Source: Sphingosinicellaceae bacterium
Lineage (GTDB): Bacteria > Pseudomonadota > Alphaproteobacteria > Sphingomonadales > Sphingomonadaceae
Reading direction: 5' to 3'
Assembly: GCA_019285715.1 (NCBI GenBank)
Contig: CP079108.1
Coordinates: 2,867,001 to 2,931,000, forward strand
DNA: 64,000 bases
In this document: in pieces, positions 1 to 64,000 of the stretch
Layout of the letters: every line of letters starts with the position of its first letter
Numbering within the stretch: position 1 is the stretch's first letter
Program-made: the position numbers and the translations under genes
The notes under the pieces: model-generated
Databases searched by the model: none
The model's input: only the letters and a program-made list of their open reading frames with translations
Told to the model about the DNA's origin: nothing

Positions 1-321
1 CTGGTCTCGGGCGAATGGATCTTCGTCTCGGGGTGCACGGGCGGCGACCCCGAAACCGGCGTCCTCCCCGACGACGTCAGCCGCCAGTGCGCCAACACCC
101 TCGCCAAGATCGGGCGTGCGCTGGCCGAGGCCGGCGGCTCGTTCGCCGACGTGGTACGGGTCCACTACATCCTGCGCGACGCCGCCGACTTCGAGCCGTG
201 CTGGCCGCAGCTGCGAGCCGCGTTTGCCGCAGGCCGCCCGGCCGCGACGATGATCGTCGCGGGGCTCATCGACCCGGCGATGCGGATCGAGATCGAGGTC
301 ACCGCGCACCGTCCGGGCTGA
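1..321 (+). CDS. RidA (YjgF/UK114) family protein, 5' truncated by the window edge
   Basis: Reading frame 1 is open from the first base to the TGA at 319-321 and gives 106 residues with no start, so the N-terminus lies outside the window. The fold signature of the RidA family is visible: a VSG segment near the beginning, the middle helix ANTLAKIGRALAEAGGSFAD followed by a VVRVHYIL strand, and the terminal IEIEVTAHR, where RidA proteins carry the conserved carboxylate and strand. Family members hydrolyse reactive enamines/imines from PLP enzymes or act in specific catabolic pathways; which applies here cannot be told without the upstream neighbours. Confidence 0.85.
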   Translation: MVSGEWIFVSGCTGGDPETGVLPDDVSRQCANTLAKIGRALAEAGGSFADVVRVHYILRDAADFEPCWPQLRAAFAAGRPAATMIVAGLIDPAMRIEIEVTAHRPG

Positions 322-1589
322 ACGCGACCCCGCAGCCCGCTCATGCCACAAGCGGATCGGGCGCACGACTTGGGGCCAGGGCCTCGCCGCCCCGGCCCCA
401 TCGTGCGCTTCCAGTCGACCCGAGACCTGGAAGCCGACGCAGGTGAAACAGCAGCCGCTGCCTCACCGCCCTGACCGCCGCCCGGTACGCTGGCGGCCGC
501 CTGGACACCGACAACGAACGTGACCTGACCTGCCAAGAGTCCCTTGCGCCACCGGTCATGCCCGCCCCGAAACGCAACTCTGGGGCAGCGCCGCCACGGC
601 CCTCGTCCTGCAGTACTGGCTGGGTGCGCAGCATCCGCGAAGGGTCGAGGTCGAGGCTTTGATCCGGCGTCTGCAGGCTGTTGGTTTTGGTCGCGTCCGG
701 CGTCGTTTGCGCCCGGAGCTAAGCGCGGTTGACCGCACCGGTGCCGGCAAGCCGGGTCCGGAAATGGTCAGGCGTCACTCGCCTCCGATGTTACCGGCCG
801 ACCCGGCGATGGCGACGCCACCGTCGGACGATCCGGCACCCGGCGCCACCGTCAGGTGTCGCCCGAGCTCCGCAATTTGCGTCGCGTCGGCCCGCGGGCC
901 TCGCTGACGCTCGCTGTCACGCTGCCCGAGGCATCAGCTGCCGACGGATGCTCGATTGTCAAGATGTCACCCGACTTGGGAGAGCAGATCCGGTCATTGG
1001 CGGCCATACCCATTGACGACCGCGTTATTGCCGACATTCAAAAAGCGAGATGGGGCAGGAAGCACACCCGTTCCCGCCACGCCGACCATAAAGGCCGCGT
1101 GTGGCGACGTATGCAGCAGCAACTCTACCAGATCACTCGTCGGCAATCCTGCTCGACGCTCAATTTGGTTCGGAAGCGAAACAATATCATGGTAATATAA
1201 CGACACGATAGCCCCCTATCTGCTCGGTTTAGACCGCTACGCCCGCTCCTGTTGTAGACCTTCAATGCCTACAAAAAGCGATGCTATAGTTATTCGCAGC
1301 TCTATGTCCATATACCATTGGCTATTCGTCGCTGTAGGAATTATTTCGAAATTATTGATAAAGTTGCTGTGGATACTATCGTTGGATAAGGTTTCTATGC
1401 TATGTTTTCAGCGTGTTACGGGTAATTTCGTCATCGATACGAAGCAGTATTCTCGCCCCGCGACTCCAGGCTCGATTGTTCCAGACAGAAACGAAAATAA
1501 ATCTGTACGGTTCCGAACAGATGGCAATTTGGCCTGTGTTTCGTCCTCCCCCCCTCGCAGTCGGACGCGCGGGTGCCTAAATTGAGTGC
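322..1589. other. Gene-free stretch, GC-rich then distinctly AT-rich
   Basis: I find no convincing gene in these 1.27 kb. The first part (to about 1000) has normal high GC, and its open frames are arginine/proline-rich shadows without recognisable domains. From about 1000 to 1580 the base composition becomes much more AT-rich than any neighbouring gene. One 106-codon frame at 1265-1585 begins with a hydrophobic stretch but has no ribosome binding site or recognised family. The segment may be a degraded insertion or a promoter-rich spacer ahead of the operon that starts at 1590. Confidence 0.5.
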
Positions 1590-1784
1590 GTGATCGAGTC
1601 GCCATGCACCAAGGTCTGCGAGATCGTCGCCGGGAGCGGCCAGGGCGCTGATGCGGTCGACCTGTGCCGCGGCTGCGGTCGCACGCTCGACGAGATCGGG
1701 CGCTGGTCGACGACCACCGAAGCCGACCGCGCCCGCATCGTCGCGGCGCTGCCCGATCGTCTTATCCGGAGCCAAGCCGCATGA
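1590..1784 (+). CDS. DUF1289 domain protein
   Basis: A 64-residue protein from a GTG start. It opens with IESPCTKVCEIV and continues with LCRGCGRTLDEIGRW, the paired CxxxC and CxGCxRTxxEIxxW pattern of DUF1289, a small cysteine-rich family presumed to bind metal. Function is unknown. The stop overlaps the next start as ATGA (1781-1784), so it is probably translated together with the flavin monooxygenase. In proteobacteria these small proteins often sit next to unrelated metabolic genes, so the context may say little about its job. Confidence 0.85.
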   Translation: MIESPCTKVCEIVAGSGQGADAVDLCRGCGRTLDEIGRWSTTTEADRARIVAALPDRLIRSQAA

Positions 1785-2794
1785 TCCTCAGCGTCCTCGA
1801 TCAGACCCCGATCCCCGAAGGCACCAGCGGCGGCACCGCGCTCGCCAACACGCTCGACCTCGCCCGCCACGCCGAGGCGCTCGGCTATCACCGCTACTGG
1901 GTTGCCGAGCACCACGGCTCGCCGGCGCTGGCCGGTGCCTCGCCAGAGGTCCTGCTCGCCGCGATCGGTGCGGCGACCCGCACCATCCGCATCGGCTCGG
2001 GCGGCGTGATGCTGCCGCATTACTCGCCGCTCAAGGTCGCCGAGAGCTTCAGCCTGCTGAGCGGCCTGTATCCGGGCCGCGTCGACCTCGGTCTCGGCCG
2101 TGCGCCGGGCAGCGACGGGCGCACCGCGTTCGCCCTGCAGCGCGACCGCCGCCAGCAGTCGCAGAACGACTTCCCCAACCAGCTGGCCGAACTGATGGGC
2201 TATCTCGACGACAGCCTGCCCGCCGACCACCCGTTCGCAGGCCTCGCGAAGACCCTGCCGGGCCGTCCCGAGCTGCCCGAATTGTGGCTGCTCGGCTCGT
2301 CCCCGGACAGCGCCGCGTGGGCGGCCGAACTCGGCCTGCCCTACTGTGTCGCGGACTTCATCAACAGCCGCGGTGCCCCACTCGCGAGCCAGTACCGGCA
2401 CGCCTTCGAGCCCTCCGCGCGGCTGGCCAAGCCGTACACGATGACCGCACTGTGGACCGTCGCCGCCGACAGCGATGCCGAGGCCGAGCGGCTGGCGTCG
2501 AGCGCGCGGATGATGATGGCGCACCTGCTGACGGGCCGCTCGATCCCGGTGCCGACGCCCGAGAAGGCGCTGGCCTGGCTTGCCGAGCACCCCGAGGTCG
2601 CGAGCAGCGGTGCTGGCCGCCGGGTCATCGCGGGGACCCCCGGCAAGGTCCGTGCCGGCATCGAGGCCGCAGCAGCCGAGTACGGGGCCGACGAGGTCAT
2701 GCTGGTCAACATCCTGCACGACCACGCGGCACGGAAACGCAGCTACACGCTTGTCGCCGAGGCTTTTGCAACCGAGGTTCGGGACGCCGCTTGA
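1781..2794 (+). CDS. LLM-class (luciferase-like) flavin-dependent oxidoreductase
   Basis: This 337-residue protein is a bacterial-luciferase-like TIM barrel that would use reduced flavin to oxygenate a small substrate. It begins MILSVLDQTPIPEG, then has YWVAEHHG, a short strand RIGSGGVMLPHYSPLKVAE and the RVDLGLGRAPG segment, all standard for the luciferase-like family of the YhbW/MsnO8 type. The ATG at 1781 overlaps the upstream stop and gives the full family length; longer readings of the frame are arginine-rich and not family-like. It overlaps the ABC ATPase start by four bases. The substrate is not known. The adjacent quaternary-amine type importer suggests, as inference only, that an imported compound is the substrate. 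Confidence 0.88.
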   Translation: MILSVLDQTPIPEGTSGGTALANTLDLARHAEALGYHRYWVAEHHGSPALAGASPEVLLAAIGAATRTIRIGSGGVMLPHYSPLKVAESFSLLSGLYPGRVDLGLGRAPGSDGRTAFALQRDRRQQSQNDFPNQLAELMGYLDDSLPADHPFAGLAKTLPGRPELPELWLLGSSPDSAAWAAELGLPYCVADFINSRGAPLASQYRHAFEPSARLAKPYTMTALWTVAADSDAEAERLASSARMMMAHLLTGRSIPVPTPEKALAWLAEHPEVASSGAGRRVIAGTPGKVRAGIEAAAAEYGADEVMLVNILHDHAARKRSYTLVAEAFATEVRDAA

Positions 2795-3543
2795 GCGCGG
2801 TTGCCTTCGCCGGCATTACCAAGCGCTACGGCACACTGGCGGCACTCGACGGTGTCACGCTGGAGATCGCCGCGGGCAGCTTCGTCGCGCTGGTCGGTGT
2901 GTCGGGGTCGGGCAAGACGACGCTGCTCAAGACCATCAACCGGCTGATCGTGCCAGACAGCGGTACGGTGACCGTCGACGGCGTCGATGTCGCGGGTAGC
3001 GACCCGGTCGAGCTGCGCCGCGGCATCGGCTACGCCTTCCAGGGCATCGGTCTGTTCCCGCACCTCGACGTCGCGACCAACATCGCCACCGTGCCCCGCC
3101 TGCTCGGCTGGGACGCGCCGCGCATAGCCGCCCGGGTGTCGGAACTGCTGGCTCTGGTCGACCTGCCGCAAGAGGTCGCGACCCGACTTCCCGCCGCACT
3201 GTCGGGCGGACAGCGCCAGCGGGTCGGCGTCGCCCGCGCGCTCGCTGCCGGGCCGAAGCTGATGCTGCTCGACGAGCCGTTCGGAGCGCTCGACCCGCTG
3301 ACGCGCGACGGGCTGGCGACCCGCTACCGCGAGCTCCACGACCGGCTCGGCCTGACCAGCGTCATCGTCACCCACGACATGCAGGAGGCGCTGCTGCTCG
3401 CCGAACGCGTCGTAGTGCTGCGCGCCGGCCGGGTCGTGGCGGACGCGACGCCGGCGGAGTTGATGGCGGGGAATGCGGACCCGGAGGTCGCCGCGATGAT
3501 CGCGGTGCCGCAGCGTCAGGCAGAACGGCTGGCGGCGCTGTGA
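2791..3543 (+). CDS. ABC transporter ATP-binding protein, osmoprotectant/quaternary-amine importer type
   Basis: This 250-residue nucleotide-binding subunit starts at a TTG that overlaps the preceding TGA. Walker A is GVSGSGKT, the Q-loop lies in GYAFQGIGLFPHLDVATNI, the signature is LSGGQRQR, Walker B is LMLLDEPFGALDP, and the switch histidine is in VIVTHDMQEALLLAERVVVL. The sequence resembles ProV/OpuCA/OsmV-type ATPases. The next gene encodes the matching permease fused to a binding protein, so these two genes would form a complete importer. Confidence 0.92.
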   Translation: MSAVAFAGITKRYGTLAALDGVTLEIAAGSFVALVGVSGSGKTTLLKTINRLIVPDSGTVTVDGVDVAGSDPVELRRGIGYAFQGIGLFPHLDVATNIATVPRLLGWDAPRIAARVSELLALVDLPQEVATRLPAALSGGQRQRVGVARALAAGPKLMLLDEPFGALDPLTRDGLATRYRELHDRLGLTSVIVTHDMQEALLLAERVVVLRAGRVVADATPAELMAGNADPEVAAMIAVPQRQAERLAAL

Positions 3544-5048
3544 ACGCCGCCCTCGCTCTCCTGCCCGGTCGCCTCGCCGCGCACGTCGGCCTCAGCGCCG
3601 CGGCGCTCGGTCTCGCGTTGCTGATCTCCCTCCCCCTCGTCGCGCTGATGCTGGCCCGGGCGCGCAGCCGGGGCCCGGTGCTCGGCGCCGCATCGTTGAT
3701 CCAGACGATCCCGGCGCTGGCATTGCTGGCCCTGTTTTACCCGCTGCTGCTGGCGCTCCGTGCCGCGAGCGGGCTCGACGTGCCGGTGCTCGGCTTCCTT
3801 CCGGCGCTGCTGGCGCTGACGTTGTATGCGCTGCTGCCGATCCTGCGCGGTGCCGTCACCGGGCTGACCGGGGTCGATGCGGACGCCGTCGAGGCGGCGG
3901 AGGCGCTGGGCATGACCCGGCTGCAGCGCCTCACCCGGGTCGAGCTGCCCCTCGCCGCGCCGGTGATCATGGCCGGCGTCCGCACCGCGGCGGTGTGGAC
4001 GATCGGCGCGGCGACGCTGGCAACCCCCGTCGGCGCGACCAGCCTCGGCGACTTCATCTTTTCCGGGCTGCAGACCGAGGACTGGGTCGCGGTCGCGGTT
4101 GGCTGCGTCGCGGCTGCGGGGCTGGCGCTGGCTGTCGACGGGCTGCTGGCGCTGATCGAGGGCGGGCTGGCGCGGCTGTCGCGTGGGCGCATCCTGGCGG
4201 GCGTCGCGGGGCTGGTGGTGATCGGCGCGTTGGCGATGTGGGGCGGGCGCGGCGCGGGCGGAGCCGAGCGGGCGTTCGTGGTCGGGGCCAAGAATTTCTC
4301 CGAGCAGTTCATCCTCGGCGAGTTGATCGCGACCCGGCTGCGCGCCACCGGTCGCCCGGTCGAGCTGCGCAGCGGCCTTGGCTCGGCGGTGGCGTTCCGG
4401 GCACTGCACGCCGGCGATATCGACGTCTACGTGGACTACGCGGGGACGCTGGCAACGACCGTGCTCAAGCGCGACGACCACCCGAGCCTGCCCGCGCTGA
4501 CCGCCGATCTCGAGCGCCGGACCAAGGTCGGCGTCGTCGGCCCGCTCGGGTTCGAGAACGCCTACGTGCTGGCGATGCGCGGCGACGAGGCGCGGCGGCT
4601 CGGGGTCAAGTCGATCGCCGACCTTGCCAGGGTCGCCGGGCGGCTGACGCTGGGGGCGGACCTCGAATTCCAGACCCGGCCCGAATGGCGCGCCATCGTC
4701 GCCGCCTACGGCCTGCGCTTCGGCCATGCCAAGAGCTACGAGCCGACCTTCATGTACCGCGCCTTGGGGAGCGGCGCTGCGGACGTGATCTCGGCCTTCT
4801 CCAGCGACGGGCGCATCGCGGCGCAGGGGCTGGTGGTGCTGAGCGATCCCAAGCACGCGATCCCCGCCTATGATGCGCTCCTGCTGGTGTCGCCGCAGCG
4901 GCGGGAGGACACGGCGTTCGTCGCGGCGCTCAAGCCGCTGGTCAGGAGCATCAGCGTGGAACGGATGCGCGCCGCGAACCTGATGGTCGACCGAGATACG
5001 GACAAGCGCTCGGCGGCCGAAGCCGCGGCGTGGCTGGGGAAGCCCTAG
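3540..5048 (+). CDS. Fused ABC permease and substrate-binding protein, glycine betaine/choline family
   Basis: A 502-residue fusion beginning with GTG in a 4-bp overlap. Residues 1 to about 235 are a hydrophobic permease with the cytoplasmic EAA loop (EAAEALGMTRLQRLTRVELP). From about residue 245 a periplasmic solute-binding domain starts with FVVGAKNFSEQFILGELIA and contains the DVYVDYAGT segment typical of OpuAC/OsmX-like proteins. Such fusions import glycine betaine, choline, carnitine or similar compounds; the related EgtU-type fusions bind ergothioneine, so the ligand should be left open. The stop codon overlaps the convergent thioesterase stop by four bases. Confidence 0.92.
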   Translation: MNAALALLPGRLAAHVGLSAAALGLALLISLPLVALMLARARSRGPVLGAASLIQTIPALALLALFYPLLLALRAASGLDVPVLGFLPALLALTLYALLPILRGAVTGLTGVDADAVEAAEALGMTRLQRLTRVELPLAAPVIMAGVRTAAVWTIGAATLATPVGATSLGDFIFSGLQTEDWVAVAVGCVAAAGLALAVDGLLALIEGGLARLSRGRILAGVAGLVVIGALAMWGGRGAGGAERAFVVGAKNFSEQFILGELIATRLRATGRPVELRSGLGSAVAFRALHAGDIDVYVDYAGTLATTVLKRDDHPSLPALTADLERRTKVGVVGPLGFENAYVLAMRGDEARRLGVKSIADLARVAGRLTLGADLEFQTRPEWRAIVAAYGLRFGHAKSYEPTFMYRALGSGAADVISAFSSDGRIAAQGLVVLSDPKHAIPAYDALLLVSPQRREDTAFVAALKPLVRSISVERMRAANLMVDRDTDKRSAAEAAAWLGKP

Positions 5049-5848
5049 CCCTTCCGCAGGATCATCGACTGGCTCCCCAGCGCCATCAGCGTGCCGTCGT
5101 CCGCGAACAGCCGCATCGAGCCGTGCACGAAGCCCGCGTGGACCGCCTCGATGTGCGTGTCGAGGAGTACCCACTCGGTCGGCACGATGCGTGCGAACCG
5201 GATGGTGTTGTCGAGGCTGCTGCCGCCGGCGATGCTGCCGATGGCGTTGCCGACACCCGACGGCAGGAAGTCGGCGAGGACCGCCAGCGTCACCCGGTCG
5301 ATGACCACGCCGCGGTCGCGCGGGCGTGCCCACAACAGGGTGCGGCCATCGGGGCTGACGCCGCCGACCGTGCGCTCGCTGCCGTAGCGGCCCGAGGCGG
5401 TGCGGAGCTCGAGGTGCGCGTGGATATCGTCGTCGGCGCGGGCCCAGTTGTAGGGCATCGGCGGGCAGTCGAGCGGCGGCGGCGCGGCGGGGGCCCGCGG
5501 CCACTGCATCGAGACGTCGCCGGGCCGCGCCCCGAGCGCGGCGTTAACCGTCAGGATCTCGGTTTCGCCGACATGGCCGGTGCAGCGCGCCTGCGCACTA
5601 TGGTGGCCCATTACCGGCACGACGACGTCGAGGTCGAGCCGCATCGACGGGCGGGCGTAGGACAGGTACTGCGCCGCCGCCCACACCGCCGGGCGACCGG
5701 TCGCGGCCTCCAGCGCGGCGACGCTGACCGCCAGCCCGGCGCCGCCGAACAGGAACTGGCTGCCCGGCGCGCCGACGCACACCGCCGAGGTCACCGGCAG
5801 CGCGAACCGGTGCGGGTCAGCGGTCGTCTCGAGTTGGATCAGGCTCAT
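5045..5848 (-). CDS. Acyl-CoA thioesterase family protein (double hotdog, TesB-like)
   Basis: This 267-residue protein has the double-hotdog layout of TesB-like thioesterases. The N-terminal half contains a GGAGLAVSVAALEAATGRP helix and an AAQYLSYARP strand. The C-terminal half contains ADFLPSGVG, the SLDNTIRFAR segment with the conserved Asp-Asn-Thr, and a terminal SMILRKG. It would hydrolyse fatty acyl-CoA esters. The ATG at 5848 overlaps the stop of the upstream glycosyltransferase gene (ATGA). A longer frame reading into that gene is composition shadow and was rejected. Confidence 0.85.
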   Translation of the reverse strand: MSLIQLETTADPHRFALPVTSAVCVGAPGSQFLFGGAGLAVSVAALEAATGRPAVWAAAQYLSYARPSMRLDLDVVVPVMGHHSAQARCTGHVGETEILTVNAALGARPGDVSMQWPRAPAAPPPLDCPPMPYNWARADDDIHAHLELRTASGRYGSERTVGGVSPDGRTLLWARPRDRGVVIDRVTLAVLADFLPSGVGNAIGSIAGGSSLDNTIRFARIVPTEWVLLDTHIEAVHAGFVHGSMRLFADDGTLMALGSQSMILRKG

Positions 5849-6333
5849 GCTTTCCCCGCGATGAAGGCACGCACGTTGTCCAGCAGCTCGTCCGAGGCGT
5901 AGCGCGCGATCGGCGCGGGCGCGGCGCTGCCGGTGGCGAGCAGCCGGTCGATCGCCGCACCGAGCTCGGCATCGCTGTCGACGTGGTGGAGGCCGGGCCG
6001 GTCGCCGACGTTGCGCACCGTTGCGAGCTGGTGGTCGGTGTTGTGCTCGCCGAGCGACTGCAGGCGGGGCAGCATCAGCAGCGGCTTGCCGGCCTCGATC
6101 GCGGTGATGATAGACCCCATGCCGGCGTGGGCGATGAACAGCTCCGCGCCGGCGACGATGCGGCCGTACTCGTCGGGCGGCATCAGGCGGACGAAGCGCG
6201 CGTGAACGGGCTCGAACTTGCCGCGCCCGATCTGCGCCAGCACCGGCGTCTCGGGGTGCGCCCCGGCCCACGCATCGACGGCGCGGACAAGCCGGTCGAA
6301 CGGCAGCATCGAGCCGACCGAGACAAAGATCAC
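5845..6333 (-). CDS. pssE: PssE/Alg13-like glycosyltransferase, catalytic C-terminal half
   Basis: A 162-residue protein from a GTG start that overlaps the preceding stop. It matches the C-terminal Rossmann half of GT28/Alg13 enzymes: an N-terminal strand IFVSVGSMLPFDRLV, then ELFIAHAGMGSIITAIEAGKP, which is the nucleotide-sugar binding HAGxGSI(I/T) region, then LPRLQSLGEHNTDHQ. In bacteria PssE works with the membrane partner PssD, encoded immediately upstream, to add a sugar during surface polysaccharide synthesis. The symbol follows family resemblance; the actual polysaccharide is unknown. No other polysaccharide genes are visible nearby. Confidence 0.83.
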   Translation of the reverse strand: MIFVSVGSMLPFDRLVRAVDAWAGAHPETPVLAQIGRGKFEPVHARFVRLMPPDEYGRIVAGAELFIAHAGMGSIITAIEAGKPLLMLPRLQSLGEHNTDHQLATVRNVGDRPGLHHVDSDAELGAAIDRLLATGSAAPAPIARYASDELLDNVRAFIAGKA

Positions 6334-6803
6334 AAGACGCTGCCCCAGCACGGCAGGTCGGCGGTGGCGAGGTCTGGCCATTGGGTCACGGTGCGGTGCG
6401 CCAGCTTCGACGCGACCCAACCCGACGAGCTCAGCTTCTCGCTGTTGGCGACACTGTCGATCCACAGGGTGCGCGCGCCGATCAGACGCCCGAAGACGAT
6501 TGCGACCAGCGGCGGCAGCGCGCCGGTCGTGACGATCACGTCGGGCCGGACCCGGGCGATGATCCGCGCGACGTCGATGCTGCTGCCGAAGGCGCGCCAC
6601 CAGTCCTTGCGGCTGGCGTCACGGAAGCTGTGGAAGTCCGCACCGGGAACCTGCGACGCCGACGCCGCGTGGACGCTGGCGAAGCTGACGTCGCTGCCCT
6701 CGAAGGCGGGTATCAGCCGCAGCAACTGGATCCAATGGCCGCCACCACTCGCAATCGCCAGTATCCGTGTCCGCCGCCCAACCACGCTTACTCCTGCAAC
6801 CAT
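6330..6803 (-). CDS. pssD: PssD/Alg14-like glycosyltransferase membrane-anchoring subunit
   Basis: This 157-residue protein begins with a Rossmann strand and glycine loop (ILAIASGGGHWIQLLRL), followed by the hydrophobic PDVIVTTGALPPLVAIVFG segment and WIDSVANSEKLSSSG, all diagnostic of Alg14/PssD. Alg14-type proteins bind the acceptor, hold the complex at the membrane and recruit the Alg13/PssE half. Its stop overlaps the GTG start of pssE by four bases, so the two halves are probably made in equal amounts. The upstream 32 bp separate it from the S33 hydrolase. Confidence 0.85.
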   Translation of the reverse strand: MVAGVSVVGRRTRILAIASGGGHWIQLLRLIPAFEGSDVSFASVHAASASQVPGADFHSFRDASRKDWWRAFGSSIDVARIIARVRPDVIVTTGALPPLVAIVFGRLIGARTLWIDSVANSEKLSSSGWVASKLAHRTVTQWPDLATADLPCWGSVL

Positions 6804-6835
6804 CGGGGCGCATCAATCGGCGGCAGCCCTCGAAG

Positions 6836-7840
6836 TCAAGCGGCGGCGTGGTCGTGCGCCGCCAGCCAGGGACGCAGGAGGCGGAGATATCCGGCAGGAT
6901 TGTCACCCAATGCCATGTGGGCGGCAGCCGGAACCACCGCGAATGATGCGCCGGCTTCATGGGCGAAACCTTGCACCGTCGCCGGCCGCGCCTCGTCGTA
7001 CTCGCCGGCGAGGAACAGCGTCCGCGCGCCGTCGAGCTGCTTCAGCAACGGCCGCCCGTCGTAATCCTTCAGGGTTCCGGTCGCGGTGAACTCGGCACGG
7101 CCCCACATCGCGTTGTAGATGTCCGCGCTGAACGCGCGCGGCAGGCCCGCGCGGTAGGCGGTGACCGCGGCGCCCGGCTCGGTCAGATTGACGTGGCGGC
7201 GGTAGAACGCGTCGGTCGCGGCGGTGCAGGCCTCAGGCGCGGCGGCGCCGGGCGTGTCGCAGTCGTCGAGCAGCTTGCGCGTCGCGGGTGGCATGCCGTC
7301 CTTCAGGATGCGCGCATCGCGGAGCCAGACCTCAGTCGAGACCAGGGGCGACTGCAGGACCGCGCTCGCTAGCGCCGGTGGGCGCTGTGCGGCATATTCG
7401 AGCGCCACCGTGCCGCCCCAGCTCGCGCCGAGGATGTGCCAGCGCGGGACGTCGAGCGCGACGCGGATCGCTTCCAGTTCGGCAACGAAACGGGGGACAT
7501 TCCAGTTCGCCACGATGCCCGGATGGTCGGAGCGCCCGCTGTCGAGCTGGTCGTAGAGGATCACCGCACGCTCGCCGGCCATCGCGGTGGCATTGAGGAA
7601 GTACCAGTGGCTGCTGCCCGGCCCGCCGTGGAGGAACACGATCGGCGGCCTTGGCCCGCGGAGGTCGCCGTCGACCCGGACATAGGCGCGGCCACCCGGG
7701 ACCGGGATCATCGCCTCGCGATCGGGCTTGAAGCGTACGCCGGGCAGGACGACGCCGGTCGGCGGCTCCATCGTGGCGGCTGCACGCGTGGCGGCCATCG
7801 CGATGCCGGCCCCCAACAGCGTCCGGCGGGTCAGTGGCAT
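6836..7840 (-). CDS. Tat-exported alpha/beta hydrolase, proline iminopeptidase (S33) family
   Basis: A 334-residue protein. The start chosen at 7840 yields MPLTRRTLLGAGIAMAATRA, a twin-arginine signal, and overlaps the stop of the upstream GFA gene by one base. The mature part has the oxyanion motif FLHGGPGSSHW, the nucleophile elbow GASWGG, a late Asp in LAGEYDEARP and a His in AAHMALGDNP, so the catalytic triad is complete. DQLDSGRSDHP matches the DQRGxGxS region of prolyl aminopeptidases. It would cleave N-terminal Pro peptides or related amides/esters outside the cytoplasm. Substrate assignment is family-level only. Confidence 0.85.
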   Translation of the reverse strand: MPLTRRTLLGAGIAMAATRAAATMEPPTGVVLPGVRFKPDREAMIPVPGGRAYVRVDGDLRGPRPPIVFLHGGPGSSHWYFLNATAMAGERAVILYDQLDSGRSDHPGIVANWNVPRFVAELEAIRVALDVPRWHILGASWGGTVALEYAAQRPPALASAVLQSPLVSTEVWLRDARILKDGMPPATRKLLDDCDTPGAAAPEACTAATDAFYRRHVNLTEPGAAVTAYRAGLPRAFSADIYNAMWGRAEFTATGTLKDYDGRPLLKQLDGARTLFLAGEYDEARPATVQGFAHEAGASFAVVPAAAHMALGDNPAGYLRLLRPWLAAHDHAAA

Positions 7841-8274
7841 CAACCCGGCATGCCCGGGAACGCCTGCAGGCCGGGCGGGAGCATCGCCCACTCGGGGCGG
7901 CCTTCCGTGAAGATCGCGATCTCGGGCACGAACTCGCTCGGGTCGTCGAGGCTACCCGCGTAGATGGTGTGGCTGGCGTCCTTGCCGACGATACCCCCGA
8001 ACACCAGGCTGCCGCAGGTCGGGCACGAGTTGCGTACCGCCGGGCCGCCGCTCCGCCCGAGCGACCCGAACTGCAACGTCGAACCGGTGAAGGTCACCGC
8101 GCTTGCGGAAAATCCCATGAAACCGATAAAACCCGAGCCCGACGCCTTGCGGCAGTCGGCGCAATAGCAATAACCGGTGTAGATCGGCTCGCCCCGCGCC
8201 TCGTAGCGCAGGGCCCCGCACAGGCAGCCGCCGGTGCGGATTTTCGCTGCGCTGCTGCCGTCGGCCTCGCTCAT
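7840..8274 (-). CDS. GFA family protein (glutathione-dependent formaldehyde-activating fold)
   Basis: This 144-residue zinc-binding protein shows the GFA ligand pattern GGCLCGALRY, then YCYCADCRKASGS, then SCPTCGSLVFGG. Family members are often annotated as formaldehyde-glutathione lyases, but for most paralogs no activity is proven. I placed the start at the ATG at 8274 (MSEADGS) because it is close to the first zinc motif. An in-frame ATG at 8310 would add twelve residues with no family match. The 112 bp between it and the divergent alpha-2-macroglobulin gene must hold both promoters. Confidence 0.85.
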   Translation of the reverse strand: MSEADGSSAAKIRTGGCLCGALRYEARGEPIYTGYCYCADCRKASGSGFIGFMGFSASAVTFTGSTLQFGSLGRSGGPAVRNSCPTCGSLVFGGIVGKDASHTIYAGSLDDPSEFVPEIAIFTEGRPEWAMLPPGLQAFPGMPG

Positions 8275-8386
8275 GTACGGAACGATATGGCCGGCCCGGG
8301 CAGCGCGCAAGCCGCGCGGTGCACCATGCGGGATTGTTCCGGCGGTGTCTTGCGTGTGTCATCGGCTCCGCGCATCATGGCCTCTG

Positions 8387-11300
8387 ATGCTTTCCCTCCG
8401 CCTCCGCGCTACCCTCACTGCAACCCTGCTCGGCGTCGGCGCACTCGTCGCCGGCCGGGCGATGAGCGGACCCCAAGCTGCGGTCGAGCTGTTCTCGCCC
8501 ACCGGGTCGGTCGAGCGCCCCGAGCAGGTCAAGCTGCGCTTCACGACACCGATGGTGGCGTTCGGCGATCCCCGCCTGCCCGCTCCGGTCAGCGGCGCTT
8601 GCGCGGCCGGCGCGACCGGCCGCTGGGTCGACGCGCGGACCTATGCGATCGACTTCCCGAAGCCGCTGGCGGGTGGCCGGCGCTGCGTCTTCAATCTCAA
8701 CGCGGGCCTGAAGGACGCGAGCGGCGCGACCGTCGCTGGCCCCAGGACGTTCGCCTTCGACACCGGTGGCCCCAACCTCCGCGCCGCGATTCCCGAGGAG
8801 GACAGCGGCACCATCGAGGAAGACGCGGCCTTTCTGCTTGCGCTTAACGCCCGGCCCACGGCCGCCAGCATCGCCGCCCACGCCTCGTGCCGGATCGAGG
8901 GCATCGGCGAGGTCGTGCCGCTCGACATCCTGCCCGACGCCGACCGCGACCGCATCATGGCGGGTACCAAGCGCGATTATTCGATGCAGAACTTCCTCGG
9001 CAAGGCAGGCCTTCGCGCCGCCGAATACGAGGGCGAGGACATCGGGCCGCCGTCCGCCGTGATCGCGGTCAAGTGCCGCCGTACCCTGCCCGCCGGTGGC
9101 CGCATGTCGATCATCTGGGGGGCCGGTATTGCCAGCGCGGACGGCCTCGTCACCGCCGCCGGGACCCGCAAGGACTACCGCGTCCGCCCGGCGTTCGCCG
9201 CACGCTTCGAATGCTCGCGGAGCACCGCCGCTGCGTCGTGCTCGCCGCTGGAGGCGATGCGTGTCTCGTTCACCGGCAAGGTCCCCGCCGCGACCGCCGC
9301 CGCGATCCGCCTCGTCGGACCGAAGGGCTCGGTCGCGCCGACAGCCTTCGCCGCGCGTACCCAGACCGTCGACACCGTCGAGTGGAAAGGCCCCTTCGAC
9401 GAGCGCGCCAACTACCGCGTCGAGCTGCCCGCCAACCTGGCCGACGACGCCGGGCGCACCCTGACCAACGGCGCGCGCTTCCCGCTCGACACCCGCACCG
9501 GCGACCTGCCGCCGCTGGTCAAGTTCGCCGGCTCGTTCGGCATCGTCGAGGCGGCAGAGGGCGGCGTCTTGCCGGTTACGCTGCGTGCCGTCGAGGCCAA
9601 TGTCGCCGGTCTGCAGGTCGGCCCCGTGAAGGGTCGAGACCTGTCCGTCGAGGGCGATGCCCGGGTGGCGGAGTGGCTGCGCACGCTCGACAAGGCAGAG
9701 GAAAGCACCAGCTACGAGGAGCCGATCGCCGGGTCGAAGCAGACCACGACGATCAACACGACGCGCTCGACCCCGCTGATCAAGGCCGGTGCGCCCGCCA
9801 CCGCGCTGACCATCGCCAAGCCGAACGGGGCGCGCGCCTTCGAGGTCGTCGGCATCCCGCTCCGCACCAACGGCTTCCACGTCGTCGAGCTCGCCTCGCC
9901 GATCCTCGGCCGCGCCCTGCTGTCCAAGGGCGGCACGCGCTACGTCGCCAGCGCCGCGCTGGTCACCGACATGGCGGTGCATTTCCAGTGGGGCCGGGGC
10001 CGCAGCCTGGTCTGGGTCACCCGCCTCGCCGATGCATCGGTCGTCGCCGGCGCGAAGATCGCCATCCTCGACAGTTGCACCGGCGACGTGTTCTGGAGCG
10101 GCGTCACCGACACCTCGGGCCGCGCCCTGGTCCCCGACAGGCTCCCCGACCCATCGAGCTATGGCGGCTGCCGCAACTACGACTCGAGCCACCCGCTGAT
10201 GGTCAGCGCACGCACCGCGAACGACTACAGCTTCACCCTGACGAGCTGGAACAGCGGCATCCAGCCCGGCGATTTCCAGATGCCGACCGGCTACGGCGGC
10301 ACGCAGTCGGTGTGGCACTCGGTGTTCGACCGGACCTTGCTCCGCGCCGGCGAGACCGTCCACATCAAGCACTTCATCCGCGCCACCGACGACCGCGGGC
10401 TCAGCCTGCCGACCAACCTGCCCAAAAAGCCCAGCCTGGTCATTCGCCACACCGGCTCCGACCAGCAATGGGAAATCCCGCTGGCGCTCGGCGCGGACGG
10501 CATCGGGGTCAGCGAGTGGGCGATCCCGAAGGCGGCGGCGCTCGGCGACTACGAGGTGTCGATCGGCGAGATCGGCCAGACCGGCGCCCGCCACGTCTCG
10601 GGCAGCTTCAAGGTCGACGAGTTCCGCCTGCCGACGATCCGCGCCTCGGTGCGCGGCCCCGGCACGCACCAGATCGCGCCCGCGTCGGTACCGCTCGACC
10701 TGTCGCTGACCTACCTGTCCGGCGGCGCGGTCAATCGCGCTCCGGTCAAGCTCCGCACCCAGGTCGAGCCGCGCGAAATCAGCGCCGCCGACTATCCGAA
10801 CTTCAGCTTCGGCGGCGAGACCCTGGTCGCGGGCATCGTCCCCCTCGACGGTGGCGAGGAAGCGCCCTCTGCCGCTCCGCTCCGCGCCTCGGTCCAGCCG
10901 GTGACGCTGGCCGCGAACGGCGGCGCGCGGGTGACAATCGACAAGTTGCCACCCGTGACAGTGCCGTCGCGCCTGGTTGCCGAGATGGACTATGACGACG
11001 CCAACGGCGAGGTCGCGACCACCGCCGCCAAGATCGACCTCGACCCGTCAGGGCTGCACGTCGGCATCGCCGGCGACGGCTGGCTGGCCAAGGCCGACGA
11101 CCTGCGGCTCAAGATGGTCGTGCTCGACCTCGACGACAAACCGGTGCGCGGCGCCAAGGTCTCGGTCGCGCTGTTCAGCCGCGAAACCTACTCTTACCGC
11201 AAGCGGCTGATCGGCGGCTTCTACAGCTACGACAACAGCCGCGAGACCAAGGAACTCGGCAAGACCTGCAGCGGCACGTCGGATGACAAGGGCCTCGTCA

Positions 11301-14185
11301 CCTGCGCCATCGACGTCGGCGTGTCGGGCGAGGTCATCGCCCAGGCCACCGTCCGCGACAATGCCGGACGCCTGTCGCAGGCGACCAAGTCGGTCTGGCT
11401 CGCGGGCGACGACGACTGGTACTTCGGCGGCGACAACGGAGACCGCATGGACGTCGTCGCAGAGGCTCCCGAATACCCCGCCGGAGGCGTCGCGCGCCTG
11501 CAGGTCCGGATGCCGTTCCGCACCGCGACCGCGCTGGTCAGCGTGCTCCGCGACGGCGTCGTCGACAGCTTCGTCACCCAGCTCAGCGGCAAGGACCCGG
11601 TCGTCGAAGTCCAGCTCAAGCGCGGCTATGCGCCCAACGTCTACGTCTCGGTGCTGGCGGTGCGCGGGCGCGTGGCGGGCTGGCGGCTGTGGCTCGCCGA
11701 CCTCGCACGGCGCTGGAACCTGCCGTGGATTTCGCGCGACGCCGCCTCGCCGACCGCGCTGATCGACCTCGCCAAGCCGAGCTACCGCCTCGGCATGACC
11801 AAGATCCGCGTCGGCTGGGGCGATCATCGCCTCGGGGTCAAGGTCGCCACCGATGCGCCGACCTACGGCGTCCGCAAGATCGCGCAGGCGGCGGTCACAG
11901 TGACGCCGCCCAAGGGTCGCGCGCTCCCCGCTGGCTCCGAGATCGCCTTTGCCGCGGTCGACGAGGCGTTGCTCCAGCTTTCCGACAACCCGAGCTGGGA
12001 CGTGCTCACCGCGATGATGGGCGAGCGCCCGGTGTGGGTGCAGACCTCGACCGCACAGGGGCAGGTCGTCGGCAAGCGCCACTACGGTCTCAAGGCGGTC
12101 GCGGCGGGTGGCGACGGCGGTGCGTCCGCGGGCGGCCTGACCCGCAAGGACTTTCAGCCGCTGCTGCTGTGGCAGGCGCGCGTCCCCCTCGACGGGCAGG
12201 GCCGCGCCCGCATCGCGGTGCCGCTGAACGACGCGCTGTCGGGCTTTCGCCTCGTCGCGGTGGCGAGCGGCGGCAGCGACCTGTTCGGGATGGGTGCGAC
12301 CACCATCCGCACCACCCAGCCGCTCCAGATCCTGCCGGGTATCCCGCCGCTGGTCCGCGAGGGCGACCGCTACGTCGCCACCGTGCTGGCGCGAAATGCG
12401 ACGAGCAAGCCGATGCGCGTCGTGCTGACCGGTCACGCCGGCGCGACGACCCTACCGACCAAGACCGTCGACATCGCCGCCAACGACGCGGTCACCGTCG
12501 GCTGGGGCATCCTCGCCCCCGCCAATCCGGGCGAGATCGTGTGGGCGATCAGCGGCAACGCCGGCACCGCCACCGACGCCGTGCAGGTCCCGCAGACCGT
12601 AGCACCCGCCGTGCCCGTTGCGGTCTGGCAGTCGACCCTCGTCCAGCTCAGCCCGCAGATCCAATTCCCGGTCGCGCTGCCGGTCGGCGGCATTCCGGGC
12701 CGCGGCGGCCTCGACGTGGCGCTCGCCCGCACGCTCGGCGGCTCGCTGCCCGGGGTCCGCGCTTACATGGCGCAGTACCGCTACGACTGCATCGAGCAGC
12801 AGCTCAGCCGCGCCGTCGCGCTCGGCGACCGCGCGATGTGGGACCGGTCGGCGGCACTGCTCCCCGCCTATCTCGACGGCGACGGGCTGGTGCGCTTCTT
12901 CCCCGCCGACTGGATCGCCGGCGACGATAGCCTGACCGCCTATGTCCTGCGCCTGTCTGCGGAAGCCGGCTGGCCGCTCCCCGACGACCCGCGCGCCAAG
13001 ATGATCGCCGGCCTGCAAAGCTTCATCGCCAGCAAGACGACCCGCAGCCACGCCAACGTGCTGGTCCTCGACAAGGCGAGCGGCGACATCGGCCTCGCGG
13101 GCTTCGGCGGCGACCTTGCCACCCGCCGCCTCGGCGCGGTCGCGGCGCTCACATCGGTCAAGTCGGCGACCCCGGCGATGGTCGAGCCGATCGCGCTGAC
13201 CCCCGATGCGTGGCCGACCAGCGGCGTCGTCGACTGGGCCTATATCCTGCAGACCTTGCCCGGCATCCCCGACGCGCAGGTCAAGCTGACATCGGCCTCG
13301 AACGTGCTGCGCGCCCGCCTCGACCTGCAGGGTACGCGGCTGACCATCGCCCGCAGCGACGACCCATGGCAGCTCCTCGCTTCGCCGGACAGCACCGCCG
13401 CGCGCCTGCTCGCGACGGTCTCGGCCCTGCCCGACTGGCGCGCCGACGCGGGCGGGCTGGCACGCGGCCTGATGCTCAAGCAGCAGCGCGGCCACTGGGA
13501 CACCACGGTCGCCAACGCGGTCGGCACGCTGGCGATGCGCAAGTTCTCGAGCATCTTCGAGAGTGAGCCCGTCACCGGCACCACGCAGGTCACCGTCGGC
13601 CCCGAGGCAAAATCGTTCGCCTGGAGCGGCAACCCCGACCCCGCGACACTGGCGTGGCCGACCACCAAGACCCAGCTGACCCTGACCCATTCGGGCACCG
13701 GGGCGCCGTGGGCGACCGTCACTTCGCGCGCCGCCGTGCCGCTGACCGCGCCCTTCGCCAGCGGCTTCGCGGTCAGCCGGCAGGTGTTCATCGTCAGCCG
13801 CTCGGTCGCGGGCCGCTGGAGCCGCGGCGACGTCATGCGGGTCCGGATCACCGTCACGCCGCGCGCACCGATCGAGTGGGTGGTTATCGACGACCCCGTG
13901 CCCGCCGGCGCGACGGTCCTCGGCGGCTCGCTCGGCGGGCGTTCCGAAATGCTTGCGGGCGCGGACACCAGCGGCCTGCAGCCGACCTTCGTCGAGCGCC
14001 GCAGCGACGCCGTCCACGCCCACTACGAGTCGATGCCGAAGGGGACGATCACCTACGAATACACGCTTCGCCTCAACAGCGAGGGTGTGTTCCGGATGCC
14101 GCCGACGCGGGTCGAGGCGCTGTACTCGCCTGAGATGATGGCGATGGTCCCGAACCATGTGGTCGAGGTGGCGGCGGCGAAGTGA
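8387..14185 (+). CDS. Bacterial alpha-2-macroglobulin with intact thioester motif
   Basis: A 1932-residue protein with an N-terminal hydrophobic signal (TLTATLLGVGALVAG). No lipobox cysteine is present, unlike the lipoprotein form known from E. coli. The macroglobulin domains run through the first two thirds. Near residue 1468 the sequence YRYDCIEQQLSRA holds the CxEQ thioester that covalently traps proteases, followed by the alpha-helical thioester domain and a receptor-like C-terminal domain with VVIDDPVPAG. Bacterial members protect the periplasm against host or competitor proteases. The stop overlaps the pbpC GTG start, the classic pairing in which PBP1C repairs the wall while the macroglobulin traps proteases. 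Confidence 0.95.
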   Translation: MLSLRLRATLTATLLGVGALVAGRAMSGPQAAVELFSPTGSVERPEQVKLRFTTPMVAFGDPRLPAPVSGACAAGATGRWVDARTYAIDFPKPLAGGRRCVFNLNAGLKDASGATVAGPRTFAFDTGGPNLRAAIPEEDSGTIEEDAAFLLALNARPTAASIAAHASCRIEGIGEVVPLDILPDADRDRIMAGTKRDYSMQNFLGKAGLRAAEYEGEDIGPPSAVIAVKCRRTLPAGGRMSIIWGAGIASADGLVTAAGTRKDYRVRPAFAARFECSRSTAAASCSPLEAMRVSFTGKVPAATAAAIRLVGPKGSVAPTAFAARTQTVDTVEWKGPFDERANYRVELPANLADDAGRTLTNGARFPLDTRTGDLPPLVKFAGSFGIVEAAEGGVLPVTLRAVEANVAGLQVGPVKGRDLSVEGDARVAEWLRTLDKAEESTSYEEPIAGSKQTTTINTTRSTPLIKAGAPATALTIAKPNGARAFEVVGIPLRTNGFHVVELASPILGRALLSKGGTRYVASAALVTDMAVHFQWGRGRSLVWVTRLADASVVAGAKIAILDSCTGDVFWSGVTDTSGRALVPDRLPDPSSYGGCRNYDSSHPLMVSARTANDYSFTLTSWNSGIQPGDFQMPTGYGGTQSVWHSVFDRTLLRAGETVHIKHFIRATDDRGLSLPTNLPKKPSLVIRHTGSDQQWEIPLALGADGIGVSEWAIPKAAALGDYEVSIGEIGQTGARHVSGSFKVDEFRLPTIRASVRGPGTHQIAPASVPLDLSLTYLSGGAVNRAPVKLRTQVEPREISAADYPNFSFGGETLVAGIVPLDGGEEAPSAAPLRASVQPVTLAANGGARVTIDKLPPVTVPSRLVAEMDYDDANGEVATTAAKIDLDPSGLHVGIAGDGWLAKADDLRLKMVVLDLDDKPVRGAKVSVALFSRETYSYRKRLIGGFYSYDNSRETKELGKTCSGTSDDKGLVTCAIDVGVSGEVIAQATVRDNAGRLSQATKSVWLAGDDDWYFGGDNGDRMDVVAEAPEYPAGGVARLQVRMPFRTATALVSVLRDGVVDSFVTQLSGKDPVVEVQLKRGYAPNVYVSVLAVRGRVAGWRLWLADLARRWNLPWISRDAASPTALIDLAKPSYRLGMTKIRVGWGDHRLGVKVATDAPTYGVRKIAQAAVTVTPPKGRALPAGSEIAFAAVDEALLQLSDNPSWDVLTAMMGERPVWVQTSTAQGQVVGKRHYGLKAVAAGGDGGASAGGLTRKDFQPLLLWQARVPLDGQGRARIAVPLNDALSGFRLVAVASGGSDLFGMGATTIRTTQPLQILPGIPPLVREGDRYVATVLARNATSKPMRVVLTGHAGATTLPTKTVDIAANDAVTVGWGILAPANPGEIVWAISGNAGTATDAVQVPQTVAPAVPVAVWQSTLVQLSPQIQFPVALPVGGIPGRGGLDVALARTLGGSLPGVRAYMAQYRYDCIEQQLSRAVALGDRAMWDRSAALLPAYLDGDGLVRFFPADWIAGDDSLTAYVLRLSAEAGWPLPDDPRAKMIAGLQSFIASKTTRSHANVLVLDKASGDIGLAGFGGDLATRRLGAVAALTSVKSATPAMVEPIALTPDAWPTSGVVDWAYILQTLPGIPDAQVKLTSASNVLRARLDLQGTRLTIARSDDPWQLLASPDSTAARLLATVSALPDWRADAGGLARGLMLKQQRGHWDTTVANAVGTLAMRKFSSIFESEPVTGTTQVTVGPEAKSFAWSGNPDPATLAWPTTKTQLTLTHSGTGAPWATVTSRAAVPLTAPFASGFAVSRQVFIVSRSVAGRWSRGDVMRVRITVTPRAPIEWVVIDDPVPAGATVLGGSLGGRSEMLAGADTSGLQPTFVERRSDAVHAHYESMPKGTITYEYTLRLNSEGVFRMPPTRVEALYSPEMMAMVPNHVVEVAAAK

Positions 14186-16266
14186 GGCGCTGGCACTGGC
14201 GGGCGGCCCTAGCCGGGCTGGCGCTGGCCCTTGTTGTGGCAACATGGCCGCCCGCCATGCCGAGTTACGCCGCCACCCGCGCCGCGTGGAACAGCAGCGA
14301 GGCGCGTCTCCTCGCCCGCGACGGGCAGGTCCTCGACATCGTCCGCGCCGACCCGAAGGTCCGCCGCCTCGACTGGGTGCCGCTGCCCCGTATCGCCGCA
14401 CCCCTCGTCGCCATTGCCGTCGCCTCCGAGGACAAGCGCTTCCGCGAACACGGCGGTATCGACTGGCGCGGCGTCGGCGGAGCGCTCCGCGACCGCATCG
14501 CGGGCCGCCCGACGCGGGGTGCGAGCACGATCACCATGCAACTCGCCGGACTGCTGTCCAAAGACCTCGGGACTAGCGGAAATCGGACATGGCGGCAGAA
14601 GCTGCGGCAAACCCGAGCCGCCGGGGCGATCGAGGCCAGCTGGACCAAAGACCAGATCCTCGAGGCGTGGTTCAACCTGCTGCCCTTCCGCGGCGACCTG
14701 ATCGGCGTCGATGCGGCGGCGCGGAGCCTGGCCGGGGTGCCGCCCGCCGCCCTCAACGTCGCGCAGTCGCGCGTGCTCGCGGCGCTGATCCCGGCGCCCT
14801 CCGCGTCGCCGCGCCGGGTCGCCGAGCGCGCCTGCCGCGGCGCGCCGGACCTCTGCCCCGCGCTGACGACCGCTGCCGAGACGATGCTCGGGCCCCGCTC
14901 GGCGCTCCCCGACCCCGGCCTTGCGCCTCAGCTTGCGGCCAAGTTGCTCGGCCCCGACGTGCGGAGCGTCCGCACGACCATCGACGCCGGCTTGCAGCGC
15001 GTCGTCGCCGACATCCTCGGCCGGCGTCTTGCAGCGCTGTCGGCGCGCAACGTCCGCGACGGCGCGGCGATCGTCGTCGACAACGCGAGCGGCGACATCC
15101 TCGCCTATGTCGCGAGCGGCGGCGCGGCCTCGACCAGCGGGGCGGTCGACGGCGCGAGCGCACCGCGGCAGGCCGGGTCGACCCTCAAGCCGTTCCTCTA
15201 CGGCCTCGCCATCGAGCGCAAACTGCTGACCGCCGCGAGCGTCCTCGACGATGCCCCTGTCGACCTAGACACCGCCAACGGCCTGTACATCCCGCAAAAT
15301 TACGACCGCAGCTTCCGCGGCCCGGTCAGCGCGCGCTCGGCGCTCGGCAACAGCCTTAACGTCCCCGCGGTTCGGACGCTGCTCCTGGTCGGGGTCGACG
15401 CGTTCCGCGACCGGCTGTTCGACTCCGGTTACCGCGGCATCTCCAAGGACGGCGATTACTACGGGTTCAGCCTCGCGCTTGGGTCGGCGGAGGTCACGCT
15501 CGTCGAGCAGGCATCCGCCTACCGCAGCCTGGCGCGCGGCGGCCGCTGGTCGCCGCTACGGCTGGAGATGGGCACGCCGCTTGCCGACCGACAGGTACTG
15601 GGCGCCCCGGCGGCGGGCATCGTCGCGGACATGATCGGCGACAACGCGGCACGCACCTCGACCTTCGGCTCCGACAACGCGCTGGCGCTGCCATTCTGGG
15701 CGGCGGTCAAGACCGGCACCTCCAAGGCGCTGCGCGACAACTGGTGCATCGGCTTCACCGACCGCTTCACGGTGGCGGTGTGGGTCGGTAATTTCGAGGG
15801 CGACGCGATGGGCGCGGGCGTCTCGGGGACCGATGGCGGTGCCCCGGCATGGCGCGAGATCATGCTGTACCTCCACCGCGACGCGCCCGGCCACCAGCCG
15901 CCGCACCCAGGCCTCGTCGCGTCACGCGTCGTCTTCAGCCCCGCAATCGAGCCGCCGCGCACCGAGCTGTTCCTGCCGGGCACCGCGCTGTCACTGGTCC
16001 GCGTCGCGCCCCCGGAGGCCGAGCGCCCGCGCCTGCTCAGCCCGACCAACGGCACGGTGATCGCACTCGACCCCGATATTCCGGCGGCGCGGCAGCGGGT
16101 CGGGGTTCGGGTTGCCGGGGGTGTGCCGGGGCTGAAGCTCAATGTCGACGGGCGCTCGTTGCCGCTGAGCGGGGCGCTGTGGCCGCCGTTGCCGGGGGCG
16201 CATTATTTCACGCTGCGAGGGGCGGACGGGCGAGTGCTCGACCGGGCGCTGGTGACGGTGCGGTGA
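14182..16266 (+). CDS. pbpC: Penicillin-binding protein 1C
   Basis: This 694-residue bifunctional class A PBP begins with GTG in a 4-bp overlap with the macroglobulin gene. A single N-terminal anchor is followed by the GT51 domain with the catalytic Glu near residue 83 (ASEDKRFREHGGIDW) and RGASTITMQLAGLL. The transpeptidase domain has STLK with Ser near 333, SLN in LGNSLNVPAVR, and KTGTS. The last ~90 residues are the BiPBP C-terminal domain characteristic of PBP1C. All catalytic motifs are present. It polymerises glycan and cross-links peptides in the periplasm. Confidence 0.95.
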   Translation: MRRWHWRAALAGLALALVVATWPPAMPSYAATRAAWNSSEARLLARDGQVLDIVRADPKVRRLDWVPLPRIAAPLVAIAVASEDKRFREHGGIDWRGVGGALRDRIAGRPTRGASTITMQLAGLLSKDLGTSGNRTWRQKLRQTRAAGAIEASWTKDQILEAWFNLLPFRGDLIGVDAAARSLAGVPPAALNVAQSRVLAALIPAPSASPRRVAERACRGAPDLCPALTTAAETMLGPRSALPDPGLAPQLAAKLLGPDVRSVRTTIDAGLQRVVADILGRRLAALSARNVRDGAAIVVDNASGDILAYVASGGAASTSGAVDGASAPRQAGSTLKPFLYGLAIERKLLTAASVLDDAPVDLDTANGLYIPQNYDRSFRGPVSARSALGNSLNVPAVRTLLLVGVDAFRDRLFDSGYRGISKDGDYYGFSLALGSAEVTLVEQASAYRSLARGGRWSPLRLEMGTPLADRQVLGAPAAGIVADMIGDNAARTSTFGSDNALALPFWAAVKTGTSKALRDNWCIGFTDRFTVAVWVGNFEGDAMGAGVSGTDGGAPAWREIMLYLHRDAPGHQPPHPGLVASRVVFSPAIEPPRTELFLPGTALSLVRVAPPEAERPRLLSPTNGTVIALDPDIPAARQRVGVRVAGGVPGLKLNVDGRSLPLSGALWPPLPGAHYFTLRGADGRVLDRALVTVR

Positions 16267-16268
16267 CA

Positions 16269-16298
16269 CTTCCCTCTCCCGCTTGCGGGAGAGGGAAG
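16269..16298. terminator. Bidirectional hairpin between convergent pbpC and crtI
   Basis: Twelve bases at 16269-16280 are perfectly complementary to 16287-16298, with a short GC/TT centre. The hairpin lies 2 bp after the pbpC stop and 4 bp before the crtI stop, so it can end transcription from both sides. There is no strong T-run; the sequence also resembles the small palindromic repeats found elsewhere in this window. Confidence 0.6.
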
Positions 16299-16302
16299 AG
16301 CA

Positions 16303-17853
16303 CTACGCCCCCAGCATCAGCTTCGCCGTCGCCTTCGCGCTCCCGACCACCCCCGGAATTCCCGCCCCCGGGTGCGTCCCCGCCCCGACGAAATACAGGT
16401 TCGACAGCACATCGTCGCGGTTGTGCGTGCGGAAATAGGCCGACTGCCACAGCACCGGCTCGAGGCTGAACGCCGACCCGAGGTGCGCATTCAGCTCGGT
16501 CGAGAAATCCTTCGGCGTGAAGGTCCGCATCGTCACCAGGTCCTCCTTCAGGCCCGGCAGGATGCGGCGCTCCAGCGCCTCGAGGATGACGTTCGCGTAC
16601 TTCGGCGCCTCCGCGTCCCAGTCGATGTCGAGCTTGCCGCGATGCGGGACCGGCGACAGCACGTAGAAGGCGCTGCAACCCGGCGGGGCCATCGCCGGGT
16701 CGGTCGCGGTCGGGTGGTGCAGATAGAGCGAGAAGTCCTCGGCGAGCTCGCCGCCGCCGTAGATGTCGGCCAGCAGTTCCTTGTAGCGGTGCCCGAACAG
16801 GATCGAGTGGTGGCGCACGTCGGGATGCTGCCGCTTGAGGCCGAAGTACGTCACGAACAGCGACGGCGAAAAGCTGCGGCGCTTCATCGACCTGGCCATC
16901 GCCTTCCCACGCGGATGCTCGCTGAGCAGCCCCTCGTACGTGTGGACGACGTCGGCGTTCGAGGCGACGGTGTCGAAGCTGCCGCTCCAGCCGTCTTTCG
17001 TCCGCACGCCGGTGACGCGCGCCCCGTCGGCGGTGATCTGCTCGACGCCGTCGCCGATGCGGACGGTGCCGCCGAGGTCCTCGAACAATTTGACCATGCC
17101 CTTGATCAGCGCGTTGGTGCCGCCGCGTGGGAACCACACGCCCCACTTCTTCTCGAGCGCGTGGATCAGCGCGTAGATACTGCTGGTCTTGAACGGATTG
17201 CCGCCGACGAGCAGCGAGTGGAAGCTGAACGCCTGCCGCAGCTGCTCGTCCTTGATGTAGCTCGCGACGATCGAATAGACGGAGCGGAAAGCCTGGTATT
17301 TCATCAGGCTGGGGGCGGCCTTGAGCATCGACTTGAAGTCGAGGAACGCCTCATGGCCGAGCTTTTCATAACCCTCGTGGAACACCCCCTCGCTGTATTC
17401 GAGGAACTTCTTGTAGCCCTCGACGTCGCGCGGTGACTTGGCGGCGATCTGGGCGAACAACGCCTTGTCATCGTTGGAATAGTCGAAGACCGTGCCGTCC
17501 TCCCACAGCAGCCGGTAGAACGGCGTCACCGGCATCAGCTCGACATAGTCCGACAGCTTGCGGCCCGACAGTTCCCACAGTTCCTCGAGGCACGAAGGGT
17601 CGGTGATCACGGTCGGCCCGGCATCAAAGACGAAACCCTGGTCTTCGAAGACGTAGGCACGACCGCCGGGCTTGTCGCGGCTCTCGATCAGCGTCGTCTG
17701 AACGCCGGCCGACTGCAGCCGGATGGCGAGCGCGAGGCCGCCGAACCCGGCACCGATGACGCACGCGGTGCGAAGCGCCGGATGGGCCGCGACCGGCTTC
17801 GCCTGCACGGCGGTAGGCTTTGCCTGGACAGCGGGGGTGAGGACAGTGCTCAT
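16303..17853 (-). CDS. crtI: Phytoene desaturase
   Basis: A 516-residue FAD-dependent carotenoid desaturase that would convert phytoene to lycopene. The dinucleotide motif is VIGAGFGGLALAIRL followed by the ESRDKPGGRAY loop, and the C-terminal FAD motif is NLYFVGAGTHPGAGIPGVVG, the CrtI signature. The first ~27 residues carry an unusual duplicated AVQAKP stretch ahead of the Rossmann strand. It overlaps the crtY stop by four bases and is the second gene of a crtY-crtI operon. No phytoene synthase (crtB) or geranylgeranyl synthase (crtE) gene is in the window. Confidence 0.95.
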   Translation of the reverse strand: MSTVLTPAVQAKPTAVQAKPVAAHPALRTACVIGAGFGGLALAIRLQSAGVQTTLIESRDKPGGRAYVFEDQGFVFDAGPTVITDPSCLEELWELSGRKLSDYVELMPVTPFYRLLWEDGTVFDYSNDDKALFAQIAAKSPRDVEGYKKFLEYSEGVFHEGYEKLGHEAFLDFKSMLKAAPSLMKYQAFRSVYSIVASYIKDEQLRQAFSFHSLLVGGNPFKTSSIYALIHALEKKWGVWFPRGGTNALIKGMVKLFEDLGGTVRIGDGVEQITADGARVTGVRTKDGWSGSFDTVASNADVVHTYEGLLSEHPRGKAMARSMKRRSFSPSLFVTYFGLKRQHPDVRHHSILFGHRYKELLADIYGGGELAEDFSLYLHHPTATDPAMAPPGCSAFYVLSPVPHRGKLDIDWDAEAPKYANVILEALERRILPGLKEDLVTMRTFTPKDFSTELNAHLGSAFSLEPVLWQSAYFRTHNRDDVLSNLYFVGAGTHPGAGIPGVVGSAKATAKLMLGA

Positions 17854-19007
17854 TTCACGAACTCGTACTTGAGGAGGGCGCGGACGGCGCGGGGGATCGG
17901 GATCGGCGGCTTGCCGGTGAGGATGCGCATGCGGTCGTAGAAGGTCGACTCGCTGGCATAGAACCGCCCGATCAGCCGGGCATCGAGGCGGTAGAAGCGC
18001 TCCAGGATCTGCCGGCGCTCATGCGGATACGCAGCGAGAAAAAGCATCTTGTTGAGCAATCGGAACAGGCTGCGGCCGTTCCATGCCTCGATCGCGGCAG
18101 TACGGAGCGCCTTGTCGAGCGCCGCCGGCGAAAGGTCGGGCAGACCCGCAACCAGGTCGGCGGTGCGGACCGCGTCGGGGAAACTATAGCCGGTCGCCGG
18201 GTTGAAGCGCGCCGCGCGCAGTCCGACCTTGCCGACGCCCGCCTCGCCCTCCGCCCACAGCGCCGCGACGTCGCCGCCGAGCGCGATCGGGAGGATGCCG
18301 GTCTCCTCGCGGATAACGCGGACGATCTCCCAGCCCTGCGCCTTCGCGTAGTCGGCGAGGTGCTGGCGCAGGCGTTCGGGTGCAAGATCGTCGCCGTCGC
18401 TGAAATACGTGTCCTCGATCAGCACGTGGCGCGGCCCGAACGGCAGCGTGTACACGAAGCGGTAGCCATCAGACTGCGGCACCGTCGCATCCATGATGAT
18501 CGGCCCCTCGAGGCCATGATCGGCGGCGAGCTCGACCTCGATCCCCAGGAACTTCTGCCACCGCAGGTCGAGCGCCTTGGTCGGCCCCTGCCCGCGCCCG
18601 TCGATCACGGCGCTCGCGGTCAGCACGCGTTGGTCGGCGAGCGTGACCGACGTCGGGTCGAGCGCCACGATCGGCACCCCGGTCAGGATGCAGTCCGCCG
18701 GCAGCGCAGCGCGCACCGCTGCGTCGAGTAGCGCCGACGTCGCGCTGACATAGCCCATGTCGATGATCCGCGAGTGGCGCGGGAAGCGCACCGAATAACG
18801 GTCCCAGCGGTGCGCAATCAGCGGCGCGGTCCATGCCGCCTGTTCGGGCGTCAGGTCGCGCGCGAACGACGACCAGGTGTGGTTGCCGCCGACCGATGGC
18901 CCGGCCTCGACGACAGCGACGCGCAACTCTGGCCGCAGCGCCGCAAGCCGCAGCGCGATCAGCCCGTTGTGCAGCCCCCCGCCGGCCAGGATCAGGTCGT
19001 AGTCCAT
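17850..19007 (-). CDS. crtY: Lycopene beta-cyclase
   Basis: This 385-residue flavoprotein cyclises the ends of lycopene to beta-carotene. It starts MDYDLILAGGGLHNGLIALR, an FAD-binding Rossmann motif of the bacterial CrtY type, and contains VGGNHTWSSF, VIDGRGQGPT, LPFGPRHVLIEDTYFSD and the C-terminal ARFNPATGYSFPDAVR and FLAAYPHERRQILERFYRL segments seen in CrtY. Length is normal. Its 3' end overlaps crtI. The 166 bp upstream toward the divergent 19174 gene should hold the operon promoter. Confidence 0.95.
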   Translation of the reverse strand: MDYDLILAGGGLHNGLIALRLAALRPELRVAVVEAGPSVGGNHTWSSFARDLTPEQAAWTAPLIAHRWDRYSVRFPRHSRIIDMGYVSATSALLDAAVRAALPADCILTGVPIVALDPTSVTLADQRVLTASAVIDGRGQGPTKALDLRWQKFLGIEVELAADHGLEGPIIMDATVPQSDGYRFVYTLPFGPRHVLIEDTYFSDGDDLAPERLRQHLADYAKAQGWEIVRVIREETGILPIALGGDVAALWAEGEAGVGKVGLRAARFNPATGYSFPDAVRTADLVAGLPDLSPAALDKALRTAAIEAWNGRSLFRLLNKMLFLAAYPHERRQILERFYRLDARLIGRFYASESTFYDRMRILTGKPPIPIPRAVRALLKYEFVK

Positions 19008-19173
19008 CCGCGCGGAGGGTTAGCCGATGAACGGCCGCAGCGCATCCCCCGCGCGCCCGTCACGGTGCCGCAGCGGCGCCGTTCCTGCTGACAGTTTTCG
19101 CAGTTGTGCGGCGCGCTGGCGGTTCTTCATAGTAGCGATCGGGTCGCTCGACCGGCCCTGGGTAGGTCGCGGC

Positions 19174-19767
19174 ATGAGCCGGATAGCCAAGATACCCGTG
19201 GAGCAATGGGACCCGCGGTTGCGGACGATAACGGCCGCCGACACCGGCACACCGCTCGAGCAGGGCCTGATGAGGATGTTCGCCAATACGCCCGAGATCG
19301 CCATCGGCCTGACCCAGTTCGGGGCGGCGCTGCGCACCAACCGCGCGCTGTCCGACCGGCTGTGCGAACTGGTGCGACTGCGCATCGCGTTTCACAACCA
19401 GTGCCGCAGTTGCATGGCCATCCGGTACCAGTCCGCGGTCGCCGACGGCGTCGACGAGGGCCTGGTCTGCTCGCTCGAGCGCCCGAGCGAAGCGCCGGAC
19501 CTGACCGCGGCGGAGAAAGCGGCGCTCGACTACGCCGACCGCTTCGCCAACAATCACCTGTCGATCGACGACGCGACCTACGATGGCCTGCGCGCCCATT
19601 TCACCGAGGCGGAGATCGTCGAGCTCGGCATCTGGACTGCGTTCTGCGTCGGCTTCGGACGGCTCGGCGCGACCTGGGACATGGTCGAGGAACTGCCGGA
19701 GAACTTTCGCGACAAGACCCGCACCCTGACGCCGTGGGGCGAGACGGTGCTGGAGGTGCGCGGCTGA
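19174..19767 (+). CDS. Carboxymuconolactone decarboxylase family (AhpD-like) protein
   Basis: This 197-residue all-helical protein carries ELVRLRIAFHNQCRSCMAIR, the CxxC redox pair of AhpD-like proteins, followed by a second helix set with LTAAEKAALDYADRF. Members act as alkylhydroperoxidases or carboxymuconolactone decarboxylases; the CxxC favours peroxidase-type redox chemistry. The ATG at 19174 is chosen because MSRIAKIPVEQWDPR matches the usual N-terminus; frame extensions upstream are shadow. It stands alone, divergent from crtY. Confidence 0.85.
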   Translation: MSRIAKIPVEQWDPRLRTITAADTGTPLEQGLMRMFANTPEIAIGLTQFGAALRTNRALSDRLCELVRLRIAFHNQCRSCMAIRYQSAVADGVDEGLVCSLERPSEAPDLTAAEKAALDYADRFANNHLSIDDATYDGLRAHFTEAEIVELGIWTAFCVGFGRLGATWDMVEELPENFRDKTRTLTPWGETVLEVRG

Positions 19768-19833
19768 CGCTGTCGAAGGTGCGACGCCCGCACAGGTGAC
19801 GGCCCCCGCCGCCGGGACTAGAAGCGACGGGCA

Positions 19834-20691
19834 ATGCTCATGCCCTTCCTCCTCGGCACGCTGGCGATGACCGCGATCGTCGTGGTGCGCTACCTCGGCG
19901 TGTCGGGCGGTTTCGCGTGGTGGACCGCCCGCCGCGGCATCGTCGCGGGCCCCCTGAATGCAGAACGCCGCACCCGCCAAATCCGCAGCGAGATCGGCTG
20001 GTCGCTGCTCTCGGCGGCGATCTACGGCGTGCCCGCCGGCCTTGTCGCGGTGGCGTGGCAACAGCTTGGCTGGACCCGCATCTACGACGCGCCGCTGGCA
20101 TACGGCTGGGCGTGGCTGCCCGGCAGCGTGCTCGCCTACCTGATCGTCCACGACACCTGGTTCTACTGGAGCCACCGCCTGATGCACCGGCCGTGGTGGT
20201 TCAAGCGGGTCCACGCCGTCCATCATGCCAGCCGTCCGCCGACCGCCTGGGCCGCGATGGCCTTCCATCCGTGGGAGGCGTTGTCGGGCGCGTGGCTGTT
20301 CCCGGCGCTGGTGTTCCTCGTGCCGATCCACTGGGCGGCGCTGCTGGTGGTGCTGCTCGTCGCGACATTCTTCGGCGTTACCAACCATATGGGGTGGGAG
20401 ATCTTCCCGCGCTCGCTGGTCGAGGGCCGCTTCGGGCGTGGCATGATTACCGCATCGCACCATGAACTTCATCATCGTCACTATCTCGGCAACTACGGAC
20501 TGTATTTCCGTGTATGGGACGTTATGTGCGGTACCGACCGCGGGGTGGCGGAGCGAAATGATGCTGGATTTGGCGACAGCGGCCGGGGGGCCGCTTCTTT
20601 CGAAAACGCTGGCCGGGGGGCCGCGACGATACTTGAAGCTGGCGGCAGCAGTGCTGCCGCTCGTCCTGCTCGGCACCGCGCCCGCGCCTGA
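19834..20691 (+). CDS. Sterol desaturase / fatty acid hydroxylase superfamily membrane protein
   Basis: A 285-residue di-iron membrane oxygenase of the sterol desaturase superfamily. The histidine clusters are HDTWFYWSHRLMH, HAVHHASRPP and SHHELHHRHYLGNYG, separated by hydrophobic segments. Family homologs end soon after FRVWDVMCGTD. Here about 40 further residues rich in Gly, Ala and Arg follow, and this tail overlaps the start of the DUF2141 gene and contains an imperfect 30-bp tandem DNA repeat. Relatives hydroxylate carotenoids, sterols or lipids. A carotenoid role near crtYI is possible but not shown. Confidence 0.85.
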   Translation: MLMPFLLGTLAMTAIVVVRYLGVSGGFAWWTARRGIVAGPLNAERRTRQIRSEIGWSLLSAAIYGVPAGLVAVAWQQLGWTRIYDAPLAYGWAWLPGSVLAYLIVHDTWFYWSHRLMHRPWWFKRVHAVHHASRPPTAWAAMAFHPWEALSGAWLFPALVFLVPIHWAALLVVLLVATFFGVTNHMGWEIFPRSLVEGRFGRGMITASHHELHHRHYLGNYGLYFRVWDVMCGTDRGVAERNDAGFGDSGRGAASFENAGRGAATILEAGGSSAAARPARHRARA

Positions 20692-21058
20692 CACCGTCCA
20701 GCTCGAGATTTCGCTCTCGGGCCTGCGGTCCGCGCACGGCGATATCCGCCTCTGCGTCTGGCACGGTCCCGCCAAGTTCCCCAATGACACCTGTGCCGGC
20801 CAGCAGATCGTCGTCCCCGCCGCGACCCCGGTCGTACTCGTCGCCGTGCCGCTCGCCCCCGGCGATTATGCGGTGTCGCTGCTCCACGACGAGAACGGCA
20901 ACGGCAAGCTCGACAAGAACTTCCTCGGCATCCCCAAGGAGGGCGTCGGCTTCTCCCAGAACCCGAAGATCTCGTTCGGCCCGCCGACATACGCCGCCAG
21001 CAAGTTCGACATGGTCGGCCCGCAGACCGAAGCGATCCGGATGAAGTATTTCCTGTAG
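20558..21058 (+). CDS. DUF2141 secreted protein
   Basis: The conserved region starts with DTVQLEISLSGLRSAHGDIR and contains PGDYAVSLLHDENGNGKLD followed by GIPKEGVGFSQNP, the standard DUF2141 pattern; members are small exported proteins of unknown role, often beside sterol desaturase-like genes. Start choice is uncertain. ATG codons at 20558/20561 have a GGAG at 20550-20553 but put about 27 residues before the hydrophobic signal LAAAVLPLVLLGTAPA. A TTG at 20633 would give a normal signal peptide. Either way the gene overlaps the sterol desaturase in another frame. Confidence 0.8.
   Translation: MMLDLATAAGGPLLSKTLAGGPRRYLKLAAAVLPLVLLGTAPAPDTVQLEISLSGLRSAHGDIRLCVWHGPAKFPNDTCAGQQIVVPAATPVVLVAVPLAPGDYAVSLLHDENGNGKLDKNFLGIPKEGVGFSQNPKISFGPPTYAASKFDMVGPQTEAIRMKYFL
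20581..20640. repeat. Imperfect 30-bp tandem repeat in an overlapping coding region
   Basis: Two consecutive 30-bp units (20581-20610 and 20611-20640) both begin with the same 14 bases and end with GCT; their middles differ. The repeat lies where the 3' tail of the sterol desaturase gene and the 5' part of the DUF2141 gene overlap, and is in phase in both. Confidence 0.7.
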
Positions 21059-21091
21059 ACTTCACGAGCCTTCCCGCCCACAACCACAACT

Positions 21092-23888
<2,797 letters not shown>

Positions 23889-24002
23889 GTCACTCTAGTG
23901 GAGACGTAGGACGCTTTTACACTTGAGTGCTTCACAGAGCCAGTATCCGACGAATTTTCTTTAGGTTGGCATTATCTTCCGCAAAGCTGATGGCGCGCAC
24001 AC

Positions 24003-24290
24003 TCAAGCCGCCGCCAACGCCCGCGCCGCGATCTCCGGCTCCGCATCGATGACCTTCAGATACGCCCGCACCGCCGGGGGCGGCATGTGGCGGCCGATCT
24101 CGTACTGGCGGATGTTGGCGACGGGGATGCCGTAGCGTTCGCCGAACGCCTCCTGGCTGAGGCCCAGCCGGTTGCGCAGGCGGCGAATGCGGCGGCCCAT
24201 CAGGCCGCGCTCGACGCCCGCGACGCTGACGTCACGGTCCTCCGCATCATTCGGATCAGCGGGGATCGCGATCGTAGTTTCTTTGCTCAC
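24003..24290 (-). CDS. XRE-family HTH antitoxin paired with BrnT-like toxin
   Basis: This 95-residue protein starts at GTG and overlaps the upstream toxin gene by 35 bp. After a ~25-residue acidic lead, RRIRRLRNRLGLSQEAFGERYGIPVANIRQYEIGRHMPP forms a Cro/CI helix-turn-helix. In the order toxin then HTH antitoxin, it probably neutralises the BrnT-like protein and binds the palindromes upstream of the pair. Classic BrnA antitoxins have a ribbon-helix-helix fold; this one belongs to the HTH variants seen with some BrnT toxins. Confidence 0.82.
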   Translation of the reverse strand: MSKETTIAIPADPNDAEDRDVSVAGVERGLMGRRIRRLRNRLGLSQEAFGERYGIPVANIRQYEIGRHMPPPAVRAYLKVIDAEPEIAARALAAA

Positions 24291-24531
24291 CGGCGTTACT
24301 CCTCCTGACCGAGATCATCCTAACCGTGTTGCCGCGCCAGACGTGGACGGCTGTGTAGAGTTTGCCGTCGACCAGCCCGACCGCCTTGAAACGCTCTTCC
24401 TCGTCGCCGATGCGGATCGTTGGCAGGATGTCGACGGCCTCGTCGTCGAACACCCGACGCCCGAACGCGAGCGCGACGCCGTGCTTGAAGCGATTGACTT
24501 CGTCCTTGTCGGCATCGAATTCGACCTGCAT
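24256..24531 (-). CDS. brnT: BrnT family toxin
   Basis: A 91-residue protein of the BrnT/DUF497 family, RelE-fold ribonuclease toxins. It begins MQVEFDADKDEVNRFKHGVA (family form: xFxWDxxKxxxNxxKHGV), has a central RVFDDEAVDILP strand, EERFKAVGLVDGKLYTAVH, and the terminal RMISVRRSNAGEQRNYD, which is the ISxRRAxxxERxxY signature. Key residues are retained. Its ATG is directly downstream of two ATAC-N5-GTAT palindromes. Confidence 0.87.
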   Translation of the reverse strand: MQVEFDADKDEVNRFKHGVALAFGRRVFDDEAVDILPTIRIGDEEERFKAVGLVDGKLYTAVHVWRGNTVRMISVRRSNAGEQRNYDRDPR

Positions 24532-24580
24532 CCAATACTGTGTGTATCACTCATGCGCCCGGTGATACAAGTTGTATCAC
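24532..24580. promoter_or_regulatory. Paired operator-like palindromes upstream of the BrnT/HTH genes
   Basis: 24562-24580 is a perfect 19-bp palindrome (GTGATACAA, G, TTGTATCAC). 24532-24550 is a weaker copy with the same ATAC-N5-GTAT core and the same CAC end. The centres, 24571 and 24541, are exactly 30 bp apart, about three helical turns. The weak copy abuts the brnT start codon, as expected for autoregulation by the HTH antitoxin. The sites also lie 38 bp before the divergent ligase gene. Confidence 0.7.
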
Positions 24581-24617
24581 TTGCCCCCCTCTCCCCCCGC
24601 CTTACGTTCCACCTCCG

Positions 24618-26207
24618 ATGCAAGCCTTCGCCGCCCTCCTCGACGCGCTCCTCTACACGCGGTCGCGCAATGCCAAGCTGCGGCTGATCGGGGATTATCT
24701 GACGCACACGCCCGACCCTGACCGGGGCTGGGCGCTGGCGGCGTTGACCGGGGGGCTGAGCCTCAAGGCGGTGCAGCCGAAGCTGATCCGGACGCTGATG
24801 GAGGACCGGGTCGACCCTGTCCTGTTCGCGATGAGCTATGACTATGTCGGCGACCTGGCGGAGACGGTGGCGCTGTTGTGGCCCGACCCACCGGTGGCGG
24901 AGACGCGGCCGTCGCCGTCGCTGAACGAGGTCGTCGAGCGGCTGCACGGCCTGGCGCGGCTCGATGCGCCGCGGGTGATGACCGAGCTGATGGACCGGCT
25001 CGACGCGCCCGGGCGCTATGCGTTGCTCAAGCTCGCGACCGGCGCGCTGCGCATCGGCATCTCGGCGCGGCTGGCGAAGACCGCGTTCGCGCAAGGCTTC
25101 GGGGTCGAGGTCGATGCGGTGGAGGAGGTCTGGCACGGCCTGCGGGCGCCCTACCCCGAGCTGTTCGCCTGGGTTGCCGGCGGCGAGCAGCCGACCGCGG
25201 GGACGACGCCGGTGTTCCGCCCGTTCATGCTGGCGCACCCGCTGGAGGACCTGAAGCTCGACCTCGCGGACTATGCGGCGGAGTGGAAGTGGGACGGCAT
25301 CCGGGTCCAGCTGGTCAACGTCGCCGGGCAGACGCGACTGTTCAGCCGGGCGGGGGACGACATCACCGGCAGCTTCCCCGACGTCGCGGCGGCGTACGAC
25401 ACGCCCGCGGTGCTCGACGGCGAGCTGCTGGTCCGCGGCGATTTCCAGGGCGGGGCGCTCGACGACGGCGGCGGCGCGGCGAGCTTCAACGCGCTGCAAC
25501 AGCGGCTCGGGCGGAAGTCGGTGACCGCCAAGGCGATGGCCGAGTTCCCGGCGTTCGTGCGGCTGTACGACATCCTGTACGACGGCGACGAGGACTTGCG
25601 CGCGCTGCCGTGGACAGCGCGACGCGCGCGGCTGGAGGCGCTGATGCCGCGCCTCGATGCGACGCGCTTCGACCTGTCGGCGGTGATCGAGGCCGCGGAC
25701 TTCGAGGCGCTGGAGGACATCCGCCTCGGCACCCGCGACGCGGCGATCGAGGGCCTGATGCTGAAGCGCCGCGACAGCCCCTACGTACCGGGGCGCAAAA
25801 CCGGGCTGTGGTACAAGTGGAAGCGCGACCCGCTCGTCGCCGACTGCGTGATGATGTACGCCCAGCGCGGCCACGGCAAACGGTCGAGCTTCTACAGCGA
25901 CTACACGTTCGGCTGCTGGACCCCCGAGGGCGAGTTGTTGCCGGTCGGCAAGGCGTACAGCGGCTTCACGGATCAAGAGTTGGTGATGCTCGATAAGTTT
26001 GTACGTAATAATACAATTGCGCGCTTCGGCCCGGTGCGAGAAGTCGCCAAGTCTTTGGTGCTCGAGGTGGCCTTCGACTCGCTGCACCGCTCGACCCGTC
26101 ACAAATCGGGAGTAGCGATGCGTTTTCCGCGAGTTGCGCGCATCCGGACCGATAAGCCGGCGGCCGAGGCCGATACGATCGAAGGACTGTCGCGGCTGAT
26201 AACGTGA
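24618..26207 (+). CDS. ATP-dependent DNA ligase (cisplatin-damage-response/LigC-like type)
   Basis: A 529-residue ATP-dependent ligase. It has an N-terminal helical domain (MQAFAALLDALLYTRSRNAK), the nucleotidyl-transfer motif AEWKWDGIRVQ with the KxDG lysine, then VLDGELLV (motif III), EGLMLKRRDSPYVPGRK (motifs IV-V region) and an OB-fold domain with GLWYKWKRDPLVAD. This architecture matches the alphaproteobacterial ligases found with a DNA-damage-response exonuclease and a DEXH helicase. Neither partner is in the window, so it stands alone here. It would seal nicks during repair. Confidence 0.93.
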   Translation: MQAFAALLDALLYTRSRNAKLRLIGDYLTHTPDPDRGWALAALTGGLSLKAVQPKLIRTLMEDRVDPVLFAMSYDYVGDLAETVALLWPDPPVAETRPSPSLNEVVERLHGLARLDAPRVMTELMDRLDAPGRYALLKLATGALRIGISARLAKTAFAQGFGVEVDAVEEVWHGLRAPYPELFAWVAGGEQPTAGTTPVFRPFMLAHPLEDLKLDLADYAAEWKWDGIRVQLVNVAGQTRLFSRAGDDITGSFPDVAAAYDTPAVLDGELLVRGDFQGGALDDGGGAASFNALQQRLGRKSVTAKAMAEFPAFVRLYDILYDGDEDLRALPWTARRARLEALMPRLDATRFDLSAVIEAADFEALEDIRLGTRDAAIEGLMLKRRDSPYVPGRKTGLWYKWKRDPLVADCVMMYAQRGHGKRSSFYSDYTFGCWTPEGELLPVGKAYSGFTDQELVMLDKFVRNNTIARFGPVREVAKSLVLEVAFDSLHRSTRHKSGVAMRFPRVARIRTDKPAAEADTIEGLSRLIT

Positions 26208-26303
26208 TTGTTTCGCCTGCTTCGACAATTGCGCTTGCTATCGGCCCGGGGTGCGCTCTTGGTGGGCTGGAGTTGCTTTAAGTTAAACTGCCGGGGGGCA
26301 CGA

Positions 26304-26594
26304 ATGTCGAGTGACTGGACGCCGATCCTCGTTCGAAAACGCGTGGTCCGATCTCCGGTCGACCGCGACCTTCCCGATTCCGAACTGCTCGACTTCGCTC
26401 TCGAATTCGCGGGACCGGCACCGGCCCCGCCCACCGCGTCACGACTCCTCGCCGAGTTCGGCGACGTCGAGGGCGTCCTGACCAGCGAGCCCGAGGTACT
26501 GAGCCAACGCGGTGGCCTGGCACCCCGCGCCGTCGCGATCCTCAAGCTGCTCAACGCCTTCCGTCACGACGGCCGCCGCCCGCTGCTGCACTAA
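26304..26594 (+). CDS. Small helix-hairpin-helix protein resembling the RadC N-terminal domain
   Basis: This 96-residue protein contains [32 protein letters not shown] and [19 protein letters not shown], which align by eye to the UPF0758 (RadC) N-terminal helix-hairpin-helix domain. The C-terminal JAB/MPN metalloprotease-like domain of RadC is missing; the gene stops after the domain without visible decay downstream. It may bind DNA. The stop codon overlaps the convergent astB stop. Confidence 0.65.
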
Positions 26595-27865
26595 AGCAGT
26601 TCGGGCAGGCCGAGTTCGTCGAGTAACGCTGCACGGGCAGCGCGCGCCTGCTGCCATAGCCCTGGGTTGCCGAGATCGACGGGCGCGATGCTTTCGGGCC
26701 AGTGTGCCGCGACGACGCGCTCGAGCCGGTCGAGCTTGGCCGCGTCGACCAGGAAGCGCGGATCAACGGTCGCGGGATCGGCGACGACGCGCAGCCTGAG
26801 GCACGCCGGGCCGCCGCCGTTGCGCATCGATTCACGGACCTCGACATAGTGCACCGCGCGGATCGGGCCATTGCCCGCGAGCAGCGTGTCCAGCCAGGCG
26901 GCGACGTGGCGGTTGTCGCGCGCCTCACCGGGCAGGATCAGCGCCATGCCCCCGCCGGGGACGGTGACCAGCTGCGAATTGAACAGGTAGGAGCCGATGG
27001 CATCGCTCAGGCTGACGGCGCTGGCGGGCACCTCGATGACGACGACCTCCGGCAGCAGCCGCGCGAGATCGGCGTACAGGCGCTGCGGGTCGGCGAAGGC
27101 CTGCTCGTGCGCGAACAGCAATGTCTCGTTGGCGACCGCGACGACGTCGTTGTGGAAGGCTCCGGCGGCAATGGCCTCGGGGGACTGCTGGACGAACAAT
27201 GTGCGCGCCGGGTCGAGGCCGGACAGGCGCGCGACGGCTTCGGAGGCGCGGCGGCTCTGGCGCGCGGGGAAGCGGCCGCCCTCCTCGCCGTAGACGAAGA
27301 CCTCGATTCCCGGCGCGTCGTGGCGGGCGCACAGCCGCATGTGATTGGCGGCGCCCTCGTCGCCGAAGATCGAGGGCACGGCGGCGTGGACGGCAAACTC
27401 CGGGCCAGCGAAGGCGACGCGGAGCTGCGCCTCGGTGGCGCGCGCCTCGATGCTGCGGTGGGTCATCCGCGACAGGTTGGCGGTGACGATGTGGCAGCGC
27501 CCGTCCGCGGTGTCGGAAGCGGGCGCGACGGTGGCGGCATTGGCGGTCCACATGCTCGATGCCGACATCGCCTGTGCGAACAGGGCCGGGTCAGCGTCGT
27601 GGGCAGCCGCGCAGACCGCGTCGTCGTCCCCGGAGAAGCCGAGACTGCGGAGCCAGCCGGTCGCGGGACGCTCGGGCGGCACGAACAGGCCTTGCACCAG
27701 CCCGATGTCGAGGCAGGCGCGCATCTTGCCGAGGCCTTGCAGCGCGGCGGCGCGGGGCTGCGACACGCCCCCGGCATTGGCGGCGCTGGCGACGTTCCCA
27801 AGGCTGAGCCCGGCGTAATTGTGGGTCGGGCCGATCAGCCCGTCGAAGTTGATCTCGCGGATCAC
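26591..27865 (-). CDS. astB: N-succinylarginine dihydrolase
   Basis: This 424-residue enzyme converts N2-succinylarginine to N2-succinylornithine, CO2 and ammonia, step two of the AST arginine pathway. Family signatures are [20 protein letters not shown] at the N-terminus, [24 protein letters not shown], and a C-terminal [16 protein letters not shown] containing the nucleophilic cysteine. Start is GTG in a 4-bp overlap with astD. Length is normal. Confidence 0.95.
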
Positions 27866-29268
27866 GCGTCGCGCAGCCCCGTCGCGATGTGAGCCTCGGC
27901 GACGTCCGCCTCCAGCGACGCGACCGGGAAGGCGACGTAATCCGCGGCATAGTAGGCGCTCGGGCGGTGGTTGCCGCTCAGGCCGACGCCGCCAAACGGG
28001 GCGTTCGAGGCGGCACCGTTGGTCGGGCGGTTCCAGTTGACGATGCCGGCGCGGGTGCCGGCCCAGAAGCGCTCGTACAGCGCCTCGTCGCCGCCGATCA
28101 GGCCTGCCGAAAGTCCGAAATTGGTCGCGTTGGCCTCGGCGAGCGCTGCGTCGAAGTCGGCGACGCGGATCAGCTGCAGCAGCGGCCCGAAGAACTCGGA
28201 GTCGGCACGGTTGGCGACGGCGGTGACGTCGACCAGCGCGGGCGTCAGAAACGGCCGCTCGTCCTGCCGCAGCATCGGGCGCAGCGACTCGCCGCCGCGC
28301 GCGACTAGGTCGGCGAACCCGGCCTGCAGGCGGTCCGCGGCGCGGCCGTCGATGACCGGGCCCATGAACGGCTGCGGGTCGTCGAACGGGCTGCCGACGA
28401 TGATGCGGTCGATCAGCGCCGTGACGCGCTCGAGCAAGGGCTCGGCACCCGGCCCGACGATAAGGCGACGCGCGCAGGTGCAGCGCTGCCCCGCCGACAG
28501 ATAGGCCGACTGCACGATCAGCGCGGCGGTGGCGTCCACGTCGTGCTCGCCCCAGATGACCAGCGGATTGTTGCCGCCCATCTCGAGCGCGAGGATGCGG
28601 CCCGGCGTCTCGGCGAACTGGCGCGCCAGCGCGGCGCCGGTCCCGGGCGAGCCGGTGAACAACAGCCCGTCGAGGCCCGGGTCGCCGGCGAGCGCGCGCC
28701 CGGTCTCGCCGCCGCCCTGCACCAGCTCGAGGACGCCGTGCGGCAGACCCGCCAGCGCCCAGCATTTGGCCATGAATTCGCCGACCGCCGGGGTCAGCTC
28801 GGACGGCTTGAAGACTACGGTGTTGCCGGCCAGCAGCGCCGGCACGATGTGGCCGTTGGGCAGGTGTGCGGGAAAGTTGTACGGCCCGAGCACGCCGAGC
28901 ACGCCGTGCGGCTTGTGCCGGAGCGACTGGCGGATGCCTGCGACCTCGCCGCTGCGGTGGCCGGCGCGTTCGGCCTGCGCCTCGATCGAGATGTCGACCT
29001 TGGCGGCGACGCTGGCGACCTCGGTCTTGGTTTCCCAGAACGGCTTGCCGGTCTCGCGCGCGATCAACCGGGCGAAGGCGTCGGCGTGCTCGCGGACGAC
29101 GGCCTGGAAGGTGCGGACGACGTCGATGCGCTGGGCCAGCGGCAGGCGCGCCCAGCCCGGGAAGGCAGCGCGGGCCGCGGCGACCGCGGCGGCGGGGTCG
29201 CCGGCGGGGCCGGACCAGACGGTCTCTCCGGTGCAGGGGTCGGTGGAAACGAGGTCAGAACCCGACAT
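27862..29268 (-). CDS. astD: N-succinylglutamate 5-semialdehyde dehydrogenase
   Basis: This 468-residue aldehyde dehydrogenase oxidises succinylglutamate semialdehyde with NAD, step four of the AST pathway. [20 protein letters not shown] and KPSELTP bind the cofactor, FTGSPGTG is the Rossmann loop, LEMGGNNP carries the general-base Glu, and GQRCTCARR contains the catalytic Cys. Start at 29268 ([11 protein letters not shown]) overlaps astA by 14 bp; an in-frame ATG five codons upstream is less likely. Confidence 0.95.
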
Positions 29269-30271
29269 GCCGCACCTCGTCACCCAGTTTCACGCCCATA
29301 AGCTCGGCCTCGCCGCTCGGCAGCGTCAGTCCGTCCGCGGTGTCGGCGTGCCCGATCCAGGCGCGGAAGTCGCGCAGCCGCCCGATCGCAAGGAGCGCGC
29401 GGGTCAGTTCGTGCGGCCCCTTTGCCAGCGCTGTGACCGCGAGTGCCCGGCTGTCGCGGATCGTGCGGACCTGGTCGGTGCGTGCGGTCAGGGTCGGGCC
29501 GCCGTCGAAGATGTCGACATAGCCGTCGTAGCCGAAGCCCTCGGCCTCGAGCATGCGCAGCGCCGGGCGGCCGGTAGCGTGGCACTCGCCGATAACGGCG
29601 CGCGCCGCTTCGCTGAGCAGCGCGGTGTAGATCGGGTGCTTGGGCATCAGGTCGGCGATGAACTGGTTGCCGTGGAGCGCATTGAACGCGTCCGCCTGTT
29701 GGAAGCTCATTCCGAAGAACTTGGCGGCCAACCCATCCCAGAACGGCGAGCCGCCGTCGTCGCCGAGGACGCCGCGCAGCTCGGCCAGCAACTTCGCACC
29801 GAAGCGGGCGCGGTGCGCGGCGATGAACAGGTAGCGGCTGCGCGCCAGCAGGCGCCCGAGGCCGCCGGTGCGCAGGTCGGGGTGGAGGAACAGCCCGCCG
29901 ACCTCGCTGGCACCGTCGTGGTCGGTGGTCAGGTTGAGCATCTGGATCGACAATGTACGTCCAAGCTCGCGCGACGATTGCTGCAGGATTCCGAGCTTGT
30001 ACGAATAGAACGGCCATTCGACGCCGATGCGGCTGAAGACCAATGCGGTGCCGCCGACGCGCCCGGTCGAGGCCTGTTCGAGAACCAGCACGTAGACCTC
30101 GTTCGCCGGGGCCTCGATCGGCGTCGCGAAGGCGTGGTCGGAGCGCTCGAGGCGCACCGCCAGCGCATCCCGGTCCTGCGGCAACGACGTGAAGCCGCCA
30201 CCCGTCATCATCGCCAGCTCGGTGAAGGCATCGAGGTCGGCGATGCCGGCGGGACGAACGCGCCAGCCCAT
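29255..30271 (-). CDS. astA: Arginine N-succinyltransferase
   Basis: A 338-residue GNAT-fold enzyme that transfers succinyl from succinyl-CoA to arginine, the first step of the AST pathway. Typical segments are MTGGGFTSLPQDRDAL, FSRIGVEWPFYSYKLG, EVGGLFLHPDLRTGGLGRLL (acetyl-CoA-type binding loop) and FFGMSFQQADAF. ATG at 30271 overlaps the upstream gene's TGA by one base (TGATG). Another in-frame ATG lies 12 bp upstream. Confidence 0.95.
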   Translation of the reverse strand: MGWRVRPAGIADLDAFTELAMMTGGGFTSLPQDRDALAVRLERSDHAFATPIEAPANEVYVLVLEQASTGRVGGTALVFSRIGVEWPFYSYKLGILQQSSRELGRTLSIQMLNLTTDHDGASEVGGLFLHPDLRTGGLGRLLARSRYLFIAAHRARFGAKLLAELRGVLGDDGGSPFWDGLAAKFFGMSFQQADAFNALHGNQFIADLMPKHPIYTALLSEAARAVIGECHATGRPALRMLEAEGFGYDGYVDIFDGGPTLTARTDQVRTIRDSRALAVTALAKGPHELTRALLAIGRLRDFRAWIGHADTADGLTLPSGEAELMGVKLGDEVRHVGF

Positions 30272-31488
30272 CAGCGTACCCATCCGGTCTGGGCGAGGCG
30301 CATCAACAGGAGCGCCGAAAGCCGCGCCCGCTCGACAAGGCTGTCGGTGCACAGGAACTCATCCGCCGAGTGGATCGCGCCGCCGCGGGGGCCGAGCGTG
30401 TCGACCACCGCGAGGCCGGTCGCAGCGAGGTTGTTGCCGTCGCAGACCCCGCCGGTATCGCGCCACGCGAGGCTCAGCCCGACGTCGCGCCCGCAGTCGC
30501 GGACCAGCTCGAACAGGCGGAGCTGGTTGGCGTCGAGGGGTTTCGGTGGCCGCGCGAAGCTGCCGTCGAGGGTGATTTCAACCTCGTGCGCGGCGGCAAC
30601 CTCGACCAGCAGGCGGTCGATCGCGGCGGTGATGGCGGTCTGCTCGGCGGGCGTCGTCGGCCGCACGTTGAAGCGCAGCACGGCGAGGTCGGGGACGATG
30701 TTGTTGGGACCGCCGCCGTCGATCTTCGCCGGGTTGACGTTGACGCCGGGGTGCTCGATCATCAATGCGGCGAGGCGCAGCGCGAGGTCGGCGGCGGCGA
30801 GCACGGCGTTGCGGCCGTTCTCGATCTCGCGCCCGGCGTGGGCGGCGCGGCCCCGGACCACCGCAGCGAAATTGCCGCTGCCCTTGCGGCCGCCCGCCAG
30901 CGTGCCGTCGGGGAGTGCCGGCTCGTAGGTCAGGCCGAGGTGGCAGCGTTTCGCAGCTTCGGCCAGTAATGCGGCCGAGCCGAGCGAAGACACTTCCTCG
31001 TCGCTGTTGATGACGATCTCCCACCCCAGCCGGTCGGCGAACGCGGAGCCCTCGAACGCCGCCAAGGCTGCCAGCATGACCGCGATGCCGCCCTTCATGT
31101 CGGCGGTGCCCGGGCCGTTGAGCGTCGTCACGTCGAGCCAGCGGCACGACTGGAACGGCGAGTCGACGGCGAACACGGTGTCCATGTGCCCGGTCAGCAG
31201 GACCCGCACGGGAGCCTCCGGGCGCTTGACGACGTGCAGGTTCCGGCCATGCGGCAGGGGCAACTTGCGCCCGTCCGCGGCCACCGCATCGACCGGCGTC
31301 GGATCGGCCAGCCGGGCCTCGCCACCGAGCGGAGCGACCGCCGTCAGCAGTTCCTGCGCCATCGCGGCAAGACCAGCCAGGTTGCGACTGCCGCTGTTGA
31401 TCGGAGCCCACGCCTCGACGCGCGCAAGCATTTCGGAAGAAACGATCGTCGCAAGCGCGGCGGCTTCATCGGGGCGGAGACACGACAT
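30271..31488 (-). CDS. M20 family metallohydrolase, first gene of the AST operon
   Basis: A 405-residue M20/CPG2-like metallopeptidase. Metal-binding motifs are LTGHMDTVF, GPGTADMKGGIAVML, SDEEVSSLG and the late IHSADEF; the dimerisation/lid domain has GRAAHAG and ENGRNAV. M20 enzymes cleave N-acyl amino acids or dipeptides. It is the promoter-proximal gene of the ast operon, and no AstE (M14 type) desuccinylase is present. It may therefore perform the last step, removing succinate from succinylglutamate. That is inference from context. Confidence 0.85.
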   Translation of the reverse strand: MSCLRPDEAAALATIVSSEMLARVEAWAPINSGSRNLAGLAAMAQELLTAVAPLGGEARLADPTPVDAVAADGRKLPLPHGRNLHVVKRPEAPVRVLLTGHMDTVFAVDSPFQSCRWLDVTTLNGPGTADMKGGIAVMLAALAAFEGSAFADRLGWEIVINSDEEVSSLGSAALLAEAAKRCHLGLTYEPALPDGTLAGGRKGSGNFAAVVRGRAAHAGREIENGRNAVLAAADLALRLAALMIEHPGVNVNPAKIDGGGPNNIVPDLAVLRFNVRPTTPAEQTAITAAIDRLLVEVAAAHEVEITLDGSFARPPKPLDANQLRLFELVRDCGRDVGLSLAWRDTGGVCDGNNLAATGLAVVDTLGPRGGAIHSADEFLCTDSLVERARLSALLLMRLAQTGWVR

Positions 31489-31751
31489 CGGGGCAGCCCT
31501 ACAGGAGCCGCGACATTCCTGCTAGACGGGTGTCCAAGTCGTGCTGGGAATACCGGGTTTGGGAACGGGACACACGCTGCGAATACACTGCCAAGACGTG
31601 CGGCCCGTCCCCGGATACTTCTACCCGGTCCCTGCGGTCCGGCCTCTCCGCGAAGCGGCGGCCATCGCGTGGGACGGAGTCTATACGTTCGCAACCGCAC
31701 AAAGGTTTCGAAGCTAAAACGAAATGCGGCGAACCGAGTGTGACGATTTGG

Positions 31752-33125
31752 TTAATTACGCATTGCGGCGCGTAGCCGATCGATCGCAAAAAGCTTGTCG
31801 TTGAGCATTGTCCAGTCGTCCGCCTCGGCGATCCGCGACCAGATCGCCTCGATCTCGCCGATCAGCAAACCGCACGGCGCTGCCTCGGCCCAATAGGCAT
31901 GATCGGTCGAAACCGCGGGCGCGTAGGCGGTGACCTGTTCGACGAACGGCGTGAACGCAGGCAGCGCATAGCTCGCGTCGGCCTCGCTCGGCGCGCGCAA
32001 CCGGCCGCCGCGCCAGTCGAACCAGAAGCGGTCGAGCGGCATCGCGGTGCCGCGCAGGCCCGCCACGATCGCCGCCGCCAGCGCGGTATCGCGGGCGTGG
32101 CCGAGCGGCTTGACCCCGAGCCGCTTGAGCAGCGCCGTCGTCAGCGCCGCCTCGTAGCGCGCCGAATACGCCTCGAGCGCCGAGCGCAGCGCCTCGGTCG
32201 GGGCGACCAGACGCAGCGCCAGCGCGAGCTGGAAGACGTTCCACTGCAGCGCCTCCGGCTGGCGCCCGAACGAATACAGGCCCTGATGGTCGAAATAGGC
32301 AGCGGTGAAATGCTCGTCCCAGGTCGGCGCGAAGCGGTAGGGGCCGTAGTCGAAGACCTCTCCGGTAATGTTGATGTTGTCGGTGTTGAGCACGCCGTGG
32401 ACGAAGCCCGCCGCCATCATCTGCGCGGCCTGGCGGGCGGCGTTGGTGACCGCGTGGTCGATCAGGGCGGCGTAGGGATCGGCCGACGGTTCGAAATAGT
32501 GGCGCAGCACGTAGTCGACCAGCCGCGCCATGCCGCCCTCGTCCTGGATCGCCGCGAGCCGCTGGAAGCTGCCGTAGCGGACGTGGCTGTGGTTGAGCCG
32601 GACCATGACGGCGGAGCGCGTCGGCGAGGGCTCGTCACCGCGCTGGAGTTCCTCGCCGGTCTCGACCAGCGACAGGGTGCGCGACGTATCAAGCCCGAGC
32701 GCGCCGAGCTGTGCCGTCGCCAATACCTCGCGGACGCCACCCTTGAGGGTCAGGCGACCATCGCCGAAGCGGCTGTACGGCGTCTGGCCCGAACCCTTGG
32801 TGCCAAGGTCGAGCAGTCGGCCGCGCTCGTCGCGGCACTGCGCGAACAGGAAGCCGCGGCCGTCGCCGATCTCGGGATTGTAGTTCCGGAACTGGTGGCC
32901 GTGGTAGCGCAGCGCCAGCGGTTGCTCGAGGCTTCCGGGCATCGGCTCGAAGCGCCCGAAATGCTCGAGCCACGCCGCGTCCGTCAGCCCGTCGAGGCCG
33001 ATCTCGGCAGCGGCACGGTCGTTGCGGAAGCGCAGCGTGTGATCCGGGAAGTCGACGGCCCGAACGGCGTCGTAGAAGTCCGGACCGAGTTCGAGGATAG
33101 CGCGCGACGGCTGCCAGTCGCTCAC
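31752..33125 (-). CDS. selO: SelO/YdiU family protein AMPylase
   Basis: A 457-residue pseudokinase-fold enzyme that transfers AMP from ATP to protein hydroxyls, acting in redox homeostasis. Visible motifs are ALRYHGHQFRNYNPEIGDGR, DLGTKGSGQTPYSRFGDGRL, GGVREVL with the ATP-binding lysine nearby, and the active-site GVLNTDNINITGEVFDYGPY, where the Asn and Asp coordinate metal. The GTG start at 33125 overlaps the tetR stop by four bases. The longer frame upstream runs through tetR and was rejected. Confidence 0.92.
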   Translation of the reverse strand: MSDWQPSRAILELGPDFYDAVRAVDFPDHTLRFRNDRAAAEIGLDGLTDAAWLEHFGRFEPMPGSLEQPLALRYHGHQFRNYNPEIGDGRGFLFAQCRDERGRLLDLGTKGSGQTPYSRFGDGRLTLKGGVREVLATAQLGALGLDTSRTLSLVETGEELQRGDEPSPTRSAVMVRLNHSHVRYGSFQRLAAIQDEGGMARLVDYVLRHYFEPSADPYAALIDHAVTNAARQAAQMMAAGFVHGVLNTDNINITGEVFDYGPYRFAPTWDEHFTAAYFDHQGLYSFGRQPEALQWNVFQLALALRLVAPTEALRSALEAYSARYEAALTTALLKRLGVKPLGHARDTALAAAIVAGLRGTAMPLDRFWFDWRGGRLRAPSEADASYALPAFTPFVEQVTAYAPAVSTDHAYWAEAAPCGLLIGEIEAIWSRIAEADDWTMLNDKLFAIDRLRAAMRN

Positions 33126-33790
33126 GAGCCGGTGGTGTACCCGCAGGCGGCGCGGACGAAGCGCACCGTCTCGGCGACGACCGCATCGCGCGCCGCATCG
33201 TCGGACGCGGTCAGGTACAGCTCGATCGCATCGCCGACGACGTGGTGCAGGAAGGATGCCGCCATCGGGACGTTGATGCCGGTGACGCCGCGGTGCGCCA
33301 GGCTGACCTCCATCTGGTGCTGGATCCAGACCGCGGTGGTGTCCTTCGACGCCTTGTAGAAGGGCTCGCCCTCGGGGTTCTTGACCACCGCGAGCACGCC
33401 GACCTCGCAGGCCGAGCCGGTGATCGATTCCCACATGTTGTTGTTGGCGCAGAATTCGAAGACGCGGGGGACGATGACGCCGGGTTCGAGATCCTCGAGG
33501 CGGTCCTCCTGCTGCATGGCGGCGATCATCGCCTCGCCGTAGCGGCGGCCGAGCTCGCCGAGCAGGTTCTGCTTCGACCCGAAGTGATAGAAGATGGAGC
33601 CTTCCGAGACATCCGCCTCGCGCGCGATGTCGGCGGTGCCGGTGGCGGCGAAGCCCTTCGTGCTGAACAGCATGTTCGCTGCGGCGAGGACCCGGCTGCG
33701 CGTTTCGGCGGGATCGTACCGGCGGCTGCGGGTATCGACCCGCGGCGGATTTGTATCCAGCGCACGTGTTGCCACTTTGGTTCTACTCAC
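33122..33790 (-). CDS. TetR/AcrR family transcriptional regulator
   Basis: A 222-residue regulator. The N-terminal HTH is TRSRVLAAANMLFSTKGFAATGTADIAREADVSEGSIFYHFGSKQNLL. The C-terminal ligand domain resembles the TetR_C_33-type regulators. It is translationally coupled to selO and divergent from a medium-chain reductase gene. The 102-bp gap contains an 8-bp palindrome (GACCGGTC, 33801-33808) that could be part of its operator. An additional N-terminal basic stretch precedes the HTH. Confidence 0.9.
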   Translation of the reverse strand: MSRTKVATRALDTNPPRVDTRSRRYDPAETRSRVLAAANMLFSTKGFAATGTADIAREADVSEGSIFYHFGSKQNLLGELGRRYGEAMIAAMQQEDRLEDLEPGVIVPRVFEFCANNNMWESITGSACEVGVLAVVKNPEGEPFYKASKDTTAVWIQHQMEVSLAHRGVTGINVPMAASFLHHVVGDAIELYLTASDDAARDAVVAETVRFVRAACGYTTGS

Positions 33791-33892
33791 CTACCCCAAA
33801 GACCGGTCCTACGCCGGAACTGAGTCGCAGTCAAAATAAAGCGTACCAGTTTAACGGAATATGACCGGGGCGAGTTCCACGGGGAGATCGAG

Positions 33893-34914
<1,022 letters not shown>

Positions 34915-34918
<4 letters not shown>

Positions 34919-35325
34919 GCCGCCGCGACCTGCTGACCCGCGACGGCGAACGGCGGTTCCTGCAGATCACGATCGCGTTCCTGTGCCTGTCGCCGCTCGG
35001 CTTCGGGCTGATCGGCATGATCAAGGGGACCGCGGGCTTCGGCGGCCTCGCTACACCCGGGGTCGACAGTCACTTCCGCTACCTGTCGGGCCTCTTCTTC
35101 GGCATCGGCGTGATGGCGGTGACCTGCATCCCCCGCATTGAGGCGATGACCGAGCGCTTCCGCTGGGTGATCCTGTTCGTCGTCATCGGCGGGCTGGCGC
35201 GGCTGTTCGGGTTCGCGGTCGCGGGCCCACCCCACGGCGCGCAGTTCGACGCGGTGTTCGTCGAGCTGGTGGCGACGCCGCTGCTGGGCCTGTGGCAGCG
35301 GCGGGTGGCGCGCCGCTATCGCTGA
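34915..35325 (+). CDS. DUF4345 family membrane protein
   Basis: This 136-residue protein begins at a TTG overlapping the oxidoreductase stop by four bases. Four hydrophobic segments are visible. TPGVDSHFRYLSGLFFGIG followed by a CIPRIE loop and VVIGGLARLFG is the DUF4345 pattern. Function is unknown; translational coupling suggests co-expression with the reductase. Confidence 0.85.
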
Positions 35326-35348
35326 GGGGGCAGCCCGCACGCCCAACC

Positions 35349-35442
35349 TGTCATCCCGGCGAACGCCGGGACCCAGCTACCGCGCGCGCACTGAACCTTC
35401 AGCGTGTGGCGCAACTGGGTCCCGGCGTTCGCCGGGATGACA
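35349..35442. repeat. 94-bp palindromic repeat, copy 1
   Basis: Two 28-bp arms (35349-35376 and 35415-35442) are perfect inverted repeats around a 38-bp spacer. A second copy with the same 28-38-28 geometry lies at 43221-43314. Here it separates the DUF4345 gene from a convergent small gene and could also act as a terminator. Confidence 0.88.
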
Positions 35443-35486
35443 ACTTCGCTTGATGATGATCCGCATTGCGGCGGCACCGACGCGGA

Positions 35487-35720
35487 TCAGGGGCGCGGTG
35501 GCCCCTCCTTCGCCTGCCGCTTCGCCTCGCCGTCGGCGATGCGCTTGATCGCATAGCCGCCGAGCGCGACGCCGATCATGCCCGCCGGCCCGAATCGCTT
35601 CAGCACGAACGGAATGACTGCAGCCACAGCCATGCCGAGCGGGCCGCCGCCGACGCCGCCAAGCTGGCGCCCGGCGGCGCGTCCCGCCGCCATGCCGAGT
35701 ATCCTGGTCAACAACCCCAT
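35487..35720 (-). CDS. Small hypothetical hydrophobic protein
   Basis: This 77-residue protein is rich in Gly and Ala with a hydrophobic middle (AVAAVIPFVLKRFG) and a second segment GMIGVALGGYAIK, ending in a charged tail. A GGAG-type ribosome binding site precedes the ATG at 35720. It is not recognised as a known family and may be a small membrane protein. Confidence 0.6.
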   Translation of the reverse strand: MGLLTRILGMAAGRAAGRQLGGVGGGPLGMAVAAVIPFVLKRFGPAGMIGVALGGYAIKRIADGEAKRQAKEGPPRP

Positions 35721-35853
35721 CGCCGCTCGCTCCTCGTACCGCTTCGCTTACAGCCTTAAACCTTGGCGCCGCGTTTGGCTCCGGCACACCGCCGAACGTG
35801 CATCGACACGCCGGCTCCTGTCGAGCAACTATGGCGCCGACGAGGGAGCGAGT

Positions 35854-36408
35854 ATGGCGACACAGGTTGCGGCATCGCCGGGCATCGCGTGGCACGAACG
35901 GCTGCTCCCCGACCGGGCGCTTGCCGCCGCAGCCGCGGTGCTGCTGGCGTTCGTGGTCGCGGCGCTGCTGCGCGGGCGCGCCGACTGGCCGGGGGTGCCG
36001 AGGCTGGTATGGGCGCACCTCGCGACGATCATGCTGGCGCTGGCCTTGACGCCGGTGATGCTGCTGCGGCGCAAGGCGACGACCTCGCACCGGGTGCTCG
36101 GTTATGTCTGGGTGGTCGCGCTGTTCGGCACCGCGCTGCTCAGTTTCTGGATGCGCTATTCGAACAATGGCTCGTTCAGCTTCATTCACCTGATCTCGGT
36201 GTTCGTCGTCATCCAGGTGCCGCGGATCGTCGTGCGCGCCCGCCAGCACGCCGTCGTGAAGCATCGCCGCGCCGTCCGTGCGATGGTCATCGGGGCGCTG
36301 CTGATCGCGGGCTTCTTCACCTTCCCGTTCAACCGGCTGCTCGGCCACTGGCTGTTCACCGGGCCCACTCCCGGCGGCTATAGCCTTGTGCCCATAGCAG
36401 GGCACTGA
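35854..36408 (+). CDS. DUF2306 family membrane protein
   Basis: This 184-residue protein has four predicted hydrophobic segments and the conserved HRVLGYVWVVALFGTALLSF and SFIHLISVFVV segments followed by KHRRAVRAMVIGALLIAG, the DUF2306 pattern with its histidine and KHR residues. Function is unknown. Start at 35854 follows a GGGAG. The last 53 bp overlap the 3' end of serB on the other strand. Confidence 0.83.
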   Translation: MATQVAASPGIAWHERLLPDRALAAAAAVLLAFVVAALLRGRADWPGVPRLVWAHLATIMLALALTPVMLLRRKATTSHRVLGYVWVVALFGTALLSFWMRYSNNGSFSFIHLISVFVVIQVPRIVVRARQHAVVKHRRAVRAMVIGALLIAGFFTFPFNRLLGHWLFTGPTPGGYSLVPIAGH

Positions 36409-37225
36409 GGTCGCCGTTGCGGACGTGCGCGTCCGCCGCCGCCGCCGCCTTGGGCTTGGCGTGGAAGGCGATGCCCAGTCCCGCCGCCTCCAGCATCGGG
36501 ATGTCGTTCGCCCCGTCGCCGACCGCGAGACACGCCTCCAGTGGCACGTTCGCCGCGATCAGCTCCGCACGCTTGGTCGCGGCATCGACGACGGGCCGCG
36601 CGACGGTGCCGGTCAGCCTGCCGTCCGCAATCCCCAGCCGGTTGGCGACGACGCGCTCGAAGCCGATTTCCGCCCCGACCGGATCGGCGAAGGCCGTGAA
36701 GCCGCCCGACACGAGGATGGTCCGCGCACCCGCCGCCCGCATCGTCCTCACCAATGTCACCGCACCGGGCGTCAGCCGCACCCGCTCGGCCCGGCAGCGC
36801 TCGATCACGCTCGCATCCATGCCTTTCAGCAGCGCCACCCGCGCATCGAGCGCCGCGACGAAATCGAGTTCGCCGCGCATCGCCGCCTCGGTCACCGCCG
36901 CAACCTCGGCCTTGAGTCCGGCATAGTCCGCCAGCTCGTCGATGCACTCGCACTGGATCATCGTCGAATCCATGTCGGCAATCAGCAGCCGCTTGCGGCG
37001 CGGGCGATGGGCGTCCTGCACGACGACGTCGACGTGCGGCAGCGCCGCCTCCAGCACCGCGCGCGCATCCCCGGCCCGCAGGTCCTTGCAGCCGAGGTCG
37101 GCCGCCTCGCCGTCGTCGAGCCAGACCGGCGCACCGGGTTCGCCGCCGGGGCCGCGCAAGGCGTCGCTTGCCACGCGGAGGTCCGCCGCCGACAAGCCGG
37201 GCTCGATGAGCGTGACGAGCAGCAT
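36356..37225 (-). CDS. serB: Phosphoserine phosphatase
   Basis: A 289-residue HAD-family phosphatase that makes serine from phosphoserine. Motif I is LLIADMDSTMIQCECIDEL with both catalytic aspartates, motif II is ILVSGGFTAF, and motif III is CLAVGDGANDIPML. About 80 residues precede the HAD domain, as in SerB. The ATG at 37225 is 25 bp from divergent miaA. The C-terminus overlaps the DUF2306 gene antisense. Confidence 0.95.
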   Translation of the reverse strand: MLLVTLIEPGLSAADLRVASDALRGPGGEPGAPVWLDDGEAADLGCKDLRAGDARAVLEAALPHVDVVVQDAHRPRRKRLLIADMDSTMIQCECIDELADYAGLKAEVAAVTEAAMRGELDFVAALDARVALLKGMDASVIERCRAERVRLTPGAVTLVRTMRAAGARTILVSGGFTAFADPVGAEIGFERVVANRLGIADGRLTGTVARPVVDAATKRAELIAANVPLEACLAVGDGANDIPMLEAAGLGIAFHAKPKAAAAADAHVRNGDLSALLWAQGYSRREWAR

Positions 37226-37250
37226 GAACTCTCCCGGGAAACGGCCTCTG

Positions 37251-38192
37251 ATGGGAGGCGGGGCGGTCGCGGTTATCGCGGGCGCGACCGCGACCGGCAA
37301 GTCGGCGGTCGCGCTGGCACTGGCCGAGGCGCTGGCGGCGACGGGCGGCGGCACCATCATCAACGCCGACGCGAGCCAGCTCTACGCCGACCTCCGCATC
37401 CTGACGGCGCGCCCGAGCGATGCCGATCTCGCCCGCGCCCCGCACCGGCTCTACGGCGTCATCGACGGGGCGGAGGCGTGCTCGGCAGCAGCATGGGCGG
37501 TCCTGGCGCGCGCCGAGGTCGACGCCGCACTCGCGGCGGGCCGCCTGCCGATCCTCGTCGGCGGGACCGGGCTCTATCTCCGCACCCTGCTCGAGGGCAT
37601 CGCCACGGTACCGCCGATCCCCACCGAGGTCCGCGACGCTGTGCGCGCCCTCGCTCCCGACGAGGCCCGCGCTGCACTTGAAGCCGAGGACCCCGCCGCC
37701 GCCGCGCGCCTCCACGCCGCCGATCGCCAGCGCACGCTGCGCGCTCTCGAGGTCGTCCGCGCCACCGGGCGCACGCTCGCTGAGTGGCAGGGTGCAGTGA
37801 CCGGCGGGCTGGCTGCAACGCATCGCATCGTGCCGGTGATCGTCTCGCGCGACCGCGAAGAACTCTACCGACGTTGCGATGCGCGGGTCGATGCGATGCT
37901 CGCGAACGGAGCCGTCGCCGAGGTCGCCGCTCTCCTCGACCGTCGCCTGCCCTCAGACTCGCCGGTGCTGCGCGCCATCGGCGTCGGGCCGCTCGCCGAG
38001 CATCTGGCCGGCCGCGCCACCGTTGCCGAAGCGCGCGCCCGCATCGCGCTCGATACCCGTCGCTACGCCAAGCGGCAGTCGACGTGGTGGCGCAACCAAA
38101 CTCCGGAGTGGCCGCAACGCGATGGCGGCTTAGGAGACATTAACGAAATAGTGTCGGAATTGTTTACAAATAACGAACTGATGCTGCCGTAA
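37251..38192 (+). CDS. miaA: tRNA dimethylallyltransferase
   Basis: This 313-residue enzyme adds a dimethylallyl group to A37 of tRNAs reading U-starting codons. The P-loop is IAGATATGKSAVALALA, followed by NADASQLYADLRILTARPS, LVGGTGLYLRTLL and the C-terminal DTRRYAKRQSTWWRNQ, all MiaA hallmarks. The last ~20 codons are AT-richer than the body and lead directly into the next intergenic region. Confidence 0.95.
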   Translation: MGGGAVAVIAGATATGKSAVALALAEALAATGGGTIINADASQLYADLRILTARPSDADLARAPHRLYGVIDGAEACSAAAWAVLARAEVDAALAAGRLPILVGGTGLYLRTLLEGIATVPPIPTEVRDAVRALAPDEARAALEAEDPAAAARLHAADRQRTLRALEVVRATGRTLAEWQGAVTGGLAATHRIVPVIVSRDREELYRRCDARVDAMLANGAVAEVAALLDRRLPSDSPVLRAIGVGPLAEHLAGRATVAEARARIALDTRRYAKRQSTWWRNQTPEWPQRDGGLGDINEIVSELFTNNELMLP

Positions 38193-38281
38193 CCCCTTGA
38201 AACCCCGTCTTGGCACAAACCTTGCTAAAGGGTTAATCGCGGGGCTGTCCCGTTGTGTTAGTTTGCATCGGGTCGGGTCAT

Positions 38282-39682
38282 ATGAACTACGTCAACCGGG
38301 TCGCCCTCGCGGCCCTGCTGGTCTCTGCCGCAATGCCGGCGGGTGCCGTTACCGGCAACGCGCGCGACGCGCTCAAATCGATGCAGGCACTGAACCTGAT
38401 CGTCCTCCAGGATTACAACGCGTCGGCCGATGTCGAGGGCAAGACCTACGTCGGTGGCAATCTGAACGGCAACGCATCGCTCGGCATCGGCGCGTCGGCG
38501 AACCCCGGCCAGACCAACATCGACAACGGCTTCCACTCGACGATCGCGGTCGGCGGCTCGGTCAACGGCCAGATCAACCTCAACAATGGTGTCGGCGTCG
38601 GCAACAACTACGGCGCCTATGTCGCCGGCAGCATCAACGCGATCAACCTCAACGCCAGCGGCGCGACGATCCACGCCGGCAGCCTGTCGAACAACATCAA
38701 CATCGGCAACAACAACAAGATTTACGTCGCCGGCGACGTCCACGGCATCAGCGCCGGGACCGGCAACACCATCCGCATCGGCGGCAATGCGACCAGCGGC
38801 AACTACAATTTCAACAGCGGCTCCAGCCTGGAGATCGTCGGCAGCATCGCCAACCTGGGCCTCGGCGCGGGCACGACCAACAAGGTCGGCGGCAGCGTCA
38901 GCAACGTCAACGGCACGAGCGGCGCAGCGCTGTACGTCCACGGCGGCATCAGCGGCAACGCCAACACCAACGGCGCGACCTTCGCCCAGAACTACGCCTT
39001 CAGCGCCGGCAATCCGGCCCCCGCCGCGCCGGTCGTCGCCTCGCTGAGCGCCACCACCGCGCAGATGACCGCCGACGTCGGCGCGCTGTCGGTATCGCTC
39101 GCCGCGCTGGCCAGCGGCGCGACGCTGAGCACCATCACCTACGGCTCGCAGGGCCCGACCTTCCACGCCGTCGACGGCGGCAACGGCTATGCGGTGTTCA
39201 ACGTCAGCGAGGCGATCTTCGGCTACGGCGAGCTCAACTACGACTTCGCCAACGCGGCGCTGCCGGTGATCATCAACGTCATCAACTCGAACGCCGCGGT
39301 CCATGCCGCGATGACCGCGACCTACAACTGGAACCTGAACCCGGTCGGCGGCGCCAACGGCAGCGCCAGCCAGCAGGTGATCTGGAATTTCACCGACGCG
39401 AGCAACCTGAACCTCAACACCGCGGTCTACGGCTCGATCCTCGCGCCGCACGCGACGGTCGCCAACAACGGCCCGATCAACGGCTCGGTCGTCGCCAAGA
39501 TCTTCAACCAGTCGGGCGAGGTCCACCTCGGCACCTATGCGCGCGACGTCCGCATCATTCCCGACGGTGCCGACGAGGTCCCGGAGCCTGCCGTGTGGGC
39601 ACAGATGATCGTCGGCTTCGGCCTCGCCGGTGCCGTCCTGCGTCGCCGCCGTAATTATTCAGCTATCATAACCAATCCTTAA
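38282..39682 (+). CDS. PEP-CTERM protein with choice-of-anchor A domain
   Basis: A 466-residue exported protein. An N-terminal signal (VALAALLVSAAMPAGA) is followed by LNLIVLQDYNASADVEGKTY, the start of the choice-of-anchor A domain, Asn/Gly-rich repeats, and AVYGSILAPHATVANNGPI near the end of that domain. The tail VPEPAVWAQMIVGFGLAG plus a basic end is a PEP-CTERM sorting signal of sphingomonad form. It is probably surface-exposed and tied to exopolysaccharide. The ATG at 38282 is chosen for the signal peptide; 27 bp upstream is another in-frame start. Confidence 0.88.
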   Translation: MNYVNRVALAALLVSAAMPAGAVTGNARDALKSMQALNLIVLQDYNASADVEGKTYVGGNLNGNASLGIGASANPGQTNIDNGFHSTIAVGGSVNGQINLNNGVGVGNNYGAYVAGSINAINLNASGATIHAGSLSNNINIGNNNKIYVAGDVHGISAGTGNTIRIGGNATSGNYNFNSGSSLEIVGSIANLGLGAGTTNKVGGSVSNVNGTSGAALYVHGGISGNANTNGATFAQNYAFSAGNPAPAAPVVASLSATTAQMTADVGALSVSLAALASGATLSTITYGSQGPTFHAVDGGNGYAVFNVSEAIFGYGELNYDFANAALPVIINVINSNAAVHAAMTATYNWNLNPVGGANGSASQQVIWNFTDASNLNLNTAVYGSILAPHATVANNGPINGSVVAKIFNQSGEVHLGTYARDVRIIPDGADEVPEPAVWAQMIVGFGLAGAVLRRRRNYSAIITNP

Positions 39683-39728
39683 CGATCGGCTGTTAGCGTC
39701 CCCTTAATTCGATAGGGGGAGCGTCATC

Positions 39729-40700
39729 ATGAAGTGGGTCCGTTCGGTACTGGTCGCGGCTATGCTCGGCGGGGCCGCCGCACCTGCGGCTGCGATCGAC
39801 AAGCTCGTCGTGTTCGGCGATTCGCTGGTCGATGCCGGCAACGCCTACCTCGGCACCGGTGGCCTGACCGCCCAGCCCGGCTACGGCTATTTCGACGGCC
39901 GCTATTCGAACGGGCCGGAGTGGACCGACATCATCCAGAAGCGGCTGACCGGCAATTATACCGTACCGTTCCTGCTCGGCGGCGAGAACTTCGCGGTCGG
40001 CGGCGCGCAGGCGGCGATGGACCGCCCCCTGCTCGGCTTCACCGTCCCCGGCCTCGCCAGTCAGCTCGGCCTGTTCGCACTGAGCGGCCAGTCGATCGAC
40101 CCGAACGCACTGTATGTCCTGAATTTCGGCAATAACGACGTGTCTGCGCTGCTCGCCGGGCTGGCCGCTGCACCAAATGCGACTGCCGCCGACATCTTCA
40201 GGGCGCAATACACCGCGGCCTTCGTCGGCAATTATCTCGGCGCGATCAACTACCTCAACGCCGCCGGCGCGAACCACTTCCTGATCGGCGGCGTGCCGAA
40301 CCCGGATCAGCCGGAGGGCGTCGCACTGGAAGCGGCGCTGCAGGCAGGCTTCACGACCCTCAACCTGAAGTCCGGCACCTCGTTCACCCAGATCGATTAT
40401 TTCGGCTTCTTCAGCGCGCTGCGCAACGACCCGACCGCTTTCGGCCTGCCCGCCGATCTCGACACCAATCTCGCCCACGCCTGCGTCGACATCAGCGCAC
40501 CGCAGTCGAACCCCAACCCCGATTGCAGCCACTATTTCAGCTTCGACGGCATCCATCCGACCGCGCCGATCCATGCCGCCCTGGCAAGCTACATCGGCAG
40601 CTTGCTGGCCGTCCCCGAGCCTGCGGTGTGGCTCCAGATGATCGCCGGATTTGGCCTCGTTGGTGTTGTGATCCGTCAGCGCAAAGCCGCCGTCGCGTAA
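39729..40700 (+). CDS. PEP-CTERM SGNH/GDSL esterase
   Basis: A 323-residue secreted hydrolase. After a signal ending in AAPAAA comes LVVFGDSLVDAGN with the GDS nucleophile, then LNFGNNDVSALLAG (block III Asn), and a terminal FSFDGIHPTAPIH supplying Asp and His. The C-terminus VPEPAVWLQMIAGFGLVG is a PEP-CTERM signal nearly identical to that of the upstream neighbour. AGGGGGAGC before the ATG is a strong ribosome binding site. Confidence 0.92.
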   Translation: MKWVRSVLVAAMLGGAAAPAAAIDKLVVFGDSLVDAGNAYLGTGGLTAQPGYGYFDGRYSNGPEWTDIIQKRLTGNYTVPFLLGGENFAVGGAQAAMDRPLLGFTVPGLASQLGLFALSGQSIDPNALYVLNFGNNDVSALLAGLAAAPNATAADIFRAQYTAAFVGNYLGAINYLNAAGANHFLIGGVPNPDQPEGVALEAALQAGFTTLNLKSGTSFTQIDYFGFFSALRNDPTAFGLPADLDTNLAHACVDISAPQSNPNPDCSHYFSFDGIHPTAPIHAALASYIGSLLAVPEPAVWLQMIAGFGLVGVVIRQRKAAVA

Positions 40701-40776
40701 GTTAATTGCCGCAACACGGCTTGACCCGGTAATATTCATGCCGTAGCTCGCCCCTCGTCGCAACGAGAGACGTGTT

Positions 40777-42525
40777 ATGCCTACCCTGTTTACCGGAGCC
40801 GAAATCGTCGTCCAGGCGCTGAACGATCTCGGTGTCGAGATCGTCTTCGGCTATCCGGGCGGTGCCGTCCTGCCGATCTACGATGCGCTGTTCAAGCAGA
40901 ACCGCATTCGCCACATCCTCGTGCGCCACGAGCAGGCGGCGGTCCACGCCGCCGAGGGCTACGCGCGCAGCACCGGCAAGCCCGGCGTCGTGCTGGTCAC
41001 CAGCGGCCCCGGCGCAACGAACGCCGTCACCGGCATCACCGACGCGCTGATGGACTCGATCCCGCTGGTCGTGCTGACCGGCCAGGTCCCGACCCACCTG
41101 ATCGGCTCCGACGCCTTCCAGGAGTGCGACACGGTCGGCATCACGCGCCACTGTTCCAAGCACAATTACCTGGTCAAGGACGTCACGCGCCTCGGCGACA
41201 TCATCCACGAAGCCTTCTACATCGCCACCTCGGGCCGCCCCGGGCCGGTCGTCGTCGACCTGCCCAAGGACGTCCAGGTCGCCAGCGCGCGCTACGAGAA
41301 GCCCGGCGTCATCCGCCACAAGACCTACCAGCCGCAAGTCAAGGGCGACCTCGCCTCCATCGAAGCCGCGGTCGAGATGCTGGCGGCCGCCGAGCGCCCG
41401 ATCCTGTACACCGGCGGCGGCATCATCAACTCCGGCCCGGGCGCGTCGCAGCTGCTGCGCGAGCTGGCGCGGATCACCGGCGCGCCGGTCACCTCGACCC
41501 TGATGGGCCTCGGCACCATGCCCGACCAGCACCCGCAGTTCCTCGGGATGCTCGGCATGCACGGCAGCTACCAGGCCAACCTGGCGATGAACCAGTGCGA
41601 CCTGATGGTCTGCCTCGGCGCCCGCTTCGACGACCGCGTCACCGGTCGGCTCGACGCGTTCTCGCCGAACAGCCGAAAGATCCACGTCGATATCGACCGT
41701 TCGTCGATCAACAAGATCGTTCGCGTCGACCTCGGCATCGTGGGCGACGTCGGCCATGTGCTGGAGGACATGCTCAAGGTCTGGAAGGCGCGCGGCCACC
41801 GCGCCCAGGACCTCAAGGCGTGGTGGGCGAAGATCGAGGGCTGGCGCGCCAAGGACAGCTTCGGCTTCGAGCAGAAGGGTTCGGACATCCTGCCCCAGCA
41901 CGCCGTCAAGCGGCTGTGGGAAGCGACCCATCACCTCAAGCCGATCATCACCACCGAAGTCGGCCAGCACCAGATGTGGGCGGCGCAGCACTTCGGCTTC
42001 GACCTGCCGAACAAGTGGCTGACCTCGGGCGGCCTCGGCACGATGGGCTACGGGCTCCCGGCGGCGATCGGCGCGCAGCTCGGCAACCCCGGCGCCCTGG
42101 TCATCGACATCGCCGGCGAGGCGAGCATCCAGATGAACATCCAGGAGCTCGGCACCGCAACGCAGTACCATTTGCCGGTCAATGTGTTCGTCTTGAACAA
42201 CGAATACATGGGCATGGTCCGCCAGTGGCAGGAGCTCAACCACGGCAGTCGCTACTCCGAGAGCTACTCGGATTCTCTCCCCGACTTCGTCAAGCTGGCG
42301 GAGGCGTACGGCTGGACCGGCATCCGCATCGAGACGGCGGACCAGCTCGATGCCGGCATCGCGGCGATGCTCGCGGCTGATGGCCCGGTGTTCGTCGACT
42401 GCATGGTGTCGAAGACAGCGAACTGCTTCCCGATGATCCCGAGCGGTGCGAGCCACGTCGAGATGATGCTGCACGCGGGCGAGACGGTCGGCGAAGCGGA
42501 CGAAGATTCGAAGGCTTTGGTTTGA
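40777..42525 (+). CDS. ilvB: Acetolactate synthase large subunit
   Basis: This 582-residue TPP enzyme condenses pyruvate or 2-oxobutyrate in valine/isoleucine synthesis. The TPP-activating Glu lies in LVRHEQAAVHAAEGYAR, the FAD/middle domain has LMVCLGARFDDRVTG, and the TPP-Mg motif is AGEASIQMNIQE followed by VLNNEYMGMVRQW. The usual Asp of this motif is Glu (residue ~448). It works with the regulatory subunit encoded 154 bp downstream. Confidence 0.95.
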   Translation: MPTLFTGAEIVVQALNDLGVEIVFGYPGGAVLPIYDALFKQNRIRHILVRHEQAAVHAAEGYARSTGKPGVVLVTSGPGATNAVTGITDALMDSIPLVVLTGQVPTHLIGSDAFQECDTVGITRHCSKHNYLVKDVTRLGDIIHEAFYIATSGRPGPVVVDLPKDVQVASARYEKPGVIRHKTYQPQVKGDLASIEAAVEMLAAAERPILYTGGGIINSGPGASQLLRELARITGAPVTSTLMGLGTMPDQHPQFLGMLGMHGSYQANLAMNQCDLMVCLGARFDDRVTGRLDAFSPNSRKIHVDIDRSSINKIVRVDLGIVGDVGHVLEDMLKVWKARGHRAQDLKAWWAKIEGWRAKDSFGFEQKGSDILPQHAVKRLWEATHHLKPIITTEVGQHQMWAAQHFGFDLPNKWLTSGGLGTMGYGLPAAIGAQLGNPGALVIDIAGEASIQMNIQELGTATQYHLPVNVFVLNNEYMGMVRQWQELNHGSRYSESYSDSLPDFVKLAEAYGWTGIRIETADQLDAGIAAMLAADGPVFVDCMVSKTANCFPMIPSGASHVEMMLHAGETVGEADEDSKALV

Positions 42526-42540
42526 TGACGATGCACCCAC

Positions 42541-42679
42541 TTCCCTCCCCCCGCTGGGGGGAGGGCGAAAGACGCGCTTGCGCGGCCCGGGGAGAGAGGA
42601 CTTCGCTTCGGCGCGCCCCCTCCCCTCTCCCTGGTTGCCAAGCGGCAACCGGTCCCTCCCCCCAGCGGGTGGAGGGAGC
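42541..42679. repeat. 139-bp palindromic element between ilvB and ilvN
   Basis: The ends (about 42541-42565 and 42654-42678) are long imperfect inverted repeats rich in C/G runs. An internal perfect hairpin, GGTTGCC-AAGC-GGCAACC, lies near 42633-42650. The element fills the whole ilvB-ilvN gap and its right end contains GGAGGGAG directly before the ilvN ATG, so it supplies that gene's ribosome binding site. Confidence 0.8.
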
Positions 42680-43189
42680 ATGAAATCCGCCCCCTCCGAA
42701 CGCCACACACTGTCCATCCTCGTCGACAACGAGGCGGGTGTCCTGGCGCGCATCGTCGGGCTGTTCTCGGCGCGCGGCTACAACATCGAGAGCCTGACTG
42801 TCGCCGACGTGTCCAGTGATCACGCGGTCAGCCGGATCACCGTCGTCACCTCCGGACCACCCGCGGTGATCGAGCAGATCATGGCGCAGCTCGACCGGCT
42901 GGTGCCTGTCCACCGCGTCCTCGACCTGACCGCGCTCGGGCCGCACGTCGAGCGCGAGATGGCGCTGGTCAAGGTCGCCGGCACCGGCGACAAGCGCCTC
43001 GAGGCGCTGCGGCTGGCGGACATCTTCCGGGCCCGGGCGGTCGACACGACGACGAGCAGCTTCGTCTTCGAGATCAGCGGATCGACCGACAAGGTCCAGG
43101 GCTTCGTCGACCTGATGCGCGAGGTCGGCCTCGTCGAGGTCGCACGCACCGGCGTCGTCGCGATCGCGCGCGGCGCGGAGGCGGTGTGA
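42680..43189 (+). CDS. ilvN: Acetolactate synthase small (regulatory) subunit
   Basis: This 169-residue protein has an N-terminal ACT domain (HTLSILVDNEAGVLARIVGLF, SARGYNIESLTV) and the C-terminal ALS-small domain with EMALVKVAG and VFEISGSTDKVQGFV. It binds valine and stimulates the catalytic subunit. The ATG at 42680 starts the family sequence; the frame extends into the repeat element upstream but that part is not conserved. Confidence 0.95.
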   Translation: MKSAPSERHTLSILVDNEAGVLARIVGLFSARGYNIESLTVADVSSDHAVSRITVVTSGPPAVIEQIMAQLDRLVPVHRVLDLTALGPHVEREMALVKVAGTGDKRLEALRLADIFRARAVDTTTSSFVFEISGSTDKVQGFVDLMREVGLVEVARTGVVAIARGAEAV

Positions 43190-43220
43190 GCGTGACCGAC
43201 GCCGGCCGTTCGTGCTGTTG

Positions 43221-43314
43221 TGTCATTCCGGCGAACGCCGGAACCCAGCTACATCAAAAGCTCGAAATCTAGGGCGCCGGGGGCAACTGGGTTCCGACCT
43301 TCGCCGGAATGACA
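43221..43314. repeat. 94-bp palindromic repeat, copy 2
   Basis: 28-bp arms at 43221-43248 and 43287-43314 are inverted repeats with two mismatches around a 38-bp spacer. Arms match copy 1 (35349-35442) closely, while the spacer differs except at its edges. It lies between ilvN and the ilvC promoter. Confidence 0.87.
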
Positions 43315-43328
43315 ACTCTGAATGAGCC

Positions 43329-43357
43329 TTGACAAAAACAACCATATCGGTTATTAT
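43329..43357 (+). promoter_or_regulatory. Sigma-70 promoter for ilvC
   Basis: TTGACA at 43329-43334 and TATTAT at 43352-43357 are separated by exactly 17 bp, a near-consensus housekeeping promoter in an AT-rich patch. Transcription would start near 43365, leaving a ~120-nt leader before ilvC. The leader contains a TGGTAGG/CCTACCA pairing (about 43401-43407 with 43434-43440). Confidence 0.7.
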
Positions 43358-43477
43358 ACCATCGGTAAAATTCCATCGACATTCACACATCGGACGAACT
43401 GGTAGGGCGAAAATAGCAAATAAGCGTCCCGGTCCTACCATTCGGCCCCCTACACCATCGACGACCAAGACATCTAA

Positions 43478-44506
<1,029 letters not shown>

Positions 44507-44532
44507 GGGCCTGCGTCCGGGGGTGGCGCTCG

Positions 44533-44991
44533 CTACCCCCGGAAGTCCTCGAGCGCGCCGCCCCGGATACGCACCGATCGCATCGCGATCTGAACCTCGG
44601 TCAGGAACGCCAGCAGGCCGGCGATCAGCAGCACCATCACCAGGATGAACATCGGTGCGACGGCCGCCGACGCCCGCATCGGGATGACGTCGCCGACGAA
44701 CAGGATCGCGACGACGACGCAGACCATCAGCGCCGAAAGCGTGCACAAGCCGATCGCCCAGTGCGCTGCCGCCATCCGCTTGCCGAGGATGCCGAGCTCG
44801 CGCAAGGCCCGCTCGCGGGTCACGGGATCGAAGGCGGCGAGTTCGGCCTCGAGCTTGCGAGCCCGGTCGATGACCCGGCCCAGCCGGTTGGTCAGGACGT
44901 TGAGAATCGAGGCGATGCCGGTGAGCAGGAACACCGGCGCCACCGCAAGCTGGATGTTGTGCGCAATGGCATCGATGGCGACCGCGGGCAT
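44533..44991 (-). CDS. DUF2721 family membrane protein
   Basis: This 152-residue protein has three hydrophobic segments. IQLAVAPVFLLTGIASILNV, then RLGRVIDRARKLEAE, and a double membrane span ending in FLTEVQIAMRSV are typical of DUF2721. Function is unknown. The start at 44991 (MPAVAID) is preferred; an upstream alternative adds twelve non-conserved residues. It lies 39 bp downstream of the beta-helix gene on the same strand. Confidence 0.82.
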   Translation of the reverse strand: MPAVAIDAIAHNIQLAVAPVFLLTGIASILNVLTNRLGRVIDRARKLEAELAAFDPVTRERALRELGILGKRMAAAHWAIGLCTLSALMVCVVVAILFVGDVIPMRASAAVAPMFILVMVLLIAGLLAFLTEVQIAMRSVRIRGGALEDFRG

Positions 44992-45030
44992 GGCAGCATC
45001 ACTGGGGCACCACGGTCGCCGGCGCAACCG

Positions 45031-46212
45031 TCAGGCGGCGACGACGCTCCGCCGGCGCTTGCGGAAGACGGTGCCGACGAGCCCGAAGCCGACGACCAGC
45101 AGCGCCCAGCTGGCGGGCTCCGGCACTTCGCCACCGAACGCGCCCGCCTCGCTGGCCGGGCCGAGGCGGCTCAGTATCGCTGGGTCGGACGCGGGAGCGG
45201 TGCCCGGTGCGTTCGTGAACACGGTGTCGGCCAGCGCCAGATCGGCCTTCGCGGCGTCGAAGCCACCGGGGACCAGCAGGCCCGGCGAGAGCGAGGCGCG
45301 CACGAACGGCGCGACGCTGTTGTTCGCGATGCGGTTGTTGGAGCCACCGATGATGCTCATCCGGGCCGACCATTGCGCTCCGGGCTGGGTGCTGATGACG
45401 TTGCCGGTAAAGATGCTGTCGACGCACTGGTAGCACGCGATCGCCTGGGTGTAGGTGATGTCGGCCTGGTTGTTGAGTATGTAGATTCGCAGGCCGCCGC
45501 CCTGCGCATGGTCGAACAGCGAGAAGCCTTGCGTATTGCCGACCGCGGTGTTGCCCCGGATGGTGATATCGGAGGTCGGGGGCTGGCCCGGGATACTCCA
45601 CAACTGGACGCAGTCCGGATGCGCACCTGCCGAGATCACGGTGCCGGAGCAACTGTTGCCGGTGACGCTGATCCGGTGACTGGCGGCAATGTCGAAGCCG
45701 TCGCTGGTCGATGCGAGCGACTTGTTGTTCGAAAGCGTGCCGCCGGTCACCGATGTGAGGGATATACCCGAGCGCAGGCCGGTAAAGGTGCCGCCAGTCA
45801 CCGTCACACTGGTCGTGCGGGAGAAATCGATGCCGTGCGAACTGGTGCGATTGCCGACGACGACCGGCGACGTAAAAGTGATGCGGCCGCCCCCTAGTAC
45901 GTTGACACCATTGACCGCGGCTGTTGCACTGCCAAAATGTCCCCCCAGTACCGTCAGGCCGGTAACACTGTATATCTTCAGAGTGTTCGTGAAGACTGCA
46001 GCCTTTGCATCCAGAATAACCGGCTTGGTGAATGATCTATTTTGTAGCACCGCCCCCGGGATGTTTCCGGTCAAGACGATTGTGTCTCCCGATTTCACAA
46101 TCGCAAAGACCGCTTTGAGTGTCGATGCTGTTGCGGAATAGGTACGTGCTTCGGCAGACCAACTAGAGAACAACAGGCACGCGCCCAGCGCGCGCCTAGA
46201 CAGGCGACTCAT
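45031..46212 (-). CDS. PEP-CTERM right-handed beta-helix protein
   Basis: A 393-residue exported protein with PbH1-type repeats: regularly spaced Gly, Asn and Val/Ile (LTGNIPGAVLQ, LTVLGGHFGSA, VTVTGGTFTGLR, ITIRGNTAVGN). A signal peptide precedes YSATASTLKAVFAIVKSGDT, as in polysaccharide-lyase-like helices. The tail VPEPASWALLVVGFGLVG with a basic end is a PEP-CTERM signal. AAGGG lies 6 bp before the ATG at 46212. It may bind or cleave a surface polysaccharide. Confidence 0.87.
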   Translation of the reverse strand: MSRLSRRALGACLLFSSWSAEARTYSATASTLKAVFAIVKSGDTIVLTGNIPGAVLQNRSFTKPVILDAKAAVFTNTLKIYSVTGLTVLGGHFGSATAAVNGVNVLGGGRITFTSPVVVGNRTSSHGIDFSRTTSVTVTGGTFTGLRSGISLTSVTGGTLSNNKSLASTSDGFDIAASHRISVTGNSCSGTVISAGAHPDCVQLWSIPGQPPTSDITIRGNTAVGNTQGFSLFDHAQGGGLRIYILNNQADITYTQAIACYQCVDSIFTGNVISTQPGAQWSARMSIIGGSNNRIANNSVAPFVRASLSPGLLVPGGFDAAKADLALADTVFTNAPGTAPASDPAILSRLGPASEAGAFGGEVPEPASWALLVVGFGLVGTVFRKRRRSVVAA

Positions 46213-46585
46213 CAAAACCCTTTCATCGGCGGTATTCACCACCGTTTCCCTAAGATGACGATCGTCCAAACCAGCGTCGACACGCTGACTTTCAGAATTC
46301 CAGAACCCCCCGGCCGCTGATCTGCTTATACTTGGGCGTTATTAAGTTACAATTTCGACAGCAGCGCAACGACCTCGGTTTTCACTCCATTCGCCGCGAT
46401 GACCGGAACTAAGGTGGCTGGACAAGCGCCACCCATTTCCTTTAGTGTCCTGATCATGACCCGAGTGAGCCCCGCGACGACGCTGCGACTTACGCGCCCC
46501 TAGGCGCGGTCGGCCGGTGTAGACCGGCGTCGCGTCGAGGGGGACCAGCCGCCCAGCCCGCGACCGACACTCGAAAGTCAGACCA
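46213..46585. other. Intergenic leader region upstream of leuA
   Basis: This 373-bp gap separates divergent leuA and the beta-helix gene and should hold both promoters. A short frame at 46456-46503 (ATG to TAG, 15 codons, two Leu) is followed by a perfect GCCGGT-GTAG-ACCGGC hairpin near 46522-46537. That arrangement recalls amino-acid attenuators but the Leu content is low, so I give it little weight. Nothing else is recognised. Confidence 0.35.
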
Positions 46586-48178
<1,593 letters not shown>

Positions 48179-48189
48179 CACAACCGGGC

Positions 48190-48232
48190 AAACACGCGAG
48201 AGTTGTCAGAGTTGAGACCCTCGCGTGTTTTT
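48190..48232 (+). terminator. Rho-independent terminator of leuA
   Basis: A perfect 11-bp stem (48190-48200 with 48220-48230) encloses a 19-nt loop and is followed by a short T run. It lies just after the leuA stop and has the form of an intrinsic terminator. Confidence 0.8.
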
Positions 48233-48395
48233 CGGGTTCGGCCGGCTTGCTAGCCCTGTGACGACTTAACAATGACTTGTGTTGATTTATTCAGATCGGC
48301 GATGAGAAAGAGCGCACGCCAGTGATCTCGCCGGGACCGCAGTGTACCAAAGGGGTGATGTGTAGGACAGCTGGCGATAGCTGTGCTGCGCGCCG

Positions 48396-48764
48396 TCAGG
48401 CCGGCTTGAACGCGATACCCAGTCGGTCGGCCACCACCTCCAGGCGCTTGTCGTTGGTCCATAGAGTGCCCGACGCGGTCAGGAGGACCGAGGCAATAAG
48501 GTGCGCATCGACGTAACCGACGCCGATGCCGTGCAGCGGCGCACTTTCGATCAGGCTCATGACCTCGCGCTGCTCGGCCACCGGAGCCGGTGGCATAAGA
48601 TGCATTTCGGCGAGCAGGGCGGCGCGGTGCGGCAGGTTACCGAGCGACAGTCCGCCCTGCACAAAGGGATGCATCGTGGTTTTGCGATCAGCCGGCAACG
48701 CCTTCAGGAGGCCGCCGCCGCGACCAAAAAAGTCGGCCCAGATCATAGTGTCGACAGGGATCAC
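48396..48764 (-). CDS. vapC: VapC-like PIN toxin with altered active site
   Basis: A 122-residue PIN-domain protein from a GTG start. VDTMIW (Asp5), GYVDAHLIASV and LWTNDKRLEVVADRLG carry three of the four expected acidic residues. In relatives the MHPFVxGEL segment supplies the catalytic Glu; here it reads MHPFVQGGLSLGNL, so residue 38 is Gly. A single base change from GAA would explain this. The adjacent antitoxin gene has a frameshift, so the pair is probably decayed. Confidence 0.85.
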   Translation of the reverse strand: MIPVDTMIWADFFGRGGGLLKALPADRKTTMHPFVQGGLSLGNLPHRAALLAEMHLMPPAPVAEQREVMSLIESAPLHGIGVGYVDAHLIASVLLTASGTLWTNDKRLEVVADRLGIAFKPA

Positions 48765-48782
48765 TCAGGGTTGAAATAGCGT

Positions 48783-48963
48783 TTACGCGGCCCGGGCTCG
48801 AAAACCGGGCATCGTCCCGCCAAGCTGCGCAAGCCGCCTGCCAGCTTCGCGCTCGACGAGTTCGCGGACCGCACACTGAATCAGCGTCGACCGTTCGACG
48901 ATACCGGTATAGCGCGCTGCCGTCGCCATCATGTCGTCGTCGAGGGTTTACCGTAGTCCGCAT
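48783..48963 (-). pseudogene. vapB: vapB antitoxin with +1 frameshift after codon 5
   Basis: From the ATG at 48963 the frame reads MRTTV, then an extra A in the run at 48947-48949 shifts it. In the other frame the sequence continues TLDDDMMATAARYTGIVERS and ends LAQLGGTMPGFRARAA before TAA at 48783, which is a normal VapB. Translation could restart at ATG 48932 for a 49-residue product, lacking the N-terminal DNA-binding beta-strand. The vapC start lies 18 bp downstream. Confidence 0.8.
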
Positions 48964-49008
48964 CACACGTCTCCACACTGCACGCATCACACGTCTCCAC
49001 ACTGCACG
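48961..49008. repeat. Perfect 24-bp tandem duplication over the vapB start
   Basis: 48961-48984 and 48985-49008 are identical. On the minus strand each unit carries a GGAGACGTGTGATG, so the duplication copies the ribosome binding site and start codon of vapB. Confidence 0.9.
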
Positions 49009-49042
49009 ATAGATAGCGTCAACTGATGCTCATATTCATGCC

Positions 49043-50848
49043 TCAGCGTCGCCCGAACAGCTTCTCGAGGTCGCCCTTGGCCAGTTTCACCCACGTCGGG
49101 CGGCCGTGGTTGCACTGGCCGGAGTGCGGCGTGACCTCCATCTCGCGGAGCAGCGCGTTCATCTCGGCAACGCTCAGCGTTCGCCCGGCCCGCACGCTGC
49201 CGTGGCACGCCATCGTCGCGGCGACGGCGTCGAGCTTCTCCTTGAGGCCGAGCGCACTGCCCCAACTGGCGAGGTCGTCGGCGAGGTCGCGGATCAGGCC
49301 CTGGACGTCGGTGGTGCCGAGCAGCGCGGGCACGGCGCGCACCAGGATCGCGGTGCGCCCGAACAGCTCGACCTCGAGGCCGAGCTCGGCGAACTCGGCG
49401 GCGCGCTCGGCGACGGCGCCGGCGGCCGTCTCGTCGAGCTCGACGACCTCGGGGAGCAGCAGCGCCTGGGACTGGACACCGCCGTTCGCCAGCGCGCGGT
49501 TGAGGCGCTCGAGAGTCAGGCGCTCGTGGGCCGCATGCTGGTCGACGAGGACAAGGCCGTCCTCGGCTTCGGCGACGATGTAGGTCGCGGCGATCTGCGC
49601 GCGGGCGACGCCCATCGGGAAGCTGTTGAGGGGCGCGGGGGCTTCGGTGCGGGCGAAGGGGGCGGCGGTGTCGGCGAACATGCCGCCCGCATAAGTCCCA
49701 TCCCTAACCCTTCCCGTACCGGAAAGGGAATCCGTATGTGGGGAGTACTCCCCCCAAGCGGGTCCCCCTCCCGGTACGGGAGGGGTTAGGGGTGGGCCTT
49801 CTTCTGTCCGAAACGCCCCGAGCGCGAATGCCGCCCCTGTCGTCGACGCCCGGTGCCCCGCCGCATCCAGCGCCCGCCGTAACCCGCCAACGATCATGCC
49901 GCGCACCAGCCCGGCATCGCGGAACCGCACCTCGGTCTTCGCCGGGTGGACGTTGACGTCGACGAAGTCGCCGGGGACGTCGAGGAACAGCGCCACCACC
50001 GGGTGCCGGTCGCGCGCTAGCAGGTCCATGTAAGCCCCGCGCACCGCGCCGACGAGCAGGCGGTCGCGCACCGGACGGCCGTTGACGAACAGGAACTGGT
50101 GGTCGGCGACGCCGCGGTTGTAGGTCGGCAACCCCGCCAGCCCGCCGAGCCTCAGCCCCTCGCGGTCGAGATCGAGCGGCACCGCATTATCGGCGAAATC
50201 GAGCCCGAGCAGCGCCGCTAGTCGCGCCGGCAACCCGGCATCGCCGGCCTCCCCGGCTTCCGCGGCCAGCAGGCGCCGGCCATCGTGGCGCAGCTCGAAC
50301 GCCACCTCGGGGCGCGCCATCGCGAGGCGGCGGACGACGTCGAGGCAGGCACCAAGTTCGGACCTTTCGGTCTTCAGGAACTTGGCGCGGGCGGGCACGC
50401 GGGCGAACAGCCCCTCGACGGTGACGCGGGTCCCGACGGCGAGCGCGGCGGGGCCGTCGGCGGTCGTCGTGCCGTTATCGATGGTCACCGCCCAGCCCTC
50501 GTGACCCGCCGGGCGGCTGGCGATGGTCAGCCGCGCGACGCTGGCGATCGACGGCAGCGCCTCGCCGCGAAAGCCGAGCGTCACGATCGCTGCCAAGTCG
50601 TCGCCGGGCAGCTTGGAGGTCGCGTGGCGCTGCACCGCGAGCCGGATCTCGTCGGGCGGCATGCCGTGGCCGTCGTCGGTGACCGACAGATGCGCGATGC
50701 CGCCGGCACTCAACTCGATGACAACGCGGCGCGCACCGGCGTCGAGCGCGTTCTCGACCAGCTCCTTCAGCGCCGCCGCCGGGCGCTCGACGACCTCGCC
50801 CGCCGCGATCTGGTTGACGAGGTGGTCCGGCAGTCGGCGGATCGGCAT
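49043..50848 (-). CDS. mutL: DNA mismatch repair protein MutL
   Basis: This 601-residue GHKL ATPase links MutS mismatch binding to repair. The ATPase domain has IAAGEVVERPAAALKELVEN, DDGHGMPPDEI and LGFRGEALPSI. The C-terminal dimerisation domain has the endonuclease motif LVDQHAAHERLTLE, plus ACHGSVRAG and the terminal CNHGRPTWVKL, so it is the nicking type. The proline/glycine-rich linker is encoded partly by a palindromic repeat at 49697-49796, in frame. It is divergent from mreB. Confidence 0.96.
   Translation of the reverse strand: MPIRRLPDHLVNQIAAGEVVERPAAALKELVENALDAGARRVVIELSAGGIAHLSVTDDGHGMPPDEIRLAVQRHATSKLPGDDLAAIVTLGFRGEALPSIASVARLTIASRPAGHEGWAVTIDNGTTTADGPAALAVGTRVTVEGLFARVPARAKFLKTERSELGACLDVVRRLAMARPEVAFELRHDGRRLLAAEAGEAGDAGLPARLAALLGLDFADNAVPLDLDREGLRLGGLAGLPTYNRGVADHQFLFVNGRPVRDRLLVGAVRGAYMDLLARDRHPVVALFLDVPGDFVDVNVHPAKTEVRFRDAGLVRGMIVGGLRRALDAAGHRASTTGAAFALGAFRTEEGPPLTPPVPGGGPAWGEYSPHTDSLSGTGRVRDGTYAGGMFADTAAPFARTEAPAPLNSFPMGVARAQIAATYIVAEAEDGLVLVDQHAAHERLTLERLNRALANGGVQSQALLLPEVVELDETAAGAVAERAAEFAELGLEVELFGRTAILVRAVPALLGTTDVQGLIRDLADDLASWGSALGLKEKLDAVAATMACHGSVRAGRTLSVAEMNALLREMEVTPHSGQCNHGRPTWVKLAKGDLEKLFGRR
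49697..49796. repeat. Palindromic repeat embedded in the mutL linker
   Basis: The ends (about 49697-49722 and 49772-49796) form long imperfect inverted repeats containing CCGTACCGG-type cores, with a perfect 14-bp palindrome GGGGAGTACTCCCC at 49740-49753 in the centre. It resembles a mobile REP-like element. The mutL frame stays open across it and it falls between the ATPase and C-terminal domains. Confidence 0.8.
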
Positions 50849-50961
50849 GGCGGGGACTTAGCGCGTTCCGTCGCGGACCGCACCCCCAACAGTGGTGCAC
50901 CGCACCCCCGCTCCTGCTATCGTCCTTGCAAATGCGCAGCTTGCGCGCATACACGCCTTGA

Positions 50962-52041
<1,080 letters not shown>

Positions 52042-52065
52042 GCCGCACAGCAGGAGCCCGGGGCG

Positions 52066-53115
52066 TTGGACTGGTCGCCCCCTTCACGACGATCGGCCAG
52101 CCGGCGCGAGCAGAACCTCGCGCTGATCGGTGCCGTCGTGTCCGGCGCGGTTGTCGCCTTCGGGCTGTTGCTGCTGCTCGTCGGGCGGGTCAATCCGGAA
52201 CAGGGCAGCCGACTGCGCGGCGCGGCGCTCGACGTCGTCACCCCGATCTGGAGCGTCGTCCGGGCCCCGTTCGACGGTCTCGCGCGGCTGAACGGCGATG
52301 CAGCGGACTATTTCGACGCGGTCGATAAGTCTCGTGCGCTCGCCGCCGAACTCCAGGCCAATCGCGCCCCGGCCCAGCGCGCCGCTGCCTTGATCATCGA
52401 GAACCGCCAGTTGCGCGCGTTGCTCAGGGTCGTCGAGCCACGCATCGCCCTCGTCGTCACGGCGCGACTGGCGGGCGCGTCGAGCGGCGGCGCGATCCGC
52501 TCGGCGGTGATCTCGGCCGGCACCAACGACGGGGTCCGGGCCGGGCAGCCGGTGCGCGCCGCCACCGGCCTGATCGGGCGGACGCTGGAGACCGGCAGCC
52601 ATGCGGCGCGCGTGCTCCTGCTCACCGACCCCGCCAGCCGCGTGCCGGTGGTCATCGAGCGCACCGGCGAACCGGCGCTGGCGACCGGCGCCAACGTGCC
52701 GATGCTCGAAGTCCGGGACCGCGTCGGTTCGGAGGTCCCGCTGCGCCTCGGCGACCGGCTCGTGACCTCGGGCGACGGCGGCATCTTCCCGCCCGGCATC
52801 CCCGTCGCGGTCGTCGTCCGGGTCGCCGAGCCACCGCTCGCCCGGCCGCTCGCAGACCCCCACGGCATCGGCCTGATCAGCGTCGAGACGGCCTATCTGC
52901 CGGTCCCGCCACCCCCTGCCGACGCAGCGGCGGTCCCGGTCCCGCGCGAGGCCGGAGGCGGTCGCGTCAAGCCAGCGACACCGACCACCGGAGCAGTCGC
53001 GGCCGTGGTCGGTGCGGGCAAGCCGGCGAGCGCCACACCCAAGCCCGTGGTCCCCGCATCGAAGCCCGCGGCAGCGCCCGCCGCTGCCGCTCGCGCCTCC
53101 GCGGCACCACGGTGA
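52066..53115 (+). CDS. mreC: Rod shape-determining protein
   Basis: A 349-residue bitopic periplasmic protein. One membrane helix near residues 20-42 (IGAVVSGAVVAFGLLLLLVG) is followed by a coiled region and two beta-barrel domains containing VISAGTNDGVRAGQPV and RLVTSGDGGIFPPGIPVAVV. The Ala/Pro-rich C-terminal ~60 residues are an extension. Start is TTG after a CAGGAG. MreC links MreB to the PBP2/RodA synthase. Confidence 0.93.
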   Translation: MDWSPPSRRSASRREQNLALIGAVVSGAVVAFGLLLLLVGRVNPEQGSRLRGAALDVVTPIWSVVRAPFDGLARLNGDAADYFDAVDKSRALAAELQANRAPAQRAAALIIENRQLRALLRVVEPRIALVVTARLAGASSGGAIRSAVISAGTNDGVRAGQPVRAATGLIGRTLETGSHAARVLLLTDPASRVPVVIERTGEPALATGANVPMLEVRDRVGSEVPLRLGDRLVTSGDGGIFPPGIPVAVVVRVAEPPLARPLADPHGIGLISVETAYLPVPPPPADAAAVPVPREAGGGRVKPATPTTGAVAAVVGAGKPASATPKPVVPASKPAAAPAAAARASAAPR

Positions 53116-53636
53116 ACAGCGTCTATCGCCTGCGGACTCCCGCCGACCGGCTGCGCTGGCTGGTCGCGTCGTGGCGCGGGCTGGTGCCGGCGACGAGCAT
53201 CCTGTTCCTGCTGTTCCTGATGACCGCGCCGATCATCCTGCCGTGGCCGGCGCTGCCCGAACTTGGACTGCTCGGCGTGTTCGTCTGGGCGACGTTCCAG
53301 CCCGGGCTGATGCCGCCGTGGCTGGCGTTCGTGCTCGGCCTCGTCGCCGACCTTTTGTTCGGGCTGCCGTTCGGCGTCGAGGCGACATTGTTCGCACTGA
53401 CCGCCCTGTTCGTGCGCATCTTCGAGAGCCGCTTCGGGCGTCACCGCTTCGGCTTCGACTGGATGATCCTCGCGCTCATCACCGTCGTCAACGCCGGGCT
53501 TGGCTGCCTGCTGCTCGGCTTCGCCGGTGTCGAGACGCCGCTTCGCCCGCTGATGATCCAGGCTGCGACGACGACCGCGACCTACCCTCTCGTCGTGCTG
53601 TTCTGCGCCCGCCTGCAGCGCCGGTGGCTGCGATGA
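53112..53636 (+). CDS. mreD: Rod shape-determining membrane protein
   Basis: This 174-residue protein has five to six hydrophobic segments with short loops, including LGLVADLLFGLPFGVEATLFAL, where the GL..D..G.PxG pattern is characteristic of MreD. It starts at GTG in a 4-bp overlap with mreC. MreD is required for MreC/PBP2 function in the elongasome. Confidence 0.9.
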   Translation: MNSVYRLRTPADRLRWLVASWRGLVPATSILFLLFLMTAPIILPWPALPELGLLGVFVWATFQPGLMPPWLAFVLGLVADLLFGLPFGVEATLFALTALFVRIFESRFGRHRFGFDWMILALITVVNAGLGCLLLGFAGVETPLRPLMIQAATTTATYPLVVLFCARLQRRWLR

Positions 53637-53667
53637 CGCCCGCGACCCACCGGGCCGTTTCGCAGCC

Positions 53668-55617
53668 GTGAGCGGCGGGATAAGCAGCGCGAGCGCCGCG
53701 AACGATCCGCTGTTCACCCGGCGCGCGATGTTGATCGGCGGCGGCATGGCGGCGGTCGGCGGCACACTACTCGCGCGGATGACCTATCTCGCGGTCTTCG
53801 AGGGCGAGAAGTACCGGCTCGCGTCGGAGGACAACCGGGTTTCGCTGCGGCTGATCCCGCCGCGCCGCGGCTGGATCGTCGACCGCGCCGGGTTGCCGCT
53901 TGCCTCGAACGCCCCCGACTACCGCGTCGAGCTGATTCCCGAGCAGGTCACCGACCTCGACGCGACCCTCCGCGCCGTCGGGCAGGTGCTGTCGCTGAGC
54001 CCGGAGGAACTCGCCCGTATCCACGCCGAGGTCGCGCGCCAGCCGAAATACATGCCCGTGGAACTTGCGCACGGCCTTGCCTGGCGCGACTTCGCGACGC
54101 TCAACATCCGCCTGCCCGACCTGCCCGGGTTGGTGCCGGTGGCGGGCTTCAGCCGCACCTATCCCGGCGGCGAGGCCTTCGCGCACCTGCTCGGCTACGT
54201 CGGCTCACCGACCCCCGCCCAGTATCAGGTCGAGCACGACCCGCTGCTGATCTTCCCCGGCTTCAAGCTCGGCAAGGACGGCATCGAGCGCACCCAGGAC
54301 GCACCGCTCCGGGGTATCGCCGGTGCCCGCCGGGTCGAGGTCAACGCGCGCGGCCGCGTCATCCGCGACCTCGACACCCGCAGCGACACGCCCGGCAAGA
54401 CCGTGCGCCTGACCATCGACAAGGGACTGCAGGCCTATGCAGCGCGGCGCATCGGCGACGATTCCGCGAGCGTCGTCGTCATGGACTGCCAGACCGGCGA
54501 TGTGCTTTGCATGGTGTCGATGCCGGCCTACGACCCCAACGTCTTCTCGACCCGCGTGCCTGCCGACCTGTGGAAGGCGCTGCAGGCGAGCGACCACCAC
54601 CCGCTGCTCAACAAGAGCGCACAGGGGCTGTACCCGCCCGGCTCGACCTTCAAGATGATGACGTCGCTGGCGATCCTCGGCTCCGGGATATCGCCCGATG
54701 CGACCTGCAACTGCGGCGGGACGTACCGTCTCGGCAATGCAATCTGGCACTGCTGGTCGCGGCGCGGTCACGGTACCACCAATCTGCGCAACGGCCTCCC
54801 CCGCAGCTGCGACGTCTATTTCTACACCTTCGGTCGGGCTGCGGGTATCGAGGCGATCGCCACGATGGCGCGCAAGTTCGGACTTGGCGAAAAGTTCGAC
54901 CTGCCGCTCGCGGCGCAGTCCGCCGGACTCGTGCCCGACAGCGCGTGGAAGGAGCGCCGCTACAAAAAGCCGTGGGGCATCGGCGAAACGCTCAACACCT
55001 CGATCGGCCAGGGCTATCTCGCGCTCAGCCCGCTGCAACTGGCCGTAATGGCGTCGCGGCTCGCCTCGGGTCGGGTGATCGTGCCGCGTCTGCTGGCCGA
55101 CGAGCCGAAGGTGCCGATCCCGCTCCTCGACATTCCGCCTGAGCATCTCGCCATCGTCCGCCACGGCATGGACGACGTCGTCAACGGCCCCGGCGGCACG
55201 GCGCACTCGGCCAAGCTGCAGGTCGAGGGCGTCGGCATGGCCGGCAAGACCGGCTCCGCCCAGGTCCGCCGCATCAGCATGGCCGACCGCAAGGCTGGCC
55301 GCGCCAACACCAAGTTCCAGCCGTGGAAATACCGCGACCACGGCTTGTTCGTAGCGTTCACCCCGATCGAGGCGCCGCGCTACGCGATCAGCGTCGTCAT
55401 CGAGCACGGCGCCCACGGTGCCGCCGCTGCGGTCATCGCCCGCGACGTCCTGACCTACCTGCTCGAGCCCGAGCGCGCCTACCAGGTGCTGGGCGTCATC
55501 GAAGCCGACGTCGCCAAGCGCAAGGCCGCCGCCGAGAAAGCCGCTACGGCCGCCGATGCGGAGGCGATCGTCACCGCACCCCAAACCGCCGTCGCCGGCG
55601 AAGCGACCCCGGACTGA
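53668..55617 (+). CDS. mrdA: Penicillin-binding protein 2
   Basis: A 649-residue class B transpeptidase for cell elongation. A single anchor helix is followed by the pedestal domain with RGWIVDRAGLPLASN. The transpeptidase domain has PPGSTFKMMT (SxxK), RSCDVYFY (SxD) and MAGKTGSAQV (KTG). The last ~50 residues are an Ala-rich tail. It starts at GTG 32 bp after mreD. Acts with the RodA glycosyltransferase encoded next. Confidence 0.95.
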   Translation: MSGGISSASAANDPLFTRRAMLIGGGMAAVGGTLLARMTYLAVFEGEKYRLASEDNRVSLRLIPPRRGWIVDRAGLPLASNAPDYRVELIPEQVTDLDATLRAVGQVLSLSPEELARIHAEVARQPKYMPVELAHGLAWRDFATLNIRLPDLPGLVPVAGFSRTYPGGEAFAHLLGYVGSPTPAQYQVEHDPLLIFPGFKLGKDGIERTQDAPLRGIAGARRVEVNARGRVIRDLDTRSDTPGKTVRLTIDKGLQAYAARRIGDDSASVVVMDCQTGDVLCMVSMPAYDPNVFSTRVPADLWKALQASDHHPLLNKSAQGLYPPGSTFKMMTSLAILGSGISPDATCNCGGTYRLGNAIWHCWSRRGHGTTNLRNGLPRSCDVYFYTFGRAAGIEAIATMARKFGLGEKFDLPLAAQSAGLVPDSAWKERRYKKPWGIGETLNTSIGQGYLALSPLQLAVMASRLASGRVIVPRLLADEPKVPIPLLDIPPEHLAIVRHGMDDVVNGPGGTAHSAKLQVEGVGMAGKTGSAQVRRISMADRKAGRANTKFQPWKYRDHGLFVAFTPIEAPRYAISVVIEHGAHGAAAAVIARDVLTYLLEPERAYQVLGVIEADVAKRKAAAEKAATAADAEAIVTAPQTAVAGEATPD

Positions 55618-55623
55618 CCCGCG

Positions 55624-56727
55624 ATGCTCAACGGCCTCTGGACCCTCCGCCTGCGCCAGATTCCCTGGGGCATCGTCCTCGTCATCATGGCGCTCGGCTG
55701 TTTCGGGCTGGTCGTGCTGTTCTCGGCGGCTGGCGGCCACCTCGACCCATGGGCGTCGCGGCAGGGCATCCGCTTCGGCGTGCTGCTGGTCGGCATGCTG
55801 GTGCTGGCGCAGGTGCCGTCCGAGTTCTGGCTGCGCTACGCCTATGTGCTCTACGGCGCGGTGCTACTCGGACTGGTCGGTGTCGAGGTACTCGGCGCGG
55901 TTCGCGGCGGCGGGCAGCGCTGGCTCGACCTCGGCATCATCCAGCTCCAGCCATCGGAATTTATGAAGCTGGCGATCATCCTCGCCCTCGCCCGCTTTTA
56001 CCACTTCGTGCCGCGCGCCTTCGCGACCAGCCTGACCGGCCTGTGGCCACCGCTGCTGATGATCGCGGTGCCCGGCGCTCTGGTCATGCTCCAGCCCGAC
56101 CTCGGCACCGCGCTGTCGATCGGCTTCGGCGGGGTCGCGGTGATGTTCCTCGCAGGTGTACGGATCTGGCTGTTCCTCAGCGCCGGCGGCGCAATTCTGG
56201 CGGCGCTCCCGGTCGCCTGGACGATGCTCCACGACTATCAGCGCAAGCGCGTGCTGATCTTCATGGACCCGGCCAGTGACCCGCTCGGCGCCGGCTACCA
56301 CATCACCCAGTCGAAGATCGCCATCGGCAGCGGCGGCCTGACCGGCAAAGGCTTCCTCGAGGGCACCCAGAGCCACCTCGACTACCTGCCCGAACTCCAC
56401 ACCGACTTCGTCTTCGCCACCATGGCCGAGGAGTGGGGCGTGCTCGGTGGCCTCGCGATCATCGCGGGCTTCGGCATCATCCTGGCGTGGGCGGTCGGCG
56501 TCGCGCTGCGCACCCCGACCCAGTTCGGCCGTCTGGCCGCGATGGGGCTGGCCTGCACATTGTTCTTCTACCTCGCGATCAACATGATGATGGTGATGGG
56601 TCTCGCCCCCGTCGTCGGCATCCCGCTGCCGCTGATCAGCTTCGGCGGCTCGGCGATGATGACGGTGCTGATCCTGCTCGGCATCGTCATGGGCATCGCC
56701 CGCGCTGGCCGTACCGAGCGCCTGTGA
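55624..56727 (+). CDS. rodA: Rod shape SEDS peptidoglycan glycosyltransferase
   Basis: A 367-residue protein with ten hydrophobic segments, SEDS family. QPSEFMKLAIILALARFY and LQPDLGTALSIGF (with the catalytic Asp) plus SGGLTGKGFLEGTQSHLDYLPE, HTDFVFATMAEEWG and GIPLPLISFGGSAMM are RodA landmarks. It polymerises glycan strands with PBP2. Starts 6 bp after mrdA and closes the operon. Confidence 0.96.
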   Translation: MLNGLWTLRLRQIPWGIVLVIMALGCFGLVVLFSAAGGHLDPWASRQGIRFGVLLVGMLVLAQVPSEFWLRYAYVLYGAVLLGLVGVEVLGAVRGGGQRWLDLGIIQLQPSEFMKLAIILALARFYHFVPRAFATSLTGLWPPLLMIAVPGALVMLQPDLGTALSIGFGGVAVMFLAGVRIWLFLSAGGAILAALPVAWTMLHDYQRKRVLIFMDPASDPLGAGYHITQSKIAIGSGGLTGKGFLEGTQSHLDYLPELHTDFVFATMAEEWGVLGGLAIIAGFGIILAWAVGVALRTPTQFGRLAAMGLACTLFFYLAINMMMVMGLAPVVGIPLPLISFGGSAMMTVLILLGIVMGIARAGRTERL

Positions 56728-56833
56728 TCTGCGCCCGTGTCTTGCGGCTGTGCACAGCTTTCTCGCTGCCCGCCCGCACAAGCGCTTGTGTTCCCCCCCC
56801 ACCCTTGCTAACAGCCCGCCTCCGCTTCGGCGC

Positions 56834-56909
<76 letters not shown>

Positions 56910-57252
56910 TTTCTTTTCAATGACTGAGACGGCGCGGCTGCTGTCGGTTGCGGACTGCCAGTGTGAGCTGGCAATCACCGGCAAGCACGCTCGGCCGCTC
57001 AAGCCACGCGGCTGATCGGCGCCACTTGGTGGGGGCCGGTCAAGGCTTGGTCGTTTCTCTGAACCGGACGCGTGCTCATCTCGGTCCTACGGCTAGTTTC
57101 GGGCGCTCCAATGTGCCGGCTGAATGGCACTGAGTGGTGCTAACGTTCCGACCGCTTTCAGGTAGCGTCTCGGCCCAACCGGACGATGTTGCGCCCGTGT
57201 CGGACACAAACGTTACCGCGCCCTCATCAGCCAAAGCAGGCCGCAAGCGGGA
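56910..57252. other. Intergenic, no gene seen
   Basis: 343 bp after tRNA-Lys up to the convergent hydrolase gene. Only a small TGCCAG/CTGGCA hairpin (56956-56973) is visible. No repeated tRNA end (attachment site) was noticed. Confidence 0.5.
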
Positions 57253-58227
57253 TCACAGCTCGTCGACAGAGCCCAGATTAACAGTTAGAAAGCGCAGGAC
57301 CTTGGGCCATGCGTCCGCGCGGGCGGCCTGGTTGCCTGCCGCTGTTCCACCAAGCGCTCCCAGCGAAGCGTAACCGGGCGATGTGGCGAGCAGTGGGGGG
57401 CCGAACACGGCGTGGCCCGCATCGGAATAGGCGAGGACCGTGGCCCTCCCCCCCATCGCCCGTGCGACCATCTCCGACATCGAACACGACGGCCAGAGCG
57501 CATCGGACCGACCGCAAACGAGCATGACCCTAGCCTTGATGTGCGCCACCGGAATGGCTGCACCGGGATGCGATGCTAATGTATTCAAGCCTGCCTCATA
57601 CGCCCCGAGCATTGTCGTAGCGCCGTCGCCGTAGCTGAGATGCTCGAGCGGCCTGCCATTAAGCGACCACGAGGACTGCACCTTTTGACCACTAAAATCG
57701 ATGCCCTGCCAGGCGACCGCCGAGGGTGCGCCGACGATGACGGCGCGGACATCTGGATTGTGTGAAGCAATAAGCAGCGCGGCTTCGGCACCCTTCGACG
57801 CCCCCATAATCCCGATCCGGTCAGCCTTTACGCTGGGTTGCCGACGCAGCCACGACAAGGCTTTATCAAAATAGTCGAGAGGAACCATGTCCAGTTGGGG
57901 TGGCAGGCCCGGCACGCCAAAATACGCAAGCTGCAGGACTGCATAGCCATGGGCCGCCAGGTCCGAGGCTTGTCGTGCCGTCCCCGGACCTAAGCCACCC
58001 TCTGAACCTCCCAGCAGAAGGATCGCGGCATGTTTTCGCGCGCCTGTGCCAGGGTACCAGTTCGCCACCAATCCGTGATCCGTCAGGCGCGACCCGCCGG
58101 GCCCCGGCGCCGCAACCACAATCGGAGGCATGACTAGACTCGGCTGGACACTGTTGCTCGGCTGCGCAAGGCCTGACGCGGAAAGCAGCGCTGCCAAAAT
58201 CAGCGGCCGCAGAAGTCGATTGAACAT
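57253..58227 (-). CDS. Secreted alpha/beta hydrolase of the BAAT/acyl-CoA thioester hydrolase family
   Basis: A 324-residue exported hydrolase. After a signal peptide comes AAILLLGGSEGGLGPG, then ASDLAAHGYAVLQLAYFG and the nucleophile elbow IGIMGASKGAEAALL (Ser). A late Asp (CGRSDALWP) and His (SDAGHAVFG) complete the triad. The fold resembles BAAT C-terminal dienelactone-like hydrolases. The ATG at 58227 has GGAG nine bases upstream and is preferred over 58236. Confidence 0.83.
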   Translation of the reverse strand: MFNRLLRPLILAALLSASGLAQPSNSVQPSLVMPPIVVAAPGPGGSRLTDHGLVANWYPGTGARKHAAILLLGGSEGGLGPGTARQASDLAAHGYAVLQLAYFGVPGLPPQLDMVPLDYFDKALSWLRRQPSVKADRIGIMGASKGAEAALLIASHNPDVRAVIVGAPSAVAWQGIDFSGQKVQSSWSLNGRPLEHLSYGDGATTMLGAYEAGLNTLASHPGAAIPVAHIKARVMLVCGRSDALWPSCSMSEMVARAMGGRATVLAYSDAGHAVFGPPLLATSPGYASLGALGGTAAGNQAARADAWPKVLRFLTVNLGSVDEL

Positions 58228-58543
58228 ACCCCTCATCTCCGGTCCGTCGACGAAGATCGAACGTCCGCCTTGAGGTTAGGCCTGTCAAACCCGGATCTTC
58301 CGCTATCGGGAGGCCTGCCGACCGGGAGCCTCATGACAGCGACGACGACCCATAATCCGCCCCGCGTCGACACCTACGCTCGTGCGAAAACCCGCCGTTC
58401 GTTCATCTTTGTCGAGCGACCGCTCCGGAGGTGCCGTGGTGCCCGGAAACGGTCCTGCGTGGCTACATCAGGGCGTTGTGAGTAGGCTCGTAACCGGACG
58501 ACAGCCTGTAAACTGACACCTTTGATTTATCGAGAGCGCGAGC
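58228..58543. other. Intergenic, no gene seen
   Basis: This 316-bp divergent region should carry promoters for the hydrolase on the minus strand and the small ORF/carboxylesterase on the plus strand. No domain-bearing frame or strong palindrome was found. Confidence 0.45.
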
Positions 58544-58675
58544 ATGCCAGCGAGTCGTGATAAAAACCTGCCGCCTTCCTACCCTCCCCCGATATCGCGC
58601 TGGCTGGGCCCGGCGATACTCGCTGCCGCGTTGTTAAATGGAACCGGACCCGCGGCGAGCGAGGATAGCGAATGA
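58544..58675 (+). CDS. Small 43-residue ORF coupled to the carboxylesterase
   Basis: ATG at 58544 opens a short frame starting MPASRDKNLPP, with a hydrophobic stretch WLGPAILAAALL and an acidic end. Its TGA overlaps the next ATG as ATGA (58672-58675). A weak GAGAG lies upstream. Not recognised. The overlap makes translation plausible, but chance cannot be ruled out. Confidence 0.35.
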   Translation: MPASRDKNLPPSYPPPISRWLGPAILAAALLNGTGPAASEDSE

Positions 58676-60246
58676 AACGGATATGGCGGTTAGCGGCGTT
58701 GGCCGGCGGATTGATCGCGGCACCGGCGCTCACGCAGCAAGCGACGGTATCAGAAGGCAAATTGCGTGGCATCGCGGTCGCCGGACACGCGCCGGTTACT
58801 GCCTTTCTGGGCATTCCCTACGCCGCGCCGCCGGTGGGGCGACTGCGCTGGATGCCTCCGCAGTCTGCCGCGCGGTGGAGAGGTGTTCGCGCCGCCGAGG
58901 GGTTTGGTGCGCGCTGCATGCAGCAGCCGCTCTTTGACGACATGATGTTCCGCTCGCCGGCACCGAGCGAGGACTGCCTGATGCTGAATGTCTGGACACC
59001 CGCCGGCGCGCCCAAGGGGGCGAAACTGCCGGTGCTGTTTTACATTCATGGCGGCGACGCGATTGCGGGCGACGGATCAGAGAAGCGCTACGACGGCGCG
59101 AGCATGGCGCGGCGTGGCATGGTGGTGGTGACGGTCAACTATCGGCTCGGCGTGTTTGGCTTCCTGGCGACACCCGAGCTGGCGGCCGAGTCACCACGGC
59201 ACGCGGCCGGAAATTACGGGCTGCTGGATCAGGCCGCGGCGCTCGATTGGGTGCGGCACAATGTCGAGGCGTTCGGGGGCGATCCGAGCCGGATCACGAT
59301 CGGCGGCGAAAGCGCGGGATCGATGTCGGTCAGCGTGCTGATGACCTCGCCGTTGACGCGTGCGCACTTTGCCCATGCGATTGGCGAGAGCGGCGGCGTG
59401 CTGCCGCCGACCTTCCATCCGAGGCCGCTGGCCGAGGCCGCGCAGGCCGGCGCTGCGTTCGCGCAAGCCGCGGGCGCGCCGACGCTGGCAGCGCTGCGCG
59501 CTATGCCGGCCGAACATCTGCTGGCGGCACAGGGACAGCAGAATTTTCATGCCGACTTCATCGTGGACGGCCTGTTCCTGACCGAAACACCTGCCGCGAG
59601 CTATGCCGCCGGACGCGCTGCCAAGGTGCCGCTGCTGGTCGGATCGAATTCGCAGGAAGGTGACTGGAATTCGATCCTGGGCGATGCCGTGCCGACGGTG
59701 TCGAATTACCGCGCGGCGCTGGAGCGGCTGTTCCCGGGCCGGGGCGCGGCGCTGTTCGCATTGTATCCGGCGGCGAGCGATGCCGATGTGCCCACGACGG
59801 CGATGCGGCTGGCGAGCGACCGTTTCCTGGGCGCCTCGACGTGGCAGTGGTTTGACCTGCACCGGCGTAGTGGCGAGCCGACTTACTATTACTATTATGC
59901 CCGCGTCCGTCCGGCCGCGCTGCCGCCGCTGGCCGAGGAAACACCCGTGCCACTCGGCGCGGTGCACAGCGCGGAAATCGAGTATGCGCTCGGTAATCTC
60001 GATGTGAACCCGCTCTACGCCTGGACAAGCGAGGACCGCGCCATCTCGAGCACGATGCAGGGCTATTTCGCAGCCTTCGTGAAGGCGGGTGATCCCAATG
60101 CCGCCGGGCTGCGTCGCTGGAACGCCGCGCCGTCGAGCAGCAACGCGGTAACGCGGCAGGTGATCGACGTGAATACGCACAACGAGCCGTTCGGCTTTCA
60201 AAAGAGCTATCCGCAGGCGGTGACGCTGCTGGATGGTTTGCGGTAG
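58672..60246 (+). CDS. Secreted type-B carboxylesterase
   Basis: A 524-residue esterase/lipase. The signal peptide RLAALAGGLIAAPAL precedes FLGIPYAAPPVGRLRW, EDCLMLNVWTPAG and FYIHGGD (oxyanion hole). The nucleophile is in GGESAGSMSV, the Glu in GSNSQEGDW and the His in GAVHSAEIEYAL, so the triad is complete. GAGG at 58660-58665 precedes the start. It would hydrolyse carboxylic esters in the periplasm or outside. Confidence 0.93.
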   Translation: MKRIWRLAALAGGLIAAPALTQQATVSEGKLRGIAVAGHAPVTAFLGIPYAAPPVGRLRWMPPQSAARWRGVRAAEGFGARCMQQPLFDDMMFRSPAPSEDCLMLNVWTPAGAPKGAKLPVLFYIHGGDAIAGDGSEKRYDGASMARRGMVVVTVNYRLGVFGFLATPELAAESPRHAAGNYGLLDQAAALDWVRHNVEAFGGDPSRITIGGESAGSMSVSVLMTSPLTRAHFAHAIGESGGVLPPTFHPRPLAEAAQAGAAFAQAAGAPTLAALRAMPAEHLLAAQGQQNFHADFIVDGLFLTETPAASYAAGRAAKVPLLVGSNSQEGDWNSILGDAVPTVSNYRAALERLFPGRGAALFALYPAASDADVPTTAMRLASDRFLGASTWQWFDLHRRSGEPTYYYYYARVRPAALPPLAEETPVPLGAVHSAEIEYALGNLDVNPLYAWTSEDRAISSTMQGYFAAFVKAGDPNAAGLRRWNAAPSSSNAVTRQVIDVNTHNEPFGFQKSYPQAVTLLDGLR

Positions 60247-60461
60247 GGCCTCCCGAACTCCTCGAAACATCCTGGATAACGAACAGGCCAGGGCGAGGTT
60301 CGGACAGCGGCCGGGCGAGTGATCAGTGCCATACGGCTGGCCCGTTCCGAGCTTCGACAGCATGGTAGCGGAACTGCAGCTGCTTGAAGCCCTGCCCCGC
60401 ATGGCCGACTCGGTTCAAAGCTGCATCAGGCTGTTCGTCGGCTTGGTGAACGTCAGCGACG

Positions 60462-60735
60462 CTACCCGATCACGACCAACGCTACCCCGAACAGCAAACA
60501 GCCTCGCGCAACCAGCAATGCCTCGAACCCCGGACGCTTCCGCCCGTCGCTGAAGGAGGTCGAGTTGAGCGCGACCGCGTTAGCAAGATGCTTGTCCTCG
60601 ACCAGTTGCGCGACGGAGACCTGCCGCACCGGCGCGTCGAACGCCGTCGGGTGCCGAATGCGAAGGCAAAGACATAGACGTGCCACAACCGGACGATGCC
60701 GGTGACGGTGAGAACCCCGAGCGTCAGACTGAACG
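60462..60735 (-). pseudogene. Remnant of an MFS transporter (EntS/MFS_3-like)
   Basis: On the minus strand one frame reads LTLGVLTVTGIVRLWHVYVF then AFAFGT, and a second frame continues FDAPVRQVSVAQLVEDKHLA then NAVALNSTSF. Together they match the conserved loop of MFS_3 exporters. A one-base deletion joins the two frames, and both ends are missing. What remains is about one fifth of a transporter. Confidence 0.6.
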
Positions 60736-60773
60736 CTTTGGCGTCAGTGGAGCGGTGACGCCAAACCCGGCAA

Positions 60774-61709
60774 CTAGTTGCCAGCGAAGCGGTTCAAAAG
60801 GCCGGCGTAAAGAGCGGCACCGACAGCCGGCTCATGACGAGGCTCGACGATCTCGTAAGGCGCCTGCTGCCTGAGATGGAGCAGGAATGCGGCGCGGACC
60901 GCCTGCTGCCTGGTCAGGACCCCGCCGGACCACGATAGCAGAACAGTCTCGTCTGGCGCAAAATCGAGTTGCCTTCGTAGAGCCTGCGCCATCTGCGCAA
61001 GGTGCCACCCGGCCATGTCCAGTATCGCTGTAGCGGACGGATCGCCATCTTCGGCAGCTTGTGAGACGATCGGGGCAAGGCCGGCGATCTCATCACGGGT
61101 CATTCCGTTCTGACCCATGATCAGGGCGCAGATGTCGAGGTCCGCTCGCAGGTCGAGTGATTTGCTGAAGCCTGCCTTGAGCGCGCCTGTAGGAAGTCGG
61201 CCGTCGCTCATCCTGGTGAACGCGTTCAAGCCCTGAACGGCGATCCAATAGGCGGAGCCTTCGTCGCTGAAGATCTCACCCCAGCCGCCGACACGCGCCT
61301 TGCGGCCATCTCGCTCGCCGTAACCGATCGACCCGGTGCCGGCGACGAGGTTGATGCCGTCGGCGCAACCCAGCGACCCGGCCCAGCCGCAGACCATGTC
61401 GTTGTCGCAGCGGTAGCGGTCATGATCCAGGATGCGCCCGCAGGCAGCGTCGAGTTGCGGGTCGATCGCAGCGTCTTCGCCGAAGGCGGGCAAGCCGAAG
61501 AAACTGTAGTCCAGATCCTGGGGCGAGATCGACAGCTGGCTGCAGACAGCGGCGACGCCTTGGGCAAGCCGTGCAACGGCTTCGTCGAGGCCAACCTGAA
61601 GGTGGTAAGTGGTGCCGGTGACGGTGCGGGCGATAGTGCGACCGGATTGGTCGATGCATACGAACTCGGTCTTGGTGCCGCCGCCGTCGACCCCGAGGAA
61701 GATCGTCAT
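60774..61709 (-). CDS. BadF/BadG-type sugar kinase, N-acetylglucosamine kinase-like
   Basis: A 311-residue ASKHA-fold kinase. IFLGVDGGGTKTEFVCID is the phosphate-1 loop, LVAGTGSIGYGERDG the second, and GGWGEIFSDEGSAYWIA is the NagK-like motif. Its start overlaps the agaS-like stop by four bases. As the third gene of the amino-sugar operon it probably phosphorylates GlcNAc, GalNAc or a similar sugar. Confidence 0.85.
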   Translation of the reverse strand: MTIFLGVDGGGTKTEFVCIDQSGRTIARTVTGTTYHLQVGLDEAVARLAQGVAAVCSQLSISPQDLDYSFFGLPAFGEDAAIDPQLDAACGRILDHDRYRCDNDMVCGWAGSLGCADGINLVAGTGSIGYGERDGRKARVGGWGEIFSDEGSAYWIAVQGLNAFTRMSDGRLPTGALKAGFSKSLDLRADLDICALIMGQNGMTRDEIAGLAPIVSQAAEDGDPSATAILDMAGWHLAQMAQALRRQLDFAPDETVLLSWSGGVLTRQQAVRAAFLLHLRQQAPYEIVEPRHEPAVGAALYAGLLNRFAGN

Positions 61710-62848
61710 GGATTGGGCATATGGATATGGACACCCTGGACGACCCGATTGACGGTGCCGCTGGCGTTGGGCTGGTCGGGTGTGCGCCCGAGGTGGAGGG
61801 CGTAGTAGAGGCCAAATAGCTGGGCTGGCACGATAAACGGGAAGAGCAGATCGACGTCGGAGACTGCGGCGGCGCCTGGCACCACCAGTTCGGCGCCGCC
61901 GGTCGGCTGGGTCGTAACCGCGATCACGGTGCCGCGGCGGGCGTCGGTGCGGAGCTCCTCGATTATGTCGAGATCATAGAGGCGGGTCAGCGGATCGTTG
62001 GAGACGAACACCATGATCAGGGTTCCGGGGGTCACGATAGTCTTGGGACCGTGGCGAAAGCCGAGCGAGCTGTCGAACATCGTGGGCACCGCGCCATCTG
62101 TCAGTTCGAGCAGCTTGAGCGCAGCTTCGCGCGCCAGACCCTGGAATATCCCGCTGCCGAGATAGACGACGCGCTCGAAACCACGTGCCGCCAGCCCGGC
62201 GACCACATCCTCCGACTGCGCCAGCACCGCAGCGACGGCGTCGGCGATCGCCTCGACCCGGTCGTGCATCGCGCCGATCCCGGTGAAGATCGACAGCGCT
62301 GCCAGCATCATCGCGCTGAAGCTGGAGGTCATGGCGAAGGCGCGGTCGTGTGTCTCCTCCGGCAGGACCACGATATGGCTGTTGCCCGACGCGCGGCGGG
62401 ACAATGCGCCCTCGGCGTTGCAGGTGATCAGCAGGTGATAGACGGCCGCCCCGGACTTGTCGGCCAGCTCCACCGCCGCGATGCTCTCCGGACTGTTGCC
62501 CGAGCGCCCGAACGATACCATCAGCGTCGGTCGCGTGGCGCTGAGATAGAGGTGCGGCGCGCCGACGATATCGGTCGTCGCGACGGCCTCGACCGGGCGG
62601 CCGAGCGATGCCGTCAGCCACGGCGCCAGGCATTCGCCGATGAAGGCCGAGGTTCCCGCGCCGCACAGCATGATCCGCAGGTCCGGCATCGCGAGCAACG
62701 GAGCGACGAACGCCTCGATCGCTGTCCGCTCCGCCTCGAGCACGGCCCGGGTGGCGCGCAGCGTCGCTGGCTGCTGCAGGATTTCCCTGCGGGTCCAGCT
62801 GTCCGGCTGCGTGTCCGAGCTCTCGGCCGCGACAAGGGTCTCAGTCAT
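61706..62848 (-). CDS. agaS: SIS-domain aminosugar-phosphate isomerase/deaminase, AgaS-like
   Basis: A 380-residue protein with two SIS domains. WTRREILQQPATLRATRAVL begins the family sequence, MLCGAGTSAFIGE and VSFGRSGNSPESIAAVELA are the sugar-phosphate sites, and LGSGIFQGLAREAALKLLE opens the second domain. AgaS-like proteins deaminate galactosamine-6-phosphate to tagatose-6-phosphate. ATG at 62848 overlaps gatZ by eight bases; starts at 62866 and 62875 are possible. Confidence 0.85.
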   Translation of the reverse strand: MTETLVAAESSDTQPDSWTRREILQQPATLRATRAVLEAERTAIEAFVAPLLAMPDLRIMLCGAGTSAFIGECLAPWLTASLGRPVEAVATTDIVGAPHLYLSATRPTLMVSFGRSGNSPESIAAVELADKSGAAVYHLLITCNAEGALSRRASGNSHIVVLPEETHDRAFAMTSSFSAMMLAALSIFTGIGAMHDRVEAIADAVAAVLAQSEDVVAGLAARGFERVVYLGSGIFQGLAREAALKLLELTDGAVPTMFDSSLGFRHGPKTIVTPGTLIMVFVSNDPLTRLYDLDIIEELRTDARRGTVIAVTTQPTGGAELVVPGAAAVSDVDLLFPFIVPAQLFGLYYALHLGRTPDQPNASGTVNRVVQGVHIHMPNP

Positions 62849-64000
62849 CGGGGTTGCAAGCTCCATGATAGGCATCGAGCGTCGCGCCGATGTGGGCGAC
62901 GATCAGGTCGACGGGATCCAGGGTCGCAGTGCCGGCTCGCACGGCGGCATAAGTGATCGGCAGATACTGGCTGAGCAGCGGCAGCGGCGGCGCCTGCTTG
63001 CGCAGGTTGTCGAAAAGCCGCGCCTGTGCCGCCGCGATCTCGGCGTCGGGCCAGTAATAGCGGATGCGGTCGCTCAGGCTGTACTGCAGCTGCAGGTCGA
63101 GCGCCGCGCCGGTGTCGTGATAATAGCGCTGCCAGTTGCCGGGCGCGGCTTTCATGCAGGCAATCGCGACATCCCGGAGGCCGGCGCGCTGGCCAGCCTC
63201 GACGGTCTCGGCCTCGATCGCGTCGAGCGCCCATAAAGCCTCGCGCAGGGCGAAAGTTACGCCCGGGCCCACTTTCAGGATGGCGAAGTGATCGCGGACC
63301 AGTTCGCTCAGCGCCGTCGCAGTCTGGTAGTCGGTGGAGTGCGCCTCGAAGACGATATGCTCGACCGGCTCGATCGCCGCGACCAGCGCGGTAGCGGCCG
63401 CTGGATCATAGTCGACGACCTTCATGTGATCGAACTCGACGCCGGGCTGGACGACGGCGGCGATGACGCGGTGCCAGGCGCTGTGCAGCCCCGCCTCGGC
63501 GAACAGCGTGCGGTGCATGTCGAGCGTCGCCAACACGGCCTCGGGCGATGTGACCGCCAGCGCGTCGAGGTCCTCGGCGGCACCGCCCGGCACCGGGACC
63601 TCGGTACCGATGACATAGACTGGGGCATCGGCGGGATCGCCGGCATAGGCGTCCTCGGCGGCCCGGCACAGGCGCGCAGCGCGCTCGGCGATAGTCCGCT
63701 CCGGCAGCGGCGTCGGGTCGTCGGCGCAGCTCATCGAGCAGTCGAGGTGAATCTTTGAAAAGCCGGCACGGACATAGTCGGCAACCATGATCGCGGCGTT
63801 CTGCATTGCCTGTTCGGCCGGCAGGCCCGTCCAAGCATTGGGTCCGAGATGATCGCCGCCCAAGGCCAGTCGATCGAGCGGAAAACCCAGGCGGCCGGCG
63901 ATGGCTTCGACGAAGACGCGAAAATCGGCGGGGACCATGCCGGTGTAGCCGCCGTCCTGGTTGACCTGGTTCGAGGTCGCCTCGATCAGCACCAGCGGCG
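62841..64000 (-). CDS. D-tagatose-bisphosphate aldolase class II, non-catalytic subunit (GatZ/KbaZ-like), 5' truncated
   Basis: The frame is open to the window edge and enters as PLVLIEATSNQVNQDGGYTG, the strongly conserved GatZ/KbaZ core. ALGGDHLGPNAW, KIHLDCSMSCADDP, VEHIVFEAHSTDYQT and LKVGPGVTFALREALWAL follow. About 40 N-terminal residues are beyond the window. GatZ/KbaZ stabilises the GatY/KbaY aldolase that splits tagatose-1,6-bisphosphate, fitting the AgaS-like product. Confidence 0.92.
   Translation of the reverse strand, partial: PLVLIEATSNQVNQDGGYTGMVPADFRVFVEAIAGRLGFPLDRLALGGDHLGPNAWTGLPAEQAMQNAAIMVADYVRAGFSKIHLDCSMSCADDPTPLPERTIAERAARLCRAAEDAYAGDPADAPVYVIGTEVPVPGGAAEDLDALAVTSPEAVLATLDMHRTLFAEAGLHSAWHRVIAAVVQPGVEFDHMKVVDYDPAAATALVAAIEPVEHIVFEAHSTDYQTATALSELVRDHFAILKVGPGVTFALREALWALDAIEAETVEAGQRAGLRDVAIACMKAAPGNWQRYYHDTGAALDLQLQYSLSDRIRYYWPDAEIAAAQARLFDNLRKQAPPLPLLSQYLPITYAAVRAGTATLDPVDLIVAHIGATLDAYHGACNPDD

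Follow-up and report, generated by a model that had tools for sequence, protein, structure and literature searches.

Palindromic repeats of different families in the reading frame of the sphingomonad MutL linker

How a palindrome came to lie in the middle of an intact mismatch repair gene, and whether MutL is an unusual host for one, are the questions raised by the mutL locus of this Sphingosinicellaceae bacterium. We followed the feature from its structure through the rest of the genome (G000) to the mutL genes of related genomes.

A two-hairpin palindrome within mutL

In the window (the whole stretch of 64,000 nucleotides analysed here), the initial annotation placed a REP-like inverted repeat of about 100 bp at 49697-49796 and proposed that it adds coding sequence to the MutL linker without breaking the frame. 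A palindrome is indeed present there, although its full extent is 49693-49800. Two arms of 54 nt each (49693-49746 and 49747-49800), 81% complementary and with a loop of 0 nt, make up a 108-nt element of two inverted hairpins, which belong to a family that a covariance model detects elsewhere in the genome (family F1, Table 1). The arm at 49754-49797 is near the F1 consensus and is itself part of the training set of the model, R1, by which it is scored. The gene is unbroken over its 601 amino acids, and the insert, residues 350-386, lies between the DNA_mis_repair domain (residues 211-327) and the MutL_C domain (residues 417-558; both above Pfam cut-offs). This places it in a linker that is predicted to be disordered, because pLDDT is below 50 for residues 335-404 in an AlphaFold2 model computed with 24 sequences.

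The strong mRNA hairpin that had also been suggested is borne out by prediction: folded as RNA, the coding strand of the element reaches -82.6 kcal/mol (z = -7.90, with 0 of 200 shuffles equally low), as compared to z values of 0.41 and 1.43 for two 122-nt control stretches of equal length from the same gene. The mutL element of G001, the only other genome of the genus sampled, folds at -97.6 kcal/mol. No RNA family was found at the site at Rfam gathering thresholds. In an inverted-repeat scan of 150 mutL genes, described below, this palindrome had the joint top score (29). We conclude that the palindrome in mutL is real, far beyond chance, lies in frame, and belongs to a dispersed repeat family.

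Table 1. Features of mutL in the window, and genomes with an element of family F1, F2 or F3 in the MutL linker
Feature	Position	Strand	Evidence or genomes
mutL, 601 codons, intact	49043..50848	-	ORF without internal stop; Pfam HATPase_c_3, DNA_mis_repair and MutL_C above cut-offs
Two-hairpin palindromic element, family F1, in frame	49693..49800	.	MutL residues 350-386; core GPPLTPPVPGGGPAWGEYSPHTDSLSGTGRVRDGT
Arm 1 in mRNA order, small hairpin CCCCTCCCGTACCGGGAGGGG	49754..49797	-	Covariance model R1, 64.7 bits
Arm 2, more decayed	49696..49738	+	Covariance model R1, 36 bits
MutL interdomain linker, residues 335-404, predicted disordered	49637..49846	-	AlphaFold2 pLDDT <50
F1 in MutL linker			G000, G001, G004, G189
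F2 in MutL linker			G154, G148, G028, G170, G108, G029, G168
F3 in MutL linker			G185, G091

Elsewhere in the window, a perfect 24-bp tandem duplication (2.1 copies, 48959-49008) lies just downstream of mutL, and near it are two small minus-strand ORFs, of which the one at 48396-48764 is PIN-like by eye, without a Pfam match. A TPP riboswitch (76 bits) is located at 21086-21193.

The F1 family and its other hosts

Counting similar repeats genome-wide, a check proposed with the initial annotation, supports its description of the feature as a repeat. With up to two mismatches allowed, the 4.43-Mb genome contains 15 matches to the arm pattern (reversed-pattern control, 0), and the covariance model, trained on 15 arms of this genome including that of mutL, identifies 36 arms at E<0.01, which group into 22 places. 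Of 24 genomes from the same bacterial family, counting G000 itself, 19 contain F1 arms at E<=0.01, as does 1 of 16 from other families. In the mutL copy and in most places with more than one arm, the arms are paired in opposite orientation, i.e., as two inverted REP-type hairpins. Arms or elements also occupy what seems to be the same locus in both species of the genus (G000:C1:1764000-1764427 and G001:C1:1231902-1232390); in G000 these are two single arms approximately 340 nt apart.

REPINs consist of two inverted REP-type hairpins, about 100 bp in total, and occur together with a RAYT transposase. The F1 element resembles them in its two inverted hairpins but differs in that no Y1 transposase is found in the four F1 genomes. 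The RAYT domain Y1_Tnp gave 0 matches in G000, with 5 of 14 control genomes positive, and was found in 0 of 4 F1 genomes (G000, G001, G004, and G189, the last 88% complete); the 6 of 12 searched genomes that do contain it all lie outside these four. It is also missing from two genomes of family F2, G148 and G170. No GTAG tag, in its exact form, stands at the foot of the hairpin in the F1 arm consensus, as judged by eye from the aligned arms.

Open frames read through the 22 places of G000, without gene calling, revealed F1 copies in frame in MutL, PutA, the lipoyl linker of PDH E1-beta, LigD, and a MiaB/MtaB-type methylthiotransferase. PutA, PDH E1-beta and LigD score over their NCBIfam cut-offs; the methylthiotransferase scores over the MiaB/RimO family cut-off and under that of the MtaB model itself. 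One further copy forms a C-terminal extension of HisH, a single hairpin lies within a frame that is PabB-like by eye, and the remaining places were taken as intergenic or unclear. Frames were likewise read through 7 further places of G004 and 11 stretches of G001; in G001, among the best 23 of 26 arms, in-frame elements were found in MutL, LigD and the MiaB/MtaB-type protein, the latter two being the frames covered by a domain check.

The repeat had been called mobile, and for the family this is best supported by the occupied and empty sites of the PDH E1-beta copy, as judged by comparing sequences. The copy is absent from four of the five genomes searched (G001, G134, G004, and G021), and the fifth, G013, gave only a weaker PDH E1-beta match without the linker; in G001 the match breaks off at query residue 96 and resumes at 140 after 3 nt, a clean empty site. 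By eye, the PutA linkers of G001, G134, G013 and G004 carry no element and are too divergent for exact comparison; because putA linkers differ so much among relatives, insertion cannot be separated from replacement there. The flanks of the copies compared are too diverged in relatives for a target-site duplication to be read.

At mutL itself, neither a base-exact empty site nor a target duplication is readable among relatives' linkers, because the linker is hypervariable, and mobility is better seen at the PDH E1-beta copy than here. The close relatives, in which a look for an empty site had been proposed, do differ: within genus g64, G189 has a related element and G134 has none, a difference that is not base-exact. 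In G004 one arm of the element is kept. G001 has the same element in the same place and frame, with an alignable centre, in a MutL that is 80% identical to that of G000, and because of this shared position the insertion probably predates the split of the two sampled species of the genus. On a MutL tree built without the linker, F1 requires 2 changes.

Elements in MutL linkers across the family

A search of 199 genomes of the family gave a MutL match in 193, and 150 mutL genes (30 + 120) were examined among the matches listed, which were ordered by similarity to the MutL studied here. With a threshold of 14, an ungapped inverted-repeat scan was positive in 12 of 150 linkers (30,288 nt) vs 2 of 150 remaining gene parts (239,718 nt); when the codons of each gene were shuffled once, 14 was exceeded in 1 linker and in the non-linker part of 6 genes. 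Cross-similarity between elements at E<=1e-3 identified 11 linkers, with 0 N-terminal parts, 0 C-terminal parts and 0 of 750 codon-shuffled linkers. Together with two CGTC-type elements from the inverted-repeat scan, this gives 13 of 150 MutL linkers with an element that belongs to one of three families. A palindromic repeat in mutL is therefore not rare in this bacterial family, although the initial annotation held mobile repeats in a mismatch repair gene to be unusual. Four of the 13 (L080, L140, L165, and L044) were included by similarity and not by the inverted-repeat threshold, and three of the 12 linkers positive in the scan (L064, L053, and L050) reach that threshold, match no element family, and stand outside the 13. 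The linkers of G129 (L055), G054 (L060) and G052 (L137) look by eye like worn elements; having passed none of the tests, they are excluded from the count. An element is lacking in most of the 150 genes, and the mutL sequence was not found in distant relatives with conservation at the codon level, a finding that would have argued against a mobile repeat.

By eye, neither F1 nor F2 arms bear a GTAG or CGTC tag, and F3 starts with CGTC. The number of F2 arms differs between genomes (66 in G154, 70 in G029, 15 in G148, 11 in G028, 2 in G170, and 1 in G091; reversed control, 0). MutL linkers contain 0.43 elements per kb, as compared to 0.005 per kb in the G000 genome, and F2 has genome-wide densities of 0.001 to 0.011 per kb in four genomes, a range from which the F2-poor G170 and G091, which would be lower, were excluded.

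Named relatives supplied 80 further loci, of which 76 were usable (in 4 the linker borders were not found) and some overlap the 150-gene set. Three of these carry an inverted repeat in the MutL linker that matches an element family and are additional to the 13: Sphingomonas hylomeconis (L248) and an alphaproteobacterial MAG (L259), both with F2, and Sphingomonas sp. bin06 (L244), with F3. Weaker element similarity was seen in Sphingosinicella sp. CPCC 101087 (L242) and in L278, and L249 and L319 reach the inverted-repeat threshold and match no element. Outside the linker, mutL showed no element similarity at any of the 76 loci.

As a control linker we used the stretch of FtsZ that follows its conserved domain, in which 89 genes (48,942 nt) yielded 0 inverted repeats and 0 element matches. 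The genes were 89 of 90 (L388 was dropped, its frame being unresolved) from 148 genomes with a match, and the first batch was weighted toward genomes with a MutL element. Fisher's exact test gave p = 0.0019 for 13 of 150 MutL vs 0 of 89 FtsZ linkers and p = 0.0032 for the 72 genomes with both genes (8 vs 0), values that are guides only because related genomes are not independent. The comparison is with one control linker, FtsZ, and is no evidence that MutL stands out among linkers in general.

Because some relatives carry different palindromes in the same linker, the MutL linker seems to take in palindromic repeats more than once. On a quick MutL gene tree without bootstrap, where gain and loss are not distinguishable, the presence of elements requires at least 9 changes (by family, 6 for F2, 2 for F3, and 2 for F1). 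Within genus g91, G091 carries F3 and G154 carries F2, and species of one genus with different families imply at least 2 separate insertions. The mutL insert of G154 differs from that genome's other copies by 0 and 1 mismatches in 30. We also weighed whether all F2 copies share a single origin and find this less likely in view of these near-identical copies and the changes on the tree.

The frames in which the elements are read are consistent within families. In the five F2 genes in which both arms are recognisable, 10 of 10 arms are in one frame (patterns one base shorter being allowed for L058 and L140); judged by eye from the peptides, the frame of L248 and L259 agrees with F2, and three F3 genes likewise agree with one another. 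However, only one or two of the three coding-strand frames are open through each of nine elements tested, so the choice of frame is narrow and the agreement could be due to chance. Pro, Ser, Gly, and Glu are abundant in the peptide read from the elements.

Explanations for the elements in the MutL linker

In-frame palindromic elements are a known phenomenon. Rickettsia belongs to another order of Alphaproteobacteria than the sphingomonads. Its palindromic elements (RPE) are described in the available text of PMC2229807 and PMC10969869 as repeats of ~105-146 bp that form in-frame fusions in unrelated protein genes. The mutL element is like them in its ~100-150 bp size class and in that F1 copies lie in frame in unrelated proteins; unlike RPE, different families have entered one linker in sphingomonads, and the likeness is one of description, not of sequence. 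According to the available parts of PMC3733652, GTAG and CGTC REPs occur within genes, many of which serve replication and repair, and CGTC families are present in sphingomonads, e.g. S. wittichii and S. chlorophenolicum. The same paper describes a recB REP at about the same site in two Xanthomonas species and proposes flexible linkers or mutator effects for intragenic REPs; its main text does not mention mutL or mutS (the list of intragenic REPs sits in the supplement). F1 is like these REPs in occurring within genes, including repair genes, and unlike them in that F1 and F2 lack the tags by eye. Our literature search for mutL and palindromic repeats found no report of MutL as a repeated host; in the available part of PMC3390384, mutL appears solely as a tree gene.

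Taken overall, the mutL palindrome is very likely a non-autonomous, REPIN/RPE-like repeat of ~100 bp, a selfish insertion kept by a tolerant linker. The arrival of the two-hairpin element in the mutL linker most likely preceded the separation of the two species sampled in this genus. Such elements would behave as selfish DNA that spreads through an enzyme acting in trans, and those insertions that disrupt the reading frame or a folded domain would be purged. The MutL linker may be permissive owing to its length, its disorder and its tolerance of changes in length, and elements that can be read through in frame would supply residues rich in Pro, Ser, and Gly. We expect mismatch repair to be nearly unaffected by the insert, and tolerance of the disordered linker is the most likely cause of the pattern in MutL. 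It seems unlikely that the linker is instead a preferred landing site or a selected host in sphingomonads, with independent entries, one frame each, that tune mismatch repair.

A related proposal, which we regard as distinctly improbable, is that the inserted residues or the mRNA hairpin lower the amount or activity of MutL and so produce weak or transient mutators that are sometimes favoured in repair genes. It would accord with the hairpins predicted for G000 and G001 (-82.6 and -97.6 kcal/mol), with the elements in the LigD linkers of both, and with the available text of PMC3733652, where many repair genes contain REPs and mutators are speculated on. However, both congeners keep an intact mutL with its insert at 80% MutL identity, and the other hosts PutA, PDH E1-beta and the MiaB/MtaB-type enzyme are unrelated to mismatch repair. 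Moreover, no mutator phenotype is reported in the available text of PMC6902014 for E. coli MutL lacking 40% of its linker. According to that text, shortening the linker does abolish roadblock bypass in vitro, so the linker is not wholly function-free.

That one ancient palindrome stood in the ancestral linker of the family and was lost many times is very improbable. The shared frame of the five two-armed F2 genes, and the position of all seven F2 inserts after a conserved LxxW segment (by eye), would fit such a history, but it does not account for three families in the linker or for the difference between G091 and G154 of one genus, and the close match of the G154 insert to that genome's own copies is unlike an ancient remnant. 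Scarcely credible is the view that the palindrome is not a mobile repeat but serves mutL as a conserved functional element, at the level of RNA or of protein: although a strong hairpin is kept in G000 and G001 and one stem change in the decayed arm appears compensatory by eye, Rfam gives no match for the site at gathering thresholds, a palindrome is missing from most of the 150 relatives, and copies of this repeat lie both in other genes and outside genes. Selection on the element at the RNA level was also considered, and the single by-eye compensatory change is insufficient for it.

With selfish insertion into a tolerant linker as the preferred reading, what merits following is that three element families are present in MutL linkers of related genera. 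In a genome-stability protein, a single disordered linker is occupied by different families in related species and differs between close relatives, a natural experiment in which mobile palindromes turn into protein sequence and a model for the lengthening of disordered protein regions by selfish DNA. Because close relatives differ at this linker, the mutator suggestion of PMC3733652 is testable.

The LigD interdomain linker (L017 of G000 and L221 of G001) also carries an element in both congeners. Because the hairpin loops of the two differ, LigD may be a second repair-protein linker that was entered more than once.
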